NCBI RefSeq assembly: GCF_947494755.1
Contig: NZ_CANLVZ010000009.1
Coordinates: forward strand, 1-64,000
Direction: 5' to 3'
DNA from: an uncultured Tateyamaria sp.
GTDB taxonomy: Bacteria; Pseudomonadota; Alphaproteobacteria; Rhodobacterales; Rhodobacteraceae
DNA length: 64,000 bases
The notes beneath the pieces were generated by a model. That model made no database searches. It was given only the letters and a program-made list of their open reading frames with translations, and was not told the origin of the DNA. Of this stretch, positions 1-64,000 are shown one piece after another; positions within the stretch are counted from its first letter, which is position 1; every line of letters begins with the position of its first letter. The position numbers and the translations under genes were made by a program.

Positions 1-75
1 TTCTCTTCATCGTCTGTCTCCTCAGTTGGAGAACAGGCTAACTCTAAATGCCGGACTTTTCAGGGGAGCAGGTCA
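1..75 (-). mobile_element. Partial insertion sequence, probable IS3-family end with start of its first ORF
   Basis: On the minus strand an IS-like terminus begins with TGACCTGCTCCCCTGAAAAG at about position 75. It runs about 60 bases to a strong ribosome site (GAGGAGA) and an ATG at 10..8 that opens a frame reading Met-Lys-Arg off the window edge. The TGA start, the short leader and an MKR-type first ORF resemble IS3-family elements of the IS407 kind. Only one end is visible, so neither target duplication nor family can be proven. The element abuts the last codon of the neighbouring methyltransferase. Confidence 0.55.
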
Positions 76-2082
76 CCACTTTTCAAGCAACCAATCTTTG
101 GTCACAGGGTCCAGTAACAGATGTTCCGATATGCCGTAGTAGTTGCCTTTCACCATTGCTTGAACCGATGATAAGGGCTTGCTGACAGTTGATACCCAAT
201 GATCAGGCTGTGCTAGGAGATATCCGTTAATGTTGGGTGTCGAAAGCTGTGTGCCTTCATCAAAAAGAACCGCTTCACCTTTGTCCAGAGCGCCGCCGAT
301 GACTACGACAGTAACGCCCGCATCGTTGGCTGCTAGGTTCGACCACTTGAATGACCTGATGGCATAGAAAATGCGCATTCCATCCTGGAATAAGGGCTTC
401 CAAAAGTTGGACACATGTTGACCTTGCGCGACACTATTAGTTGCAACGAATGCAAAGCGCGTTGGCGTGACACGGGCGTAGTCAAATGACTTGATAAACC
501 AGCCACAAACATAGTCGAGCAGCCCCCACTTTTCTGCTCTACCGTCGAGAAGGAATTTCATGTCATCCTTCTGTTCGGGAGTTTTCCTTGCGTTGCCCTT
601 GTAAGGCGGATTCCCGCATATGTAGGTTTCTCCACCTTCATTCTCAAAGTCGATCTCTGCCTGTTCCAGTGGTGTCTGGAAGAGGTCATCGGAACGCAAC
701 CTCACTTTGGCACCTGTTGGTGGACACACAGTCAACCAGTCAAGCCGAAGCGCGTTCCCGCAAGTGATCCAATTCTCTCTATCCAAAGGCAGGAACTCAG
801 CCAGCGCATCCTTCTGACCCCGATAGGTCACGTCGCACTGATATTCAGCGATGATTAGGGCCAGACGGGCGATCTCGGCTGAGAAGTCCCGCAGTTCAAT
901 CCCACGGAAGTTCTGGATGCGGATGTCGGAACGAATGAACTCTTCACCGCGTCGTTTGTTGATGGCGAACTCGATTTCGCGCATCTGTTTGTAGGCGATG
1001 ACAAGGAAGTTGCCCGATCCACAGGCGGGGTCGAACACACGGATGTTGGACATGCGTTTGCGCAGGTTCAGCAGCTTGGCTTTGTTGTCGCCCGCGCGAT
1101 CCAGATGGTCCCGCAGATCATCAAGAAACAGCGGGTTCAAAACCTTCAGGATGTTCGGAACAGAGGTGTAGTGCATCCCCAAGGCGCTGCGTTCATCCTC
1201 GTCCGCCACGGCTTGGATCATCGACCCGAAGATATCGGGGTTGATCTTGGTCCAGTTCAGATTGCCGATGTGCGTCAGGTAGCGTTGCGCGATGCGGCTG
1301 AACTTTGGAACGTCAGTGCGGCCAGAGAACAGACCACCGTTCACGTAAGGAAACACATCCGCCCAACGGGGCAGCTTGGCCGCTGCACGGTCCTTGATGG
1401 GCGTATCCATGGCACGAAAGAGTTCGCTGATCACCTCATGGGTGTTGGACCCATCGGGGTTGGACATCTGTTCGATGGTGGCCGTGAACAGGTCTTCACC
1501 GTTCAGGATGTCTGTGTCCTCGGCGAAGAAGAGAAAGATCAGACGCGCCATGAAGTGGTTCATGTCGGCGCTGCGTTCGGGTGTCCCCCAATCAGGGTTG
1601 TCGGTGCGCAGGGTGGTGTAGAGCTTGTTCAGACGCAGGGTGGCCCGCACATCGAACTCGGACTCAGATAGCTGCTTGGTCTTGCTAAGGCCCGCCAGTG
1701 GCCAGAAGAAGACGAAGTGGTTCGGGAAGTCCTCATGGGTGCAGGAGACGGTTTCACCCGTGGACAGGTCTTCAGCCTCAAAGGTGGCACCGTCGGTGGC
1801 CAGCAGGAAACGGACCTTGTTGCGCTTGGTGTCGGTGGCTTTGCTTTCGCGCAGGGCGGTCAAGGTGTCTGGCACCTGACCCACATCGCAGGTCTTGAGG
1901 TGGATGTGGTTGACCTGAAGAACCCCGCCGATGTCGGATTTGTTGGACGCATCAGTGCGGAGTTTCTTGATGGTGGTGGCCTTGTTCCCGAAGGCTTCAA
2001 GAAAGCTGAACGGGAACTCAGCCGCGTCAAAAGGTTGCTCGGCCAGATCGGTGATGGCCTGTTCGATCTCAACAGCGTTCAT
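73..2082 (-). CDS. MmeI-like class I DNA methyltransferase, 3' end truncated by the adjacent IS
   Basis: SAM-dependent DNA methyltransferase of the large MmeI-like (type IIL) group, which modifies adenine in restriction or defence systems. The N-terminal 300 residues match the group's N-terminal and helical spacer regions. Motif I is DPACGSGN at about 351-358 and the catalytic NPPY is at 491-494. The frame stops at residue 669, just after the catalytic domain, where family members normally continue with a target recognition domain of a few hundred residues. The TGA stop coincides with the first bases of the IS end at 75..73, so the stop is probably supplied by the insertion. Its start overlaps the stop of the upstream HTH gene (ATGA), implying coupled translation. 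Probably non-functional in target recognition. Confidence 0.82.
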   Translation of the reverse strand: MNAVEIEQAITDLAEQPFDAAEFPFSFLEAFGNKATTIKKLRTDASNKSDIGGVLQVNHIHLKTCDVGQVPDTLTALRESKATDTKRNKVRFLLATDGATFEAEDLSTGETVSCTHEDFPNHFVFFWPLAGLSKTKQLSESEFDVRATLRLNKLYTTLRTDNPDWGTPERSADMNHFMARLIFLFFAEDTDILNGEDLFTATIEQMSNPDGSNTHEVISELFRAMDTPIKDRAAAKLPRWADVFPYVNGGLFSGRTDVPKFSRIAQRYLTHIGNLNWTKINPDIFGSMIQAVADEDERSALGMHYTSVPNILKVLNPLFLDDLRDHLDRAGDNKAKLLNLRKRMSNIRVFDPACGSGNFLVIAYKQMREIEFAINKRRGEEFIRSDIRIQNFRGIELRDFSAEIARLALIIAEYQCDVTYRGQKDALAEFLPLDRENWITCGNALRLDWLTVCPPTGAKVRLRSDDLFQTPLEQAEIDFENEGGETYICGNPPYKGNARKTPEQKDDMKFLLDGRAEKWGLLDYVCGWFIKSFDYARVTPTRFAFVATNSVAQGQHVSNFWKPLFQDGMRIFYAIRSFKWSNLAANDAGVTVVVIGGALDKGEAVLFDEGTQLSTPNINGYLLAQPDHWVSTVSKPLSSVQAMVKGNYYGISEHLLLDPVTKDWLLEKW

Positions 2083-2522
2083 GAAGAATGACCCAAGATG
2101 CCACCAACCATGGCATCGTAGCGTGAGGGATCGAACGCACTGCCCGTGGTTTCCAGCACCCGCGTCGTCTCAAGCCGTAGGACCTCCACCACCGCCGTGC
2201 GCACGGCTTCAGGCTTGGGCCGATGCCCGATGTGCTGGATCATCCGTTCGATGTGTTCAACGACGATGCCAAGGCGGTCAAAGTCTGTTTGGGTCGGCGC
2301 TACCACGATGCGGCCCTCAAACATCGCGGAGATCGAAAGGCCGTAGGCCGCAGCGATGTCCACCAGCCGTTGGGCATCAACCTTAGTTTCGTTATTTTCC
2401 CAACGCCAAAGGCTGGTCTTCGGAACCCCAAGCAGCTTTGCACCTTCACCGAGGGAAAGGTCCTTGGATTCACGGGCGTCTTGCAGGATTTCACCAAATG
2501 ATTTGGCAGATGCATTTTTCAT
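2079..2522 (-). CDS. Cro/CI-type helix-turn-helix regulator coupled to the methyltransferase
   Basis: About 147-residue DNA-binding protein with an HTH_3/XRE domain near residues 8-65 (LGEGAKLLGVPKTSLWRWEN forms the turn and recognition helix) and a C-terminal helical part without a recognised domain. I take the ATG at 2522 rather than the longer frame to 2570, because the longer version would run through the palindromic operator candidate. It overlaps the methyltransferase start by 4 bases, so it probably acts as a controller of that modification gene, as C proteins do. The role is inferred from position; the HTH is clear from the sequence. Confidence 0.8.
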   Translation of the reverse strand: MKNASAKSFGEILQDARESKDLSLGEGAKLLGVPKTSLWRWENNETKVDAQRLVDIAAAYGLSISAMFEGRIVVAPTQTDFDRLGIVVEHIERMIQHIGHRPKPEAVRTAVVEVLRLETTRVLETTGSAFDPSRYDAMVGGILGHSS

Positions 2523-2532
2523 CCTTTTTGTA

Positions 2533-2547
2533 TTCCACAATGTGGAA
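2533..2547. promoter_or_regulatory. Candidate operator, perfect palindrome TTCCACA-A-TGTGGAA
   Basis: A perfect 7-bp inverted repeat with one central base lies 11 bases upstream of the HTH gene start, in the divergent control region. It fits the TTCC-N7-GGAA pattern found again at 2596-2610. It is a likely binding site for the adjacent HTH protein (inference). Confidence 0.55.
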
Positions 2548-2595
2548 CGTGAGGGAAGCGGAACGATCATATTTCACAATTTCAATTGCGAATCG

Positions 2596-2610
2596 TTCCG
2601 TATAATGGAA
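2596..2610 (+). promoter_or_regulatory. Second TTCC-N7-GGAA site overlapping a consensus -10 (TATAAT)
   Basis: TTCCGTATAATGGAA has the same arm spacing as the site at 2533-2547 and contains a perfect TATAAT at 2601-2606. The ATG of the plus-strand HTH gene is at 2621, only 14 bases after the -10, so a transcript from here would have a leader of a few bases. Binding of a repressor would block this promoter directly. No convincing -35 is visible. Confidence 0.5.
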
Positions 2611-2620
2611 TACGGGACAC

Positions 2621-2872
2621 ATGACATTGACGCAATATCTTGCCACCAACCAACTGACCCTCAACGACCTCGCAAAGCAGTGCGGAACCAGCGCCAGCAC
2701 GATCCTAAGGGTAAAGGATGGGACCGTGGCACCTTCAAAGCGGGTTGCACGTGCCTTGTGGGATGCCACTGGCGGTCAAGTGTCCCCAAACGACCTCTAC
2801 GGCCTGCACCACGCCGCAGGACACTGTGTCTGTGGCCACAACGCACCTGAAGCACCGACCACACAACAATAA
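2621..2872 (+). CDS. Small helix-turn-helix protein
   Basis: 83-residue protein. Residues 1-62 form a Cro/YdaS-like HTH (YLATNQLTLNDLAKQCGTSA followed by a recognition helix with STILRVKDG). The tail (about 63-83) has two cysteines and one histidine pair without an assigned role. It is divergent from the methyltransferase regulator and shares the 2523-2620 control region. No ribosome site precedes the ATG, consistent with a near-leaderless transcript from TATAAT at 2601. Similar small regulators occur in prophages and islands; the target is unknown. Confidence 0.65.
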   Translation: MTLTQYLATNQLTLNDLAKQCGTSASTILRVKDGTVAPSKRVARALWDATGGQVSPNDLYGLHHAAGHCVCGHNAPEAPTTQQ

Positions 2873-2883
2873 GGAATACTGTA

Positions 2884-3198
2884 TTGCCCCCACAAACCAC
2901 AACGTCGCCTCTGACCGCCTTGATTACCATGTGTGCCATCGCAGTCGGCGGATATGTCGGATACGCCACCGCATTTCCGAGTGATCGAAAGCAAGTGCGG
3001 TCTTGCATCGCATCCATGCTCGAATCGTCACGGGGACAGGTCGGTTACGGCGAACTGCGTGATAAGTTGTTGGAACTGGATCGTGCGGAATCGGTTGTGG
3101 TTGTAGATGAGACCCGCCGTGATTTTGGTGACAGCACTTTGGTTACATTCGTTTACCAAGTAGATGGCCGCACCAGCCGCATCGTATGCGGGCAATGA
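2884..3198 (+). CDS. Hypothetical small membrane-anchored protein
   Basis: 104 residues from a TTG start supported by AAGGA at 2871-2875, 8 bases upstream. An ATG at 2929 is in frame but has no comparable ribosome site and would cut into the hydrophobic segment. Residues about 10-30 form one membrane-spanning or signal segment (ALITMCAIAVGGYVGYATAF); the rest is soluble. It follows the small HTH gene by 11 bases and is probably co-transcribed. I do not recognise the family. Confidence 0.5.
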   Translation: MPPQTTTSPLTALITMCAIAVGGYVGYATAFPSDRKQVRSCIASMLESSRGQVGYGELRDKLLELDRAESVVVVDETRRDFGDSTLVTFVYQVDGRTSRIVCGQ

Positions 3199-3272
3199 TG
3201 TCCTGATGGGCAGTTGATAGTCATCGGCTCCAACGACAACCCACAGTGCATTCAATTGAATAGTTTACCAAC

Positions 3273-3704
3273 TTGCAGCTTCACCAACATGATGAGCGCC
3301 TGACTTCAATACCTGAACGACAGGCCATCTTTGAAAGGCTCTGTCACCGCAATGGCATCAGACGCGAACGTTGCCTTCGTTTGATAAACGTTCCAATGGC
3401 ATATGACTATCAAGTCAGAAATCTTGCCACACGCCGCTACGTCGCGCTTTTGAATCCGCTGTTAGCCGCAGCTTTCACAGAGGCTACGTTGCCCCATCCC
3501 CCTGCTGCAAGACGTGCAATGGCAGTTTACCTATATCAACGTGTCAAAGCCAAGCTTGGCATCGCCGATCCGCATTCGAAACCACCTGACGCCCTCCAAC
3601 TCCTAGAACGGTTTGCAGGCAGCATGAATATCGTCCACATGACTCCGCCTAAACCCCATAGGACAAGTCAGCCTGATCAACGTCCAAAAATTCGCCCTCG
3701 TTGA
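3273..3704 (+). CDS. Hypothetical protein, weakly supported
   Basis: A 143-residue open frame beginning at a TTG without a clear ribosome site. It is basic, with a helical middle part (NVPMAYDYQVRNLATRRYVA). Its last 56 bases overlap, tail to tail, the well-supported RHH gene on the other strand, so the real end or the whole gene is doubtful. No family is recognised. It could be a genuine island gene with a later start or a chance frame. Confidence 0.35.
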   Translation: MQLHQHDERLTSIPERQAIFERLCHRNGIRRERCLRLINVPMAYDYQVRNLATRRYVALLNPLLAAAFTEATLPHPPAARRAMAVYLYQRVKAKLGIADPHSKPPDALQLLERFAGSMNIVHMTPPKPHRTSQPDQRPKIRPR

Positions 3705-3828
3705 TGAAGAAGGCAAGACAGTGACTGATCAATTCCCCTGTTGGCATATCATTCTCGACCGCCATCACCCTCGCTTGGCGATACAAGTCGTCGTCGATGT
3801 TTCTAATGGTTTTTCGTGTGCTGCTCAT
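3649..3828 (-). CDS. Ribbon-helix-helix protein (CopG/FitA-like antitoxin type)
   Basis: A 59-residue protein, below the usual ORF length cut-off. Residues 6-12 (KTIRNID) look like the DNA-binding beta strand, followed by two helices (DDLYRQARVMAVENDMP and TGELISHCLAFFI), the layout of RHH regulators and FitA/VapB antitoxins. A strong ribosome site (GGGGAGGA) lies 6 bases before the ATG at 3828. No toxin gene follows on this strand, so it is an orphan here. Whether it regulates itself, the nearby R-S-E protein or something outside the window is unknown. Confidence 0.75.
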   Translation of the reverse strand: MSSTRKTIRNIDDDLYRQARVMAVENDMPTGELISHCLAFFINEGEFLDVDQADLSYGV

Positions 3829-4070
3829 ACTGCATCCTCCCCTCGTATTTAGCCGAACTGTCAGACAAGCAGGCGAGGAAACGTAACCTCAATGACCACC
3901 TTTCTTGATGACATCCATTCAAACTTCGGCGTCGATGTCGGCTGACCGAAATAATACCAGCGCAACTGGCTGGTTTTTCCCCCGAAGCGTCATTTCGACC
4001 GTCCCCCTAGAACAAGGGTGTGCTCCCGCAATGAGAGCAAAACCTAATCCAGATGGAAGGAACGATAATT

Positions 4071-4901
4071 ATGAACGCACATGCATCCACTTTCGGCAAA
4101 CAACAGGAAACCCCAGAAGTCCCAGCCGAGATTTTTCAAATACTCAACAATATGTATGACACGTCAGACCAATTGACTCTTGTGCCGAGGGAGAACTTCG
4201 TGCCTTTGCTTGACTGCAAACTTCATGAAAAGCTACGTGATGCCTCAGATCGCAAAGACCATTTTGCTATGATGGAAATGCGGATGATCATCGAAACAGC
4301 CGTGGCCAAAGCGGGCTACGGGTTTTGCTCTTTTGAAACAGGGGCTGCTGTTAGCGTCTTGTTTGAACCGGAAAAGTTCATTGACCTCTATGATTTACTT
4401 GAGGCTGACCAAGCCGTGGAAGGTGACGAGGGGCTGAACGCCTTTATCTGGCGGTCAGGTCAATGGGCGCAGCTTCAGTTTGTGCTTGCTGCCATACATT
4501 ACAAATCAAACCCAGATACACTGGGTCGTTTTGTAAGCAGTGCTTGGAAGACAGGAAAGGGTCAGAGCATCATGACCGCCAACTTTGACTTCAAAACATG
4601 CAGCGAACTGTTTGAAGCTTCCAGCCAAAGGGGGCTGAACATGGAGGAAAGCGCCCCAACCAAAGCGATCAGCAAGACACTTTATCGTGGTGGTGCGCTC
4701 TGCCCATCATTATCCCATGGCATGTCTTGGACCGAAGATCGGGACATGGCGGTCTTCTTTGCCAAGCGCCTCAACAAGGAGACCCCTATTGTTCTCTCCA
4801 CAAAAACTTCTGCCAACAGGGTGCTTGCACGGTTCGAACATGAATCCGAGGCTGTGCTGTCCTACGACACCAAACGACCAGTTCAAGTCGAATTTTTGTA
4901 A
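4071..4901 (+). CDS. Putative ADP-ribosyltransferase-like (R-S-E) protein
   Basis: 276 residues. The ATG at 4071 is chosen because GGAAGGA at 4055-4061 precedes it; a start at 4053 would lack this. The C-terminal third has the three signatures of the R-S-E class of mono-ADP-ribosyltransferases in the right order: Arg206 in LYRGG, Ser-Trp-Thr at 219-221 in GMSWT, and Glu258-x-Glu260 in HESEAVL, with AVFFAKR between as in ART-like phage and bacterial proteins. The N-terminal 200 residues are alpha-helical-looking and unassigned. No signal peptide, so it acts in the cytoplasm. It could be a toxin or anti-phage effector in this island; activity is inferred, not shown. Confidence 0.55.
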   Translation: MNAHASTFGKQQETPEVPAEIFQILNNMYDTSDQLTLVPRENFVPLLDCKLHEKLRDASDRKDHFAMMEMRMIIETAVAKAGYGFCSFETGAAVSVLFEPEKFIDLYDLLEADQAVEGDEGLNAFIWRSGQWAQLQFVLAAIHYKSNPDTLGRFVSSAWKTGKGQSIMTANFDFKTCSELFEASSQRGLNMEESAPTKAISKTLYRGGALCPSLSHGMSWTEDRDMAVFFAKRLNKETPIVLSTKTSANRVLARFEHESEAVLSYDTKRPVQVEFL

Positions 4902-4962
4902 ACCAAGAGCATCAGGCCCAACGACAGCCTGACGAAGGATCGGCCAGTCAAAACCACCCGAT

Positions 4963-4999
4963 TGTCCCACTTTGGAACGTCACGATGTGAAGTGGGACA
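4963..4999. repeat. Perfect 10-bp inverted repeat (hairpin) downstream of the R-S-E gene
   Basis: Arms TGTCCCACTT and AAGTGGGACA enclose 17 bases. It lies 61 bases after the stop of the R-S-E gene without a T-run, so it is a weak terminator candidate at best. Its place between island genes and the 3' end of tRNA-Phe also allows a role at the island boundary. Confidence 0.5.
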
Positions 5000-5003
5000 T
5001 TTC

Positions 5004-5017
5004 ATACTTATAAGTAT
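5004..5017. repeat. 14-bp perfect palindrome ATACTTATAAGTAT
   Basis: A self-complementary AT-rich 14-mer located 29 bases from the 3' end of tRNA-Phe, next to the 4963-4999 hairpin. It could be a binding site or part of a recombination boundary; the sequence alone does not decide. Confidence 0.45.
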
Positions 5018-5045
5018 CTGATTTAACTGAATATTTTCAGATAAA

Positions 5046-5120
5046 TGGTGCCCGGGGGCGGAATCGAACCACCGACACGAGGATTTTCAATCCACTGCTC
5101 TACCCCTGAGCTACCCGGGC
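5046..5120 (-). tRNA. tRNA-Phe (anticodon GAA)
   Basis: A 75-nt tRNA with CCA encoded (5048..5046). Acceptor stem GCCCGGG/CCCGGGC, D stem GCTC/GAGC, anticodon loop TTGAAAA with GAA, T stem GGTGG/CCGCC with loop TTCGATT. The anticodon stem GTGGA/TCCTC has one U-U mismatch at pair 28-42. It lies downstream of yacG on the same strand. The accessory genes begin directly after its 3' end, the usual side for island integration. Confidence 0.95.
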
Positions 5121-5226
5121 ACAAATGAAGGTCAAAGCCTTCTGGGGGTGGACGCGTGATAGGACGAAGACACTACGCTGTCCATAGGAAAACAAACAAA
5201 AAACCGACAAGCGCGAAATCCTGCGA

Positions 5227-5397
5227 TCAGTGCGTCGTTGGCACCTCATCATCCGGCAAACTCTGGTCCTCTTCGCGTTCGGACGGGACCGCATAACCGC
5301 CGCTCATCCAGCGTGCCAGATCAACGTCCGCGCAACGGCGCGAACAGAACGGGCGGTAGAGCTTGACCGTCCCGTTCTGGCAAATGGGACATGTCAT
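5227..5397 (-). CDS. yacG: YacG-type zinc-binding protein (DNA gyrase inhibitor family)
   Basis: A 56-residue protein, below common ORF cut-offs. It has the YacG zinc ribbon: CPIC at residues 3-6 and FCSRRC at 17-22, followed by the conserved DLARWMSGGYAVP segment. In E. coli YacG binds GyrB and inhibits gyrase; here the function is assigned by family. Its ATG overlaps the TGA of the RNase gene by 4 bases (ATGA), so it is translated as part of the maf-RNase-yacG run, the common Rhodobacteraceae order ending at tRNA-Phe. Confidence 0.93.
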   Translation of the reverse strand: MTCPICQNGTVKLYRPFCSRRCADVDLARWMSGGYAVPSEREEDQSLPDDEVPTTH

Positions 5398-6416
5398 GAC
5401 AGCACCTCCGACAGTGGCAAGCGGGCACGTTTGCGTTGCAATTCGTAGTGCCCCAAAGGCGTCCAGCCCGCCAGCACGGTGTCCACGTCATCTGCGCGGA
5501 ACGCGGCGCGCAGGGCGGCTTCGAAACTGCGCCGTTCCTTCTTGGGCATGGGGGCGAGATCGAGGATGATCTGCCCACCCAGACCCCGCACACGCAAGGC
5601 GGCGGGCAAGGCACGCGCGCAGGCGATATTGGCGCGCAGCCCGGCGGCAAAGGATCCATCTGCGCCGGTGTTCACATCTACGGCCACCAAAGCACGGGTG
5701 GGTTCGACAAACATATTCATATCGCCGCCCAGAGGCACGCGGGCACCTTGCGCCGCGTCGATGGCATCAAGAACGCCATGGCTTTCAAAGCAGCCCTTAT
5801 CCGTCACGATATCAGCCGTGTCGACCCAATCTCGCCACGCCAGAACGTGCGGCGCATCGCCCAAGGTCAGCACTTCGGGGTCGCTGCCTTCGTCACCAAC
5901 GACCTGTTCGGCGAGTTCACGCATGGCGGCGATGTCTTCGGCGACGTCACCCGGATCGGCTGTCGCGGCGGCGGAGCGCAGGATGAGGCCCATCTCGCAG
6001 CCCTCCATCCCCTCATGCGCCAGTTCCATCAGCGCATCACGCAGATCATCGTCCCGGATACGGCGCGATAGGTTCAGGCCGGGCGCATCCGGAGTCACAA
6101 TCGCATGGCGGCTTTTGAACAGCAACTTGTGGGTCACCGGGATGGCCTTGCCGGGCTCGGCGTAGCCTGTGACCTGCACCTGCAACACTTCGCCCTGCCC
6201 GATGCCCTTGACCCCGCGTAGATAGGCCGACCCATCCGGGGTTTTCAGAAATATGCCACCCTGCCCTTTGACCGGGCGATCTGTGACCGCGCGGTAGATC
6301 GTGCCGGGGCTTGGCGGATCGCCTTCGATCAGCAAATCACTGAGGACCCCGTCCACCATCAGGGCCGCCGCTTCGCGACCGGCGATATGGTCCAGCAATA
6401 TCTGACGTCCTTTCAT
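5394..6416 (-). CDS. rng: Ribonuclease E/G family protein
   Basis: 340 residues, a short member of the RNase E/G family that cleaves single-stranded RNA. The catalytic region is clear: [14 protein letters not shown] carries the first metal-binding Asp and the [11 protein letters not shown] segment the second. The long C-terminal scaffold of RNase E is absent and I see no clear S1 domain, so it is nearer to a minimal RNase G. The ATG at 6416 overlaps the maf stop by 4 bases; the longer open frame upstream lies inside maf and is rejected. Likely role: rRNA or mRNA processing. Confidence 0.88.
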
Positions 6417-6982
6417 GCCCACACCTTCATACCTGCGGCCCGCAAGAGGCCTGCGGTTTCGGCCAAGGGCAATCCGACGATGCCCGTGAATGATCCGCTG
6501 ATCCAAGGGATCAACGCACCGGCAGGGCCTTGGATGCCGTAGCCCCCGGCCTTGCCTTGCCAGTCCCCTGTGGCCAGATAGCCCGCAATTTCGGGCTGCG
6601 AGAGGTTTTTCATGCGCACCGTGCTGACGACATCCACCTCCCACATACGCGCGCCTTGGCGCACGGCAACGGCAGTGATAACACGGTGACGACGGCCAGA
6701 CATCAGGCGCAGAAAGGCTGCGGCCTCGTTCTCATCTGTGGGTTTGCCAAGGATGCGGCGGCCCAATGCGACGGTGGTGTCTGCACATAACACGACATCA
6801 TCGGCATCCGCGACAACGGCGGCGACCTTTTCGCGGGCCATGCGGGCGCAATAGGGGCGTGGCAACTCGGCCCGGGCCGGCGTCTCGTCGATGTCGGGCG
6901 GGCGCACCGCATCCGGCACAACGCCCAATTGCGCCAGCAATTCAAGCCGGCGCGGGCTTCCTGACCCTAGGACAAAAGCCAC
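6413..6982 (-). CDS. maf: Maf family nucleoside triphosphate pyrophosphatase
   Basis: 189 residues, full length for Maf proteins, which hydrolyse non-canonical or m5/m7 nucleotides and limit their incorporation. Diagnostic features: [12 protein letters not shown] at the N-terminus (phosphate-binding S-x-R-R), DIDET, the ADTTV motif with the catalytic Asp, GKP, and the C-terminal [11 protein letters not shown] segment with [10 protein letters not shown]. It is 9 bases downstream of infA on the same strand and coupled to the RNase gene. Confidence 0.93.
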
Positions 6983-6991
6983 GAAACGTGG

Positions 6992-7210
6992 CTACTTGAA
7001 GCGGTAGTTGATGCGGCCCTTGGTCAGGTCATAGGGGGTCATCTCGACCTGCACCTTGTCACCTGCCAGAACGCGGATCCGGTTCTTGCGCATTTTTCCT
7101 GCCGTATGTGCGATGATCTCATGGCCATTTTCAAGCTCGACCCGAAACGTCGCATTGGGCAGGAGTTCCTTTACGACACCGGGAAATTCGAGCGTATCTT
7201 CCTTGGCCAT
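6992..7210 (-). CDS. infA: Translation initiation factor IF-1
   Basis: 72 residues, the exact family length, a single OB-fold (S1-like) domain: [11 protein letters not shown] start, then [32 protein letters not shown] and the C-terminal [16 protein letters not shown]-1 binds the A site of the 30S subunit in initiation. First gene of the infA-maf-rng-yacG-tRNA-Phe run; GGAGAG lies just upstream of the ATG. Confidence 0.98.
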
Positions 7211-7292
7211 GGTCTCTCCTTGATTACACAGGCCCGCGCGGATGCGGACGCGCCACTAAATGCGCCTGTTGTCCCAATAATTCAAGGGCTAA

Positions 7293-8183
7293 TCAGGTCA
7301 AAGACGTCACGACAGCCCGATCATCCCGCCCCATTTGGGCTTGCCAGTCCCGCCGGTTCAACACGCCCCCGTCGGCGCGCACATGGGCAATCGCGTCCAG
7401 TTCAACGTCCCCGTAGACCCAGCCCGGTTCGTTCATCTGACCCAGCGCAATGACCCCGGTGTCGGGAAACCCCACATCCGGCGGGCCGAATATCCCCCCG
7501 GCACCGACGGAAATATCGACCGCCTCGGACCACGGTGCCGCGCCAACGACCGATGCCATCACCGTCACGCATTGGTTTTCCAGAGCGCGCGCTTGCGCGC
7601 CGATACGCACGCGGGAATAGCCTGTGAGCGCTTCGGTCACGGACGGCACGAGGATCAGATCCGCGTCCATCAGCGCCCGCCCCAAAAGCGGAAATTCACT
7701 GTCATAACAGATCAGTATGCCGATCTTGCCCAAGGTCGTCTCAAAGAGTTGCAAAGGGCCGCCCGGCACGACATCCCATGTTTCGGCCTCGAAGCGGGTC
7801 ATGATTTGCTTGTCCTGCACGCCCACAGCGCCACCGGGCGCGAAAAGGCGCGCGCGATTGACGGGGCGGGTCACGCCCTTTGGCAGGGCGGTGGTGGCAG
7901 GGCCCGACCCCGCCAGAATGTGAACACCGAATTGCTCGGCCAAATGAGCGTGCAGCGCATCCGCATCGGCAAGCCGGTCAGCCACCGCATGCAGGGACGC
8001 CTCTAGATCAGCGGCGACATCAAGGCCCGCAAGGGTTGCCAATTCCATCGCCCCGTATTCGGGAAAGACCAGCAGTTTGGCGCCATAGGCCTCAGCCTCG
8101 GCCACCCAACGGGTCAATTTATCCTCATATGCCGCCCAATCGGGCAGTACATCCAAAGGGTAAGAGGCGGTTGCGATCTTCAT
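7293..8183 (-). CDS. Carbon-nitrogen hydrolase (nitrilase superfamily)
   Basis: 296 residues from the ATG at 8183; an upstream ATG at 8219 would add 12 residues unlike the family start, which is MKIATASYP. The catalytic triad can be read: Glu in FPEYGAME (about residue 43), Lys in QDKQIMTRFE, and Cys in LICYDSEFP. It hydrolyses an amide or nitrile C-N bond; the substrate cannot be told. It is divergent from a LysR gene 149 bases away, which probably regulates it. Confidence 0.88.
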   Translation of the reverse strand: MKIATASYPLDVLPDWAAYEDKLTRWVAEAEAYGAKLLVFPEYGAMELATLAGLDVAADLEASLHAVADRLADADALHAHLAEQFGVHILAGSGPATTALPKGVTRPVNRARLFAPGGAVGVQDKQIMTRFEAETWDVVPGGPLQLFETTLGKIGILICYDSEFPLLGRALMDADLILVPSVTEALTGYSRVRIGAQARALENQCVTVMASVVGAAPWSEAVDISVGAGGIFGPPDVGFPDTGVIALGQMNEPGWVYGDVELDAIAHVRADGGVLNRRDWQAQMGRDDRAVVTSLT

Positions 8184-8332
8184 CAGTGCAATGTGCCAGA
8201 GCGTACACGGACAAGGCAAGAGTGCAGGCTACCATCGCAAAACCTGAATCTTGCATGCGCATGCCCGCTTTATTTCCTGAACGCGCCGGGATATGAATTT
8301 GCCAAACCCAAATCTAACCTCAAGGACCCCGC

Positions 8333-9295
8333 ATGCTGAGCAAAGGCGTCACCCTCCGTGGTCTCGAAGTCTTCGAGGCGCTGGCGGCCACCGGGTCCGT
8401 CGCGCAGGCGGCCAATGTGACGGGGTTGAGCCAGCCCGCCGTCAGCCAGCAGTTGCGCAATCTTGAGACCGCGCTCGCCACCGACCTGATCGATCATGGC
8501 AAACGCCCCATGCGGCTGACGCCCGCGGGCCACAGCTTTCTTTCGCGCGCCGAGGCGGCGTTGTCGCAGTTGCGGCTGGCCCAATCGGAATTGACGGTCA
8601 TGGATCTGGCGCATCTGTCGGCTTTGTCCATCGGTGTGATTGATGATTTCGAGAATGACCTGACGCCCCGTCTGGTCACGATCCTGGCAGACAGCCTGAC
8701 CCGCTGCAAATTCACGCTGGCCACGGCACCCAGCCATGAAATCCTGCAATCCATCGCGGACAAACGGCTGCACATTGCGATCTCGGCCAGCGATGGGGCG
8801 ATGCGCGACGGGGTTCTGGAATACCCGCTCGCGCGCGATCCGTTTATTCTTGTGGCCCCCAAGGGGATGTTTGACCCGGAAAACCCGATGGCGCGGCTGC
8901 ACGATCTGCCCTTGTTGCGCTATGAGCGGGACCAGTTGATCTCGCGCCAGATCGAGGCGCATCTGGCGCGCCAAAAGCTCGACTTGGTGGACCGGTTCGA
9001 GATCGGCAGTCATCTGGCCCTGATGGCCATGGTGGCCCGTCGGATCGGGTGGAGCGTCACAACCCCGCTTGGCTTCATGCGTGCGGGTCGCTTCCATGAT
9101 GAGGTTGAGGCGTTCCCCCTGCCCTTCAAACCGTTTTCGCGTACGATTTCGCTCTATGCCAGTGCCGATTGGGCTGGCAATGTGCCCACCGACGTGGCCC
9201 AGACCATGCGGCGATTGATGCAGACGCATATGATTGAACCCGCGCTCAGCCAGTTGCCGTGGCTGGCGGGTGATCTGCGCCTGCTCGACAGTTAG
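8333..9295 (+). CDS. LysR-family transcriptional regulator
   Basis: 320 residues. Winged HTH at about 8-65 (GLEVFEALAATGSVAQAANV, then GLSQPAVSQQLRNLE), then a periplasmic-binding-protein-like effector domain. Typical LTTR length. Divergent from the nitrilase-family hydrolase, the usual arrangement for a regulator and its target; the inducer is unknown. Its stop codon overlaps the stop of the convergent site-2 protease by the shared bases TTAG. Confidence 0.92.
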   Translation: MLSKGVTLRGLEVFEALAATGSVAQAANVTGLSQPAVSQQLRNLETALATDLIDHGKRPMRLTPAGHSFLSRAEAALSQLRLAQSELTVMDLAHLSALSIGVIDDFENDLTPRLVTILADSLTRCKFTLATAPSHEILQSIADKRLHIAISASDGAMRDGVLEYPLARDPFILVAPKGMFDPENPMARLHDLPLLRYERDQLISRQIEAHLARQKLDLVDRFEIGSHLALMAMVARRIGWSVTTPLGFMRAGRFHDEVEAFPLPFKPFSRTISLYASADWAGNVPTDVAQTMRRLMQTHMIEPALSQLPWLAGDLRLLDS

Positions 9296-10002
9296 GGCTG
9301 CGTCCGGGTGCGACTGCGCCCTTCGCGCAACATGGACCAGTGCAGCCGCAGGCTTGGCAAAAACAGGAACACAAAGCCGAAGGTGACAAAGAGCACCAGC
9401 ATGACAGGCACCCAGATCAGGCTAAAGACGAGGCCAAGCGCACCGGCGACCTGCAAGGCACGCCCGTCAGGAAGGGCGCGAGACAGGGCAAAGAAGGCCA
9501 GCTTGCCCCCATCCAAAGGCTGCACCGGCATCATGTTGAGAATGAACAGCATGAGGTTCAGCTCAGCCGCAAACCACAACCACGCGGCAAGCTGGAATTG
9601 ATCGCCCGCGCCGGGCGTGGCTTGGGTCGCCCAGATCGCCTCGGCCAGCAGCGACAGGATCGCCCATAGCGCAAGGTTCACCAAAGGCCCCATCACGGTG
9701 ATAAATTCGGACAGGCGCATCGGGGCCGCTGCATGCAGACATGTCCCGCCTGCGCCATGCAATGTAATCCGGGAGACGCGAACGCCCTGGACCAGCGCGC
9801 CCCAGGCATGACCCAGTTCGTGCAGCAGGATCGATCCGATCAGGATCGCCGCAATAATCACCCCGTCCATCATCGCCTCGGCCCCACCGCTCGCATGGAC
9901 CCCAATGATCAGGAACAGGAGGAACAGGATCGAGGGTTGCACGTCGATCGGAACACCCCAAGGCCCGCGCAGCCGCAGAATTGACGTTTCGATTTGGTGC
10001 AT
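9292..10002 (-). CDS. Site-2 protease family (M50) membrane metalloprotease
   Basis: 236 residues from the ATG at 10002 (starts with MHQIETSILRLRGPWGVPID). Several membrane segments. The zinc site is HELGH in LLHELGHAWG on one helix and the second motif NMMPVQPLDGGK supplies the third ligand. There is no PDZ or CBS domain, so this is the short S2P form. Such proteases cut membrane-bound anti-sigma or transporter proteins; the substrate here is unknown. Convergent with the LysR gene, stops overlapping. Confidence 0.9.
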   Translation of the reverse strand: MHQIETSILRLRGPWGVPIDVQPSILFLLFLIIGVHASGGAEAMMDGVIIAAILIGSILLHELGHAWGALVQGVRVSRITLHGAGGTCLHAAAPMRLSEFITVMGPLVNLALWAILSLLAEAIWATQATPGAGDQFQLAAWLWFAAELNLMLFILNMMPVQPLDGGKLAFFALSRALPDGRALQVAGALGLVFSLIWVPVMLVLFVTFGFVFLFLPSLRLHWSMLREGRSRTRTQP

Positions 10003-10083
10003 GCGGCCTTGCCTATGGGTTGATCTCGGGGTCACATGACGCTTTAGCAAACGATCAAAGCAAGAATATGGCAAAGCAAGACT

Positions 10084-10779
10084 ATGGCACATCCTTCTAT
10101 TGTGATCCTCACCGGCGCTGGTATCTCGGCGGAAAGCGGGCTTGGCACCTTTCGCGATGAAGGCGGGCTGTGGGCGCAGCACCGCATCGAAGACGTCGCC
10201 ACCCCAGAAGGTTTTGCGCGCAATCCGCAGCTGGTCGTTGATTTCTATAACGCGCGGCGCGCGCAGGCCGCGACCGCGACGCCGAACGCCGGCCATGTGG
10301 CCTTGGCGCGCTTGCAAGCCGAGCATAGAGGCGAGGTCACGCTGGTGACGCAGAATGTGGATGATCTGCACGAAAAGGCCGGCAGTTCGGACGTGATCCA
10401 TATGCACGGGGCGTTAAATTCGGCATTGTGCGCGACGTGTGATCATCGCTGGCCTGCGCCGCTTGAGATGTCTGTAGGCGCGGCCTGTCCGGCCTGCAGT
10501 GCCGCGCAGGCTCGCCCCGACATCGTGTGGTTTGGCGAGATCCCCTATCACATGGAGCGGATCGAGCGTGCGCTTGCGGAGGCCGATATCTTTGTCGCCA
10601 TCGGCACGTCGGGCAATGTCTATCCGGCGGCGGGTTTTGTGCAGATGGCAACGCATGTCGGTGCCAAGACGGTCGAGATGAACCTTGATCCTGGTGAGAC
10701 AGTAGCCTTGTTCGAGGACACGCGACCCGGCAAAGCCTCGCAAACCGTTCCGGCCTGGGTGGATGAGATTTTGAGCTAG
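10084..10779 (+). CDS. cobB: NAD-dependent protein deacylase (sirtuin, CobB type)
   Basis: 231 residues. GAGISAESGLGTFRD is the NAD-binding motif, TQNVDDLHEKAG and the catalytic His in HMHG follow, and two CxxC pairs (CATC, CPAC) hold zinc. FYNARR provides the Tyr-x-x-Arg signature of class III sirtuins, which prefer succinyl or malonyl lysine over acetyl lysine, so desuccinylase activity is plausible. The gene is monocistronic, ending in a GC-rich hairpin at 10783-10801. Confidence 0.93.
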   Translation: MAHPSIVILTGAGISAESGLGTFRDEGGLWAQHRIEDVATPEGFARNPQLVVDFYNARRAQAATATPNAGHVALARLQAEHRGEVTLVTQNVDDLHEKAGSSDVIHMHGALNSALCATCDHRWPAPLEMSVGAACPACSAAQARPDIVWFGEIPYHMERIERALAEADIFVAIGTSGNVYPAAGFVQMATHVGAKTVEMNLDPGETVALFEDTRPGKASQTVPAWVDEILS

Positions 10780-10782
10780 GAG

Positions 10783-10801
10783 GGCGGAGGACACCTCCGC
10801 C
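10783..10801 (+). terminator. GC hairpin GGCGGAGG-ACA-CCTCCGCC after cobB
   Basis: 8-bp perfect stem with a 3-base loop starting 3 bases after the cobB stop and followed by TTACGT. There is no T-run. The same stem-loop design with the same ACA loop and the following CTTACGT...CAGGT occurs at 20613-20645, so it belongs to a small repeat family probably acting as a terminator or 3'-end stabiliser. Confidence 0.55.
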
Positions 10802-10826
10802 TTACGTGGCACAGGTATTGATCCAT

Positions 10827-10880
10827 GGGGCTCTGCCCCCGGCCTTCGGCCTCCCCCGAGGTATTTCTGGCGAAAGGAAG
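10827..10880 (+). repeat. Dispersed twin-hairpin intergenic repeat, copy A
   Basis: GGGGCTCTGCCCC and GGCCTTCGGCC hairpins followed by CTCCCCCGAGGTATTTCTGG and CGAAAGGAAG. Close copies lie at 40975-41030 and 46001-46055 and a reversed relative at 14448-14494. The family is non-coding, GC-rich and intergenic; it is placed between convergent cobB and the 5'-nucleotidase gene. Confidence 0.8.
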
Positions 10881-10921
10881 GGACGGGCATCAGGCGCGGA
10901 CGTGCCGCGCCTGAGCATGGA

Positions 10922-12481
10922 TCATTTGGCTGTGATGCGCCCGTCCGTATAGGGCGTGAACGGGCCCTGTTCGGCGAGGTATTCAGCCGTCACATCCGCG
11001 AGGTCGGGGCCAAAGTCGTATGCATTGGCCGCGTCCTTGAACATCGCATAACCATCGCCGCCGTTGCGCACGTAGTTGTTGGACACCACGCCGTAGACCT
11101 TAGCCATGTCGATGGGTGCGCCGCCGACCATGACGTCACTGATCCGCTCACCTGAGGGTTTGGAGGCGTCAAAAGCGTAAGTCATGCCCGCCACTTGCGG
11201 GAACCGGCCTGCGCCATCTTCAATCTGGCCCACGCCGTTTTCGAGGGCCGCTACAATCGCTTCACCCGACACTTCGAACGTGGACAGGGTGTTCTGGAAC
11301 GGCAGCACCGTCAACACTTCGCCCATGGTTACGGGGCCTGCATCGATAGACGCGCGGATGCCGCCCCCGTTCTGGATCGCGATTTCAACGCCTTGGTCGG
11401 CCACGCGGGCCAGCATCGCGTCCGCAATCAGTGACCCCATGGCACATTCCTGCGCCCGGCAGGTGTCACGCCCGCCTTCGATCACATCAGCAGCTTCTGC
11501 AACCACGCGGGTCTTCATCTCTTCGATGGGCGCACCCATTTCGGCAATGCGCGTCAGGAACGCCTCATCGGGGGTGACGGAGGCGTCGAGCACAATCGGA
11601 TCACCCGAGGCCGCTGTGACGTTGCCGTCATCATCAAAGGTGACGCTCAGGTGGCCCAGATACTTGGTATAGGCATAGGCTTGGGCCACAGGCGTGCCAT
11701 CAACCATGGTCGGATAGGCTGGCGTGCCATCGTCATCATTGCTCATGTAGGTGTGGCTGTGCCCGCCGATCACCACGTCGATGGCCGGTACGGCGGCTGC
11801 GATGTCGAGATCCTTGTTCAGGCCCACGTGGTTGAGGGCGATGATGATATCGACGCCTTCGGCTTCGAGGGTGGCGGCATCCTGCGTCAGCGCCTCGATT
11901 TCATCCTGAAAGACGACGTTGTCGCCCGGGCTGGAGGTTTCGACTGTGTCCGTGGCCAGCGCCGAGATGATACCGATCTTCTTGCCACCGACCTCAAGCA
12001 CGACGTGATTTTCGACCTTGCCGTTCAGCAACGCTTCACCCGTGAGGTCCAGATTGCCAGAGATCACCGGAAAGCTGACGGTATCGACGAAATCGGCCAA
12101 TCCTTTGGGGCCGTCATCAAATTCGTGGTTGCCGACGGCCATGGCGTCATAGCCCATCTGCTCCATGAACTCGGCCTCGGCGGCGCCCTTGTAGGTGGTG
12201 TAAAACAGCGATCCCTGGAACGGGTCACCTGCATCCAGCACGATCACGTTCTGATTGTCCAAAGCGGCGCGTTTGGTATCGAGCGCGGATTTGACGCGTG
12301 CGATCCCGCCAAAGCATTCACCCTCGGCTTCGCCTTCGGCATTGCAGGTCGAATCGTATTTGTTGATCGATTCAATCCGGCTGTGCATGTCGTTGGTGTG
12401 CAGAATGTTCAGCGTGTATTCGGCGGATGCCATACCTGCGCTTATGGCAAGCGTTGCTGCACTGAGCAAAAAACGGTTCAT
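10922..12481 (-). CDS. Exported bifunctional 5'-nucleotidase/metallophosphoesterase
   Basis: 519 residues. A signal peptide (MNRFLLSAATLAISAGMASA) sends it to the periplasm. The metallophosphoesterase domain has ILHTNDMHSRIE, DAGDPFQG, GNHEFDDG and GGHSHTY; the C-terminal 5'-nucleotidase domain has NGGGIRASIDAGPVT and the substrate-clamping FQNTLSTFEVSG and SNNYVRNGGDG segments. It would release phosphate from nucleotides or nucleotide sugars for uptake. The ATG at 12481 is chosen because the frame upstream of it has no signal peptide. Monocistronic. Confidence 0.93.
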   Translation of the reverse strand: MNRFLLSAATLAISAGMASAEYTLNILHTNDMHSRIESINKYDSTCNAEGEAEGECFGGIARVKSALDTKRAALDNQNVIVLDAGDPFQGSLFYTTYKGAAEAEFMEQMGYDAMAVGNHEFDDGPKGLADFVDTVSFPVISGNLDLTGEALLNGKVENHVVLEVGGKKIGIISALATDTVETSSPGDNVVFQDEIEALTQDAATLEAEGVDIIIALNHVGLNKDLDIAAAVPAIDVVIGGHSHTYMSNDDDGTPAYPTMVDGTPVAQAYAYTKYLGHLSVTFDDDGNVTAASGDPIVLDASVTPDEAFLTRIAEMGAPIEEMKTRVVAEAADVIEGGRDTCRAQECAMGSLIADAMLARVADQGVEIAIQNGGGIRASIDAGPVTMGEVLTVLPFQNTLSTFEVSGEAIVAALENGVGQIEDGAGRFPQVAGMTYAFDASKPSGERISDVMVGGAPIDMAKVYGVVSNNYVRNGGDGYAMFKDAANAYDFGPDLADVTAEYLAEQGPFTPYTDGRITAK

Positions 12482-12622
12482 GATAGTCTCCCCTGTTTTG
12501 GTTATGGCGACATCGTGACCGCATCCTGAGGCAAGAGTCAAAGCCCTCGTCGCCCGGTTGACCCGACGACCTCTTGCCAGCGCGCCCTTGACCAAAAGAC
12601 AGGCGAGCGGCATGACGGGCAT

Positions 12623-12970
12623 ATGCTGATTTACAAAATATTCCGTGCGGGCGAATGGGCGATGCTGCGCCAAAACACCCACACGACGGGTGCGCCAATT
12701 GATGTGGCCGATGGCTACATCCACTTTTCGACAGCCGAGCAGGCGGGCGAAACGGCAGCCAAGTACTTTGCCGATGTTGATGACCTGTTCCTGATCGCGG
12801 TCGAGGCGGACAGCCTTGGTGACGATCTGAAATGGGAACCGTCGCGGGGCGGGGCGCTGTTCCCACATCTTTATCGCCGACTGGAGCTGGGCGATGTGCA
12901 TTGGGCGCAACCCCTCCCTATCGTGGACGGCGTGCATCAGTTCCCGGCAGGCGCAGGATTTGAGACATGA
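12623..12970 (+). CDS. DUF952 family protein
   Basis: 115 residues. It carries the DUF952 layout: YKIFRAGEW near the start, then DGYIHFSTAEQAGETAAKYF and LKWEPSRGGALFPHLYRRL. Family members are small cytoplasmic proteins of unknown reaction, distantly related to glutathione-S-transferase-like or ART-like folds in some classifications. It is the first gene of a translationally coupled set with DUF1330 and pyrD (4-base overlaps), which suggests co-expression rather than a shared pathway. Confidence 0.88.
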   Translation: MLIYKIFRAGEWAMLRQNTHTTGAPIDVADGYIHFSTAEQAGETAAKYFADVDDLFLIAVEADSLGDDLKWEPSRGGALFPHLYRRLELGDVHWAQPLPIVDGVHQFPAGAGFET

Positions 12971-13404
12971 GCGATGATCGACACAACGACCCGACTCGCG
13001 CGCAGTTTGAGGCCTTCAAGGATCTGGACCGGGACCAACCCATCGAGATGCTGAACCTCGTTGCCTTCAACGATCTGGCCAATTATCCCGGCGACCACGA
13101 GCTGGCCCGCGATGGGCTGACGGGGGCCGAGGCTTACAAGCTTTACGGCAAACAGTCCGAGCCGGTTCTGCTCAAGGTCGGTGGTCAGGTGATCTGGCGG
13201 GGCCAATTCCAGACCACGTTGATCGGCCCTGCGGATGAGGCGTGGGATGCGGTGTTCATCGCGCGCTACCCCACGGCGCATGCGTTTCTGGCGATGGTGA
13301 CGGACCCCGACTACCAACGGGCGGTGGTGCACCGTCAGGCCGCTGTGCGGACATCCAGATTGATCCGCTGCGCCCCAACCGGGTCCGGAGCCACGTTCGG
13401 ATGA
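12967..13404 (+). CDS. DUF1330 family protein
   Basis: 145 residues, an alpha/beta-barrel-like (dimeric ferredoxin-like) protein. Visible: [33 protein letters not shown] and the closing [34 protein letters not shown] segment typical of DUF1330. Reaction unknown. It overlaps the preceding DUF952 stop (ATGA) and the following pyrD start (ATGA), so the three are translated together. Confidence 0.88.
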
Positions 13405-14444
13405 AGGCTGCGATTGAGCGGTTCGGCACCGCAGCGCTGCGCCGGATTGACCCTGAAACGGCCCATGGTCTCGCCTTGCGCGCGCTGCACACACCATTGG
13501 CCGCGCGCCCCGGGCCGGTCACAAGCGCCCGTTTGCGCACGACGATTGCCGGTCTGACCTTGCCCAACCCCGTCGGTCTGGCAGCCGGGTTCGACAAGAA
13601 CGCAACCGCCATCGCCCCGCTGAGCCAAGCGGGCTTTGGCTGGATCGAAGTGGGCGCGGCCACCCCCCTGCCCCAGCCCGGCAATCCCAAACCGCGTCTG
13701 TTCCGACTGACCGAGGACGCCGCCGCCATCAACCGCTTTGGCTTCAACAACGATGGAATGGAGGCAATTGGCGCGCGGCTTGCCAGACGGCCCAAGGGCA
13801 TTCCCGTGGGCTTGAACCTCGGGGCCAACAAGGACAGTGCCAACCGGGCCGAGGACTTTGCGCGGGTGCTGCAATACTGCGCCCCCCATATCGACTTTGC
13901 CACTGTGAACGTTTCGAGCCCCAACACCGAAAAGCTGCGCGACCTGCAAGGGCCGATGGCGCTGGCCGCATTGCTGGACGGCGTGATGCAGGTGCGCGGG
14001 ACCTGCCCGGTCTTCCTCAAGATCGCGCCGGACTTGAGCGATCAGGAGCTTGCAGACATTGCCAAAGTGGCGGCGGATGCGCGCATCGCGGCGATTGTCT
14101 GTACCAACACAACGCTGGATCGCACCGGCTTGCGCAGCGCCCATGCCTCAGAAATGGGCGGCCTCTCCGGCAACCCCTTGTTTGAAAAGTCCACGCGGGT
14201 ATTGGCCAAACTGCACAGGCTGACGGACATCCCGCTGGTCGGTGTGGGCGGGATTTCATCGGCGCGCGACGCCTATGCCAAGATCCGGGCGGGTGCCTCT
14301 GCGGTCCAACTCTATACCGGGCTGGTCTATGGCGGCCTGAGCCTTGGGGCCGACATCGCCCGAGGTCTGGACACATTGCTGGCGCAGGATGGGTTCAATT
14401 CGGTGGCAGAGGCCGTTGGGCGTAACACAGATGATTGGCTCTGA
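13401..14444 (+). CDS. pyrD: Dihydroorotate dehydrogenase (quinone), class 2
   Basis: 347 residues. It oxidises dihydroorotate to orotate with quinone as acceptor in pyrimidine synthesis, at the inner membrane. Class 2 features: N-terminal amphipathic helices ([25 protein letters not shown]), [10 protein letters not shown], the FMN-binding [10 protein letters not shown], and catalytic Ser in NVSSPNT, where class 1 has Cys. VGVGGI and the QLYTG segment bind FMN phosphate. The ATG at 13401 overlaps the DUF1330 stop; an earlier open frame start lies inside DUF1330 and is rejected. Confidence 0.95.
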
Positions 14445-14447
14445 TCC

Positions 14448-14494
14448 CCTTCATCCTGCCAAATAAATTCCGGGGTCTGGGGCAGCGCCCCGGT
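14448..14494 (-). repeat. Dispersed intergenic repeat, reversed and diverged copy D
   Basis: CCTGCCAAATAAATTCCGGGG followed by a GGGGCAGCGCCCCGG hairpin is the reverse-complement layout of copies A-C (AT-rich tail first, GC hairpin second). It fills the gap between convergent pyrD and the MATE gene, where it may terminate both. Confidence 0.55.
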
Positions 14495-14496
14495 TC

Positions 14497-15819
14497 TCAG
14501 ACCGCGCCACGCTCAAGCGCCGGATAACGCGCGCCCAACGTCACCCCACGGGCGATGAACGACACGAGCAGCGCCGCCCAAAGTCCGTGATTGCCCATGA
14601 TCGGCAGCAAGGTGAAAATGGCCGCCCAGTAGATGATGAATGACAGCGCCATCATGTTGCGCATGTCACGGCCCCTACCCGCCCCGATGAAGATCCCGTC
14701 CAGCATCCAGGCCGCACAGCCGACAAGGGGGGCGGTCACCATCCACCACAAATATGCGCGCGCCTCGACCTGTACGGCGGCATCCTTGGCCATGACATCG
14801 ATCAGCCACGGGCCCGCCAGCAAGAATGCAAAGGCCGTCGTGGCGCAGACAACCATGCCCCACATGCTTGTCATGACGGCCGAGCGGCGTACCCGGGTCG
14901 GGTCGCGTCGCCCATAGGCGCGCGCGATCAACGTTTCAGCCGCAAAGGCGAACCCGTCCATCGCATAGGCGGTGATATACATGAACTGGATCAACACCTC
15001 GTTTGCCGCCAGCGTGACATCGCCAAACCGCGCCCCGATGAACACGAAGGACGAAAAGATGATCATCAGCATAGCCGAGCGTAGCAGGATATCGCTGTTC
15101 AAGAGCGCCATACGCACCAGTTTTGCGCGCTCGAAAATGCGCGGCCAGTCGCGCCAGGCCACATGCTGAAACGCCGCGCGACAGAACCACAGACCCAAGG
15201 CCGCGCCGGTGAGTTCCGCAATCACCGTTGCAACGGCCACACCGTCCACGCCCCAGCCAAAGCCAAGTACAAAAACAAAATTCAACGCGATGTTCAGCCC
15301 GTTCATCAGCAATTGAATCCAGAACACAGCCCCCGTACGCTCCATCGCGACAAGCCAGCCGGTCAGCGCATAGATCGAAATCGCCGCAGGCGCCGTCCAG
15401 ATGCGAATGGCGAGGTAACTGCGCGCGAGGCTTTCCACCTCACCACTGGCGGGTGACAACTGAAATGCGGCCCAAAAGATCAGAGTCTGCAGCGCGATAA
15501 GCGCAACGCCCGCAGCCCCAGCCACCATCAGCGCGCGCGTCAGCCACGCGCTGACTTCGGCCTCATCCCCCGCCCCCGCGGCCTGCCCGACAAGGCTGAC
15601 GGTGCCCATCCGCAAAAAGCCGAAAATCCAGAACACGGTCGTCAGGATGATGGAACCCATCGCAACCGCACCAATCGGAGCCGCCTCGCCCATCTGGCCG
15701 ACGACCCCCACATCGACCGCGCCCAAAATCGGCACCGTCGCATTGGATAAAACAATCGGCAGCGCGATCTTCAGCACCCGCCGATGGGTCAGCGGCGCAG
15801 GTGGGGCGTCCGTGCTCAC
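14497..15819 (-). CDS. MATE family efflux transporter (DinF type)
   Basis: 440 residues, about 12 membrane segments in two halves. It exports drugs or organic cations using H+ or Na+. Start at GTG 15819, whose GTGA overlaps the TGA of the upstream thioesterase; the longer open frame lies within the thioesterase genes and is rejected. Family features include IALPIVLSNATVPILGAVDV in helix 1, the GxGDEAEVSAW loop, and NEVLIQFMYITAYAMDGFAFAAE in the second half. Coupled to two hotdog thioesterases, so a lipid- or acyl-related substrate is possible (inference). Confidence 0.92.
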   Translation of the reverse strand: MSTDAPPAPLTHRRVLKIALPIVLSNATVPILGAVDVGVVGQMGEAAPIGAVAMGSIILTTVFWIFGFLRMGTVSLVGQAAGAGDEAEVSAWLTRALMVAGAAGVALIALQTLIFWAAFQLSPASGEVESLARSYLAIRIWTAPAAISIYALTGWLVAMERTGAVFWIQLLMNGLNIALNFVFVLGFGWGVDGVAVATVIAELTGAALGLWFCRAAFQHVAWRDWPRIFERAKLVRMALLNSDILLRSAMLMIIFSSFVFIGARFGDVTLAANEVLIQFMYITAYAMDGFAFAAETLIARAYGRRDPTRVRRSAVMTSMWGMVVCATTAFAFLLAGPWLIDVMAKDAAVQVEARAYLWWMVTAPLVGCAAWMLDGIFIGAGRGRDMRNMMALSFIIYWAAIFTLLPIMGNHGLWAALLVSFIARGVTLGARYPALERGAV

Positions 15820-16316
15820 CGACGCTGCGGCATTACGAAATGCCCTGTGGCCTGCGCGAAGAGCTTGTCGCGGTTGTCCTGCCAGCCCTCCACATGCACC
15901 GAGGCATAGCGGCGACCAGACCGGTTGATCCGGGCGCGGGCATAAGCATCGCGTGGCAGACCCGAGCGCAGATAATCGACGGAGAAATCCACCGTCTTGG
16001 GCAGGCGGGGCAGCTTGATCTCGCCCCCGATGTCGAAATCGAGACTGCCGCTTTCGATATCTTCCCACAGGTACGACCACGACAAGGTGATGATCGCCGT
16101 CACCTCAAGAAAGGCCGCCGTCACCCCACCATGCAAGGCGGGCAGCAGCGGATTGCCGATCAGCTTTTCGTCAAAGGGCAACACGCCCGTCAACTCATCT
16201 CCGCGCCGATCAAAACTCAGCCCCAGATATTTGATGTAAGGCACGTGATCGACCAACGCATGCAGGGCCGCATCGCGGCGCTGTTTGACGACCTGAACGG
16301 GTTCGGGTTTCTTCAT
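15816..16316 (-). CDS. PaaI-type hotdog thioesterase (second of tandem pair)
   Basis: 166 residues with a hotdog fold. [28 protein letters not shown] carries the PaaI-like signature (HGG at the helix start), and the GLSFD...[13 protein letters not shown] strands follow. It would hydrolyse acyl-CoA or aryl-CoA esters. Start at 16316, overlapping the stop of the paralogue upstream (ATGA); stop overlapping the MATE start (GTGA). It is longer than its partner by an insert around the HGG helix. Confidence 0.86.
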
Positions 16317-16741
16317 CGCTTGCCCTCCACGGTAAAGGCGCCCGTGGCGGTGGCGACCGGGTTGTCCGTGTCCTCGTCCGAGGCGGTCGCGCGTACAAAC
16401 GCCACCGAACGGGTGACGTGGTAACACTCGGCCCGGGTGGTAATCGCCTGGCCGGGCGTGGCGGCGCGCATGTAGTCGATGCGCAGATCCAGCGTCGCGG
16501 TTCCGCCCATGTTCGAGGGATGGCTCATGACGGCCGCGCCGCAGCAGGTATCCATCAGCGCCGACACCGCACCACCGCTGATCACGCCGGTTTCGGGGTC
16601 GCCGATCAGACGGTCATCAAAGGGCATGGTGATCACGGCCACACCATCCTGCATCTCTGTCAGGGTCATGCCCAGATCGCGCGAATGAGGGATGGCTTCG
16701 ATAAACTGGCGGGCCAATTTCAGCTTGTCTGGGTCGGACAT
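16313..16741 (-). CDS. PaaI-type hotdog thioesterase (first of tandem pair)
   Basis: 142 residues, normal PaaI length. [26 protein letters not shown] matches the 4HBT/PaaI motif with SGG in place of HGG; the C-terminal strands [22 protein letters not shown] and [10 protein letters not shown] are typical. Acyl-CoA thioesterase by family; substrate unknown. First gene of a three-gene coupled set (thioesterase, thioesterase, MATE). It is divergent from a MerR gene 132 bases away. Confidence 0.88.
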
Positions 16742-16873
16742 ACACCCTGCCTTGTCTGTTTCTTGGTGTTCGTTATCACGTTATGGGCGCGCACCTGCTT
16801 GGGGGCAAGGCGGCTGTTGCTCTTGGGGCGTGCGCGCCGTAGGCTTTTGGTCAGGGTTGGAGAAAGATTGGCT

Positions 16874-17254
16874 ATGGCAGACGACCGCTTGAGCTTCAAA
16901 GAGATGTGCGCGCGCTTTGATGTGACGCCGCGTACGCTGCGGTATTACGAATATATCGAGTTGCTGCACCCCGATCGCGAAGGGCGATCCCGGTTTTACG
17001 GCGCACGTGAATGTGCGCGGATGAAGCTGATCCTGCGGGGGCGCAAATTCGGCTTTCAACTCGAAGATATTCGCCAATGGCTGATGATCTACGAACGCGA
17101 AGGCACCGAGGCGCAGATGCGCGCGTGGATCACTCTGGCAGACGGTCAGCTCAAGGAACTGGACGAACAGCGCGCCCAGCTCGACGAGGCCCGCAAAGAG
17201 TTGCAGAACCTGCGCGACAGCGTCGCCGATCAGATCACGAGCGCGGACGCCTGA
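16874..17254 (+). CDS. MerR-family transcriptional regulator (paralogue 1)
   Basis: 126 residues. The MerR winged HTH is at 5-75 (MCARFDVTPRTLRYYEYIEL, then RFYGARECARMKLILRGRKFGF), followed by a dimerisation coiled coil rich in Glu and Arg (about 85-126). No cysteine metal-binding loop, so it is not a metal sensor. Very similar in layout and key residues to the MerR protein at 18330, which precedes fatty-acid oxidation genes; related regulators (LiuR-like) control acyl-CoA metabolism. Divergent from the thioesterase-MATE operon. Confidence 0.9.
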   Translation: MADDRLSFKEMCARFDVTPRTLRYYEYIELLHPDREGRSRFYGARECARMKLILRGRKFGFQLEDIRQWLMIYEREGTEAQMRAWITLADGQLKELDEQRAQLDEARKELQNLRDSVADQITSADA

Positions 17255-17383
17255 GCGCTCGCCAGTCGGCTCCTTCGCGACACGGGGCCCTAACTCCATC
17301 AAAAGACAGACCTGCAATTGACCCCATGGCGCGGCGACCTACACCCTAACAGGAACCAGATCAGCGTAAAGGGTGGCCTTGGT

Positions 17384-18136
17384 ATGACGACAGGTGCCAA
17401 AACGGTGCTGATCCTTGGCAGTGCGCCCAATGTGGTCGAGGCCCGCGGCCTGCCCAAGGCGCTGTTCTCTGCAATCGTGGTGATCAACAACGCATGGCGG
17501 GTGCGTGCGGACTGGGATTACCACATCTCACCCGATGACTTTCCCGACGCACGCAAGCCGCCACATCTGGCCCCCGGCCAGTCGTCCATAGGGGCCGCCG
17601 ACTATGTGCCCGCCAACAATCACTATGGCGGCGTTGTTTATGCGGGCGGCACCATGGCCTTTTCGGCAGGATACTGGGCCCTTGCAGCGCTGAACCCCAC
17701 CGCACTGGTATTTTACGGCTGCGACATGGTCTACCCAACTTCGGGCCGCGCCCATTTTTATGGCACCGGCACAGCCGACCCGCTGCGCGATGACGTTACC
17801 TTGCGCAACCTTGAGGCCAAATCCGCACGGCTGATGGCCCATGCCGCCCAACAGGGCTGTGCCTGCCTGCGCGCTCCGCGCGGGGCCAGCCGCCTGTTGT
17901 TTCCGACGATCACCCTCAGCGAGGCGACGGCGGGGATCATGGCCACACCTCAGTTTGATGCGGATGCCTTCCACCGCGCCAAGCAGCGCGAGGCAGAGTT
18001 GGGGTATTTCGTGGAATCCGGGCGCTATTGGACGCATGCCGCCTCAATTTGCCCCGAAAAAGTGGATTCGCTGGATCATATGTGGACACAAACGACCGCA
18101 GTACCACCCGGCGGGGACGCGATCTCGCGGCCATAG
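17384..18136 (+). CDS. Conserved hypothetical protein, possible DUF115/GT42-like Rossmann fold
   Basis: 250 residues. The ATG at 17384 is chosen because the family-like start MTTGAKTVLILGSAPN follows. VLILGSAPN, VVINNAW, and later the TMAFSAGYWALAALNPTALV-FYGCDMVY stretch recall the GNGPS ... and G-x-D motifs of GT42 sialyltransferases and DUF115 (MptE-like) proteins, which handle nucleotide-activated sugars or pterins. The match is by eye and distant. Sits between two MerR paralogues on the same strand; no functional link can be shown. Confidence 0.55.
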   Translation: MTTGAKTVLILGSAPNVVEARGLPKALFSAIVVINNAWRVRADWDYHISPDDFPDARKPPHLAPGQSSIGAADYVPANNHYGGVVYAGGTMAFSAGYWALAALNPTALVFYGCDMVYPTSGRAHFYGTGTADPLRDDVTLRNLEAKSARLMAHAAQQGCACLRAPRGASRLLFPTITLSEATAGIMATPQFDADAFHRAKQREAELGYFVESGRYWTHAASICPEKVDSLDHMWTQTTAVPPGGDAISRP

Positions 18137-18198
18137 TCAGGCGGGGCTTTGAGACCAATCAGTGCCTGAGCGCGGGCCGGACAAAGCCCCACTGCCGC

Positions 18199-18262
18199 TT
18201 GACGTACTTCACAAACACGTCAACCTTGAAAGTTACGTGACGTACAACTTACGTCAACGTCA
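18199..18262 (+). promoter_or_regulatory. Cluster of ACGT-type inverted repeats upstream of the second MerR gene
   Basis: Three elements: TTGACGT-N11-ACGTCAA (18199-18223, perfect 7-bp arms), TACGT-G-ACGTA (18234-18244, perfect) and TTACGTCAACGTCA (18249-18262). Regulators of the LiuR/MerR group bind ACGT-rich dyads of this kind upstream of acyl-CoA genes. The MerR ATG is at 18330, so autoregulation is likely (inference). Confidence 0.6.
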
Positions 18263-18329
18263 TAGTCTGGTTGCAACGAATCCCACGCTGCCCCATGTCG
18301 TGGTCGTAACGGCGATAGCGAGAAATCCG

Positions 18330-18731
18330 ATGACCGATAAGACAGCAACGATCCGCGAGATGTGTGACGCATTCGACGTCACCCCCCGGACTCTGAGATT
18401 TTACGAAGCCAAGGAACTGCTGTTCCCGATCCGAGAAGGCCAAAAGCGGCTGTTTACCAAACGCGACCGCGCGCGGCTCAAGCTGATCCTGCGTGGCAAA
18501 CGGTTTGGCTTCAGCCTCGAACAAATCCGCCAACTGCTGGATCTTTATGACATGGGCGACCAGCAACAAACCCAGCTGGCCCGCACCTATGAAATTGCCC
18601 GTGACCGCCTGTCGGACATGGAAGCACAACGCAACGAACTGACCGAGGCCATCGATGACCTCAGAAACCAGCTCAAATGGGGCGAAAAAATGCTCGCTTC
18701 GATGAGCACAACCAAAAACGCTGCCGAGTAA
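18330..18731 (+). CDS. MerR-family transcriptional regulator (paralogue 2) of fatty-acid genes
   Basis: 133 residues. HTH at 9-75 (MCDAFDVTPRTLRFYEAKEL, then RLKLILRGKRFGFSLEQIRQ) and a C-terminal coiled coil (about 85-125). The ATG at 18330 begins MTDKTATIREM; longer frames run through the ACGT operator cluster. It is 90 bases upstream of an acyl-CoA dehydrogenase on the same strand, and the leader between contains a stem-loop over its stop (GCTGCC/GGCAGC at 18720-18740). Likely senses an acyl-CoA and controls the downstream beta-oxidation genes. Confidence 0.9.
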   Translation: MTDKTATIREMCDAFDVTPRTLRFYEAKELLFPIREGQKRLFTKRDRARLKLILRGKRFGFSLEQIRQLLDLYDMGDQQQTQLARTYEIARDRLSDMEAQRNELTEAIDDLRNQLKWGEKMLASMSTTKNAAE

Positions 18732-18821
18732 GCGGCAGCGCGATAAACTGCGCCATGGACATGTGGCGATGACGGGATACGCGGCCAGACATGTGCCGCA
18801 GCACTTAGGGAGAATGACACG

Positions 18822-20603
18822 ATGCCCAGCTACACACCTCCAACGAAAGACATGCAATTCATCCTGCATGACGTCCTGAACGTCACAGAGGCCGGCATTC
18901 CCGGCTATGATGAGCTTGAGGCCGATTTCACCTCTGCCGTTCTTGAAGAAGCGGGCAAGTTGACAGCCGATGTCCTCGCGCCGCTGAATGTCGTGGGCGA
19001 CAAGGAAGGCTGCCGTTTGGAAAACGGTGTCGTCTACACCCCTACCGGGTTCAAGGACGCATTCGAGCAGGTCAAGGAAGGCGGCTGGCCGGGTCTGGAC
19101 ATGCCAGAAGAGTTCGGCGGCCAGAACATGCCCTACGTGATCGGCACCGCCGTGGGCGAGATGTTCTCTTCCGCCAACATGGCCTTTACCATGTATCAGG
19201 GCCTTACCCACGGCGCGGCTTCGGCCATTCTGGCGCACGGTTCGCAAGAGCAGAAAGAGACATATTTGCCCAAGATGGTGTCGTGCGAATGGACCGGCAC
19301 CATGAACCTGACCGAGCCACATTGCGGCACCGATCTGGGCCTGATGCGCACCAAGGCCGAACCGCAGGACGACGGCACCTTCAAAATCTCCGGCCAGAAG
19401 ATCTTTATCTCCGCCGGTGAGCACGACATGTCCGACAACATCATCCACCTCGTGCTGGCCAAGATCGTTGGCGGCCCCGAGGGCATCAAGGGCGTGTCCC
19501 TGTTCATTGTGCCCAAGTTCCTCGTGAACGAAGACGGCTCGCTTGGGGCCCGGAACGGTGTGGCCGTGGGCAACATCGAAGAGAAGATGGGCATTCACGG
19601 CAACTCGACCTGCGTGATGAACTATGACGACGCGGTCGGCTATTTGATCGGTCAAGAGCACAAGGGCATGCGCGCCATGTTCACCATGATGAACGAAGCG
19701 CGCATCGGTGTCGGCATGCAAGGCCTGAGCCAGGCCGAAGTCGCCTATCAGAACGCGCTTGAGTATGCCAAGGACCGCCTTCAGGGCCGTGACGTGACCG
19801 GTGTGAAGAACCCCGAAGGGCCAGCCGATCCGCTGATCGTGCACCCCGATATCCGCCGCTCGCTGATGGATCAGAAATCCTTTGCCGAGGGCGCGCGCGC
19901 CTTCATCCTGTGGTCGGCTACCATGATCGACGCCGCCCACCGTGGTGAGGACAAGGACGCGGACGGGATCGTGTCGCTGCTGACGCCCATCATCAAAGGC
20001 TTCCTGACGGATGTGGGCTATGACATGACCATCAAGGCCCAACAGGTCTATGGCGGGCATGGCTACATCGAGGAATGGGGCATGTCGCAATACACCCGCG
20101 ACGCCCGGATCGCGATGATCTACGAAGGGGCGAACGGCGTTCAGGCGCTCGACCTCGTGGGCCGCAAGCTGGCGCAGGACGGCGGCAAGCACGTGATGGC
20201 CTTCTTCGAGCTGGTGAAATCCTTCATCAAGGACAATGCCGGTCAGGACGAAGCGTTCGACAAGGAGTTCCTCGACCCGCTCAAGGCAGCGTCCAAGGAT
20301 CTGCAGGCGGCGGGCATGTATTTCATGCAGCAAGGGATGAGCAATCCTAACAATGCGCTGTCGGGGTCAAATGACTTCATGCACATGTTCGGCCATGTCT
20401 GCCTTGGCCTGATGTGGGCCCGCATGGGCAAGGCGGCCAGGGCGGCGCTGGATGGCGGCACTTCGGACACCGAGTTCTACGAAACCAAGCTTGCGACCGG
20501 GCGCTACTACATGGCGCGCCAACTGCCCGCCACGGCCCTGCACCTGACCCGCATCCAGACGGGCGGTGACACGGTGATGGCGCTGGACGCGGCAAACTTC
20601 TAA
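18822..20603 (+). CDS. Acyl-CoA dehydrogenase with C-terminal extension (DmdC/FadE-like)
   Basis: 593 residues, FAD-dependent. It has the N-terminal helix, the FAD-contacting [17 protein letters not shown] strand, and the catalytic region with [18 protein letters not shown], where the Glu of YEG is the expected base. The long C-terminal part (about 460-593) is the acyl-CoA dehydrogenase C-terminal-like domain shared with DmdC, the methylmercaptopropionyl-CoA dehydrogenase of DMSP demethylation. The sequence alone cannot separate DmdC from a general fatty-acyl enzyme; no enoyl-CoA hydratase DmdD is adjacent. AGGGAGA precedes the ATG. Confidence 0.9.
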
Positions 20604-20612
20604 ACTCGGTGA

Positions 20613-20631
20613 GGCGGGGGACACCCCCGCC
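20613..20631 (+). terminator. GC hairpin GGCGGGGG-ACA-CCCCCGCC after the acyl-CoA dehydrogenase
   Basis: 8-bp perfect stem with ACA loop starting 9 bases after the stop and followed by CTTACGT and CAGGT. It has the same architecture and flank as 10783-10801. No T-run, so partial termination or mRNA end protection is as likely as full termination. Confidence 0.5.
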
Positions 20632-20651
20632 TTACGTTATCAGGTCGGATT

Positions 20652-20864
20652 ATGCCCAAACGCTTTCGTCTCACCCGCCGTTTTCCGGTCGCCATGACCG
20701 AAGACGGCTATCGCCGCCTCAAGCGGTTTGCATCCGAAGCGGGCCTTGATGAGGGCGAGGCGCTGTCGTTTTTGTTCGAGAATTTCGACAGTGTGACCAA
20801 TGAGGAAAACCTGACGGCCCGCATGCGCCTGTTCAATGCGGAACTGGAGGCGCGCAAACGCTGA
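20652..20864 (+). CDS. Small conserved protein, possible ribbon-helix-helix
   Basis: 70 residues. The N-terminal RFRLTRRFPVAMTEDGYRRLKRFASEAGLDEGEALSFLFENF run reads as a beta strand followed by two helices, as in RHH DNA-binding proteins. The C-terminal helix is charged. It sits between two acyl-CoA dehydrogenase genes on the same strand, so it may be a local regulator; no direct evidence. The ATG at 20652 is the only sensible start. Confidence 0.6.
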   Translation: MPKRFRLTRRFPVAMTEDGYRRLKRFASEAGLDEGEALSFLFENFDSVTNEENLTARMRLFNAELEARKR

Positions 20865-20891
20865 TCACCACATCTTTCAGGGAGGAAAGAT

Positions 20892-22049
20892 ATGAAGGAT
20901 CTCGATCACGGCCCGCAGGGCTGGATGAGTGATGAACACCAGATGATTGCCGACATGACGGCGCAATTCATCACCAACGAATGGGCACCGCATTTTGAAC
21001 GCTGGCGCAAGCAGGGCGAGATGGACCGCGAGACCTGGCAGCAGGCGGGTGAACTCGGTCTGCTCTGTCCCTCCATCCCCGAGGAATATGGCGGGGCAGG
21101 CGGTGATTTTGGCCACGAGGCGGCCATCCTGATCGAAGGTGCGCGCGCCAATCTGGCCAGTTGGGGCCACGGCATCCATTCCGGCATCGTCGCGCATTAC
21201 ATCCTGAATTACGGCACCGAGGATCAGAAACAGCGCTGGCTGCCCAAGATGGTGTCGGGCGAAATGGTGGGTGCCTTGGCGATGACCGAACCCTCGACCG
21301 GGTCGGACGTACAGGCCATCAAGACGCGCGCGATCAAGGATGGCAACGCCTATCGGTTGACCGGGTCCAAGACCTTTATCACCAACGGCCAACACGCCAA
21401 TCTGATCGTGGTGGCGGCCAAGACCAACCCGGAGGAAGGCTCCAAAGGTGTGTCTCTGGTGGTTCTGGAGACCGAAGGCGCGGCCGGGTTCGAACGGGGA
21501 CGCAACCTCGACAAGATCGGCATGCACGCCTCGGACACGTCCGAATTATTCTTCGACAATGTCGAAATCCCGCCTGAGAACATCCTTGGAGGGACCGAGG
21601 GGCAAGGGTTCTACCAACTCATGCAGCAACTCCCGCAGGAGCGGCTGATCATCGCCTGCTCCGCAGTGGGCGCGATGGAAGGTGCGGTGGACCGCACGAT
21701 CGCCTACTGTAAGGAGCGCGAGGCCTTTGGCGGGCCGATCATGCAATTCCAGAACACGCGCTTCAAACTGGCAGAGGCCAAGACCAAAACCATGGTCAGC
21801 CGCGCCTTTTTTGATGAGTGCATGGCCGAGCATTTGCGCGGTGAACTGACCGTCGACAAGGCCGCGATGTGCAAATACTGGACCAGCGATACACAGGCCT
21901 GGGTTCTCGACGAATGCCTGCAACTGCATGGCGGATACGGGTTCACGCAGGATTATGATATCGGTGGGATGTGGACAGATGCACGTGTGCAGCGGATTTA
22001 CGGTGGCACCAACGAGATCATGAAAGAGCTGATTGCGAGGGCGTTTTGA
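20892..22049 (+). CDS. Acyl-CoA dehydrogenase, long-chain (LCAD) type
   Basis: 385 residues, full length for the family. [16 protein letters not shown] contacts FAD and [10 protein letters not shown] is the conserved strand. The C-terminal segment [17 protein letters not shown] has Gly where MCAD-type enzymes place the catalytic Glu (YEGT), which matches long-chain and isovaleryl enzymes whose Glu is on another helix. It would catalyse the first step of beta-oxidation. GGGAGGAAAG lies before the ATG. It follows the small RHH-like gene by 27 bases. Confidence 0.92.
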
Positions 22050-22101
22050 GCTTTCACAGCGCAGACAAAGTTGCAGACCGACCCTCCGGGGGCGGTTTAA
22101 T

Positions 22102-22271
22102 TGGCGAAATGAAGTTGGGATCCACCCCGCTTTTCACGGGCGGCGATACACCGAGGCCAGAAAAGCGGGGCTTCACTTCGCACATGGCTCAGCTCCGCAG
22201 CCTGCCATGCCCTTCGTTCATATCCGCATTAACCTTAACAGGGTGTAAAAGGGATCATCTTCATTTCGCCA
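22102..22271. repeat. 170-bp nested inverted-repeat element
   Basis: Outer 13-bp perfect arms TGGCGAAATGAAG (22102-22114) and CTTCATTTCGCCA (22259-22271) enclose an inner 11-bp perfect pair CCCCGCTTTTC (22125-22135) and GAAAAGCGGGG (22160-22170). It fills the gap between acyl-CoA dehydrogenase and GST. No flanking target duplication is seen. It may be a small MITE-like element or a structured RNA. A further GC hairpin (CCGGGGG/CCCCCGG, 22290-22310) lies between it and the GST start. Confidence 0.6.
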
Positions 22272-22346
22272 GATAAACCGCACGGGGGTCCGGGGGTGTG
22301 AAACCCCCGGTCCTGCCCTACCCCATATTCAAAAAGGCCCAATATC

Positions 22347-22979
22347 ATGACCCTCAAACTGCATTGCTTTGGTGAAAGCGGTAATTCCTACAAGGCGGCG
22401 CTCGCACTCGAACTCTCGGGTCTGGATTGGGAGCCGGTCTTTGTCGATTTCTTCGGCGGTGCGGCGCGCAGCGATGAGTATCGTGCGCTGAACCCCATGG
22501 GTGAGGCCCCCCTGCTGGTCGATGGCGATAAACGGATCAGCCAATCCGGCGTCATCCAGCAATATATCAGCGACAAATCCGGCAAACACGGCGGCACCGG
22601 AGACGATAAATACGAAGTGCTCCGATGGGTGTTGTGGGACAATCACAAACTGTCATCCATGGCCGGCGTCACCCGGTTTCTGATGAACTTCCTGCCCGAG
22701 GACAAACGCCCTCAACCGGTTATCGACTTCAACCTCGGGCGACTCAAAGGGGCCTATACCATCCTGAACGCCCATCTTGAAGCGCGCGACTGGATCGTGG
22801 GCGACAGCCTCACAAATGCGGACCTGAGTTGCTGTGGCTACCTCTACTATCCTGAGCCGTTTGGGTTTGATCGTGCGGACTGGCCCAATATCGACCGCTG
22901 GCTCACGAACATCTCGAACCTGCCAGGCTGGAAGGCCCCCTACGACCTCATGCCCGGCTCACCCGCCGACCGTGCCTAA
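22347..22979 (+). CDS. Glutathione S-transferase family protein
   Basis: 210 residues. The N-terminal thioredoxin fold has LHCFGESGNSYKAALALELSG (Ser in the SGNS turn is the likely glutathione-activating residue), the cis-Pro in GEAPLLVDG, and SQSGVIQQYI, which binds the glutathione gamma-glutamyl group. The C-terminal helical domain has GDSLTNADLSCCGYLYY, the usual N-capping box. Placed among beta-oxidation genes on the same strand, but the substrate is unknown. Confidence 0.9.
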   Translation: MTLKLHCFGESGNSYKAALALELSGLDWEPVFVDFFGGAARSDEYRALNPMGEAPLLVDGDKRISQSGVIQQYISDKSGKHGGTGDDKYEVLRWVLWDNHKLSSMAGVTRFLMNFLPEDKRPQPVIDFNLGRLKGAYTILNAHLEARDWIVGDSLTNADLSCCGYLYYPEPFGFDRADWPNIDRWLTNISNLPGWKAPYDLMPGSPADRA

Positions 22980-23012
22980 GTTTACGTGATCGGTCGCAAC
23001 GTCACTCTTGAA

Positions 23013-23028
23013 TAGACCGACCGGTCCA
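23013..23028 (+). promoter_or_regulatory. Possible TetR-type operator upstream of the thiolase gene
   Basis: TAGACCGACCGGTCCA contains overlapping GACC/GGTC half-sites of the sort bound by TetR-family regulators. It lies 57 bases before the thiolase start. The arms are imperfect and no TetR gene is in the window, so this is weak. Confidence 0.3.
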
Positions 23029-23084
23029 CCCCAACTGATAGACAGACAAAGACACTGACCGCCTCTGGCAAAAGGACAATCTCC

Positions 23085-24296
23085 ATGACCGAAGCCTATA
23101 TCTATGACGCGCTGCGCACACCCCGTGGCAAGGGCCGCAAAGACGGCGCACTGCACGAAGTCACTGCACTTCGTCTGTCCGCCCAAACCCTCAACGCGAT
23201 CAAAGAGCGCAACAACCTTGATGGTCACGCGGTCGAGGATGTGATCTGGGGCAATGTCACCCAAGTCATGGAACAGGGCGGCTGTCTGGCCCGCTCCGCC
23301 GTGCTGGCTTCGGATCTTGATCAACGCATTCCGGGCCTCGCCATCAACCGCTTTTGCGCCTCGGGTATGGAAGCGGTGAACCTCGCTGCCAACCAAGTGC
23401 GCGGCGGCGCAGGTGAGGCTTATATCGCAGGTGGCGTCGAAATGATGGGCCGGGTGGCCATGGGCAGCGACGGGGCGGCCATTGCTGCGGACCCTTCGAT
23501 TGCGATGGACACATATTTTGTCCCCCAAGGCATCAGCGCTGACATCATCGCCACCGAATATGGATTTAGCCGCGATGATGCCGACCAGCTTGCCGTAGCG
23601 TCCCAGCAGCGCGCCAAGGCTGCTTGGGACGACAACCGCTTTGCCAAGTCCGTGATCGAGATCAAGGACGTGAACGGCCTGACCATTCTGGACCATGACG
23701 AATACATGCGTCCCCAAACCGATATGCAATCCTTGGGTAGCCTGAACCCCGCCTTTCAGGCCATGGGCGAAGTCATGCCCGGGTTCGACAAGGTCGCGCT
23801 GATGAAATACCCCCACCTTGAGAAGATCAACCACATCCACCATGCGGGCAACTCGTCCGGTATCGTGGACGGCTCAGCCGCTGTGTTGATCGGCAACAAG
23901 GAATTTGGCGAAAAATGGGGCCTCAAACCCCGCGCCCGCATCCGCGCCACCGCCAAGATCGGGACCGACCCCACCATCATGCTGACCGGCCCGGTGCCCG
24001 TCACCGAAAAAATCCTCAAGGATCACGGCATGGACATCAAGGACATCGACCTGTTCGAGGTAAACGAGGCTTTTGCCTCCGTCGTGCTGCGCTTCATGCA
24101 GGCCTTCGATGTGGACCACGACAAGGTAAACGTGAACGGCGGGTCCATCGCGATGGGTCACCCCCTCGGCGCGACCGGTGCCATGATCATCGGCACATTG
24201 CTGGACGAGATGGAGCGTGCGGACAAAGAGGTTGGCCTTGCCACCTTGTGCATCGCTTCGGGCATGGGTGCCGCCACCATTATCGAGCGGGTCTGA
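23085..24296 (+). CDS. fadI: Acetyl-CoA C-acyltransferase (thiolase), FadI/FadA type
   Basis: 403 residues. It cleaves 3-ketoacyl-CoA with CoA in the last step of beta-oxidation. Active-site Cys is in [13 protein letters not shown]; the second catalytic set is GHPLGATGA (His) and CIASGMGAA (Cys). Length and the NEAFASVV segment are typical. It lies 92 bases upstream of the FadJ-type gene, giving the standard fadIJ pair. RBS is AAAGGA before the ATG. Confidence 0.93.
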
Positions 24297-24388
24297 GACC
24301 GTGCGCGGCGTGCACAGAACACTGCGCACGTCGCCCCTCGCATCGATAGCCTGACTATAAATATCACTCTCAAGAAGGGAGATCACTG

Positions 24389-26590
24389 ATGACCGATTTC
24401 ACCATGCAAAAGGACGCCGACGGCATTGCCACGATCACGTGGGATGTGGCCGGCAAGTCCATGAACGTCATGTCGTTCGAAGGGCTCGAAACGCTGAGCG
24501 ACCTCGTGGACGACGCCCTAGGCGATGACGCCGTCAAAGGCATCGTTATCACCTCTGGCAAGGACACATTCGCAGGCGGCATGGACCTCAACCTGCTCGC
24601 CAAGATGAAGGAAGATGCAGGCGATGAGCCTGCCAAGGGCCTGTTCGAAGGCACGATGAAAATGCACGGCCTGCTGCGCAAGATCGAACGCGCTGGCATG
24701 GACCCCAAGACCAACAAGGGCGGCAAGCCTGTTGCCGCCGCCCTGCCCGGCACCGCGGCTGGCATCGGGCTGGAGTTGCCATTGGCCACGCACCGCATCT
24801 TTATGGCCAACAACCCCAAGGCCAAGGTTGGCCTACCCGAAATCATGGTTGGGATCTTCCCCGGCGCGGGTGGCACGACACGCCTTGTGCGCAAACTGGG
24901 TGCGATGGCCGCATCGCCCCTATTGCTTGAGGGCAAGATGCTGTCGCCCGACAAGGCCAAGGGCGTTTTGGTCGATGAAGTCGTCGATGATCCGGTCGCC
25001 GCCGCGCGTGAGTGGGTGCTGTCCGCGACAGACGCTGACATCCTGAAACCATGGGATGCCAAGGGCTACAAAATGCCCGGCGGCGCGCCCTACCACCCTG
25101 CCGGTTTCATGACCTTCGTGGGGGCTGCGGCTATGGTCAACGGCAAGACCCAAGGCGTCTATCCTGCGGCCAAGGCGCTGCTGAGTGCCGTCTATGAAGG
25201 TGCGCTTGTGCCATTCGACACCGCCCTCAAGATCGAGGCGCGCTGGTTCACAAACATCCTGATGAACCCCTCGTCCGGTGCCATGATCCGCTCGCTGTTC
25301 CTGAACAAGGAAGCACTGGAAAAAGGCGCGGTGCGCCCCGAAGGTGTCCCGGATCAGCGCGTCAAGAAACTCGGCGTGTTGGGTGCGGGTCTGATGGGCG
25401 CGGGCATCGCGCTGGTCTCGGCTCAAGCCGGTATCGAGGTCGTCCTGATCGACCGCGATCAGGAGGCGGCGGACAAGGGCAAAGCCTACACAGCCAAATA
25501 TGTCGAAGGCGGGATCAAGCGCGGCAAGACCACGCAGGAAAAGGGCGACAAGCTGTTGGCGCAGATCACCGCCACCCCTGATCTGGATGCACTCAAGGGG
25601 TGTGATCTGATTATCGAGGCCGTGTTCGAGGACCCCAAGATCAAAGCCGAGATCACACAGAAGGTCGAGGCGATCATTCCCGACGACTGCATCTTTGCCT
25701 CCAACACCTCGACCCTGCCGATTTCGGAACTCGCCAAGGCGAGCAAAAATCAGGACCAGTTCATCGGCATCCACTTCTTCTCTCCGGTCGAAAAGATGCT
25801 GCTGGTCGAGATCATCAAGGGCGCCAACACCGGCGACCGGGCCGTGGCCAAGGCGCTGGATTACGTGCGCCAGATCCGCAAAACGCCCATCGTTGTCAAC
25901 GACGCGCGCTTCTTCTATGCCAACCGCTGCATCATTCCTTACGTCAACGAAGGTGCGCGGATGGTCACGGAAGGGGTTGAACCTGCGCTGATCGAGAACG
26001 CGGCCAAGCTGGTCGGAATGCCCCTCGGCCCGCTGCAACTGACGGATGAGACGGCCATCGACCTTGGTGCCAAGATCGCACGCGCGACGATGGCCGCGAT
26101 GGGCGACGATTACCCGAAATCAGGGGCCGACGATCTGATCTTCTGGCTTGAGGAGGAGGGCCGTCTGGGTCGCAAGGCCAACGCGGGCTTTTACCAATAC
26201 GATGACAAGGGCAAGCGCATCGGCCTCTGGGATGGTCTAAACGAGAAATACCCGCTCGCCGACGATCAACCCGAAGTGACGGAGGTGCAGCATCGCCTGC
26301 TGTTCAGCCAAGTCCTCGAAGCGGTCCGTGCGCTGGAAGAAGGCGTGCTGATGGACATTCGCGAAGGGGATGTGGGCGCGATCCTGGGCTGGGGTTTTGC
26401 CCCGTGGTCCGGCGGGCCGCTGTCATGGCTCGACATCATCGGCACGCCCTATGCGGCCGAACGCTGTGACCAGCTCGAGGCGAAGTATGGCGAGCGGTTC
26501 AAGTGCCCCGACCTGCTGCGCGAGATGGCCGAAAAGAACCAGAGCTTCTATGGTCGGTTCGGCCCGAAAGACGCCGCAGCCGCTGCATAA
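24389..26590 (+). CDS. fadJ: Multifunctional fatty acid oxidation enzyme (enoyl-CoA hydratase/3-hydroxyacyl-CoA dehydrogenase)
   Basis: 733 residues. The N-terminal crotonase domain (about 1-290) has GMDLNLLAKM and PGTAAGIGLELPLATHRIFM, PEIMVGIFPGAGGT with the second catalytic Glu region. The dehydrogenase domain (about 325-730) opens with LGVLGAGLMGAGIALVSAQA for NAD and has the catalytic His in GIHFFSPVEKM. It hydrates enoyl-CoA and oxidises 3-hydroxyacyl-CoA. Partner of the thiolase upstream. GAAGGGAG precedes the ATG. A T-rich hairpin at 26599 ends the unit. Confidence 0.95.
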   Translation: MTDFTMQKDADGIATITWDVAGKSMNVMSFEGLETLSDLVDDALGDDAVKGIVITSGKDTFAGGMDLNLLAKMKEDAGDEPAKGLFEGTMKMHGLLRKIERAGMDPKTNKGGKPVAAALPGTAAGIGLELPLATHRIFMANNPKAKVGLPEIMVGIFPGAGGTTRLVRKLGAMAASPLLLEGKMLSPDKAKGVLVDEVVDDPVAAAREWVLSATDADILKPWDAKGYKMPGGAPYHPAGFMTFVGAAAMVNGKTQGVYPAAKALLSAVYEGALVPFDTALKIEARWFTNILMNPSSGAMIRSLFLNKEALEKGAVRPEGVPDQRVKKLGVLGAGLMGAGIALVSAQAGIEVVLIDRDQEAADKGKAYTAKYVEGGIKRGKTTQEKGDKLLAQITATPDLDALKGCDLIIEAVFEDPKIKAEITQKVEAIIPDDCIFASNTSTLPISELAKASKNQDQFIGIHFFSPVEKMLLVEIIKGANTGDRAVAKALDYVRQIRKTPIVVNDARFFYANRCIIPYVNEGARMVTEGVEPALIENAAKLVGMPLGPLQLTDETAIDLGAKIARATMAAMGDDYPKSGADDLIFWLEEEGRLGRKANAGFYQYDDKGKRIGLWDGLNEKYPLADDQPEVTEVQHRLLFSQVLEAVRALEEGVLMDIREGDVGAILGWGFAPWSGGPLSWLDIIGTPYAAERCDQLEAKYGERFKCPDLLREMAEKNQSFYGRFGPKDAAAAA

Positions 26591-26598
26591 ACAAACAT

Positions 26599-26626
26599 GG
26601 GGCCTCGCAAACGCGGGGCCCTTTCT
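26599..26626 (+). terminator. Rho-independent terminator after fadJ
   Basis: Stem GGGCCTCGC/GCGGGGCCC (one G-U pair) with a short A-rich loop, followed by CTTTCT, 10 bases after the fadJ stop. Confidence 0.8.
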
Positions 26627-26908
26627 CCATCACCCGGCCTTGCGGGACACGATCCATGATCATGCGCAGATAGAAGTCATACGCATCACGCAGCACGTAA
26701 ATCCAGCCGGGAAAGTCGGACAGTTTCGGGGGGCGGGGACATGGGCACGTAAAGCCGGCGGGATGCAGGGATCAGCAGTGCGGATCAACGGCTTGGTTCC
26801 AGCGGTCCCGTAATGGGCAATGACGGGCAAAGGTCCGACATCGCGGTGATACCGAACCATAGCGAAAAAGGGTAAGGCGCGGCCCTCCAGGTACGCGCGC
26901 CCTCCCAG
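26627..26908. other. Intergenic stretch without an assignable gene
   Basis: The region between the fadJ terminator and the convergent Hint gene holds no frame I can support. On the minus strand (about 26730-26640) one frame reads like a real protein piece (LSDFPGWIYVLRDAYDFYLR), without a start and ribosome site, so it may be the remnant of a lost gene. No repeat was seen. Confidence 0.35.
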
Positions 26909-27577
26909 TCAGGCAGAGGTGTAAAGGGTGCTGGTTCCCATCTTGTCTTCGACCATCATGCACTCAACCAGAAATGCGGCGTCGCGGGCGGGCACAACCT
27001 CGTAAGCGCCATTCATGGCCCCCATCTGACACAGCTGGATTTGCGCAGGTGGGCAATGCAGCAGCGCGCCACCTTCGGCATAGATTACCTGTTCCTGTGC
27101 AAAGACCAATGTGATGACTTCGACCTGAGTGCGCGGCGCGACCCGGGTGATGCCACGAAAGCCGTCGAGGGTCTTGGCGGCGACCACAGCAAAAGGATCG
27201 CCCATGGCGTCGCAGGCAGCGTCGGTTTCGATCAGGACGCCTTGGTCAGGCAGCAGTTCCACGTCCTGGCCGTTGCCAAGCGCACCAGCAGGGACGTGGA
27301 CCGAGGCGTAGGCGGCAGGCACCATCGCATCAGCGGCCCAGAACGTATCGCGGCGCACTTCAACCACGGGTTGCGCGCCCGCATCAAAGGTCAGGACCAG
27401 ATCGCCGGGGGCCAATGCCTCAACACCGCGCCAGCCCATCGATGTGGCCACCCGTGTGCCCGCCAGCAAACCGCGTGTCGTCATTAGACCGCCATCCCAT
27501 GCAGCCGACGTTTCGGCCATCCGCTGCGGTGCGCTTTTGCCTTTGCCTTTCCATCCAAACATCTCATCCATCCCCAT
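26909..27577 (-). CDS. Hint-domain protein with the autoprocessing cysteine replaced
   Basis: 222 residues from MGMDEMFGWKG at 27577; a longer start at 27619 or upstream is possible. The Hint_2 domain (Hedgehog/intein type) spans about 35-200: GLLAGTRVATSMGWRGVEAL and APGDLVLTFDAG, with the usual strands after it. Family members begin this block with Cys (CFTPGTRI), here Gly, so N-S acyl shift self-cleavage is not expected. Function unknown; related Rhodobacteraceae proteins are often exported with RTX proteins, but no secretion signal is seen here. Confidence 0.72.
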   Translation of the reverse strand: MGMDEMFGWKGKGKSAPQRMAETSAAWDGGLMTTRGLLAGTRVATSMGWRGVEALAPGDLVLTFDAGAQPVVEVRRDTFWAADAMVPAAYASVHVPAGALGNGQDVELLPDQGVLIETDAACDAMGDPFAVVAAKTLDGFRGITRVAPRTQVEVITLVFAQEQVIYAEGGALLHCPPAQIQLCQMGAMNGAYEVVPARDAAFLVECMMVEDKMGTSTLYTSA

Positions 27578-27765
27578 GGTGCGACGCCTCTCATGCGCCG
27601 GTTGCTTTGATGTCTTCATCTGGGGTGATTCTCGGGGCGCAGATCGGTCCTGATCTGGGCACAAATGAGGCATTGTTCCGGGACGTGGTAACAATGATCC
27701 CATTAGCGCGCATTTGAGGCAAATTTGACGACAATGAGCAGCGAATTGCGCGCATGGCGCGAACT

Positions 27766-28407
27766 TCACTCGAATGTGTAGCCGAATCTGTCGATGTCTT
27801 CAGCGCAGGATATGGCAACAGCCGCCCGCGCCTGATCCGTGTAATAGGTCCGATAATCCGCATCGCGCACGGACGCATTGGCGCGCCCGATCTCCAGCTC
27901 AAAGCCAAGGTGATCCCACAGCGGGGCCGCATCGGTGTCCAAAGCCTCAAGCCGGATATAGAGATTGCAGCGCTCGGCCCCGCTGGCATCTGTCATGTAG
28001 TGCCGCGCGGGGCTCGCCTGGAGGGATGCGCGCACCTGGCCTGCGCAGGCAAAGTCAGAAAATGGCATCTGGGCCGCCAAGGCCACCGCCGGGTGGTCAA
28101 AGGTCTGATCGCGCAGCCAGTGATAGTAGCTGACCATCCGGTCCCAAGGGTTGCGCACCAGCGTAAAGGCGAACAGCCCGTCCAGCGTCGGCACCAGCCC
28201 ATCAATGTCCGCAAGGGTTGAGTGTTTCCACAGCCGCCCCCGCGTCTGCACATCCGCCACGCGCTTGCGCCGCTTCAGCGCCTTGGGCGTGTCCCCGAGC
28301 ATAATGTCATCCTTCATCGCCCGCCCCTCGAGCGCCAGCGCCATGGCGGTGCCACCCGTCTTGGGGGCATGGACAAAGATATAGGACCGGCCGGTGCTCA
28401 GGATCAT
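27766..28407 (-). CDS. Sulfotransferase family 2 protein
   Basis: 213 residues from the ATG at 28407. The PAPS 5'-phosphosulfate loop is YIFVHAPKTGGTAM and the 3'-phosphate segment is TLVRNPWDRMVSYYHW. It would transfer sulfate from PAPS to a sugar or other hydroxyl group; acceptor unknown. There is no signal peptide. Divergent from the acyl-CoA synthetase 107 bases away; the Hint gene follows 188 bases downstream on the same strand. Confidence 0.85.
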   Translation of the reverse strand: MILSTGRSYIFVHAPKTGGTAMALALEGRAMKDDIMLGDTPKALKRRKRVADVQTRGRLWKHSTLADIDGLVPTLDGLFAFTLVRNPWDRMVSYYHWLRDQTFDHPAVALAAQMPFSDFACAGQVRASLQASPARHYMTDASGAERCNLYIRLEALDTDAAPLWDHLGFELEIGRANASVRDADYRTYYTDQARAAVAISCAEDIDRFGYTFE

Positions 28408-28514
28408 GTGGCACACCCTAGCCGCTGTCGCGCAGACGTCCATCCACCCCTTCCCATTTCGAACCGCCCTCGCCATAACTTTGCCTCAAGACGACGCAGC
28501 AGGGAGGCCACGTC

Positions 28515-30143
28515 ATGGGGTGGATGTCAGACGAAACCGGGCTCGACAAAACAGCCGCCAACTATGTGGCGTTGACGCCGCTGTCGCATCTGGCGCGGGC
28601 CGCGCATGTCTTTGCCAACCACACCGCTGTCATCTATGGCGACCACCGGGTCACATACGCCGAGTATTATGACCGCTGCACGCGGCTGGCGTCACTGCTT
28701 GCGGGTATGGGCGTGAAGCCGGGCGATGTCGTCGCCACCTTGATCCCGAACCTGCCCGCACAGGCCGAGGCGCATTTCGGCGTGCCGGCCTGCGGCGCGG
28801 TGCTGAACACGATCAACACCCGTCTGGACGTGGATACGGTCGCCTACATCTTTGATCACGGCGAGGCGAAGGTGGTGCTGTGCGATCCCCAATTCCTCGA
28901 TCTGGCTGAAGCGGCGATCGAGAAGATGGACGGCGCGCACCCCCTCATCATCGAAGTGGCCGATGCCGCGCACGGCTGGCCCGCAACGGGGCGGCATCCT
29001 GAATACGAGACGGTGCTGTCCGCCGCCGACCCGGATTTCAACTGGCACATGCCCGAAGATGAATGGGAAAGCCTCGCGCTCAACTACACCTCCGGCACGA
29101 CGGGGCGGCCCAAGGGCGTCGTCTATCACCACCGCGGCGCGTATCTTATGACGATGGGCACGGTGATCTCGTGGCGGATGCAGTTGCACCCGGTCTTCAT
29201 GGCGATTGTGCCGCTGTTTCACTGCAACGGGTGGAACCACACGTGGATGATGCCCGTGATCGGCGGCACGCTGGTCTGTTGCCGCGACATTGCCGCCAAG
29301 CCGATCTATGACGCCATCGCGGATCATGGTGTCACCCATTTCGGCGGCGCGCCCATCGTGCTGAACATGCTGGTCAACGCGGATGAGGCTGAACGCCGCC
29401 CCTTTGACCATGTGGTCGAGGTGTTTACTGCCGGGGCACCCCCTGCCCCCGCCACGCTGGCGAAGGTCGAGGCGCTCGGGTTCAACGTTACGCAGGTCTA
29501 CGGGCTGACCGAAACCTATGGCCACGTGACCGAATGCGTCTGGCGGGGCGCGGATTGGGACGAACTGGCCCAGGCGGACAAGGCCGCGATCAAGGCGCGC
29601 CAGGGTGTCGCCTTTCCGATGATGGAACATATCACGGTGATGGACGCGGACATGGCTCAGGTGCCGATGGACGCCACCACCCAAGGCGAGATCATGATCC
29701 GCGGCAATTCGGTGATGAAGGGCTATTTAAAAAACCCAGAAGCGACTGCTGAGGCCTTCAAGGGTGGCTATTTCCATTCCGGCGATATCGCGATCCAGCA
29801 CGATGACGGCTACATCCAGATCGCGGATCGGGCCAAGGACATCATCATATCGGGCGGCGAAAACATCTCCTCCGTCGAGGTCGAGGGGGTCCTGATGGGC
29901 CACCCGGACGTGAACCTGGCGGCTGTGGTGGCGAAGCCCGACGAGAAATGGGGCGAGGTGCCCTGCGCTTTCGTGGAACTCAAACCCGGCACATCGCCGA
30001 CCGAGGCGGACCTGATCGCCTTTGCGCGCGAAACGCTGGCGGGGTTCAAAGCACCCAAGCAGGTCGTCTTTCAGGAACTGCCCAAAACCTCGACCGGCAA
30101 GATCCAGAAATTCGAGCTGCGGAAATTCGCTAAAACCTTATGA
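28515..30143 (+). CDS. Acyl-CoA synthetase (AMP-forming), DmdB-like
   Basis: 542 residues, ANL superfamily. TSGTTGRPKGV (about 192-202) binds ATP phosphates, YGLTETYGH is the A5 motif, HSGDIAIQHDDGYIQIADRAKDIIISGGENIS is the A7-A8 hinge, and the catalytic Lys is in PKTSTGKIQKFELR. It activates a carboxylic acid with ATP and CoA. Family context in Rhodobacteraceae includes medium-chain acyl-CoA ligases and the methylmercaptopropionate ligase DmdB; substrate cannot be read from the sequence. GGGAGG precedes the ATG. Confidence 0.88.
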   Translation: MGWMSDETGLDKTAANYVALTPLSHLARAAHVFANHTAVIYGDHRVTYAEYYDRCTRLASLLAGMGVKPGDVVATLIPNLPAQAEAHFGVPACGAVLNTINTRLDVDTVAYIFDHGEAKVVLCDPQFLDLAEAAIEKMDGAHPLIIEVADAAHGWPATGRHPEYETVLSAADPDFNWHMPEDEWESLALNYTSGTTGRPKGVVYHHRGAYLMTMGTVISWRMQLHPVFMAIVPLFHCNGWNHTWMMPVIGGTLVCCRDIAAKPIYDAIADHGVTHFGGAPIVLNMLVNADEAERRPFDHVVEVFTAGAPPAPATLAKVEALGFNVTQVYGLTETYGHVTECVWRGADWDELAQADKAAIKARQGVAFPMMEHITVMDADMAQVPMDATTQGEIMIRGNSVMKGYLKNPEATAEAFKGGYFHSGDIAIQHDDGYIQIADRAKDIIISGGENISSVEVEGVLMGHPDVNLAAVVAKPDEKWGEVPCAFVELKPGTSPTEADLIAFARETLAGFKAPKQVVFQELPKTSTGKIQKFELRKFAKTL

Positions 30144-30208
30144 ACCCCGGAACCGATCCGCGTTCCAGCCGTTGATATTCCGACAGCATTAGCTTGAGAG
30201 GATACGAC

Positions 30209-30418
30209 ATGAATTGGGACACGATCAAAGGCAACTGGAAACAGGTGACAGGCTCGGCCAAAGCCAAATGGGGCGAGTTGACCGACGATGACCTGCAAGA
30301 GGCCGAAGGCGACCGCGAGATGCTGGCTGGCAAGATCCAGGAACGCTATGGCATCGCCAAAGACGAAGCCGAAAAACAGATCGACGCGTTCGTGGCGGAA
30401 CAAAAAGCAAAGTTCTAA
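30209..30418 (+). CDS. CsbD family stress-response protein
   Basis: 69 residues, hydrophilic. MNWDTIKGNWKQVTGSAKAKWGELTDDDLQEAEGDREMLAGKIQERYG is the CsbD signature. Such proteins accumulate under general stress; the biochemical role is not established. The ATG at 30209 is used, with GAGAGG upstream. Short monocistronic gene with a very strong terminator. Confidence 0.93.
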   Translation: MNWDTIKGNWKQVTGSAKAKWGELTDDDLQEAEGDREMLAGKIQERYGIAKDEAEKQIDAFVAEQKAKF

Positions 30419-30433
30419 AGCGACCGTGTTATG

Positions 30434-30469
30434 AAAACGCCGCAGCACCCCCGAGCTGCGGCGTTTTTT
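30434..30469 (+). terminator. Rho-independent terminator after the CsbD gene
   Basis: 13-bp perfect stem AAAACGCCGCAGC/GCTGCGGCGTTTT with an 8-base loop and a run of T, 15 bases after the stop. The strongest terminator in the window. Confidence 0.95.
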
Positions 30470-30518
30470 ATTTGTCTGACAGATCGACCTTCCGGCCCGC
30501 CGTCTTTAGGGTCGTCCC

Positions 30519-31688
30519 ATGGTATTTGAGCGCGACATTGATCTGATCAAGGACATCGTTCTAGGGCGCGATCTGTCGTTTGCCGGTTTGGACCGGCTCC
30601 GGGTCGCAGACAGTTTGCAAACGCTAAACAACGCAAACCTGCCGCACGACGCCTTCCTGCTGACCGCCATGCGCAGTCTCGCCCTGACCAGGAACGGCCA
30701 CACCCGTCTTGTCCCCAATGCCGCCATTCGCATCCATCCCGTTCGGTTTGTCGCTTTGGGGTCAGGCATTTATCTGACAGCGGCACCAAGCGTCTATCAG
30801 GCCTGTCAGGACATGCCGCTTGTGGCCATCAACGATGTCGCCATCGAGGATGTCTTTGCCCGATTTGAACCGTATCTGGCCGGAAATATGCAACGACAAC
30901 GCGTGATCGGGGCTCTTTTACTGGCGTGGCCAGCCGCGCTGAACGCGGTCGAAGTCGTTCGGCAAGGCAGGGATGTGACGTACACATTCCAGCCCACCGA
31001 CAGCACCCAGAAAACCGTGACAATGGTCCAGCACGATCTGGTTCCAGGTCAAGACCTGTACCCCTATTTCGAGCAGGGGCAGCTGCAGGCCAGCGAGAAA
31101 AATCCGATCTGCCACAGGACGATGCCATCCGATGTGACCTATATCGCGTTCCCGGATTTCATTGACACCCGAGAACATACGCTTGAGGCGGACGTGGCGC
31201 GCGCTGTGCAGTCCATCACCAAACACCCCGATCACGATTGGGTCGTGGACGTACGGGGCAACCCGGGTGGGTCGTTTCTATGGAGCCTCCCCTTTGTCGA
31301 GGCCCTCAAGACCCAATGGCGGGGGAAGCGGTGCGCCGTGCTGACGGACAAATTCACCTTCTCGGCCGGTATCGTTTTTGTCGCCCTTCTCAAACACGCA
31401 TTGGCCGACCGATTGACCATTATCGGTGAAGGTATGGGCGATAATCTACAGTTCTTTGCCGAAGGTGGCTTGCAGGACTTGCCTGACACGGGTGCGATGA
31501 TCCGCTATTCCGACGCCTTTCATGACTGGCAAACCGGAACCGCCCACCCCTCAACCCCCGATATAATTGCACAGCACCTCGTCGGAGTAGGCGGTCTGAC
31601 CCCCGATGTGACGGTCGACATCTCTGCCACACACAAGCGCCATGGTCGCGATCCTCAGTTTGAAGCCGCGCTGAGCGCATTGCTTTGA
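30519..31688 (+). CDS. S41-like (tail-specific protease fold) protein without signal peptide
   Basis: 389 residues. The second half resembles S41 peptidases: VVDVRGNPGGSFLWSLPFVE is the conserved DxRxNPGG block, TDKFTFSAGIVFVALLKHAL holds the nucleophile Ser position, and GEGMGDNLQFFAEGG follows. The first half is unassigned, with no obvious PDZ. Most S41 proteases are exported but no signal peptide is visible, so it may act in the cytoplasm or be catalytically changed. I do not see a clear partner; prpE is convergent. Confidence 0.6.
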   Translation: MVFERDIDLIKDIVLGRDLSFAGLDRLRVADSLQTLNNANLPHDAFLLTAMRSLALTRNGHTRLVPNAAIRIHPVRFVALGSGIYLTAAPSVYQACQDMPLVAINDVAIEDVFARFEPYLAGNMQRQRVIGALLLAWPAALNAVEVVRQGRDVTYTFQPTDSTQKTVTMVQHDLVPGQDLYPYFEQGQLQASEKNPICHRTMPSDVTYIAFPDFIDTREHTLEADVARAVQSITKHPDHDWVVDVRGNPGGSFLWSLPFVEALKTQWRGKRCAVLTDKFTFSAGIVFVALLKHALADRLTIIGEGMGDNLQFFAEGGLQDLPDTGAMIRYSDAFHDWQTGTAHPSTPDIIAQHLVGVGGLTPDVTVDISATHKRHGRDPQFEAALSALL

Positions 31689-31703
31689 CGCAAGCCTGAG
31701 CGC

Positions 31704-33593
31704 TTACCCTTTCGCGTAGCCAATGCTTTGCAGCGCCACCTTGATCTCGTCCAGGATTGCCGGATCATCAATCGTTGCGGGCATCTTGAAGTCCTGATTG
31801 TCGGCGATCTTGACGACCGTGGCGCGCAGGATCTTGCCCGAGCGGGTCTTTGGCAGCCGATCCACGACTACGGCCTGTTTGAAGGCCGCAACCGGCCCGA
31901 TCTGCTCGCGCACCCGTTGCACGCATTCGGCCACAATCTCACCATGGGGGCGGTTCACGCCCGTGGTCAGGCACAACAAGCCCAAAGGGGACTGCCCTTT
32001 GAGGGCATCCGAAACGCCAACGACCGCGCATTCGGCGACGTCGGGATGTCCGGCCAGAACTTCTTCCATCGCACCGGTCGAAAGCCGGTGACCCGCCACA
32101 TTGATCACGTCATCCGTGCGCGCCATGATATAAAGGTAGCCGTCCTCGTCCATCATCCCCGCATCGCCGGTCTCGTAATAACCGGGGAAGGTGTTGAGGT
32201 AGGATGATTTGAACCGCGCTTCGGCATTCCACAACGTCGGCAAGGTGCCGGGTGGCAAGGGCAGTTTGATGGCGATGGCCCCCAACTCTCCGACCGCGAC
32301 GGGGTGACCCGCATCGTCAAGGATCTGCACGTCATAGCCCGGCATCGCGACCGTAGGCGAGCCGACCTTGACCGGCAGCGCCTCAAGCCCCGCCGGATTG
32401 CCCGCGATGGTATAGCCCGTCTCGGTCTGCCACCAGTGGTCATAGACAGGCACACCCAGCTTATCCTGCGCCCATTCGATAGTGTCGGGATCCGCCCGTT
32501 CGCCCGCAAGGTACAGGGCGCGTAGACCCGACAGGTCATATTTGGCGCGCTCGATCCCCTTGGGGTCTTCGCGTTTGACGGCGCGGATGGCCGTGGGTGC
32601 GGTAAAGAACGATTTCACGTCATGTTCTTCGATCACCCGCCAGAAGGTGCCCGCGTCGGGCGTGCCCACGGGCTTGCCCTCAAACACGACGGTGGTATTG
32701 CCGTGGATCAGCGGGGCATAGCAGATATAGGAATGGCCCACGACCCACCCTACGTCCGAGGCGGCCCAGAACACTTCGCCCGGATCGACCTGATAGATAT
32801 TCTTCATCGTCCAGTTCAGCGCAACCAGATGGCCCGCCGTGGGGCGGACAACACCCTTGGGGGCACCGGTCGTGCCGGATGTATAAAGGATATAGGCCGG
32901 ATGATCGCCACGCACGGGCGCGCAATCGGCAGGGGTCACACCCTTTTGGGCGGCATGCCAGTCCACATCGCGCGGGCCCAGATCGCAAGGGGCCTGCTCA
33001 CGTTGCAGAATGAGACAGACCTCGGGGCTGTGATCGGCCATCTCGATGGCCCCGTCGAGTAGCGGTTTATAGGCCACCACACGCCCCGGCTCGACCCCGC
33101 AGGAGGCGGCGATGATGGCCTTGGGGGTGCAGTCATCAATGCGCACTGCCAACTCGTTGGCCGCAAAGCCGCCAAACACCACCGAATGGACAGCACCCAA
33201 ACGGGCACAGGCGAGCATCGCTACAAGCGCCTCGGGCACCATGGGCATATAGATGATGACCCGATCGCCAAGGCCGACGTCGTGCGCCTGAAGGGCACCT
33301 GCAAGCGCGGCCACCTGGGTCTGCAATTCGGCGTACGTGATCTTGGCCGAGGTGCCGGTGATCGGGCTGTCATGAATGATGGCGATGCGGTTGCCATGAC
33401 CCGCCTCGACATGGCGGTCTACAGCGTTCCAGCAGGTGTTGACCTGCGCATCCGCGAACCACTCATAGATGTGATCGCCGCGCTCAAACAGCGCTTGGGT
33501 CGGGGGTACGATCCAGTCGATGGCCTCAGCGGCCTGCATCCACCACCCTTCGGGGTTCGCCTTCCAGCTGTCATATTCCGCGCGATATCCCAC
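31704..33593 (-). CDS. prpE: Propionyl-CoA synthetase (propionate-CoA ligase)
   Basis: 629 residues, typical PrpE length. Acetyl-CoA-synthetase N-domain with WNAVDRHVEAGHGNRIAIIHDSP; YTSGTTGAPKGVVRP binds ATP; DHWWQTETGY is the A5 motif; the catalytic Lys is in PKTRSGKILRAT. It converts propionate, ATP and CoA to propionyl-CoA for the methylmalonyl or methylcitrate route. Upstream are TTTGCAAA boxes like those bound by PccR of Rhodobacter, the regulator of propionyl-CoA carboxylase, which suggests propionyl-CoA control. Confidence 0.95.
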   Translation of the reverse strand: MGYRAEYDSWKANPEGWWMQAAEAIDWIVPPTQALFERGDHIYEWFADAQVNTCWNAVDRHVEAGHGNRIAIIHDSPITGTSAKITYAELQTQVAALAGALQAHDVGLGDRVIIYMPMVPEALVAMLACARLGAVHSVVFGGFAANELAVRIDDCTPKAIIAASCGVEPGRVVAYKPLLDGAIEMADHSPEVCLILQREQAPCDLGPRDVDWHAAQKGVTPADCAPVRGDHPAYILYTSGTTGAPKGVVRPTAGHLVALNWTMKNIYQVDPGEVFWAASDVGWVVGHSYICYAPLIHGNTTVVFEGKPVGTPDAGTFWRVIEEHDVKSFFTAPTAIRAVKREDPKGIERAKYDLSGLRALYLAGERADPDTIEWAQDKLGVPVYDHWWQTETGYTIAGNPAGLEALPVKVGSPTVAMPGYDVQILDDAGHPVAVGELGAIAIKLPLPPGTLPTLWNAEARFKSSYLNTFPGYYETGDAGMMDEDGYLYIMARTDDVINVAGHRLSTGAMEEVLAGHPDVAECAVVGVSDALKGQSPLGLLCLTTGVNRPHGEIVAECVQRVREQIGPVAAFKQAVVVDRLPKTRSGKILRATVVKIADNQDFKMPATIDDPAILDEIKVALQSIGYAKG

Positions 33594-33693
33594 GACGTTC
33601 TCCTCCGTCCCAAACCGTGTGACAAGGGGTACGCCGCCGCAATGCCTCCGGGCAAGAGGGCGTGGGGACTGTCATCCCGCTTGGGTGCAGAAA

Positions 33694-33804
33694 TTTGCAA
33701 ATATCCACGGCATGGACCTGCAAAACTTTTCAAACTGGCACGCATTACGCATAAATCTGGAAATCGGGACAAAGTTTGCAAAGCCAGCTTACGCGATTTG
33801 CAAA
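33694..33804 (-). promoter_or_regulatory. TTTGCAAA boxes upstream of prpE (PccR/ScfR-type sites)
   Basis: Three perfect TTTGCAAA palindromes at 33694-33701, 33775-33782 and 33797-33804, plus a degenerate pair around 33719-33734 (TGCAAAACTTTTCAAA). PccR in Rhodobacter sphaeroides binds TTTGCAAA-N4-TTTGCAAA; here the spacing is 14 or more, so the sites match but the spacing does not. The boxes lie in the prpE promoter region between prpE and the small lipoprotein gene. Confidence 0.7.
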
Positions 33805-33807
33805 GCC

Positions 33808-34062
33808 TCAGTCGCGATCCCGGTTGTAGGTGTCAATCAATGCAGTCTGGCAATCGCGGCGATCCCCGGCACGGCAGGTCACACGTTCGGCCCCGACATA
33901 GATGGTTGTGCGGCTGTAGGTGCTGCCATCGCTGCGCTGAAAGGTGCGGGTGACCGTGTCGTAGGTGCGACCACGATCCGTGATCGTGCCGCTGCTCTGG
34001 TTCACAGTGTCCGCACATCCCGCCAGGATAAATGCGGCACATAGGCTGATGAAAGCTTTCAT
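33808..34062 (-). CDS. Small lipoprotein
   Basis: 84 residues. Signal peptide with lipobox LAGC (MKAFISLCAAFILAGC), so it is anchored by a lipidated Cys16 in the periplasm or outer membrane. The mature part is hydrophilic with two further cysteines (TCRAGDRRDC), probably a disulfide. Function unknown. It is upstream of prpE on the same strand, with the TTTGCAAA boxes between them. Confidence 0.8.
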   Translation of the reverse strand: MKAFISLCAAFILAGCADTVNQSSGTITDRGRTYDTVTRTFQRSDGSTYSRTTIYVGAERVTCRAGDRRDCQTALIDTYNRDRD

Positions 34063-34207
34063 GGACGGTCCTCAAGAATTGGTTGCCAAACAAGTAGTAC
34101 GCAAGCGGCAGATGGCACGGCCCGCTCAGCGTCTCTATCACAAAAACCCCAGGACGATGTGGCTTGACGGGGCACTGCCCCCGCCTCGGCCTGACCCGGG
34201 CTACATA

Positions 34208-36481
34208 CTAGCCGTAATGTGCCACCGGTGTGCCTGCGACCGCCGACATGTTCAGCAAACCCCGCGCCGTGATCGAGGGCGACACGATATGCGCGCGGTT
34301 GCCCATGCCCATCAGGATCGGACCCACCTCGAGGCCGCCGCCCTTCATCTTGAGGATGTTGCGCACGCCGGAGGCCGCGTCGGCATGGGCAAAGACCAGC
34401 ACATTGGCCGCGCCCTGCATTCGGTTCCCGGGGAACAGCCGCGCGCGCAGTTCGGGGTCAAGGGCGGTGTCGATGTTCATTTCGCCCTCATAACAGAAAT
34501 CATGGCCCTGCGCGTCCAGAAGGCGGATCGCCTCGCGCAGACGCCAGCCAGACCCGTCCCCCTGATTGCCGAACTGCGATTGCGAACAGAAGGCGATCTG
34601 CGGCTGAACCCCGAAGCGGCGCACGTGGCGGGCAGCACCCACCGCGATCTCGGCGATCTCTTCCGGTGTGGGATGCAGATGGACCTGCGTGTCAGTCACG
34701 AACAACGGACCGTCCTCGAGGATCATCATCGACAGCGCACCGACCGGGTGATGCCCGTCACGGCCCAGAACTTGCGTGATGTAATTCAGATGCCAGCGGA
34801 ACTCGCCGAATGTACCGCAGATCAGGCTATCGGCCTCTTCGCGGTGGACCATGACCGCACCGATGGCGGTGGTGTTGGTGCGCATGATGGCGCGCGCCAG
34901 ATCGGGCGTGACGCCCTGACGGCACATCAATTCGTGATAGGTCTCCCAGTAGTCGCGATAGCGCGGGTCGTTCTCGGGGTTCACCAGATCGACCGTGTCA
35001 CCCAGTTTGATCGTAAGGCCCGCACGCGCGATGCGCGCCTCGATCACCTCGGGGCGTCCGATCAGGATGGGACGTTCGGTGGTTTCCTCGACCATGGCCT
35101 GCGCGGCGCGCAACACCCGCTCGTCCTCACCCTCGGCAAAGACGATGCGACGCGCCTTGGCGCGGGCAGCGGCGAACACGGGCCGCATCAGCAGCGCGGA
35201 TTTGAACACCGAACTGTCGAGCCGGGTTTTATAGGCTTCGAGGTCTTCTATGGGACGCGTCGCCACCCCGGTGTCCATCGCCGCCTTGGCCACGGCTGAA
35301 CTGACAATGCTGACAAGGCGCGGATCGAACGGCTTGGGGATGAGGTAGTCGGGGCCAAAGGTCAGTTGCTCGCCCTGATAGGCAGCGGCAGCTTCGGCAC
35401 TTGTGGTTTCGCGCGCCAGGGCCGCGATGCCATCGATGCAGGCCAGTTGCATTTCGTCATTGATGGTTGTGGCCCCCACATCCAGCGCGCCGCGAAAAAT
35501 GAACGGGAAACAAAGCACGTTGTTGACCTGATTGGGAAAATCGCTGCGGCCCGTCGCAATGATCGCATCCGGGGCGACCTCTCGCGCGAGATCGGGCAGG
35601 ATTTCAGGCGTCGGATTGGCCAGCGCAAAGATAATGGGCTGCTTACTCATCTTGGCGACGTTGTCTTGGGACAGCACGCCCGGACCGGACAGGCCCAGAA
35701 ACAGGTCGGCCCCCTCGATCACGTCATCCAGCGTGCGCTTGTCGGTGGGTTGAGCGAAGGCCGCCTTGGCCACGTTCATGTCGATCTCGCGGCCCTCATA
35801 GACCAAACCGTGAATGTCGCACAGCCAGACGTTTTCGCGCTTAACCCCCAGTTTCAACAGCATGTTGAGGCAGGCAATGCCCGCCGCGCCGCCGCCGGTC
35901 GAGACGATCTTGATGTCCTCGAAAGATTTGTTCGCCACGTGCAGTGCGTTCTTGACCGCGGCCCCGACCACGATCGCCGTGCCGTGCTGATCGTCATGAA
36001 AGACGGGGATGTTCATTCGCTCGCGGCAGAGTTTTTCGACCACAAAACAGTCAGGCGCCTTGATGTCTTCGAGGTTGATGGCCCCGAAGGTGGGTTCGAG
36101 TGCGCAGACGATGTCGGCCAGCTTTTCGGGATCGGTTTCGTTCACTTCGATGTCAAAGCAATCGATCGAGGCGAATTTCTTGAACAGGACCGCCTTGCCC
36201 TCCATCACCGGTTTTGAGGCCAATGCGCCGATATTGCCAAGCCCCAGAACCGCCGACCCGTTGGACACCACTGCCACCAGATTGCCCCGCGCGGTAAAGC
36301 GTGCGGCGTTGGCCGGGTCCTCTTTGATCTCGAGGCAGGCTTCGGCCACGCCCGGTGAATAGGCACGCGCAAGATCGCGCCCGTTGGCCATTGGCTTGGT
36401 GGCGCGTATTTCCAATTTACCCGGCTTGGGGAACTCGTGATAATCCAGCGCCGCCTGGCGCAGATTTGATTGGTCAGACAT
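34208..36481 (-). CDS. maeB: NADP-dependent malic enzyme with phosphotransacetylase-like domain
   Basis: 757 residues from the ATG at 36481 ([20 protein letters not shown]). The malic enzyme half (about 1-430) has the N-terminal [20 protein letters not shown] and the nucleotide-binding [14 protein letters not shown] motifs; the rest is a phosphate acetyltransferase-like domain with [12 protein letters not shown], which in MaeB proteins is regulatory (acetyl-CoA inhibited) rather than catalytic. It makes pyruvate and NADPH from malate. Divergent from the bicupin gene over a shared palindrome at 36538-36554. Confidence 0.94.
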
Positions 36482-36537
36482 GTGGTCCCCTTCTTGGGTA
36501 TTTGGTTTAGCGTTAAACTGTTTTGGGCAGGTCGCCA

Positions 36538-36554
36538 ATTGACCTTTGGTCAAT
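36538..36554. promoter_or_regulatory. Palindrome ATTGACC-TTT-GGTCAAT between maeB and the bicupin gene
   Basis: A perfect 7-bp inverted repeat with a 3-base centre in the divergent control region, 57 bases upstream of the maeB start. This is the usual size for a dimeric regulator site; the regulator is unknown. Confidence 0.5.
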
Positions 36555-36672
36555 CGCCGCAAATCGTGATCCGAAGGAACGCTGCCGCGCACGCGATGTT
36601 TCGGGGGGCTTTGCCCCCATTGCATTCGCAATTCCCCCAGAGTTTAGTTGGCAAAATTGAAGGGATCTGCCG

Positions 36673-37758
36673 ATGAGCGAGACGCGGGCCGAGATACGCT
36701 TGCCCAGCACGACGCTGCGCGATGACATTGCGTTTTTCACCTCTGTTTTGGGGATGCGGATGGACATGATCTATCCAGCTGATGACCCACAGGTGGCGGT
36801 GTTTTCAGGCCATGGCTTGCGGTTGCGCCTTGATACGGGTGCGCGCGAGCCTGCGGGCACATTGCGCATCTTGACCGATGCACCGAACGCATTTGCCGAT
36901 GGTGCGCGCGTGCTGCATGCCCCCAATGGCACAAGGGTCGAGATTGACCTGCTGACCCCGCCGCTGGTGATGCCCGAGACCGCGCACAGCTTTGTGGTGC
37001 GCCGATTGGCCGATCAGGCCCCTTGGGTGATTGGACGCGCGGGCATGCACTATCGTGACCTGATCCCGGATCGCCTTGGCGGGTCGATCATTGCCAGCCA
37101 CATCCGCATTCCCGATGGGGGCCCTGTGCCCGACACGGTGCATTATCACACCGTCGGGTTTCAGCTGATCTTTTGTTATCGGGGCTGGGTTGATCTTGTC
37201 TATGAGGATCAGGGGGAGCCGTTTCGGCTTGAAGCGGGCTGTTGCGTGATCCAACCGCCCGAGATCCGCCACCGGGTCCTTTTTGCCAGTGACAATATCG
37301 AGGTGATCGAGATTGGCGTGCCGGCTGAACATATCACGACGATTGATCACGACATGGAGCTGCCCAACGGCCCCTCCAACCCGGATCGTCGGTTTCAGGG
37401 GCAACGGTTTGTGCATCACAAGGCGTCGGAAGCGACCTGGACCCCATTTCGCATTCCCGGCTTTGAGGCGAGCGACACCGGCATTGCTGCGGGCACGAAT
37501 GGGGTCGCTGGTGTACAGGTGGCGCGCCGCACAACTGGCCCCGTTGCGACCTCTAGCCATGACGGCGACATCCTGTTCACTTTCGTGATGGAGGGCACGC
37601 TGACGCTTGAGGCGGCGGGCCGTGATCCGGTCGCGCTGTCCCCGGGCGATGCCTTCGTCATCCCGCCGGGCATGGCCGTGCGGTATACCGAGCCATCCGA
37701 CGACGTGGAACTGCTGGAAGTCTCGTTGCCCGGAGTATTTGCGACGACGTTGCTTTAG
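36673..37758 (+). CDS. Bicupin protein with VOC-like N-terminus
   Basis: 361 residues. Residues 1-100 read like a vicinal-oxygen-chelate half (TTLRDDIAFFTSVLGMRMDMIY). Two cupin domains follow: the first around VHYHTVGFQLIFCYRGWVDLVYED with metal-binding His and the second around DGDILFTFVMEGTLTLEAAG. Fused VOC-bicupin proteins of this kind occur in Proteobacteria without a settled reaction; a dioxygenase or isomerase on a small acid is possible. The metal set of the second cupin is weaker. Confidence 0.72.
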   Translation: MSETRAEIRLPSTTLRDDIAFFTSVLGMRMDMIYPADDPQVAVFSGHGLRLRLDTGAREPAGTLRILTDAPNAFADGARVLHAPNGTRVEIDLLTPPLVMPETAHSFVVRRLADQAPWVIGRAGMHYRDLIPDRLGGSIIASHIRIPDGGPVPDTVHYHTVGFQLIFCYRGWVDLVYEDQGEPFRLEAGCCVIQPPEIRHRVLFASDNIEVIEIGVPAEHITTIDHDMELPNGPSNPDRRFQGQRFVHHKASEATWTPFRIPGFEASDTGIAAGTNGVAGVQVARRTTGPVATSSHDGDILFTFVMEGTLTLEAAGRDPVALSPGDAFVIPPGMAVRYTEPSDDVELLEVSLPGVFATTLL

Positions 37759-37955
37759 TCGTCTTTCAAGGCCGCGATCCGCTCGCGCGCCTGTCATTCG
37801 GTCAGGGCGGTGTCGAACTCTTCGCCCTTGCGTTCGCACAGGTCGCGCAGTTCAGCGGCGGTGCGTTCGGTCATTTCGCCGTCCGGATCGCCATTGACTT
37901 CGGGGGCGTCCGCAGGGGATTTGATCAGCATCGAGGATTGGGTCGTATCGGACAT
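37755..37955 (-). pseudogene. DUF3072 gene interrupted by an in-frame TGA
   Basis: From the ATG at 37955 the frame reads 53 residues of a DUF3072 protein (NGDPDGEMTERTAAELRDLC, then GEEFDTALTE), meets TGA at 37796..37794, then continues QARERIAALKDD to TAA at 37757..37755, exactly as family members end (LTE-x-QA-x-RI-x-x-L). The gap residue is replaced by the stop; CGA to TGA would be a one-base change. The product is probably truncated by 13 residues. It lies convergent to the bicupin gene, their stop codons overlapping, and divergent from cdd. Confidence 0.8.
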
Positions 37956-38032
37956 CTGGCCTTCCTTTCATTATGCGGTGGTCAAGATTCGAACGCTTGG
38001 CTAGGGTCAAAGTTCCGAAGTGAGGGCGCATC

Positions 38033-38431
38033 ATGCAAGAGTTGAAAGCGGCAGCATTGGCGGTGCGGGAAAACGCGCACGCCCCCTATTCCAATTTTCA
38101 GGTCGGGGCGGCGATCCGCACGCCTTCGGGTGCAATCTATGCCGGGTGCAATGTCGAAAACGTCGCCTATCCCGAGGGAACCTGTGCCGAAGCCGGTGCC
38201 ATTGCCGCAATGGTGGCTGATGGGGTGCGCGAGATTACCGAGGTTTACGTGGTGGCGGGCAGTCCGATGCCGGTGACCCCGTGCGGCGGGTGCCGTCAGA
38301 AGCTGGCCGAGTTCGGGGCGGGCGATGTGCGCGTGACCATGGCCACCACGGGCGGGCTGGAGCAGGTGATGACATTGGCCGAACTGCTGCCCGGTGCGTT
38401 TGGTGCGGCTCATATGGAGGGTGATGCATGA
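38033..38431 (+). CDS. cdd: Cytidine deaminase
   Basis: 132 residues, the tetrameric short form. The zinc site is CAEAGA (Cys plus catalytic Glu) and PCGGCRQ (two Cys); NAHAPYSNFQVGAAIRTPSG and CNVENVAYPEG bind the nucleoside. It deaminates cytidine and deoxycytidine to uridine forms. First gene of cdd-deoA-deoB-upp, with 4-base overlaps to the next gene, a pyrimidine nucleoside salvage unit. Confidence 0.96.
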   Translation: MQELKAAALAVRENAHAPYSNFQVGAAIRTPSGAIYAGCNVENVAYPEGTCAEAGAIAAMVADGVREITEVYVVAGSPMPVTPCGGCRQKLAEFGAGDVRVTMATTGGLEQVMTLAELLPGAFGAAHMEGDA

Positions 38432-39735
38432 ACAACGCCCGCGCCATCATTGCAAAGCTGCGTCAGCGTCAGACCCCTACCCGGGACGAATTGAACTGGT
38501 TTGCCCAGGGGCTGGCCGATGGGTCCGTCACCGATGCGCAGGCCGGGGCCTTTGCAATGGCAGTCTGCCTGAACGGGTTGGGCGATGTAGGCCGCGTGGC
38601 CCTGACATTAGCGATGCGCGACAGTGGCCGGGTGCTGGACTGGGATCTGCCCGGCCCCGTGCTGGACAAGCATTCGACCGGCGGCGTGGGCGATTGTGTG
38701 AGCCTGATCCTCGCCCCCGCTTTGGCCGCCTGCGGGGCCTATGTCCCGATGATCTCTGGGCGGGGTCTGGGCCATACCGGCGGCACGCTCGACAAGCTCG
38801 ACTCCATTCCGGGTGTGATCTCCCATCTTGATGAGCGTCGGTTGCGCGATGTGATGGGCCGCGCGGGCTGTGCCATCATCGGCGCCACTTCGGACATCGC
38901 GCCCGCTGACAAGCGGCTTTATGCGGTGCGCGATGTGACAGCGACGGTCGAAAGCCTTGATCTTATCACCGCCTCGATCCTGTCCAAAAAGCTGGCGGCG
39001 GGGCTCGATGGGCTGGTGCTGGATGTCAAGGTCGGCTCGGGCGCGTTCATGAAGGATATGGACGAGGCGCGCGGCCTTGCCGATGCGCTGGTCAAGACGG
39101 CCAATGCCGCCGGGTGCAAGACCACGGCCCTGATCACGGATATGAGCCAACCGCTCGCCCCTGCCCTTGGCAACGCGCTTGAGGTGGCTGAGGTGATGGC
39201 CGTCCTGACCGGGCAGACCAAAGGGCCACTGGTTGAAATCTGCGCCTCTCTTGGCGGTGTGTTGCTGGCCAATGGTGGCTTGGCTGCAGATGTGCAGGCC
39301 GGAGCGGACGCGATTGCGCAGGCCATCGCGGACGGGCGCGCGGCAGAGCGTTTTGGTCAGATGATTGCGGCCATGGGCGGCCCTGTCGAGTTTGTCGAGA
39401 ACTTTGCCCGGTTCTTGCCCGAGGCCCCGGTGATCCGTGAAATTTCCGCCACAGGCGCGGGGTTTATCACGGCCATGGATGGTGAGGCCTTGGGTCTGGC
39501 TGTTGTGGACCTTGGCGGCGGGCGCGCGGTCGAAAGCGACGCGGTCAATCCTGCCGTGGGTCTGCGCGATGTTGTGCGCCTTGGCACGAAAGTCAGTCGC
39601 GGCCAGCCGCTTGGGGTGATCCACGCCGCCCGCGCTGCGGATGCGGATCGGGCTGAGGCGGCGTTGCGCGCGGCGATCACGATTGGACCGCGCGCCACAC
39701 CGACACCGGATCTGATCGCAGATCGGGTCGGGTGA
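38428..39735 (+). CDS. deoA: Thymidine phosphorylase
   Basis: 435 residues. It splits thymidine or deoxyuridine with phosphate to base and deoxyribose-1-phosphate. Family signatures: DKHSTGGVGDCVSLILAP, SGRGLGHTGGTLDKLDSIPG (phosphate and nucleoside binding) and the LDVKVGSGAFMKD segment. It starts at 38428, overlapping the cdd stop, and overlaps deoB at its own end (GTGATG). Confidence 0.96.
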   Translation: MNNARAIIAKLRQRQTPTRDELNWFAQGLADGSVTDAQAGAFAMAVCLNGLGDVGRVALTLAMRDSGRVLDWDLPGPVLDKHSTGGVGDCVSLILAPALAACGAYVPMISGRGLGHTGGTLDKLDSIPGVISHLDERRLRDVMGRAGCAIIGATSDIAPADKRLYAVRDVTATVESLDLITASILSKKLAAGLDGLVLDVKVGSGAFMKDMDEARGLADALVKTANAAGCKTTALITDMSQPLAPALGNALEVAEVMAVLTGQTKGPLVEICASLGGVLLANGGLAADVQAGADAIAQAIADGRAAERFGQMIAAMGGPVEFVENFARFLPEAPVIREISATGAGFITAMDGEALGLAVVDLGGGRAVESDAVNPAVGLRDVVRLGTKVSRGQPLGVIHAARAADADRAEAALRAAITIGPRATPTPDLIADRVG

Positions 39736-40904
39736 TGGGCCGCGCGTTTCTGGTTGTCATCGACTCGGTTGGCATTGGCGGTGCCCCGGATGCGGACGCG
39801 TATTTCAATGGAACCGTGCCCGATACCGGTGCCAACACGCTTGGTCATATCCTTGAGGCCTGCGCGGCGGGTCAGGCCGAGGATGGACGTTCGGGACCGC
39901 TGGCCATTCCCAACATGATCGAGATGGGTGTGCTGGATGCAATGGCGCTGGCCAATGGGGCGCAGGTTGCGCCGGGGCCCTTCGGGGCGGCGACGGAACA
40001 GTCCCGTGGCAAGGATACACCCTCGGGCCACTGGGAGTTGGCGGGTGTGCCTGTGCCGTGGGACTGGCATTACTTTCCCGACACGCAGCCCGCCTTTCCG
40101 CCTGAGGTCGTCGAAGCTGTTTGTGCGGCTGCCGGTGTAGACGGCATTTTGGGTAATTGTCATGCCTCAGGCACCGACATCATGGCAGCGTGCGGGGCGG
40201 AGCATATCCGGACGGGTTATCCGATTTGCTATACCTCTGCGGACAGTGTGTTTCAGATCGCTGCGCATGAAGACCACTTTGGTCTCGACCGCCTGTTGGA
40301 TCTGTGTCGTGCGGTGGCCCCGGTGTTGCATGACATGCGCGTCGGACGCGTGATTGCGCGCCCTTTTGTGGGGCTGGAGGGGGCTTTTGAGCGGACCACC
40401 AATCGACGTGATTTTGCCATCACTCCGCCCGCGCCCATCCTGTCCAATTGGGTGCAGGACAGCGGCGCGCGCGTCTATGGGATTGGCAAGGTCGGGGATA
40501 TCTTTTCGCAACAGGGGTTTGACGAGGTTCGCGAGGGGACCGATGCGGCCCTGATGGAGCACCTGTCCGATCTGGTTGGCGAAGCGGAGGAGGGCAGCTT
40601 GACATTCGCCAACTTTGTCGAGTTTGACAGTCTTTACGGGCATCGCCGCGATGTGTCGGGCTATGCCCGTCATCTGGAGTGGTTTGATCGGGCCCTCGGC
40701 CCGCTGTGCGCGGGTTTGCGGCCCGGTGATTTGCTGGTGATCACCGCAGATCACGGCAATGACCCCACATGGGTTGGCACCGATCATACCCGCGAACGGG
40801 TGCCGGTTCTGGTTGCGGGCGGGGGCGGCGCGCCTCTTGGCTTGATGGGTTTTATCGATGTGGCAGCACTGGTCGCGCGCCACTTGGGCGTTCGACCCCG
40901 ATGA
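39732..40904 (+). CDS. deoB: Phosphopentomutase
   Basis: 390 residues of the alkaline phosphatase superfamily. Metal and phospho-Thr sites: VIDSVGIGGAPDA near the N-terminus, the catalytic Thr in GKDTPSGHWELAGVP, then DHGNDPTWVGTDHTRERVPVL. It interconverts (deoxy)ribose-1-P and -5-P. It overlaps deoA by 4 bases. The 184 bases after it include the dispersed repeat and lead to upp. Confidence 0.96.
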   Translation: MMGRAFLVVIDSVGIGGAPDADAYFNGTVPDTGANTLGHILEACAAGQAEDGRSGPLAIPNMIEMGVLDAMALANGAQVAPGPFGAATEQSRGKDTPSGHWELAGVPVPWDWHYFPDTQPAFPPEVVEAVCAAAGVDGILGNCHASGTDIMAACGAEHIRTGYPICYTSADSVFQIAAHEDHFGLDRLLDLCRAVAPVLHDMRVGRVIARPFVGLEGAFERTTNRRDFAITPPAPILSNWVQDSGARVYGIGKVGDIFSQQGFDEVREGTDAALMEHLSDLVGEAEEGSLTFANFVEFDSLYGHRRDVSGYARHLEWFDRALGPLCAGLRPGDLLVITADHGNDPTWVGTDHTRERVPVLVAGGGGAPLGLMGFIDVAALVARHLGVRPR

Positions 40905-40974
40905 GCGCCTGACGGCGCACACCTTTTATTCAAGGGGCTCCGCCCGTCCGCCAGAGGCGGGGAGTTACTATTGA

Positions 40975-41030
40975 GGGGGCTCCGCCCCCGGCCGAAGGCC
41001 TCCCCCCGAGGTATTTTTGGCGAAAGGAAG
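40975..41030 (+). repeat. Dispersed twin-hairpin intergenic repeat, copy B
   Basis: GGGGGCTCCGCCCCC and GGCCGAAGGCC hairpins with CTCCCCCCGAGGTATTTTTGG and CGAAAGGAAG. A partial relative (GGGGCTCCGCCCGTCCGCC) lies just before at 40933. Between deoB and upp. Confidence 0.8.
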
Positions 41031-41088
41031 GGGGATTGTGTTGCGCCCTGGGGCGCGGCAGAAGGACCCCAGCAAAGGAGCGTGCCCC

Positions 41089-41721
41089 ATGTCTGATCAT
41101 CTGACCGTCGTTGACCATCCGCTTGTTCAGCACAAGCTGACCCTCATGCGTGATGCGACCACGCCCACGGCGGTGTTTCGACAGTTGCTGCGCGAGATCA
41201 GCCAGTTGCTGGCCTATGAGGTCACACGCGGGTTGGCCATGACCACCAAGCGCATTGATACCCCCATGGAATCGATGGACGCCCCGACGCTCGCTGGCAA
41301 GAAACTGGCTCTGATTTCCATTTTGCGGGCGGGCAACGGCTTGCTGGACGGGGTGCTTGAGTTGATCCCCTCGGCCCGTGTTGGCTTTGTGGGCCTTTAC
41401 CGCGATGAAGAGACGTTGGAGCCGGTCCAATATTATTTCAAAGTGCCCGAGGGTCTGGATGACCGTCTGGTGATTGCGGTGGACCCAATGCTCGCCACTG
41501 GCAATTCCTCCGTTGCGGCGATTGATCTGCTCAAGAAGGCAGGCGCGACCAATATCCGGTTCCTGTGTCTGCTGGCCGCCCCTGAGGGAATCGCGCGCAT
41601 GAAAGAGGCTCATCCGGACGTTCCGATTGTCACAGCCGCGGTTGATCGGCGATTGAACGAGGTTGGATACATCGTTCCGGGCCTTGGGGATGCCGGGGAT
41701 CGCATGTTTGGCACCAAATAG
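41089..41721 (+). CDS. upp: Uracil phosphoribosyltransferase
   Basis: 210 residues. It makes UMP from uracil and [19 protein letters not shown] opens the protein, [17 protein letters not shown] binds PRPP, and the PRTase motif is [18 protein letters not shown]. The start ATG is preceded by AAAGGAG; an earlier in-frame start at 41017 lies within the repeat region and is rejected. It completes the salvage of uracil released by the cdd-deoA path. Confidence 0.96.
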
Positions 41722-41786
41722 CTGTGCTGGCGTCTTTACTCTGATCGCGCATTCGGGCATCGTTTCATCCATATCTTGTGGGGGAT

Positions 41787-43187
41787 ATGATGAAAGTTAC
41801 AAGAATTGTCGCGCTGGCGGTGATTGCGGCCTCTTTCGGGATCGGCGCATCGCACGCTCAAAATCTACGTAATGCCCAGGCACCGGCGGAGTTTCCGCCC
41901 GCGTCGTTCAAGGGATCGCAGTACATCGATAGCCAGGGCTGCGTCTTTATCCGGGCCGGCATCGATGGGAATGTGACCTGGGTGCCCCGGGTGAACCGCC
42001 AACGTCGTCTGATCTGTGGCCAGACCCCGACCTTGAGTGCAAATGCGGCCCAGGCGGCACGCACGACCCCTCAGCAGTCGGCGAGCACGCGCGGCGTTGA
42101 GCAGATTACAGTGCCGACCCCTGCGCCGCAGACCGCAGCCCCGGCCCCAGTTGCGCGCGCCCCTGCGGCCCCCGCCGCCCCTGCCCGCGTGGCGACCCCG
42201 CGCCCTGTCGCGACACCGGCCCCCACCACCCGCCGCGTTGTCACAGCGCCAGCGCCAAAGCCTGTGCAGCGCGTTCAGGTGCGCCGCCCTGCCCCCGTGG
42301 CAACGCCCGTCGCGCCCAAAGTCGTTGTGGCCCCCAAGCCGAAGCCAAAACCCGCGGTCACTGCTCCAGCCCCACGCACGGCAGCGGTGAAGCAGCATGT
42401 GCCCGCCTGTCCGGGTGCCTCGCCCATCAGTGGCCGCTATATCAATTCCGGTGAAAAGGCCCCTGTGCGCTGCGGTCCCCAGCCCGTCACCCGATCCTCC
42501 GCCAGAGGCATGTCGACAACCGTCGCCACACCTCAGGAAACCCGCGTTGTGCCACGTCATGTGTTTGACGCCCGCCAGCGTGGCGGCCCCAAAGTTGTCC
42601 CCGAGGGCTACCGCCCTGTCTGGGAAGATGATCGGTTGAATCCGCGCCGTGCCGAGCAAAACCTCGAAGGCATCGCCCGGTCGCGTCTGATCTGGACCAA
42701 CACAGTGCCGCGTCGTTTGATCGACCAGCCCACGGGTCGCGACGTGACCACGAAAGTTCCGCTTGTCTATCCGTTTACCGATCAGGCGACGCAGACCCGC
42801 GATTTGGGGACCGTGACACTCGTGCGTCGCAATGGCGTGCTGATGAAACGCATCGTGCGCAACAAGGCCAAGGCAGCGGCACAGCAGGTCACCGCCGCTG
42901 CCCCTGTCGCACGTCAGCAGGCTGCCCCGACCCGCAAAGCCAAGGCGCAGGTGGCCGTGCCCGGTCGCTATGTGCAGGTCGGCACCTACGGCCAGCCGTC
43001 CAATGCAACGGCCGCCGCCCAACGGATTTCACGCGCCGGGTTGCCTGTGCGCATGGGCAAGCTGACGCGCAAGGGCAAGACCTATCAGGTTGTGCTGGCC
43101 GGGCCGTTCACCTCATCCTCGACGTTGAACAACGGGCTGAACCGCAGCCGTGCGGCAGGCTTTGGGGATGCGTTCATCCGCAAGTAG
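41787..43187 (+). CDS. Exported SPOR-domain protein with Pro/Ala-rich linker
   Basis: 466 residues from the ATG at 41787 (an in-frame GTG is 9 bases upstream). Signal peptide MMKVTRIVALAVIAASFGIGASHA. A Cys-containing N-domain (SQGCVFIRAG, RLICGQ) is followed by about 130 residues rich in Pro, Ala and Lys (a cell-wall spanning linker), a CPGASPISGRYINSGE block, and a C-terminal SPOR domain (about 395-464: YVQVGTYGQPSNA ... YQVVLAGPF), which binds denuded glycan strands at the division site. It probably acts in cell division or wall maintenance. Confidence 0.85.
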   Translation: MMKVTRIVALAVIAASFGIGASHAQNLRNAQAPAEFPPASFKGSQYIDSQGCVFIRAGIDGNVTWVPRVNRQRRLICGQTPTLSANAAQAARTTPQQSASTRGVEQITVPTPAPQTAAPAPVARAPAAPAAPARVATPRPVATPAPTTRRVVTAPAPKPVQRVQVRRPAPVATPVAPKVVVAPKPKPKPAVTAPAPRTAAVKQHVPACPGASPISGRYINSGEKAPVRCGPQPVTRSSARGMSTTVATPQETRVVPRHVFDARQRGGPKVVPEGYRPVWEDDRLNPRRAEQNLEGIARSRLIWTNTVPRRLIDQPTGRDVTTKVPLVYPFTDQATQTRDLGTVTLVRRNGVLMKRIVRNKAKAAAQQVTAAAPVARQQAAPTRKAKAQVAVPGRYVQVGTYGQPSNATAAAQRISRAGLPVRMGKLTRKGKTYQVVLAGPFTSSSTLNNGLNRSRAAGFGDAFIRK

Positions 43188-43199
43188 CGCCAGCGGTGC

Positions 43200-44216
43200 T
43201 CAGTCCTCGCAGATCGCCTGAAGCTGGATCCAGTCCCGGTCGCGCATGATCGGGTCCGAGGCCGCGTCGGCCATCGGATCAGCCTCGATCAAGGCCAGCG
43301 TTTCCTCGCCCGAGATGTCGCGCGCCCGGGCGTAGGGGGAACTGCGCACCTTGGCAGCCGCGAAGGCAGGCAGGATCATGTCAGGCGCAAGGGTGGCGGC
43401 GGGCGTGGCCAACTGCGCTTCGGTATAGGCATCAAGCGCGCTTGCCGGCAAGCTGCCCGTGGTCAGCAATTGGGCGGTGGCGCGGGTGCCTGCATGTTCC
43501 AGCAAGCCCCGCAGCGGTGGCGCCGTGATGCTGCGGACCTGTTCGACCAATACGTAACCTGCGGCCACGTCCGGTTCTTCGAAATCTTCAACCAAGGCCC
43601 GATTGAGCAGGATGGTGCCGCCCGGCAGGGACAAGCCTTCGCGCACGCCGTCTGGTACGATCACCACACGCGCCGCCCCCGTGCGCCCCGCCAGTGCGGC
43701 CAGTGCCGGGCGCGCCTCGGCGCTGCGGCAGGGTACGCCGGACACCCGTTCGATGCGGGCCAGAAGGGCGGAGCCGATTTCGGCCTCTTTAACCGGGGGC
43801 ACGACGCGCATTGCGTGATCGACCAAGGCACCCGGCAGCCAGAACACGGCCAAGGCGGCGACGGCGGATGCGGACAGTGCAACACCAAGCCAGCGCAAAC
43901 GCCCCGGATGCGGGCGGGCGCGGGCCACTGCGGTGCGCAACGTGTCGATGGCGGTGATCATCTCGCCCTCTTCAGCACCAAGCTCGAGCGTTTCGGACGG
44001 ATCGCCGTCGGGGTGAAAGATCGCGCCGGTGCCGGAGTTGCCTGCCGCGCGCTCCACGGCCGCCAAAGACCAGTGGGTGATCGCCTTGTCGTTCAGGTCG
44101 GAGATCACGAGGGTTGCATCACCAATCGACACGATCACCTCGCGCCGTTGGGCGTCCTGCGCAGTCCGCCACAGGCCGGTCGCCTCAAGCCGGTCGTATT
44201 TGGTGAGTGCTGTCAT
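43200..44216 (-). CDS. Membrane protein with degenerate M48-peptidase-like domain
   Basis: 338 residues with one membrane segment (about 110-130, WLGVALSASAVAALAVFWLPG). After it the layout follows M48 metallopeptidases: ARVVIVPDGVREGLSLPGG and TILLNRALVEDFEEPDVAAGYVLVEQVRS. In an active enzyme this block carries HExxH; here it is VEQVR, so zinc catalysis is lost. It may be a regulatory pseudo-protease. Convergent with the SPOR gene. Confidence 0.65.
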   Translation of the reverse strand: MTALTKYDRLEATGLWRTAQDAQRREVIVSIGDATLVISDLNDKAITHWSLAAVERAAGNSGTGAIFHPDGDPSETLELGAEEGEMITAIDTLRTAVARARPHPGRLRWLGVALSASAVAALAVFWLPGALVDHAMRVVPPVKEAEIGSALLARIERVSGVPCRSAEARPALAALAGRTGAARVVIVPDGVREGLSLPGGTILLNRALVEDFEEPDVAAGYVLVEQVRSITAPPLRGLLEHAGTRATAQLLTTGSLPASALDAYTEAQLATPAATLAPDMILPAFAAAKVRSSPYARARDISGEETLALIEADPMADAASDPIMRDRDWIQLQAICED

Positions 44217-44388
44217 GCCTGTTAATCTGCGCGGGCCAAAATATGCCTCGTTGTTATGAGGCTAGCTTATCACGCCCGCACCAGCCCGCCAAGCGATCAC
44301 AAAACCGCCGAAGTCGAAAAAGCGTGATTTGACGGACGCGTTCAGGTCCTTACGGTGGGGGAAGTTGACTTAAGGAAAGGCAGGGTTC

Positions 44389-44853
44389 ATGCGATCCCAG
44401 ATTTTAACAGGACTAGCCTCGGCCATTGCGCTGCTCGCCGCCCCGATTGCGGGGCATGCCGCCGAAGGCACGCGGGTGCAGGTGACCGGCGAAATCATTG
44501 ATACATGGTGTTATTACTCTGGCGTGATGGGCAGCCCGGATGCGGTTGTCGGATCGGCCCACCATACCTGCGCGCTGTGGTGCAGTGCGGGCGGTATCCC
44601 CGTGGGCCTGCTGGCCGAAGACGGGACGGTCTACATGGTTCTGAAGGTCGGCGACGATGCTGAAGCGGCAGGCGGGGATACGATCCTGAACCTCGCCGCG
44701 CACACGGTCGAGGCGGACGGGATGCTATATCAACGCGACGGGCTGAATTATCTGGTCGTCTCCGAAGTCGTGTCGGACATGGATATCACCAACGTGAACC
44801 ATGATGATTATGGCAACGTTCCTTCATTCTCGATCCCGGATCCTAACAAATGA
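44389..44853 (+). CDS. Exported cysteine-rich protein, SCO operon first gene
   Basis: 154 residues. Signal peptide MRSQILTGLASAIALLAAPIAGHA. The mature part has IDTWCYYSGVMG and HHTCALWCSAGGIPVGLL, conserved Cys and His that could bind copper or form disulfides. Similar proteins occur next to SCO proteins in Rhodobacteraceae but have no settled role. The next gene overlaps it by 4 bases (ATGA) and the SCO gene follows, so a role in periplasmic copper or cytochrome oxidase assembly is a reasonable inference. Confidence 0.7.
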   Translation: MRSQILTGLASAIALLAAPIAGHAAEGTRVQVTGEIIDTWCYYSGVMGSPDAVVGSAHHTCALWCSAGGIPVGLLAEDGTVYMVLKVGDDAEAAGGDTILNLAAHTVEADGMLYQRDGLNYLVVSEVVSDMDITNVNHDDYGNVPSFSIPDPNK

Positions 44854-45410
44854 GACATCTCATCGCATGTCTGGCGCTGATCGCCAGCCCGCTCGCCGCG
44901 CAGGACTTTTCCGAAGGATCGGAGGCCCGCAGTTGGAACCTCTATGCCGAGGTGCCTGCCAAATTTGAGGCCGAGGTCGTGGATGTGCTGTGCACCCTGA
45001 CCGGCGACTGCCCGGAGGATTGCGGGGCTGGCAAACGCCAGCTTGGTTTGGTGCGCAGCGCGGATGATGTTCTGGTGTTCCCCATGAAAAACAGCCAGCC
45101 CGCCTTTACCGGCGCGGCAGTGGAACTGGCCCCGTTTTGCGGGCAGACCGTCACCGTCGATGGGTTGATGATCGATGATCCTGAGCTTGGGGCCAACAAC
45201 GTCTACCTGCTGCAAACGATCAAGGTCGCGGATGCGGACAAGATCAAGGCCAACCAGTGGACCAAGGTCTGGGCCAAGAACCACCCCGACGCCAAGGGCA
45301 AAGGCCCGTGGTTCCGCCGTGATCCGCGCATCAAGGACATCATCGCGACCGAAGGCTATCTGGGCCTCGGCCTTGAAGTCGACGAAGCCTTTATCGCGGA
45401 TAACTTCTGA
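44850..45410 (+). CDS. Exported protein of unknown function, SCO operon second gene
   Basis: 186 residues. Signal peptide MRHLIACLALIASPLAA. A cysteine set (LCTLTGDCPEDCGAGKRQLG and APFCGQTV) suggests metal or disulfide binding. No recognised domain. It starts on the stop of the preceding gene and ends one codon before the SCO gene, so all three are translated together. Confidence 0.7.
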   Translation: MRHLIACLALIASPLAAQDFSEGSEARSWNLYAEVPAKFEAEVVDVLCTLTGDCPEDCGAGKRQLGLVRSADDVLVFPMKNSQPAFTGAAVELAPFCGQTVTVDGLMIDDPELGANNVYLLQTIKVADADKIKANQWTKVWAKNHPDAKGKGPWFRRDPRIKDIIATEGYLGLGLEVDEAFIADNF

Positions 45411-45971
45411 ATGCTGCGTGCGTTGACACTTGCACTAGGTCTGGCGGCCCTTCCGGCCGCTGGACAAAGCCCGTTTCCGGTTGAGATCGGCGGACCTTAT
45501 ACGTTGGTCGACCAACACGGCCAGACGCGCACCGAAGCCGACCCGGACGGACGCGCGCAACTGTTGTTCTTTGGCTATGCCAATTGCCTCAACATCTGCT
45601 CGGCGGCTCTACCCCTCATGGCGCAGGTCGTGGATGAACTGGCTGCGGAGGGGATCGAAGTGACGCCGGTGATGATCACGGTTGCCCCGGATCAGGATCG
45701 GGTCGAGACGATGGGCGCGCCGCTTGCTGACATTCACCCCGACTTCGTTGGGCTGACCGGGGACGCGGCCGCGCTCCAGACCGCCTATGACGGGTTCAAC
45801 GTCGAGATCACCAAGCTGTTTGAAGACCCGGAATACGGCTGGATTTACGCGCATGGCAGCTTTGTGCATTTGCTGGATGCCTCAGGTGAAACGCTGACGC
45901 TGTTGCCGCCCGTTCTGGATGTCGCACAGGTGGCGGGGATCGCGCGGAGTTACCTGGAGCCCAAGAGTTAG
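45411..45971 (+). CDS. SCO1/SenC family protein
   Basis: 186 residues. Exported (MLRALTLALGLAALPAAG). Thioredoxin-like fold with the copper-binding CxxxC in YANCLNICSAALP and the distal His in HGSFVHLLD. SCO proteins deliver copper to the CuA site of cytochrome c oxidase or act as thiol reductants in the periplasm. Starts directly after the TGA of the preceding gene. The dispersed repeat copy C follows 30 bases after its stop. Confidence 0.88.
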   Translation: MLRALTLALGLAALPAAGQSPFPVEIGGPYTLVDQHGQTRTEADPDGRAQLLFFGYANCLNICSAALPLMAQVVDELAAEGIEVTPVMITVAPDQDRVETMGAPLADIHPDFVGLTGDAAALQTAYDGFNVEITKLFEDPEYGWIYAHGSFVHLLDASGETLTLLPPVLDVAQVAGIARSYLEPKS

Positions 45972-45992
45972 GGTTCGCTTCGGATCGCTCGC

Positions 45993-47240
45993 TTATTTTA
46001 GGGGCTCTGCCCCCGGCCTTGCGGCCTCCCCCGAGGTATTTTCGGCGAAAGGAAGAGTGTGACTTTCGCCCGGTTCGGGCGTGAGCGCGTAGGGTTTGGC
46101 GATTTGCCAGACGTGATCGGGGATCATGTTCTTCATCTTGGCGGGCAGTGACTGGCGCAGGTGCAGGATGGTTTCGGCCGCTTTCATCTCGACCCGCGTG
46201 CGCGCAAATTCGAGGCCCCGTGGCCCGGTGCGTGGTTGCAGCCAACTGACGATGGGCCGCACCCAGTTGGGCATCCGGCGCAGCGGCAACCCGCCCGCCG
46301 CGCGGGCCGTGTTGGCGATGAACCCTTTGACGGCGGCGTGCCTTTTGCCCTTGCTGTCCGGCGCGGTGAGGATGATCTGCTCGCCGAGCCCTTCCAGCAT
46401 TTCGGCGCCACGCGCGTTGCGCACGATGACCCACTGATCACCTTGGCCCGCCATATATCCGACCGTGATGTCGGCCAAGGCGTTCGTGTAATCGACGCAA
46501 GTGCGGCATGTGAGCGGGAAAAAATCGGGCGGCAAGTCAGAGATCGGCAGGGACAGAAATGGGATAAGCCGTTGCCGTCCGTCGCTGAACCGCAGTTCCA
46601 CCCGGTAGTCGGCGCGAAATTCGAGATAGGTGATGGTGTCGGGATTTTCGTCCAGCAGGGCGAGGAAGGTATGAAAATTCTCGGTCGTGGTGTTGTCGGA
46701 ACAGGGCGTGCCGATCACGTAAAGCCGGTCGAACCTGAGGTCAGCCTCGAGTTTGCGCAGGGCGTAGATTTGGCAGGGGATGCCGATCACCGCGAGGCGT
46801 TTGAAGGCGCGGGCGTGCGCCTCCTCAAGCAGCGCCAGCAGCGGCGCGTAGCCCATCCGCATACCGCGCGCGCGGGCCATGTCGTCTGCCTCGGTGATCA
46901 GGGTGGGCTGGGGTTTCCAACGGTCACCGGCATCCGGCACCATGGTCAGCACCGCATCCACCTTGCCATTGCGCAGCAGATCAGCAGCAAGCCCTGTGGT
47001 GATCCCGGTCCATTGCGCACCCGTGGCGGGGGTGGCCATGCGGGCGCGGTGCATGGATTGGAAGGGGCCGAAAAACAACTCGTCCCCTGCCCCACGCGCA
47101 CGCCCGTGCACCGCGCGTTCCATTCCTGGATAATCAGGCTTGATGAATTGGCAGGCCGTGCCGCAGGCCGAGGGATCTTTCATCCGCGACACCCCACAAT
47201 CCGTACACAGGCTGCGCGGCGCAGGGGCGCGCAGTGTCAC
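45993..47240 (-). CDS. Coenzyme F420 hydrogenase/dehydrogenase beta-subunit family (BciB-like)
   Basis: 415 residues, a flavin and Fe-S protein. LCTDCGVSRMKDPSACGTAC and the later FFPLTCRTCVDYTNALADITVGYM motif hold Cys for [4Fe-4S]. The family includes BciB, which reduces the 8-vinyl group of divinyl chlorophyllide, but members also occur in non-phototrophs, so the substrate is open. Its last residues (about 398-415, FAENTSGEAARPGAEPLK) are encoded by the dispersed repeat at 46001-46055. Its start overlaps the nadK stop (ATGA). Confidence 0.82.
   Translation of the reverse strand: MTLRAPAPRSLCTDCGVSRMKDPSACGTACQFIKPDYPGMERAVHGRARGAGDELFFGPFQSMHRARMATPATGAQWTGITTGLAADLLRNGKVDAVLTMVPDAGDRWKPQPTLITEADDMARARGMRMGYAPLLALLEEAHARAFKRLAVIGIPCQIYALRKLEADLRFDRLYVIGTPCSDNTTTENFHTFLALLDENPDTITYLEFRADYRVELRFSDGRQRLIPFLSLPISDLPPDFFPLTCRTCVDYTNALADITVGYMAGQGDQWVIVRNARGAEMLEGLGEQIILTAPDSKGKRHAAVKGFIANTARAAGGLPLRRMPNWVRPIVSWLQPRTGPRGLEFARTRVEMKAAETILHLRQSLPAKMKNMIPDHVWQIAKPYALTPEPGESHTLPFAENTSGEAARPGAEPLK
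46001..46055 (+). repeat. Dispersed twin-hairpin repeat, copy C, read as C-terminus of the BciB-like protein
   Basis: GGGGCTCTGCCCC and GGCCTTGCGGCC hairpins with CTCCCCCGAGGTATTTTCGG and CGAAAGGAAG, near-identical to copies A and B. It differs in being inside a coding frame: the minus-strand BciB-like gene reads through it and stops at 45995..45993. Confidence 0.8.
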
Positions 47241-47998
47241 GTGAACTGTTCCGAGATCAGCCGCTCCTCCAACCCGTGGCCGGGGTCGAACAGGATCCTG
47301 TGCACGACTGACGGTTCGGACTGGATTTCGACGGACACCACGTCGCGGATCGAGCGCGAGTCCGCCTCGGCCATGACAGGGCGCTTGTCGACCTCGAGCA
47401 CGTCAAAACGCACATGCGCCATCTTGGGCAACAAGGCCCCGCGCCAGCGCCGGGGACGGAACGCGGCCACAGCCGTCAGCGCCAGCACGTCCGAGCCGAT
47501 GGGCAGGACGGGGCCGTGAGCGGAATAGTTGTAGGCGGTGGAGCCCGCAGGCGTTGCCACGAGCGCGCCGTCACAGACCAACTCGTCCATCCTGAGACGC
47601 CCATCGACCGTGATGCGCAATTTCGCCGCTTGCGGGCCTGAGCGCAGCAGCGACACTTCATTGATGGCGAGCGCCTGATGCCGACCCCCATGGATGTCCT
47701 GCACCGTCATGCTGAGCGGGTTCAACTCCGCCTCTTCGGCCGCTTCAAGCCGGGCGATCAGATCGCCTTCGCCGTATTCGTTCATCAAAAAGCCGATGGT
47801 GCCGCGGTTCATGCCATAGACCGGCGCGCGCATCGCGCGTGTGTCATGCAGGGTTTGCAGCATGAACCCGTCCCCACCAAGGGCCACAATCACGTCCGCC
47901 GCGCCGGGATCTGCGTCGCCATAGCGCCCGATCAAAGCCGCCCGCGCCGTTTGTGCGACCGCAGCCCGGCTGGCGGCAAAGGCGATTTTGAGCGGCAT
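47237..47998 (-). CDS. nadK: NAD kinase
   Basis: 253 residues. It makes NADP from NAD and ATP. GGDG (in [10 protein letters not shown]) is the family signature with catalytic Asp; [13 protein letters not shown] and INEVSLLRS bind [25 protein letters not shown] is the C-terminal beta-sandwich block. Upstream of and coupled to the BciB-like gene. The pairing suggests NADP supply for a reductase, but this is only context. Confidence 0.95.
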
Positions 47999-48113
47999 CG
48001 GAGTTTCCTATGGCGTGCGTTCTGCGCCAAAAGAACCATATATTTTCGCCCCTTACCAGCATTGCCGCTCAGACAGGCGATTTCGTCGCTTTACATCCTT
48101 TGCCCGCGGCTCC

Positions 48114-48129
48114 GTTTCCGATAGGAAAC
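48114..48129 (+). promoter_or_regulatory. Stem-loop in the glyA leader (GTTTCC-GATA-GGAAAC)
   Basis: A perfect 6-bp stem with a GATA loop 40 bases before the glyA ATG; a second small hairpin (GCGATTTCGTCGC) lies upstream at about 48078-48090. The leader could be an RNA control element, but I cannot match it to a known riboswitch class. Confidence 0.4.
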
Positions 48130-48168
48130 CGCTCAGATACCCGACTCAGGCAGACACGGAGAGTGCCC

Positions 48169-49464
48169 ATGAACGCGCCCCACCGCACCGACGGATTTTT
48201 CACCCAAACCCTCGCAGACCGCGACCACGCACTGTTCGGCTCCATCCGCGATGAGCTTGGCCGCCAACGCGACGAAATCGAGCTGATTGCCTCGGAAAAC
48301 ATCGTCTCCGCTGCCGTGCTTGAGGCGCAGGGGTCGGTGATGACCAACAAATACGCCGAAGGGTATCCCGGGCGGCGCTATTACGGTGGATGCCAATATG
48401 TGGACGTCGCCGAAAACCTCGCCATTGAGCGGGCCAAGCAACTCTTTGGTTGCGGCTTTGCCAACGTACAGCCCAATTCCGGCTCGCAAGCCAATCAGGG
48501 TGTGTTTCAGGCGCTATTGCAGCCGGGCGATACGATCCTTGGTATGAGCCTTGATGCCGGTGGCCACCTGACCCACGGGGCCAAGCCCAACCAATCGGGC
48601 AAGTGGTTCAACGCGGTGCAATACGGGGTGCGGCGCGACACGCTGGACATCGACTATGATCAGATCGAAGCGCTGGCGCTGGAACACAAACCCCAGATGA
48701 TCATCGCAGGCGGTTCAGCCATTCCGCGCGTCATCGACTTTGCGCGCATCCGCGAGATTGCGGACAAGGTCGGTGCGTGGGTACTGGCGGATGTCGCCCA
48801 CTTTGCGGGTCTGATCGCGGCTGGCGAATACCCCAACCCTTTCCCGCATGTGCATGTGGCGACCACGACCACCCACAAGACCCTGCGCGGGCCCCGTGGT
48901 GGCATGATCCTGACCAATGACGAGGCGCTGGCCAAGAAGTTCAACTCGGCCATCTTCCCCGGCATTCAGGGCGGCCCGCTGATGCATGTCATTGCGGCCA
49001 AGGCCGTCGCCTTTGGCGAGGCGCTGGACCCGTCGTTCAAGACCTATCAACAGCAGGTCATCAAGAACGCCCAAGCGCTGGCGGATCAGTTGCATAAAGG
49101 CGGGCTTGATACCGTCACCCACGGCACCGACACCCATGTGATGCTGGTCGATCTGCGCCCCAAAGGGGTCAAGGGCAACGCCACCGAAAAGGCACTGGGC
49201 CGCGCGCACATCACCTGCAACAAGAACGGCGTGCCCTTTGACGACGAAAAACCGACGATCACGAGCGGCATACGCCTCGGCTCCCCCGCGGGCACGACAC
49301 GCGGCTTTGGCGAGACGGAGTTCCGCCAGATCGGCGACTGGATCAACCAGGTTGTGGACGGTCTGGCAGCCAATGGTGAAGAGGGCAACAGCGCGGTCGA
49401 GGAGAAGGTTAAGGCAGAAGTGGCCGCCCTGTGCGCGCAATTCCCGCTCTATCCCAACCTCTGA
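48169..49464 (+). CDS. glyA: Serine hydroxymethyltransferase
   Basis: 431 residues. It interconverts serine and glycine with tetrahydrofolate, PLP-dependent. [14 protein letters not shown] opens the fold, [16 protein letters not shown] and the PLP-binding Lys in [15 protein letters not shown] are diagnostic. The ATG at 48169 is chosen over the longer frame to 48010, since the 48114 hairpin lies between and the family starts close to here. Terminator follows at 49485. Confidence 0.97.
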
Positions 49465-49484
49465 TCGACGACGAAACTGACATG

Positions 49485-49514
49485 AAAAGGCGGGCCGCTC
49501 TGGCCTGCCTTTTG
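49485..49514 (+). terminator. Bidirectional-looking terminator after glyA
   Basis: AAAAGGCGGGCC-GCTCT-GGCCTGCCTTTT, an 11- to 12-bp stem with one mismatch and T-run on both strands, between convergent glyA and the small membrane gene. Confidence 0.85.
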
Positions 49515-49527
49515 CGTTTTCGAAGGG

Positions 49528-49902
49528 CTAGACCTGCCCGGTCCAGACCATCCATACCACCAGGCCAGCCGCGATCAGCAGGATGTTGAAGGCCATCGCG
49601 GCAGCGATGCCGAGCCAGAACCCTTTGCGGCGGTCTGCCCGGTCAATGCCACCCAGAAACGTGACAATCCGGGTCTCTGCGGTGTCCAGCGCGCCGCCAT
49701 CGATCTGCCGCGTCAACTTGGGTTGCCCGCCAAGCGCTTGGGCGTCCACGATGCGGCGCGCCTCCGCATGCAGTCGTTTCGGTAAACGACGCCCCGTGCG
49801 GCGCAGGGCGACATCCAGCGACTTGGCTTTCACACCAAATGCCGCGCGCAGGGCACTCTGGACACGCGTGGCGCGGGCGTTGATCGTTTCTTGGGTTTCC
49901 AT
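49528..49902 (-). CDS. Hypothetical membrane protein
   Basis: 124 residues. A basic N-terminal half (about 1-80, several Arg-rich helices) and one membrane helix near the C-terminus (GFWLGIAAAMAFNILLIAAGLVVWMV), so it is a tail-anchored or single-pass protein with its N-terminus in the cytoplasm. No family recognised. Divergent from the alpha/beta hydrolase gene, convergent with glyA. Confidence 0.65.
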   Translation of the reverse strand: METQETINARATRVQSALRAAFGVKAKSLDVALRRTGRRLPKRLHAEARRIVDAQALGGQPKLTRQIDGGALDTAETRIVTFLGGIDRADRRKGFWLGIAAAMAFNILLIAAGLVVWMVWTGQV

Positions 49903-49972
49903 GCTTGGCTTCTACCGCGTGGCAGGGGTCGGCTCAATCCCTCTGGCTCGACACCGATTTCCGCGTTAAGCC

Positions 49973-50743
49973 ATGGATATGTTGACCTATTCACAGATTG
50001 GCCCTGCGATGGGCGCGCCATTGTTGATTGCGCACGGGCTTTATGGATCGGGGCGCAATTGGGGAGTGATCGCCAAGAGGTTGGCCGATACGCGGCGGGT
50101 GATCACCGTCGATATGCGCAACCACGGGCACAGCTTTTGGTCGGATGACCACGGCTATGCCGATATGGCCACCGATCTGGCTCAGGTCATCGACCACCTT
50201 GGCGGGCCAATGGATGTGGTCGGACATTCCATGGGCGGCAAGGCTGCGATGGTGCTGGCGCTGACGCGGCCGGACACGCTGCGACGGCTGGTGATCGGGG
50301 ACATCGCGCCTGTCCCTTATCAGCACAGCCAGATGCAGTTCATTGAGGCCATGCGCGCGGTCGATTTGGACATGGTGACCCGCCGCTCGGACGCAAATGA
50401 CCAACTGGCGGACCAGGGGATCGATCCGGCTTTGTGCAGCTTTCTGACTCAATCGCTCGATGTCCCTGAAAAAAAGTGGCGGCTCAACCTGGATGCGCTG
50501 GCCGACAACATGGACGCGATCATCGGGTTTCCCGAGGTCGAGGGTCAGCATGGTGGGCCCACGCTGTTTCTATCTGGCGGGCAGTCGGACTATGTCGCGC
50601 GGCGCTACCGCGCCACGATCCAGTCGCTGTTCAGCAACGCCCGCTTTGCCAAGATTTCGAAAGCCGGGCACTGGCTGCACGCCGACGACCCACGCGCATT
50701 TGAAGGCACTGTGCGCGCATATCTGGACGCTGACGGCGTCTAG
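49973..50743 (+). CDS. Alpha/beta hydrolase (YbfF-like esterase)
   Basis: 256 residues. The nucleophile elbow is GHSMGG (about residue 80), the oxyanion region HGLYGSGRNWGVIAK, and the catalytic His in SKAGHWLHADDP. RNHGHSFWSDDHGYADMATDLAQVI is typical of the YbfF esterase group acting on short acyl esters or acyl-CoA. 65 bases upstream of the cyclopropane synthase gene and on the same strand. Confidence 0.88.
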   Translation: MDMLTYSQIGPAMGAPLLIAHGLYGSGRNWGVIAKRLADTRRVITVDMRNHGHSFWSDDHGYADMATDLAQVIDHLGGPMDVVGHSMGGKAAMVLALTRPDTLRRLVIGDIAPVPYQHSQMQFIEAMRAVDLDMVTRRSDANDQLADQGIDPALCSFLTQSLDVPEKKWRLNLDALADNMDAIIGFPEVEGQHGGPTLFLSGGQSDYVARRYRATIQSLFSNARFAKISKAGHWLHADDPRAFEGTVRAYLDADGV

Positions 50744-50808
50744 CCCTTGACCTAACCCCCTCTGCAATATCACCTTTATGGTCAGACGAGAAATCAGGGG
50801 GCAAAGCG

Positions 50809-52050
50809 ATGTGGGACAAACTGCTGGATCGGTTTTTGACGGGTATGATGGTGCAGGACCGTCTGAGCGTCACATATCCCGACGGCACCACGCGCGACTA
50901 TGGCCCGACCACAGGGAGCCAAGCCCACTTGGCACTGACAGGCGATGCCACGGTGCGCGCGCTGATCCTGAATCCCGATCTGGGCCTTGGCGAAGGGTAC
51001 ATGGACGGGCGGATCACGCCGCAGAACTGCACGCTGGATGATGTGCTCGAGATCATCATCCGCAACCGATTCGCAGGTGGACTGCCGCCGTGGATGCTGA
51101 TGGCGAACCGGGCGCGGTTTCACATGCGCAGCTTTGTCCAGCGCAATGCCCCCCGTGCATCACGCAAGAACGTAACGCACCATTATGATATCTCCGACGA
51201 CCTCTATGCGATGTTTCTGGACACGGACATGCAGTATTCCTGCGCTTATTTCCGCGACGACGCCATGACGCTGGAAGAGGCCCAGGCCGCCAAAAAGGCC
51301 CACATTGCTGCCAAGTTGTGCATCGAGCCGGGAATGCGCGTCCTTGACATCGGGTGCGGGTGGGGCGGGATGGCGCTGACCCTTGCAGGGGAATACGGCT
51401 GCGAGGTCACCGGCATCACGCTCAGCGAAAACCAACTCGCCACTGCGCAGAAACGGGCAGATGCGGCGGGGCTGTCGGATCGCATCCGCTTTAACCTTCA
51501 GGATTATCGCCACACCAGCGGCACCTTTGATCGGATCGTGTCGGTGGGGATGCTGGAACATGTGGGCGTGCCGAACTTTGGCACGTATTTCGACCGCGTG
51601 GCGGAGCTGCTGGACCCGGACGGGGTTGCGTTGATCCATACGATCGGGCGGTCCGCACCGCCTATGGCGCACAGTTCGTGGATCAACAAATACATTTTTC
51701 CGGGGGGGTACGTCCCGTCGCTCTCCGAGCTGGCGCAACCCCTCGAACAGTCGGGGCTGTGGCAGACCGACATCGAAATCTGGCGGCTGCATTACGCCAA
51801 GACGATCCGGCACTGGCGCGCGCGCTTTGATGAGAACATCAGCGAAATCAGCAGCATGTATGATGACCGTTTCGTACGCATGTTCCGATACTATCTGACC
51901 GTCTGTATCCTCGCATTCGAACACCAGATGCAGGCCGTCTATCACCTGCAACTCGCGCACAACCGCGCGGCCGTGCCGCTGACGCGCGACTACATGTATG
52001 CAGACGACGCAGTCGCCGAACCAATGCCTCTACGCGAAATGGCACAGTAG
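50809..52050 (+). CDS. cfa: Cyclopropane-fatty-acyl-phospholipid synthase
   Basis: 413 residues. It adds a methylene from SAM to double bonds of membrane lipids. Motif I is VLDIGCGWGGMALTLA, followed by GITLSENQLATAQKRA and HVGVPNFGTYFDRV; the N-terminal about 100 residues hold the lipid-binding part with GEGYMDGRI. Length matches the family. Possibly co-transcribed with the upstream esterase. Confidence 0.94.
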   Translation: MWDKLLDRFLTGMMVQDRLSVTYPDGTTRDYGPTTGSQAHLALTGDATVRALILNPDLGLGEGYMDGRITPQNCTLDDVLEIIIRNRFAGGLPPWMLMANRARFHMRSFVQRNAPRASRKNVTHHYDISDDLYAMFLDTDMQYSCAYFRDDAMTLEEAQAAKKAHIAAKLCIEPGMRVLDIGCGWGGMALTLAGEYGCEVTGITLSENQLATAQKRADAAGLSDRIRFNLQDYRHTSGTFDRIVSVGMLEHVGVPNFGTYFDRVAELLDPDGVALIHTIGRSAPPMAHSSWINKYIFPGGYVPSLSELAQPLEQSGLWQTDIEIWRLHYAKTIRHWRARFDENISEISSMYDDRFVRMFRYYLTVCILAFEHQMQAVYHLQLAHNRAAVPLTRDYMYADDAVAEPMPLREMAQ

Positions 52051-52178
52051 GCGGTTGCCGCCTAAGTTTCACGATCTGACCACGAAATAACCACGATTAA
52101 CGGGTAGCTTTGACGTGCGCAGGCCCCCTGCTTGCGTTCTGTAACACCAGACGGACCCGCAAATCGGGAGGACAGCAA

Positions 52179-52544
52179 ATGGAATACGGTCAACGCGAAC
52201 CTATGAAAAGCGTGTCAGCCAAAGAGCCGACCGCCTTCACCATGAAGTCGATCAAGGAATTGATCGCCGAGGAGAAGGACACATTTGCAAGAGCCGTCAC
52301 ATTGCGCATGGCGATGCCGAAATCCGAGCTGCAGCAGCCTCCGCATCTGCGTGGTGCCGCACCTGCCCCGCGCAAACCTGCGGTCGCCAAGCCCGTGCTC
52401 AAAGCCAGCTCGGCTCCTCAGTTCGAGGCCGAAATCACATCGCCCCCCACGGCCATTCCGGCCTCTATCCGCGGCCAGATCGACGAGACACCAGAACCCA
52501 CCGCCAAGTCGCGCTCGTTCTTCAGCCGGCTGATCGGCGGCTAA
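52179..52544 (+). CDS. Hypothetical small protein, possibly Roseobacter-specific
   Basis: 121 residues from the ATG at 52179, preceded by GGGAGGA; a longer frame to 52110 is rejected for lack of a ribosome site. N-terminal helix MKSVSAKEPTAFTMKSIKELI, a Pro/Ala-rich middle and a hydrophobic end (FFSRLIGG). Looks partly disordered; no domain. Function unknown. Confidence 0.6.
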   Translation: MEYGQREPMKSVSAKEPTAFTMKSIKELIAEEKDTFARAVTLRMAMPKSELQQPPHLRGAAPAPRKPAVAKPVLKASSAPQFEAEITSPPTAIPASIRGQIDETPEPTAKSRSFFSRLIGG

Positions 52545-52688
52545 GCCTGCACGGGGCCCTGCGCCCCGTTGCCAAAATGATGTGAACGCGCACGCGGATC
52601 GCAGATTCAGGGCCGTGGCCCCTTCCAACCTCTTGCACCTTCCGACCCCATCCCTATAACGCAGACAATTTGCACGCAGGGGGTCAGC

Positions 52689-55600
52689 ATGCCGAAAAGA
52701 ACCGATATCAACACGATCATGATCATCGGCGCGGGCCCCATTGTCATTGGTCAGGCCTGCGAGTTCGACTACTCCGGCGCTCAAGCCTGCAAGGCCCTGC
52801 GTGAAGAAGGCTACCGGGTCGTCCTCGTCAACTCGAACCCCGCCACCATCATGACCGACCCCGGGCTGGCCGATGCCACCTATATCGAGCCGATCACCCC
52901 CGAGGTGGTCGCCAAGATCATCGAGAAAGAACGCCCCGATGCGCTGCTGCCCACCATGGGCGGACAGACCGGGCTGAACACCTCGCTTGCGCTGGAAGAG
53001 ATGGGCGTGCTGGACAAATTCGGCGTCGAGATGATCGGGGCCAAGCGGGAGGCCATCGAGATGGCCGAAGATCGCAAGCTGTTCCGCGAGGCGATGGACC
53101 GCCTTGGCATCGAAAACCCCCGCGCGACAATCGTGACCGCGCCCGTCGATGCCGATGGCAAGAAGGACCTTGCCGCAGGCGTCGCGATTGCGCTGCAAAC
53201 GCTTGAGGATATCGGCCTTCCGGCCATCATCCGCCCCGCCTTTACCCTTGGCGGCACTGGCGGCGGCGTCGCCTACAATCGGGATGATTACGAGGCGATC
53301 TGCCGCTCGGGGATGGACGCTTCCCCCGTCGGTCAGATCCTGGTCGATGAATCCCTGCTTGGCTGGAAAGAATACGAGATGGAGGTGGTGCGCGACACCG
53401 CCGACAACGCGATTATCGTCTGTTCCATCGAGAACGTCGACCCGATGGGCGTGCATACAGGCGATTCTATCACCGTGGCCCCAGCCCTCACGCTGACCGA
53501 CAAGGAATACCAGATCATGCGTAACCACTCGATTGCGGTGCTGCGCGAGATCGGCGTCGAAACGGGTGGCTCAAACGTGCAATGGGCAATCAACCCCGAA
53601 GACGGGCGCATGGTCGTGATCGAGATGAACCCCCGCGTATCGCGCTCCTCGGCGCTGGCGTCCAAGGCGACCGGTTTTCCGATTGCCAAGATCGCGGCCA
53701 AGCTGGCGGTCGGCTACACCCTCGATGAACTCGACAACGACATCACCAAGGTGACGCCCGCCTCGTTCGAGCCAACCATCGACTATGTGGTCACCAAGAT
53801 CCCCAAATTCGCGTTCGAAAAGTTCCCCGGGTCCGAGGCGACTCTGACCACCGCGATGAAATCGGTGGGCGAGGTCATGGCCGTTGGGCGTACCTTCCAC
53901 GAATCGTTGCTCAAGGCGCTGGCATCCATGGAATCCGGCCTCACCGGCTTGGATGACATCGACATCCCCGGTGCGCCGGACAAGGCGGCGGTGGTCAAGG
54001 CGATCTCGGTGCAGACCCCCGACCGGTTGCGCCTGATCGCGCAAGCCATGCGCCATGGGCTGTCGGACGATGAAATTCACGGCGTCACGATGTTCGACCC
54101 CTGGTTCCTCGCCCGTCTGCGCGAGATTGTCGACACCGAAGATGCGGTGCGCCGCGACGGGCTGCCCGACAGCGAAGAGGGGCTGCGCCGCCTCAAGATG
54201 ATGGGCTTTACGGATGCGCGTCTGGCCACTTTGACGGACAGCCGTGAAGCGGATGTGCGCGCCCTGCGCGACAGCCTCGGGGTCCATGCCGTGTTCAAGC
54301 GGATCGACACCTGCGCCGCCGAGTTCGAGGCGCAAACGCCGTATATGTACTCGACCTATGAAACGCCGGTGTTCGGCGAGGCGGAATGCGAGGCCCGCCC
54401 GTCGGATCGCAAGAAAGTGGTCATTCTGGGCGGCGGTCCCAACCGGATCGGGCAAGGGATCGAGTTCGACTATTGCTGCTGTCATGCCTGTTTTGCGCTC
54501 ACGGATGCGGGCTATGAAACAATCATGATCAACTGCAACCCCGAGACGGTGTCGACCGACTATGACACCTCCGACAGGTTGTATTTTGAACCGCTGACTT
54601 TTGAACACGTCATGGAAATCATGCGTGTCGAGCAGGACAACGGCACCTTGCACGGCGTGATCGTGCAGTTTGGGGGGCAGACCCCGCTGAAGCTCGCCAA
54701 TGCGCTGGAAGAGGCGGGTATTCCGATCCTTGGCACCACGCCGGACGCGATTGATCTGGCCGAAGATCGCGAGCGGTTCCAGAAGCTGGTGCAGGATCTG
54801 GGCCTGAAGCAACCCAAGAACGGGATTGCGCATTCCGACGATGAAGCCCTTGCAATCGCAGAAGATATTGGCTTCCCACTGGTGATACGTCCGTCTTATG
54901 TCTTGGGTGGTCGGGCGATGGAAATCGTGCGCGATATGGGCCAATTGCGCCGCTACATCTCCGAAGCTGTGGTGGTGTCGGGCGACAGCCCCGTCCTGCT
55001 CGACAGCTATTTGTCAGGCGCCGTCGAATTGGATGTGGATGCGCTGTGCGACGGCACCGACGTGCATGTGGCCGGCATCATGCAGCACATCGAAGAGGCG
55101 GGCGTGCATTCGGGCGACAGCGCCTGTTCGCTGCCCCCCTACTCGCTTGGCAAGGACGTGATCGCCGAAATAGAAGTGCAGACTCGCGCACTGGCCTTGG
55201 CGCTTAACGTGGTCGGCTTGATGAACATCCAGTTCGCGGTGCAGGGCGACGACATCTACCTGATTGAGGTCAACCCGCGTGCCTCGCGCACCGTACCCTT
55301 CGTCGCCAAGTCGACCGACAGCGCGATTGCATCCATAGCGGCGCGGATCATGGCCGGTGAGCCGCTTTCCAACTTCCCCCTGCGCGCGCCCTATGATGCG
55401 AGCGCCAGCTATGATGCGGTGCTGCCTTTGGGCGATCCGATGACGCTGGCCGATCCGAACATGCCGTGGTTCTCGGTGAAAGAGGCCGTGTTGCCCTTTG
55501 CCCGTTTCCCCGGCGTGGACACGATTCTGGGTCCCGAAATGCGTTCAACCGGGGAGGTGATGGGCTGGGATCGCACTTTTGGGCGCGCCTTCCTCAAGGC

Positions 55601-56021
55601 GCAGATGGGTGCAGGCATGGTGCTGCCCGACGCGGGATGCGCCTTTGTCTCGATCAAGGATATGGACAAGACGCCCGAGATGCTCGAGGCTGCGCAAATC
55701 CTGACGGGCCTTGGCTTCACGCTTGTGGCGACCCGCGGCACGTCGGCCTGGCTGAATGAACAGGGTGTTGAGTGCGGCGTGGTGAACAAGGTCTATGAGG
55801 GCCGCCCCGACGTGACCGACATGATGAAGGACGGGCGCATCCAACTGGTGCTGAACACGACCGAAGGGGCGCAAGCGGTCGAGGATTCAAAGTCAATCCG
55901 CTCCATCGCGCTTTATGACAAGATCCCTTATTTCACGACCGCAGCGGGGGCCTACGCCGCCGCGCTCGCCATTCGCGAACAGGCGCAAGGCGATGTCGGG
56001 GTCAAGGCGCTGCAAGGTTGA
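52689..56021 (+). CDS. carB: Carbamoyl-phosphate synthase large subunit
   Basis: 1110 residues. Two ATP-grasp synthetase halves ([20 protein letters not shown] and [19 protein letters not shown]), the [10 protein letters not shown] and [11 protein letters not shown] loops, and a C-terminal allosteric domain (about 970-1110) bind ornithine/UMP-type effectors. With the CarA glutaminase (not in the window) it makes carbamoyl phosphate for arginine and pyrimidine synthesis. Slightly longer than E. coli CarB owing to small inserts. Its TGA is immediately followed by the stop of the convergent PilJ-like gene. Confidence 0.97.
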
Positions 56022-56840
56022 TCATTCGATCAACCCGTCAAAACGGGCTGCGACGTCGTTCAAATTCCTGAGGATGGCGTCGCCCAAAACCGACGCAAGT
56101 TGGATGTCGCGCATGTCGACCGGGTCCCCCCGTGCGGCCTGTTCCAGAATGGGCGCGAGCGTGGTCCATTTGCTGGCCACTTTGCCCAAGGTAACTTTGA
56201 TGTGAATGTTGGGCGCTTTGATAATGGATTTGTCAGGGTTCCCGTTCATCAGATCGTCAATCGTCTGTTCAAATTCGACGATATGGACCGTCATGACCTT
56301 CGCAGCACCTGACCACGCAAGATCGGTTTCCAGCAGGCACAGATCACGCTGCACCTGTTGCGACACGGCCCGCATCCGGTGAACCGCCCGGTAGGCGGGC
56401 CGCATCTCGTGCAGCGCGGCCGGAACGGTGGCCCCGCTTGCGATGTCGCCAAGTGTGTCGGACACAATCGGGTTGAAACGCAAAAGCAACCCCGCAGGCA
56501 CAGTGTGCAGGTCCCCTGCCGCCACCTGCTTGGCTGACACGGACATCGTGTGGCCAATATCGCGCAAACTTTTGATCTGGTTTCGATCCTCGCCCGCGCT
56601 GGTTGCCAAAAGCCGTTCAAGCCCGGCATCAAGAGCGGTCGAGGACGCCTCGATATCGTCGGCATGTATCTGCGCCTCGGCCCCCATGAGGACTAGGCAG
56701 GCCGACTTGGCAATGCGATGGGTCAACACAGCCTGATCCATAACCTGCACCATCGAAACCGGCTGCGCCGCGCTGGACACCGGCAAGATCAGAAGAAAAC
56801 AACACAGATATGAAAACAGCGCCCGCATGACGCTCCGCAT
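56022..56840 (-). CDS. Exported helical protein, PilJ-like sensor region
   Basis: 272 residues. A signal peptide or membrane anchor (ALFSYLCCFLLILPVSSAA) and then an all-helical periplasmic domain. QVMDQAVLTHRIAKSACLVLMG resembles the paired-helix start of PilJ/NarX-type sensor domains (INLAGRQRMLSQRMAK in PilJ). There is no methyl-accepting or kinase part. The pair of domains (about 40-150 and 160-270) look like two repeats. Last gene of the minus-strand cluster with the COX-like enzyme; 33 bases after the hydrolase. Confidence 0.55.
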   Translation of the reverse strand: MRSVMRALFSYLCCFLLILPVSSAAQPVSMVQVMDQAVLTHRIAKSACLVLMGAEAQIHADDIEASSTALDAGLERLLATSAGEDRNQIKSLRDIGHTMSVSAKQVAAGDLHTVPAGLLLRFNPIVSDTLGDIASGATVPAALHEMRPAYRAVHRMRAVSQQVQRDLCLLETDLAWSGAAKVMTVHIVEFEQTIDDLMNGNPDKSIIKAPNIHIKVTLGKVASKWTTLAPILEQAARGDPVDMRDIQLASVLGDAILRNLNDVAARFDGLIE

Positions 56841-56873
56841 ATCCCATCGACATTACTGCGCAATTAACACCGA

Positions 56874-58736
56874 TCAGACCAGATGAATGAAATCCTTTTT
56901 CACGTAATTCCGGGTCGAGGCCTTGGCTTCACCACCGTTGTTATTGCTGCCATTTGTGTTGCCTTCGATGGTGTCAAAATCGCTTCTGTTTGCATTTGAA
57001 ACGATGCCGACATGGTTCCAGTCATTGGCCGTCTTGCGGATCACGAACAGCATGCCCGGCAGGACTTTGGAGGGGCGCAGGTTCGCATCCTTTACGGCGG
57101 CCTCGCTCAGGAAACGCCCGGCGGCCTTGGCGTCCTTGACCAGTTGGTCGCAGCTGACCTGCCGCTTGAACGGCATCTTGATCCCCATGTCGCGTGCTGC
57201 TTGGGCGGCCAGTGTCGAAACGAAACCCGCACACCATAGCTGCGCATCGCCCTCGCGCCCCTTCATATACAGACGCACCCATGGGCCACGGTTCTGCCCT
57301 GCGCGCTCCTGAGGGGCTTGGGCGATGTGCTGGCGCGCGATCTTGAGGTAGGTGGCGTTCAAATCCGCCTCGACGGTGACGGGCATCAGGGCACGACGCA
57401 TGGGTGCGGTCAGCAGCAGCCACGTTTCGCGGTCCACCTCGCCTGTCACAGGCAGGGCATTGCGCTGCTGGAAACGGGACACGCTTTTGGCTGTCCCCTC
57501 ACCGAAATCATCATCAACAGCCGTCGAAATCCCATGCAGATCACACCATTCCTGAATACGCCGGGCTGTCATCCCGTCAGTGCCCTTGCCAAAGTGCTGG
57601 TTGTGGGTCCCGGGAAAGTCGACCTCCTTGGCGGCATGCGGAAAGGGGCTGAGATCCAGCGTGGCCATATCCGTGCTGCCCAGCACCCCGGCAGGCGCGG
57701 GCGAGATCACCTTGCGCTGCGCGGATATCGTCACCAGATCCCGGTCGATCATCCGTTTGAGCAAACAGGCCGCTCCGACCTGTTGAGACACCGCGTTGGG
57801 ATCGAACTTGCCGTCTGCGACATACTTCCCTTTGTCGAAATACTCCGACCCGCTCCACAGATAGGGGCTCATGCGGCCACGGTTGCGGTAGCCAAGGCCG
57901 TTATAACGCTCAAGTACCTCGAGGGCGGGGCCGACGGACCAGTCAGTTACACTGCCAAGGCTGCGCCCTGCCCCGGTCAGCGCGTCCGCGGCACTTTCGG
58001 CCCAGGTCATACCCAATCGCCAGCTTTCAGGGCGTCCCACGGGCACACGCACTGTCGGCGCGCTGAGCGGGTCGCCATTGTGGAGGTGCAGTTTGAAATT
58101 CGCGCTCGCCTCAAGCATGTGGATGATGCACACGACCCACCACGGCACGCCGGTCATCTGCTCGACCCGCCGATAGCGGACGGTGCGATCAGGCTTGGTC
58201 ATCAGGTCCACGACGCCATCAATCCGATCAAGCCACGCATCGCGCAATTGCACCGCGTCAAACCAAGCCTGATAGTCCTTGGCCGTTGTGGGTGGGCCGT
58301 CAGAGGTATCGGCCACCTGCACCGGCAATGGAGATGGTGGAAGCGTTGGGGCCGGATCCGGCGCGGGGGGGGGCACCACGGGCATCTGTTGGGGTTCATG
58401 GTCAGTTTCGGGTGCGGGGTGGTGACGCACCTTGCGGATCATCGTCCCCGCCTTTTCCGCAAGCGCATCTGCCGCCGCCTTGAGGTCCTCGAGGAACATG
58501 GTGTCGACCTTGTGCTGCACCTCGCCCGTGGCCTGATCCAACCGGTCCGCCAGCCCTGCGATCTCGGCGGCTGCATTGGCGAGTTGACCAAGGCGGAACC
58601 GCTGCTCGGCCCGTTTCAGGTCTTCATAGAGCGCCTCAAGCCGCACCATCTCCTCTTGGCGGTTCTCGGCACTGGCTTTGACGTATTTCTGGCGTGCCTC
58701 GTCCTTCAATGCGAGGATATCCTCAAGCGTGACCAT
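56874..58736 (-). CDS. Three-domain peptidoglycan hydrolase (lysozyme-like, PG-binding, CHAP)
   Basis: 620 residues. Residues 1-105 form a coiled coil, 110-148 a Pro-rich linker, about 150-345 a lysozyme-like domain (GVPWWVVCIIHMLEASANFK with Glu209 as likely catalytic acid, and RYNGLGYRNRGRMSPYLWSG), 375-445 a peptidoglycan-binding repeat (FGEGTAKSVSRFQQRNAL), and 480-620 a CHAP amidase with Cys502 (LWCAGF), His575 (NHVGIV) and Glu591. It would cut both glycan and peptide. No signal peptide is seen, so export needs another route. Similar domain sets occur in phage and secreted lysins; no phage genes surround it. Confidence 0.8.
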   Translation of the reverse strand: MVTLEDILALKDEARQKYVKASAENRQEEMVRLEALYEDLKRAEQRFRLGQLANAAAEIAGLADRLDQATGEVQHKVDTMFLEDLKAAADALAEKAGTMIRKVRHHPAPETDHEPQQMPVVPPPAPDPAPTLPPSPLPVQVADTSDGPPTTAKDYQAWFDAVQLRDAWLDRIDGVVDLMTKPDRTVRYRRVEQMTGVPWWVVCIIHMLEASANFKLHLHNGDPLSAPTVRVPVGRPESWRLGMTWAESAADALTGAGRSLGSVTDWSVGPALEVLERYNGLGYRNRGRMSPYLWSGSEYFDKGKYVADGKFDPNAVSQQVGAACLLKRMIDRDLVTISAQRKVISPAPAGVLGSTDMATLDLSPFPHAAKEVDFPGTHNQHFGKGTDGMTARRIQEWCDLHGISTAVDDDFGEGTAKSVSRFQQRNALPVTGEVDRETWLLLTAPMRRALMPVTVEADLNATYLKIARQHIAQAPQERAGQNRGPWVRLYMKGREGDAQLWCAGFVSTLAAQAARDMGIKMPFKRQVSCDQLVKDAKAAGRFLSEAAVKDANLRPSKVLPGMLFVIRKTANDWNHVGIVSNANRSDFDTIEGNTNGSNNNGGEAKASTRNYVKKDFIHLV

Positions 58737-58787
58737 ATCAAAAGTCCTCCTCTAAAATGTCGGGTGCCCTGAAAATAGGGGCCTAAT

Positions 58788-59753
58788 CTATTGAGCAGCG
58801 AGGGCGGCGCGCACCCCTTGGGCTGCTGCGTCCATCTCGGCAATGGTCTGTAAAATACTGGCCGAATTGGCACGCGATTGACGGTTTTCGATGGCATCCA
58901 CCGAGTGGGCCAAGGCAACGCGGGTGTTTTCCAACAGGACAACCCAATTGGCCAACAACACCTGCAACCCTTCGATCCGCGCCACCTCGGCTTGCGAAAA
59001 TCCACGCAGGCCGCTGATCGTGTCGCGGTCAAACAGCAAATCCCCGATCAGCACGCAAAAGATCGACGTCGTCGCCGCCTCAAAGCAGGCGCGCTTGGGA
59101 TCGGTGCTGATCTTGCCGCCCGCGCCGGGTGCCGCCGTGGTGCCGGTCAGCGCAATCAGCTTGTCGAATATCGCATCAATGGTGGGGGCCTGTTCGACCA
59201 CCGTCTTTTGAAACTCTGCACGGGTCAGCACACCGAAAGCGGCTGTCGTTGCAGGCTCAAGCGCGCGCAAGGGCTGCGCGCGGGTGGCCAGACTGTCAAT
59301 CACAGCCCGTTGTCCGGGTCCGACCGGGGCAACGATACGTGCGCCCAAGGACGTCGCTTGCGTTCCGATCTGGGTGAGGCGATTGGCCAGAGTCGTTGCG
59401 GATTCCCCTGTCGCCAGCCCCGAGACGGTCTGCGTGTAGGTGTTCAGAATATCCAGCGACTTGCGCAAAGAGGCCGTCGCAGGCGGGTCAATCCCCGGCG
59501 CAAGATAGCGCGCCTCGCCCGGATCGAAATAGACCGTGCGGGGCGTGATGGGCACGCGGGCATTTTCGAACGCCTTACGCTCGGCCACGGCCAGCTTGTC
59601 GAGGACGGATTGGCCGACCTGATAGGACTGATTGAACGAGGCCTGATAGACCGCAAATTCATTCGCACCGGGGCTGATACAGGCCGACAAAACCAGCAAG
59701 GCAAATGTCGCAGCGCACAGGCGAGCCAACGGCTTGGAGTTGAAAGGAAACAC
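58788..59753 (-). CDS. Lipoprotein of unknown function
   Basis: 321 residues from a GTG at 59753 supported by AAGGAG; an ATG start further upstream would put about 48 extra residues before the signal peptide. Signal peptide with lipobox LSAC (VLSACISPG). The mature protein is helical, Ala-rich, with one Cys pair (KRACFEAA, IFCVL). No family recognised. Second gene of the minus-strand cluster, between the COX-like enzyme and the peptidoglycan hydrolase. Confidence 0.75.
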   Translation of the reverse strand: MFPFNSKPLARLCAATFALLVLSACISPGANEFAVYQASFNQSYQVGQSVLDKLAVAERKAFENARVPITPRTVYFDPGEARYLAPGIDPPATASLRKSLDILNTYTQTVSGLATGESATTLANRLTQIGTQATSLGARIVAPVGPGQRAVIDSLATRAQPLRALEPATTAAFGVLTRAEFQKTVVEQAPTIDAIFDKLIALTGTTAAPGAGGKISTDPKRACFEAATTSIFCVLIGDLLFDRDTISGLRGFSQAEVARIEGLQVLLANWVVLLENTRVALAHSVDAIENRQSRANSASILQTIAEMDAAAQGVRAALAAQ

Positions 59754-59942
59754 AACAGGCTCCTTTTGAAAAAATGGATCGAACAAAAAAACGAGAACGA
59801 ACAATCGGTATTTATATGAACAGAAAACTACCGCGCGGCGCTTACGCCAACGGTTTTGTGGCCTTTGCACCCACAAGTTGAACGCAGTGCGGCGCATCGG
59901 CCACAGCCTTAGACAACGATGCAGACCCCCCGTTGGGGCCGG

Positions 59943-61505
59943 TTATTCGGGCCGCCACTCATCCCGCGTCATGGCGATAAAGGTCCCGGCCACGCCGCCT
60001 TCCACATTGCGCTCAACGATATCGCGGATCGTGTCGGTGCTGTGGATCGCATCCCATCCCGGCGCCGAGAACGTCTCGCGTTTGAAGACGTGTTCGGACA
60101 ACAGCGGGTTGCTGAATGCCTGGCTGAACGCGTCCAGTGCCACGAACAAAAGCACCAGATTGGGCAGGGGGCTGTTGGGCACGCGATCTTCACAGAACAG
60201 ACCCACATGGAAATCCACGTCGCGCGGGCTGACATAGTGTTCGGCCAATGCGGCGGCCACCTCCGGGTCGGACGAGATCGCCTCGAAGGTCGCGGGTCGG
60301 TCCTGCCCCATATAGGCGCAATAGTCCGAGAAACTGGCCAGTTCGCAGAACCGATCCTGCTTGATCGACGCCTCTTCGATATGCAGCAGATGTTCGGCGG
60401 TGTTGCGCGGGCCCAGTTCGGCGGCTTGGGTCTGGCTGACGCCCGAAAAGGCACGTTTGAGGCCATGATCTATCAGCAGCGCGTTGTTCATGAAAGTGTG
60501 GTGGACGGGGTGCATCTCTCCGCCCCATTTCATCTCGTCGGGGATCAGCGCGTGCCAGCGATAAAGCAGGCTGAATTCGGTGGTGATCCAGTTGGGCTTG
60601 TTCCAGGGCGCACGCCAGGCCACTGATGGGTCAGCGCGCAAGGTGAAGGGCAAGGGTGAGATGTGGTTGATGTAATCCTCGACCACCATCTTGATGAACA
60701 GCACGATCACCGCATTGCGGGTCGTCTCGAATACCCGATCATCGTCCCAGTCGGGATGTGCGGCCTCGATCTTGCCCGCAAGCCGGTTGTGTTCGCGCAG
60801 AAACAGGGTGTTGAGCATGGACACCTGCGGCACGGAATTGGCCCGATCGCCGCCAAAGGCGAACAGCGTGGCGCGGCGCGCGTCATCAATCGAGCTGTCC
60901 CCCAAGGGCGAATCCAGCACCTCAAATTGCGGGTCCACCTTGCCACCCGCGTAAAGGAAGGGCGCGTATTCCTCGCCATTGATCATCTGTGATTTGAGCC
61001 GTCCACGCTGACCAATATCGGACGACTTCAGGCGCAGCGCATGGGTCTGATCAATCGTGCGCCCATACAAAGGGCACAAGTCAATCTCGTGATTGGAGGT
61101 GTTGCGCTTGAGCCGGGTATCACCCCCATGCCCATGCGGCGTCAGCGTTTCGGACTCCGTGCGGATGAACCCATCCGTCAGATACTGCGCAAAGGCCGGG
61201 AACAGACAGGTTGATTTCGGACACAGGCGCTGTTTCCCCGCCCGGCGGGCAAAGAGATCGCGCAAGGCGGCCGGGTCCGGTGCATTCTCGCGAGGGCGCG
61301 GCGGCAGATGCCGCGCGCTCCACCGACGGTCCGTGAGACCCTGCCAAGAAACATAGTCGCGTTCAGTGCTCAGCGGATGAGGTCGAAACCGGGCGCGATT
61401 GACGACACGGTTAATCGCCCACCGGTTCACCCACGCATCCAGAGGCGGCATCGCCTCGACAATGGAAAAGAGGGTCTGACGGATTGAATAGGAAAATGAA
61501 GGCAT
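59943..61505 (-). CDS. Cyclooxygenase-like (animal haem peroxidase superfamily) enzyme
   Basis: 520 residues. The catalytic core aligns by eye with prostaglandin H synthase: LNTLFLREHNRLAGKIEAAH with R-E-H-N at 237-240, VVEDYINHIS at 274-283, TTEFSLLYRWHALIPDEM with radical Tyr315 and proximal haem His318, and ETFSAPGWDAIHSTDTIRD near the end. The distal site FAQYLTDGF has Gln107 but Asp111 where cyclooxygenase has the distal His. It is cytoplasmic (no signal peptide) and lacks the EGF domain. It could oxygenate a fatty acid, but peroxidase activity may be weak. First gene of its cluster. Confidence 0.82.
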   Translation of the reverse strand: MPSFSYSIRQTLFSIVEAMPPLDAWVNRWAINRVVNRARFRPHPLSTERDYVSWQGLTDRRWSARHLPPRPRENAPDPAALRDLFARRAGKQRLCPKSTCLFPAFAQYLTDGFIRTESETLTPHGHGGDTRLKRNTSNHEIDLCPLYGRTIDQTHALRLKSSDIGQRGRLKSQMINGEEYAPFLYAGGKVDPQFEVLDSPLGDSSIDDARRATLFAFGGDRANSVPQVSMLNTLFLREHNRLAGKIEAAHPDWDDDRVFETTRNAVIVLFIKMVVEDYINHISPLPFTLRADPSVAWRAPWNKPNWITTEFSLLYRWHALIPDEMKWGGEMHPVHHTFMNNALLIDHGLKRAFSGVSQTQAAELGPRNTAEHLLHIEEASIKQDRFCELASFSDYCAYMGQDRPATFEAISSDPEVAAALAEHYVSPRDVDFHVGLFCEDRVPNSPLPNLVLLFVALDAFSQAFSNPLLSEHVFKRETFSAPGWDAIHSTDTIRDIVERNVEGGVAGTFIAMTRDEWRPE

Positions 61506-61727
61506 AATGGGACGCTCAGAAAATGGGATGAATAATGCCGCGATCATCCCCCAACAACGCACGCATTTCCAGCAATAGTTGAATATCATCCCCGCCAGGG
61601 GGACGCGGAAATCCGCCAATACGTCCGCCGCCACAGACCGGATGGCGTTTCATGAGGTCCTCGGTTATGATCCGGTCAAATCTAAAAAAACAATCAAATG
61701 CAACGCCTTACATCGCCGGGATCTGGT

Positions 61728-62852
61728 ATGGCACAGCCCACCTTCACCTTTGAGGATCGCGACGGACAGGCGACTGTGCGGCTGGCCGGACGACTGGTGA
61801 CGCAGCACCTGAACCTTGTCGACGACGACTTTGCCAACACCACCGCCAAAAGCAACTCGCTGCGCGTTGATTTGAGCGACCTTGACGCGCTGGACACGGG
61901 CGGCGCGTGGTTGATCGCCCATTTGCAAGACCGGCTCGAGCGCGATGGAGTGCGCGTCGATGTCGCCGGTGCCGATGCGAACCAAACCGCCCTGCTGCGC
62001 ACCGTGCGCGAAGCTTTGCCGTCCGAAAAAGGCGTCGAGGACATTCCGCGCGGCCTGCTTGTCTGGGTGTCTGGTATAGGAGCCAAGACGGCAGGCGTCG
62101 GGGCCTCGATGGTGTCGCTGCTCAGCTTTACGGGCGAGATGCTGACGAGCCTATTTGGCACTATTCTGCGCCCCAAACGCTGGCGCCCCGCGGCCCTTGT
62201 CAGCCAGATGCAGGATGCCGGGTTCAACGCGATCCCTATTGTCGTGTTGATGAGTTTTCTGATCGGAGTTGTGCTGTCCTTTCAGGGGGCCTCGCAATTG
62301 CGCCAGTTCGGGGCAGAGGTGTTTGTGGTCGACCTGATCGCCATCTCGATCCTGCGCGAACTGGGCATCCTGCTGACCGCGATCATCGTGGCGGGCCGGT
62401 CGGGCTCGGCTTTTACCGCCTCAATCGGGTCGATGAAGGTGCGGGAGGAACTCGACGCGATGCGCACCCTTGGTCTTGACCCGATGGAGGTCCTGGTGCT
62501 GCCCCGTGTCATCGCGCTGATCATCATGCTGCCGATCCTTGGCTTCATCGCCAATGTTTCGGGGCTGGTCGGGGGGGCGTTGATGAGCTGGATCGAACTT
62601 GGCGTCAGTCCGGGCATGTTCGTATCGCGCCTGCAGGAAAACACCGATGTGTCCCATCTGGTGATCGGGATGGCCAAAGCGCCCTTCTTTGCCGCCGTGA
62701 TCGGGGTTGTGTCCTGCTGGCAGGCCATGCAGGTGCGCGGCTCAGCCGACAGTGTGGGGCATCAGACGACCATCTCGGTTGTGCAATCCATCTTTCTGGT
62801 GATCGTGGTTGATGCCATGTTCTCCATCTTCTTTGCGGAGCTCGGATTGTGA
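61728..62852 (+). CDS. mlaE: MlaE-family ABC transporter permease with N-terminal STAS domain
   Basis: 374 residues from the ATG at 61728; a start at 61698 is possible. N-terminal about 100 residues form a STAS domain (LRVDLSDLDALDTGGAWLIAHL), as fused in many alphaproteobacterial MlaE proteins. The permease part has PIVVLMSFLIGVVLSFQGASQLRQFG and AGRSGSAFTASIGSMKVREE and five or so membrane segments. With the next two genes it moves phospholipids or other lipids between the inner and outer membranes. Confidence 0.92.
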   Translation: MAQPTFTFEDRDGQATVRLAGRLVTQHLNLVDDDFANTTAKSNSLRVDLSDLDALDTGGAWLIAHLQDRLERDGVRVDVAGADANQTALLRTVREALPSEKGVEDIPRGLLVWVSGIGAKTAGVGASMVSLLSFTGEMLTSLFGTILRPKRWRPAALVSQMQDAGFNAIPIVVLMSFLIGVVLSFQGASQLRQFGAEVFVVDLIAISILRELGILLTAIIVAGRSGSAFTASIGSMKVREELDAMRTLGLDPMEVLVLPRVIALIIMLPILGFIANVSGLVGGALMSWIELGVSPGMFVSRLQENTDVSHLVIGMAKAPFFAAVIGVVSCWQAMQVRGSADSVGHQTTISVVQSIFLVIVVDAMFSIFFAELGL

Positions 62853-63625
62853 GCGACACGGAACGCGAGGCGGTCATCAAGGTGCGCGGGCTGAGGAACC
62901 AGTTCGGCACGCAGGTCGTGCACGAGAACCTCGATCTGGATGTGTGGCGGGGCGAAGTGCTGGGCATCGTGGGCGGGTCCGGCACGGGCAAATCGGTGCT
63001 GCTGCGCACGATTGTCGGCCTCAATCAACCCGCTGCAGGCAGCATCAATGTGCTGGGCGCGGATGTGCTGCATGGCAGCCGGGCAGAACGCTTGCAGGCC
63101 GAACGGCGATGGGGCGTTGCCTTTCAGGATGGGGCGCTGTTTTCCTCGCTGACCGTGATGCAGAACGTCATGGCCCCGATGCGCGAGCATTTGAACCTCA
63201 ACCACGCGCTGATGCGCGCCTTGGGCCAGCTCAAGATCAGCCTTGTGGGCCTGCCACCGCTGGCCTGTGGCAAGCTGCCCTCGGAATTGTCAGGCGGCAT
63301 GCGCAAACGCGCCGCCCTTGCCCGCGCCCTGTCGCTGGACCCGGAAATCGTGTTTTTGGACGAGCCAACGGCAGGCCTCGACCCCATCGGGGCAGCGGCC
63401 TATGACGATCTCATCGGCGAGTTGAAACGCTCCCTCGGCCTCACCGTGTTTATGGTCACCCATGACCTCGACTCTCTTTATGCGATCTGCGACAGAATTG
63501 CGGTACTGGCAGAGAAGAAGGTGTTGGTCGAAGGGCCCATTGAGGACATGACAGACGTGGATCACCCATGGGTCCAGGAATATTTCACCGGCCCGCGCGC
63601 CCGCGCTGCCCAAAGCAAAACCTGA
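62849..63625 (+). CDS. mlaF: MlaF-family ABC transporter ATP-binding protein
   Basis: 258 residues. Walker A GGSGTGKS, signature LSGGMRKRAALARAL, Walker B VFLDEPTAGLD and the switch His in VTHD. It powers the MlaE permease. It overlaps the mlaE stop by 4 bases (GTGA at 62849), so subunits are made in step. Start GTG. Confidence 0.94.
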   Translation: MSDTEREAVIKVRGLRNQFGTQVVHENLDLDVWRGEVLGIVGGSGTGKSVLLRTIVGLNQPAAGSINVLGADVLHGSRAERLQAERRWGVAFQDGALFSSLTVMQNVMAPMREHLNLNHALMRALGQLKISLVGLPPLACGKLPSELSGGMRKRAALARALSLDPEIVFLDEPTAGLDPIGAAAYDDLIGELKRSLGLTVFMVTHDLDSLYAICDRIAVLAEKKVLVEGPIEDMTDVDHPWVQEYFTGPRARAAQSKT

Positions 63626-63647
63626 GCCGAAAAGGAGCCCCCGCCAG

Positions 63648-64000
63648 ATGGAGACCAAAGCCAACTATGTGCTGATCGGGCTGTTCACGCTGGCAGGCAT
63701 TCTGGGTGCGCTTGGGCTCTTGTTGTGGCTCGCCAAGGTCGAGGTGGATCGCCAATACGCATATTACGACATCCGGTTCGAGGATGTGACCGGCCTCGGG
63801 TCAGCCAGCGATGTGCGGTATAACGGGGTGCCTGTGGGGCAGGTCATCGATATTGCGCTGGACGGTGAAAATGCCGATCAAGTGCGGGTCCAGATTGAGA
63901 TCAACGCCGACACGCCGGTGAACGCCGACACGGTCGCGCGTCTTCAGTCACAAGGGGTGACGGGCGTGAGCTATGTGGCGCTGAAAGGCGGGAACGAACG
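63648..64000 (+). CDS. mlaD: MlaD-family lipid-binding protein, cut by the window end
   Basis: 117 residues visible. A membrane anchor (YVLIGLFTLAGILGALGLLLWL) and then the MCE domain start (DIRFEDVTGLGSASDVRYNGVPVGQV ... VARLQSQGVTGVSYVALKGG). It holds the lipid in the periplasm for the MlaEF pump. AAAGGAG at 63631 precedes the ATG. The rest of the gene lies beyond position 64000. Confidence 0.9.
   Translation, partial: METKANYVLIGLFTLAGILGALGLLLWLAKVEVDRQYAYYDIRFEDVTGLGSASDVRYNGVPVGQVIDIALDGENADQVRVQIEINADTPVNADTVARLQSQGVTGVSYVALKGGNE

Follow-up and report, generated by a model that had tools for sequence, protein, structure and literature searches.

Four long open reading frames occupy positions 56022-61505 of the minus strand of the window (the whole 64,000-nucleotide stretch of DNA that was analysed), as listed among its ORFs and as an earlier note on this sequence had stated. 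These are, in the direction of reading, a COX-like haem dioxygenase, apparently of the bacterial 10S-dioxygenase kind (59943..61505), a predicted lipoprotein with lipobox LSAC (LPP, 58788..59753), a predicted modular peptidoglycan hydrolase without a signal (LYS, 56874..58736) and a PilJ-domain protein (56022..56840), of which LPP and LYS are the first and second genes of the two-gene module described below, while the outer two lie outside it. The four are framed by plus-strand genes, namely a convergent one (52689..56021), which from its sequence we take to be carB, the gene for the large subunit of carbamoyl-phosphate synthase, and a divergent one (61698..62852) encoding an mlaE-type permease with an N-terminal STAS domain (PF02405, E 6.7e-76; PF13466, E 9.4e-7). 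The intergenic gaps measure 189, 51 and 33 nt (192, 54 and 36 nt counting the stop codon). The first of these (59754..59942, minus strand) carries a hairpin directly 3' of the COX stop, whose sequence differs in the near relative L001, and scans for promoters and terminators gave sites no more numerous than expected by chance.

The earlier note had suggested that these genes could be one system with an oxidised-lipid step, and had named a neighbourhood search across Rhodobacteraceae as a way to check it and rare co-occurrence as the result that would speak against it. The genes are indeed rarely together. Although the four-gene order is conserved in L001 (the same locus as L241/G305) at 84-96% identity, this is the only one of 80 COX loci at which all three other genes were found near COX in the available flanks (a full 10 kb at 52 loci, shorter at 28). 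At the other 79, LPP, LYS and PilJ were not found in the available flanks, and these include 12 close relatives of the window COX (L002-L012 and L035, 68-78% identity). A simple ORF-picking pass missed the COX gene itself at 7/80 loci. Conversely, no match to the window COX at E 1e-4 was found among the neighbours, within about 6-7 kb, of the 11 other LPP loci, and the PilJ-like gene goes with carB. On these neighbourhood counts the four-gene system was rejected, and we consider it very improbable. A defence-system reading was likewise dropped, since PADLOC gave no match up to E 0.1 for any of the four proteins. In NCBIfam, COX, LPP and PilJ had no match and LYS had partial matches only.

The COX-like protein matches Pfam An_peroxidase (E 3.7e-38), and among solved structures it comes closest to COX-1, at E about 4e-50, and to COX-2, at E from 9e-48. 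Tyr385, Tyr348 and the proximal His388 are kept in all 81 aligned COX-like proteins, the position of the distal His207 is Asp in all 81, and that of Ser530 is Ala in 80 (with a gap in the remaining row). An animal cyclooxygenase (PGHS) was rejected on account of these last two replacements. Asp for the distal His, within an F-t-d-s-F motif, and Ala at the Ser530 position are given as 10S-DOX features in the portion of the source used here (PMC13049297). The gene therefore appears to belong with fatty-acid dioxygenases of the bacterial linoleate 10S-dioxygenase kind, which groups proteins of Rhodobacteraceae, Nitrosomonas and Erythrobacter with a cyanobacterial dioxygenase that has already been characterised. 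The window protein resembles the linoleate 10S-dioxygenase of Nostoc punctiforme, as described in that portion, in its catalytic Tyr, second Tyr, proximal His, distal Asp and Ala at Ser530 (PMC13049297), but it has Val, not Ile, at the position of Gly526. Another difference is that the Nostoc punctiforme enzyme has a tandem catalase-related lyase, whereas no gene for a catalase-related hydroperoxide lyase was found in the 64-kb window, nor within 10 kb of the other Tateyamaria COX loci. A homologue of this lyase lies in the flank at 33/80 COX loci, none of them from Tateyamaria. The tandem lyase is a partner gene and not a property of the dioxygenase enzyme.

At the other end of the set, the PilJ-like protein has 272 residues, and the PilJ N-terminal domain is its sole match (PF13675, E 1.6e-7). 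The PilJ transducer of type IV pili combines a PilJ domain with a methyl-accepting signalling part, and this identity was rejected because no signalling part was found. Outside the clade of the window, all nine strong homologues from Tateyamaria adjoin carB without the other three genes, which takes the PilJ-like gene out of the set in which the earlier note had placed it. Of three genomes with weak homologues (L240, L242 and L243), two have them at 22-24% and without carB, and the third gives no PilJ match at E 1e-5. Within Tateyamaria the PilJ-like gene usually adjoins carB, and it stands outside the module. The locus is very probably three unrelated things side by side, that is, the COX gene, the LPP-LYS module and the PilJ-like gene.

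The listed start of LPP is an ATG at 59897, which is probably too early because L001 shifts frame upstream of about residue 37; translation from an alternative GTG (59753) yields a hydrophobic N-terminus and the lipobox LSAC. The window LPP has no Pfam match. An alignment of 10 members (L228, L234 and L235 left out), in which the lipobox Cys is invariant, had nothing below E 0.05 in the PDB (best match E 0.05), and one of its members matched Talin_VBS2 (E 0.0012). The structure model is all helices (mean pLDDT 72.7). Twelve LPP loci were retained, ten of them found through LPP alone, one being the window and one (L228) reached through the lysozyme-like domain, whose upstream gene, checked after that match, turned out to be an LPP. 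This count excludes L001 (a near-copy of the window), and H18 (a near-copy of H17) was also dropped, together with candidates carrying two stops (G209, E 7e-4), partial C-terminal matches on an ABC-transporter-like frame (G472, G344) or a marginal profile match (L077, E 0.0015, 16.5 bits). In a leave-one-out profile test with 277 ORFs and 600 shuffles as background, each of the 12 LPPs came out at rank 1, with E between 5e-25 and 2e-94 (8e-42 for the window LPP), and pairwise identity is only about 17-45%, L196/L197 excepted. Hydrophobicity of the first 45 residues is 2.1-3.3 in the 12 LPPs vs at most 1.3 in their 12 downstream partners. The LPP family is robust, and its members are predicted to be lipidated.

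The gene identities that the earlier note had assigned largely stood (COX-like, lipoprotein, peptidoglycan binding, signal-less LYS, PilJ), with reservations about two parts of LYS. Its PG_binding_1 domain is clear (residues 405-439, 57420..57524, PF01471, E 1.4e-10). The CHAP-like part (residues 498-593, 56958..57245, PF05257, E 1.4e-4) reaches 22.7 bits against a Pfam cut-off of 26, with support from a PHROGs endolysin match (E 2.5e-10), and stops at residue 593 of 620 with no further Pfam domain behind it. The supposed lysozyme (residues 165-345, 57702..58244) matches nothing in Pfam up to E 0.1 or in the PDB up to E 1; it is a conserved domain in which Glu209 is invariant in 8/8 aligned proteins, and 'lysozyme-like' is kept here as a putative label. 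No hydrophobic signal is found in the first 45 residues of LYS. Residues 1-100 (58437..58736), which have no Pfam domain up to E 0.1, form an N-terminal domain (N-domain) common to the partners of other LPPs (leave-one-out E 5.5e-7, rank 1), and in two of these partners the region resembles coiled coils weakly (P0002, E 0.08; L220, E 0.011). All these features lie on the minus strand, and the domain content makes LYS a predicted peptidoglycan hydrolase.

What makes LPP and LYS a pair is their recurrence. A same-strand gene begins 11-51 nt downstream of LPP at 12/12 loci (in the window LYS starts 51 nt past the LPP stop), and these loci span several families of Alphaproteobacteria. Over the N-terminal ~100 residues of the partner, a clear match to the other loci is seen at 7/12, a borderline one at 4/12 (L235, L220, L228 and L234, E 0.003-0.025, with L228 and L234 under the best shuffle) and none at 1/12 (L218, E 11); in this leave-one-out test the window LYS sat among the decoys and is to be ignored there. 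Behind the N-domain, a peptidoglycan-hydrolase cargo is recognisable at 10/12 loci, and its type differs: lysozyme-like, PGB and CHAP in the window LYS; PGB and SLT in L197, L198 and L217 (and in L196 by similarity), SLT being just under its Pfam cut-off; Hydrolase_2 and DUF2272 in L208 and L234; DUF2272 and phage lysozyme in L235; lysozyme-like and M15 in L228; and lysozyme-like alone in L219. The activity of the DUF2272 cargo is uncertain, because in DUF2272 proteins, according to an excerpt of the source, Ser stands for the catalytic Cys (PMC10318531). In the remaining two, the downstream gene of L218, possibly a remnant, has only 100 residues and no hydrolase, and that of L220 is cut by the contig end with no hydrolase family recognised.

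LPP and hydrolase are therefore a real two-gene module, rare and patchy, carried by 2/374 genomes in one family search and by 5/20 within the genus. This is where the earlier idea of antagonism or envelope remodelling finds support, in a lipoprotein and hydrolase recurring across Alphaproteobacteria, and not in COX or PilJ. Several copies lie on plasmids (L228, L234, L235) or on a viral-classed contig (L217), settings in which genes without any relation may stay side by side, and the two genes might on that ground be separate ones that travel together by chance without common function. The same-strand order and 11-51 nt spacing at 12/12 loci over several families speak against this, as does the co-divergence with the N-domain of LPPs only about 17-45% identical (L196/L197 apart), and we regard chance as quite improbable. 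Searches with LPP queries gave nothing for the module in plasmids (window and L220), phages (L197) or viral contigs (L197 and L235), and only self-matches in plasmids with L228 and L234. Nine other loci with LYS-type cargo (L199-L203, L225-L227, L229) showed no LPP in the available flanks, and among 12 plasmid records with LYS matches five were inspected, one of which (L228) has an LPP. A literature search, with most subscription papers outside its reach, and Pfam gave no description of the pair, and on this basis both family and pair appear undescribed.

LPP identity correlates with N-domain identity (r 0.86; 0.61 without L196; p 0.0005, 2000 permutations, with species relatedness uncorrected). 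Outside the SLT group, mean LPP identity is 0.20 for same-cargo pairs (6 pairs) vs 0.24 for those with no known shared cargo (46), and same-cargo pairs average 0.26 vs 0.24 when that group is included (11 LPPs, without L196; PG_binding ignored; L218 and L220 scored as sharing no cargo). LPP similarity tracks the N-domain more than the cargo. That LPP identity is not tied to cargo outside the SLT group speaks against cargo-specific immunity.

Our preferred reading of the module is a mechanism resembling that of effector and immunity proteins, in which LPP recognises the common N-domain, a tentative proposal to which we give somewhat less than an even chance. We infer the compartments, lipidation, enzyme activity, binding and antibacterial role of the module as follows: LPP would be exported to the producer's own periplasm, probably to the outer membrane; the signal-less LYS would be harmless inside the producer's cytoplasm; once released or delivered, it would cut the wall of other cells; and LPP would capture LYS arriving in its own periplasm by binding the N-domain, so that the cutting domain would be freely exchangeable.

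LPP could instead act as a tether that holds the hydrolase of its own cell to the envelope by way of the N-domain, serving remodelling or programmed lysis. Such tethering would also account for LPP tracking the N-domain more than the cargo, and it draws on related extra proteins beside the pair at L198 and L235 (E 3e-8 and 0.007; by eye, one has membrane stretches and one a signal-like start), which suggest an envelope assembly, and on the viral-classed contig of L217. However, the hydrolase would have no route to its anchor, because a hydrophobic N-terminus is missing in 12/12, and the rare and patchy module is unlike housekeeping wall enzymes; we find tethering unlikely, if worth keeping in view. 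As for delivery, the pair could be a T6SS effector and its immunity protein in the window strain, with the N-domain for loading. In favour of this, contig C16 of the window genome carries two VipB/TssC matches (there are others in G305, G297 and G263). Yet the module lies on another contig, C9, and VipB, a T6SS marker, is present in 3/9 LPP-carrying genomes and missing from the other six (G302, G303, G101, G472, G392 and G515, the last 91% complete), which leaves a T6SS pair improbable. A rare plasmid-borne and possibly phage-borne module of Alphaproteobacteria, with a single undescribed LPP family giving generic immunity to many unrelated peptidoglycan hydrolases through a common N-terminal delivery domain, and not through the toxic part, and with delivery other than by T6SS, is speculative and on balance unlikely. 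Taken as a whole, three separate parts with an effector/immunity-like module among them form the best explanation, about which we are evenly divided.

Should the pairing prove right, a common delivery domain that serves for immunity or anchoring would explain how wall-cutting enzymes can be exchanged with no need for each to bring its own protector, and the LPP family would be a sequence handle for such hydrolases, some of them of no known family, in marine and soil bacteria.

Among known systems, the X-Tfe/X-Tfi pairs of the Xanthomonadales T4SS come to mind. In the parts of the sources drawn upon, the immunity gene is usually upstream and some immunity proteins have a lipobox, the effectors include lysozyme-like and other peptidoglycan hydrolases with one domain common to otherwise different effectors, and for one X-Tfi protection of the cell from its own effector has been demonstrated (PMC6536674, PMC10933484). 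In the window a gene for a lipobox protein, a candidate immunity protein, lies 51 nt upstream of that for a predicted wall hydrolase, and the partners in the module have a common domain with varied cargo. The X-Tfe common domain is nevertheless the C-terminal XVIPCD of about 120 residues, whereas that of the module is N-terminal, and no C-terminal XVIPCD was found on LYS, which has 27 residues past CHAP and no other Pfam domain there. X-Tfis, moreover, bind their cognate toxin, while in the module a single lipoprotein family stands beside unrelated cargo, an observation that counts against effector and immunity. Polymorphic toxins are, in the extract of the source consulted, characterised by one N-terminal region with exchangeable C-terminal enzymes (PMC3482391), an arrangement also seen in the module at the loci with N-domain support. 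The difference from those systems is that the companion gene of the module appears to track the N-domain and not the enzyme.

The window is part of contig C9 in a genome of 4.1 Mb and 60 contigs, probably that of a Tateyamaria to judge from the COX loci closest to it. An ORF scan finds the four minus-strand genes of the earlier note as they were described: a cyclooxygenase (COX)-like gene (59943-61505), a lipoprotein gene (LPP, 58788-59753), a hydrolase gene (LYS, 56874-58736) and a PilJ-like gene (56022-56840). For the LPP, the GTG at 59753 is very likely the start codon, because the frame of L001, a near relative, shifts upstream of ~residue 37. ORF and Pfam scans place the block between carB and an STAS-MlaE gene, both on the plus strand; the latter (61698-62852) is a single gene encoding an N-terminal STAS domain and an MlaE-type permease.

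The idea that the four genes form one system, put forward together with a proposal to search their neighbourhoods, is not supported by that search. COX relatives were confirmed at 125 places, the best 80 of which were used (52 with full 10-kb flanks), and among these the four genes occur together only at L001 (95% identity). At the 79 remaining loci, among them 12 close relatives (L002-L012, L035), the flanks examined contain no LPP, LYS or PilJ, and an all-LPP profile run over the same best 80 of 125 finds L001 and one marginal match (L077, E 0.0015). The COX neighbourhood at seven other Tateyamaria loci differs from that of the window and is conserved among the seven. PilJ homologues (43-50% identity) are convergent with carB at 9/9 Tateyamaria loci outside the window's clade (L191-L195, L236-L239), with no COX, LPP or LYS beside any of the nine pairs; two weaker homologues (L240 and L242, 22-24%) do not adjoin carB. 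The window's gene order recurs in L001 and L241/G305, which are one locus. Promoter and terminator scans return no more sites than expected by chance. Since COX and PilJ have neighbourhoods elsewhere without the other genes, the block is best described, from these comparisons, as a lipoprotein-hydrolase pair that has come to lie between COX and PilJ genes here in one small clade.

The COX-like protein, which groups with L001 among Roseobacteraceae in a tree, is called here a predicted fatty-acid dioxygenase of the bacterial 10S-dioxygenase kind. In COX-1 numbering, Gln203, Tyr348, Tyr385, Trp387 and His388 are invariant in 81/81 aligned bacterial proteins, all of which have Asp at the distal His207 position, and 80 of which have Ala at the Ser530 position (the remaining row has a gap). 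A second animal-haem-peroxidase-type match lies elsewhere in the genome (G000:C1:349056-349628, L082, E 1.1e-8). At 19 cyanobacterial COX loci (e.g. L047, L049-L054, L074), the 10S-dioxygenase has a common upstream neighbour of ~335 residues, which we take to resemble a DUF2235-type alpha/beta hydrolase and which is possibly a lipase feeding the dioxygenase. In 2015, bacterial cyclooxygenases were known as putative sequences only, according to one account (PMC4420034). The linoleate 10S-dioxygenase of Nostoc punctiforme, which converts oleate and linoleate to 10S-hydroperoxides, has the Asp motif, Tyr pair and Ala that the window protein shares, and its catalase-related lyase is separate (PMC13049297). 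No catalase-related gene was found in the 64-kb window. Such a gene lies in the flank at 33 of the best 80 of 125 COX loci; its cyanobacterial form scores 24.2 bits with Pfam catalase, narrowly under the cut-off of 25, while the Ruegeria form matches nothing in Pfam and is named for its resemblance to the cyanobacterial one.

The LPP-LYS module is rare among the genomes sampled. Single-sequence searches with LPP matched 3 of 295 family genomes (one dropped) and 5 of 20 genus genomes, profile searches 5 of 347 class genomes (one dropped as spurious) and 2 of 374 family genomes, and relatives also came from viral contigs (1) and plasmids; L228, unlike the other LPP loci, was reached via its lysozyme-like domain. 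The 12 loci counted (window, L196, L197, L198, L208, L217, L218, L219, L220, L228, L234, L235; L001 omitted) are therefore a small base. One, L217 (IMGVR_UViG_3300032138_001142), is on a contig classed as viral and may be either phage cargo or host DNA. Each held-out LPP ranks first (E 5e-25 to 2e-94) in leave-one-out profiles against 277 ORFs and 600 shuffles, and at 12/12 loci a same-strand gene begins 11-51 nt downstream. All 12 LPPs have a hydrophobic stretch in their first 45 residues (2.1-3.3), and their 12 partners reach at most 1.3 there, in keeping with the earlier reading of the hydrolase as lacking a signal peptide. The LPP structure model is of moderate confidence. In E. coli, lipoproteins without Asp after the lipobox Cys are sorted to the outer membrane, which would mean the same destination for the LPPs, because none of the 11 examined has this Asp.

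In the partners, an N-domain and a linker precede differing predicted wall enzymes. Leave-one-out profiles of the first 100 residues, against 257 ORFs and 1300 shuffles, support the N-domain (E <0.001) in the window, L196 (leaning on its near-copy L197), L197, L198, L208, L217 and L219; L235, L220, L228 and L234 are borderline (E 0.003-0.025, the last two below the best shuffle) and L218 is unsupported (E 11). Cargo is recognisable at 10/12 loci, since the L220 partner ends at a contig end and that of L218 has none. In the window, PG_binding_1 is clear and CHAP is predicted from a match below the Pfam cut-off and a PHROGs endolysin; the 'lysozyme' part, with no match in Pfam or PDB, is a conserved domain with a Glu invariant in 8/8 aligned proteins. 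The others carry PG_binding_1 and SLT, the SLT scores being slightly below the Pfam cut-off (L197, L198, L217, and L196 by BLAST similarity), Hydrolase_2 and DUF2272 (L208, L234), DUF2272 and phage lysozyme (L235), the lysozyme-like domain with peptidase M15 (L228) or the lysozyme-like domain alone (L219). DUF2272 has been described as papain-like, with Ser replacing Cys, and as possibly an amidase related to Tse1 (PMC10318531).

LPP was not found within the stretch examined at nine loci with LYS-type cargo (L199-L203, L225-L227, L229). Plasmids of Rhizobiales and Caulobacter encode further proteins with the lysozyme-like domain (L226, L227:4700-7453, L228, L229), one annotated as a DNA/RNA non-specific endonuclease, with nearby genes annotated as caspase family, CHAT or serine protease. 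Patatin-like phospholipase genes lie beside LYS-type or module hydrolases at L225:6062-9332 (by annotation), L200:5439-8687 (Pfam E 5.7e-20) and L198:9570-10523 (7.8e-31), and a Myxococcus phage Mx4 protein (OK085710.1, 45671-46390) shares 39.5% identity with LYS over its PGB-CHAP end.

Identities of LPP and N-domain are correlated across 12 loci (r 0.86, or 0.61 without L196; permutation p 0.0005, species kinship uncorrected). Among 11 LPPs, a common cargo does not go with higher LPP identity once the SLT group is set aside: the mean is 0.20 for same-cargo pairs (6) vs 0.24 for pairs with no known shared cargo (46); with the SLT group included, it is 0.26 over 9 same-cargo pairs. We tentatively read LPP and LYS as an effector/immunity-like pair, in which LPP would recognise the N-domain of its hydrolase. 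The main rival, which we think somewhat less likely, is that LPP tethers the hydrolase for self-directed wall cutting. An envelope assembly is suggested by two more proteins adjoining the pair at L198:4058-6120 (a Tateyamaria genome) and L235:7139-9327 (a Rhizobium phaseoli plasmid), one membrane-like and one exported-looking, which are related between the two loci (E 3e-8 and 0.007).

Secretion-system genes, which the earlier note had proposed looking for, are found in some carriers: the T6SS marker VipB is present in 3/9 LPP-carrying genomes (G000, which is the window's, G305 and G297) and was not found in the other six; it also occurs in G263, a genome with a LYS relative and no LPP match. 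T6SS is not general to LPP carriers. Nor do we claim that LYS belongs among X-T4SS effectors, because these carry a C-terminal XVIPCD and the 27 residues after the LYS CHAP leave no room for one. The effector/immunity-like reading is favoured because one X-T4SS immunity protein was found to protect against the cell's own effector (PMC10933484) and because X-T4SS effector/immunity pairs, as described in PMC6536674, likewise combine an upstream lipoprotein, a signal-less hydrolase, exchangeable cargo and differing compartments, the last of these predicted here.
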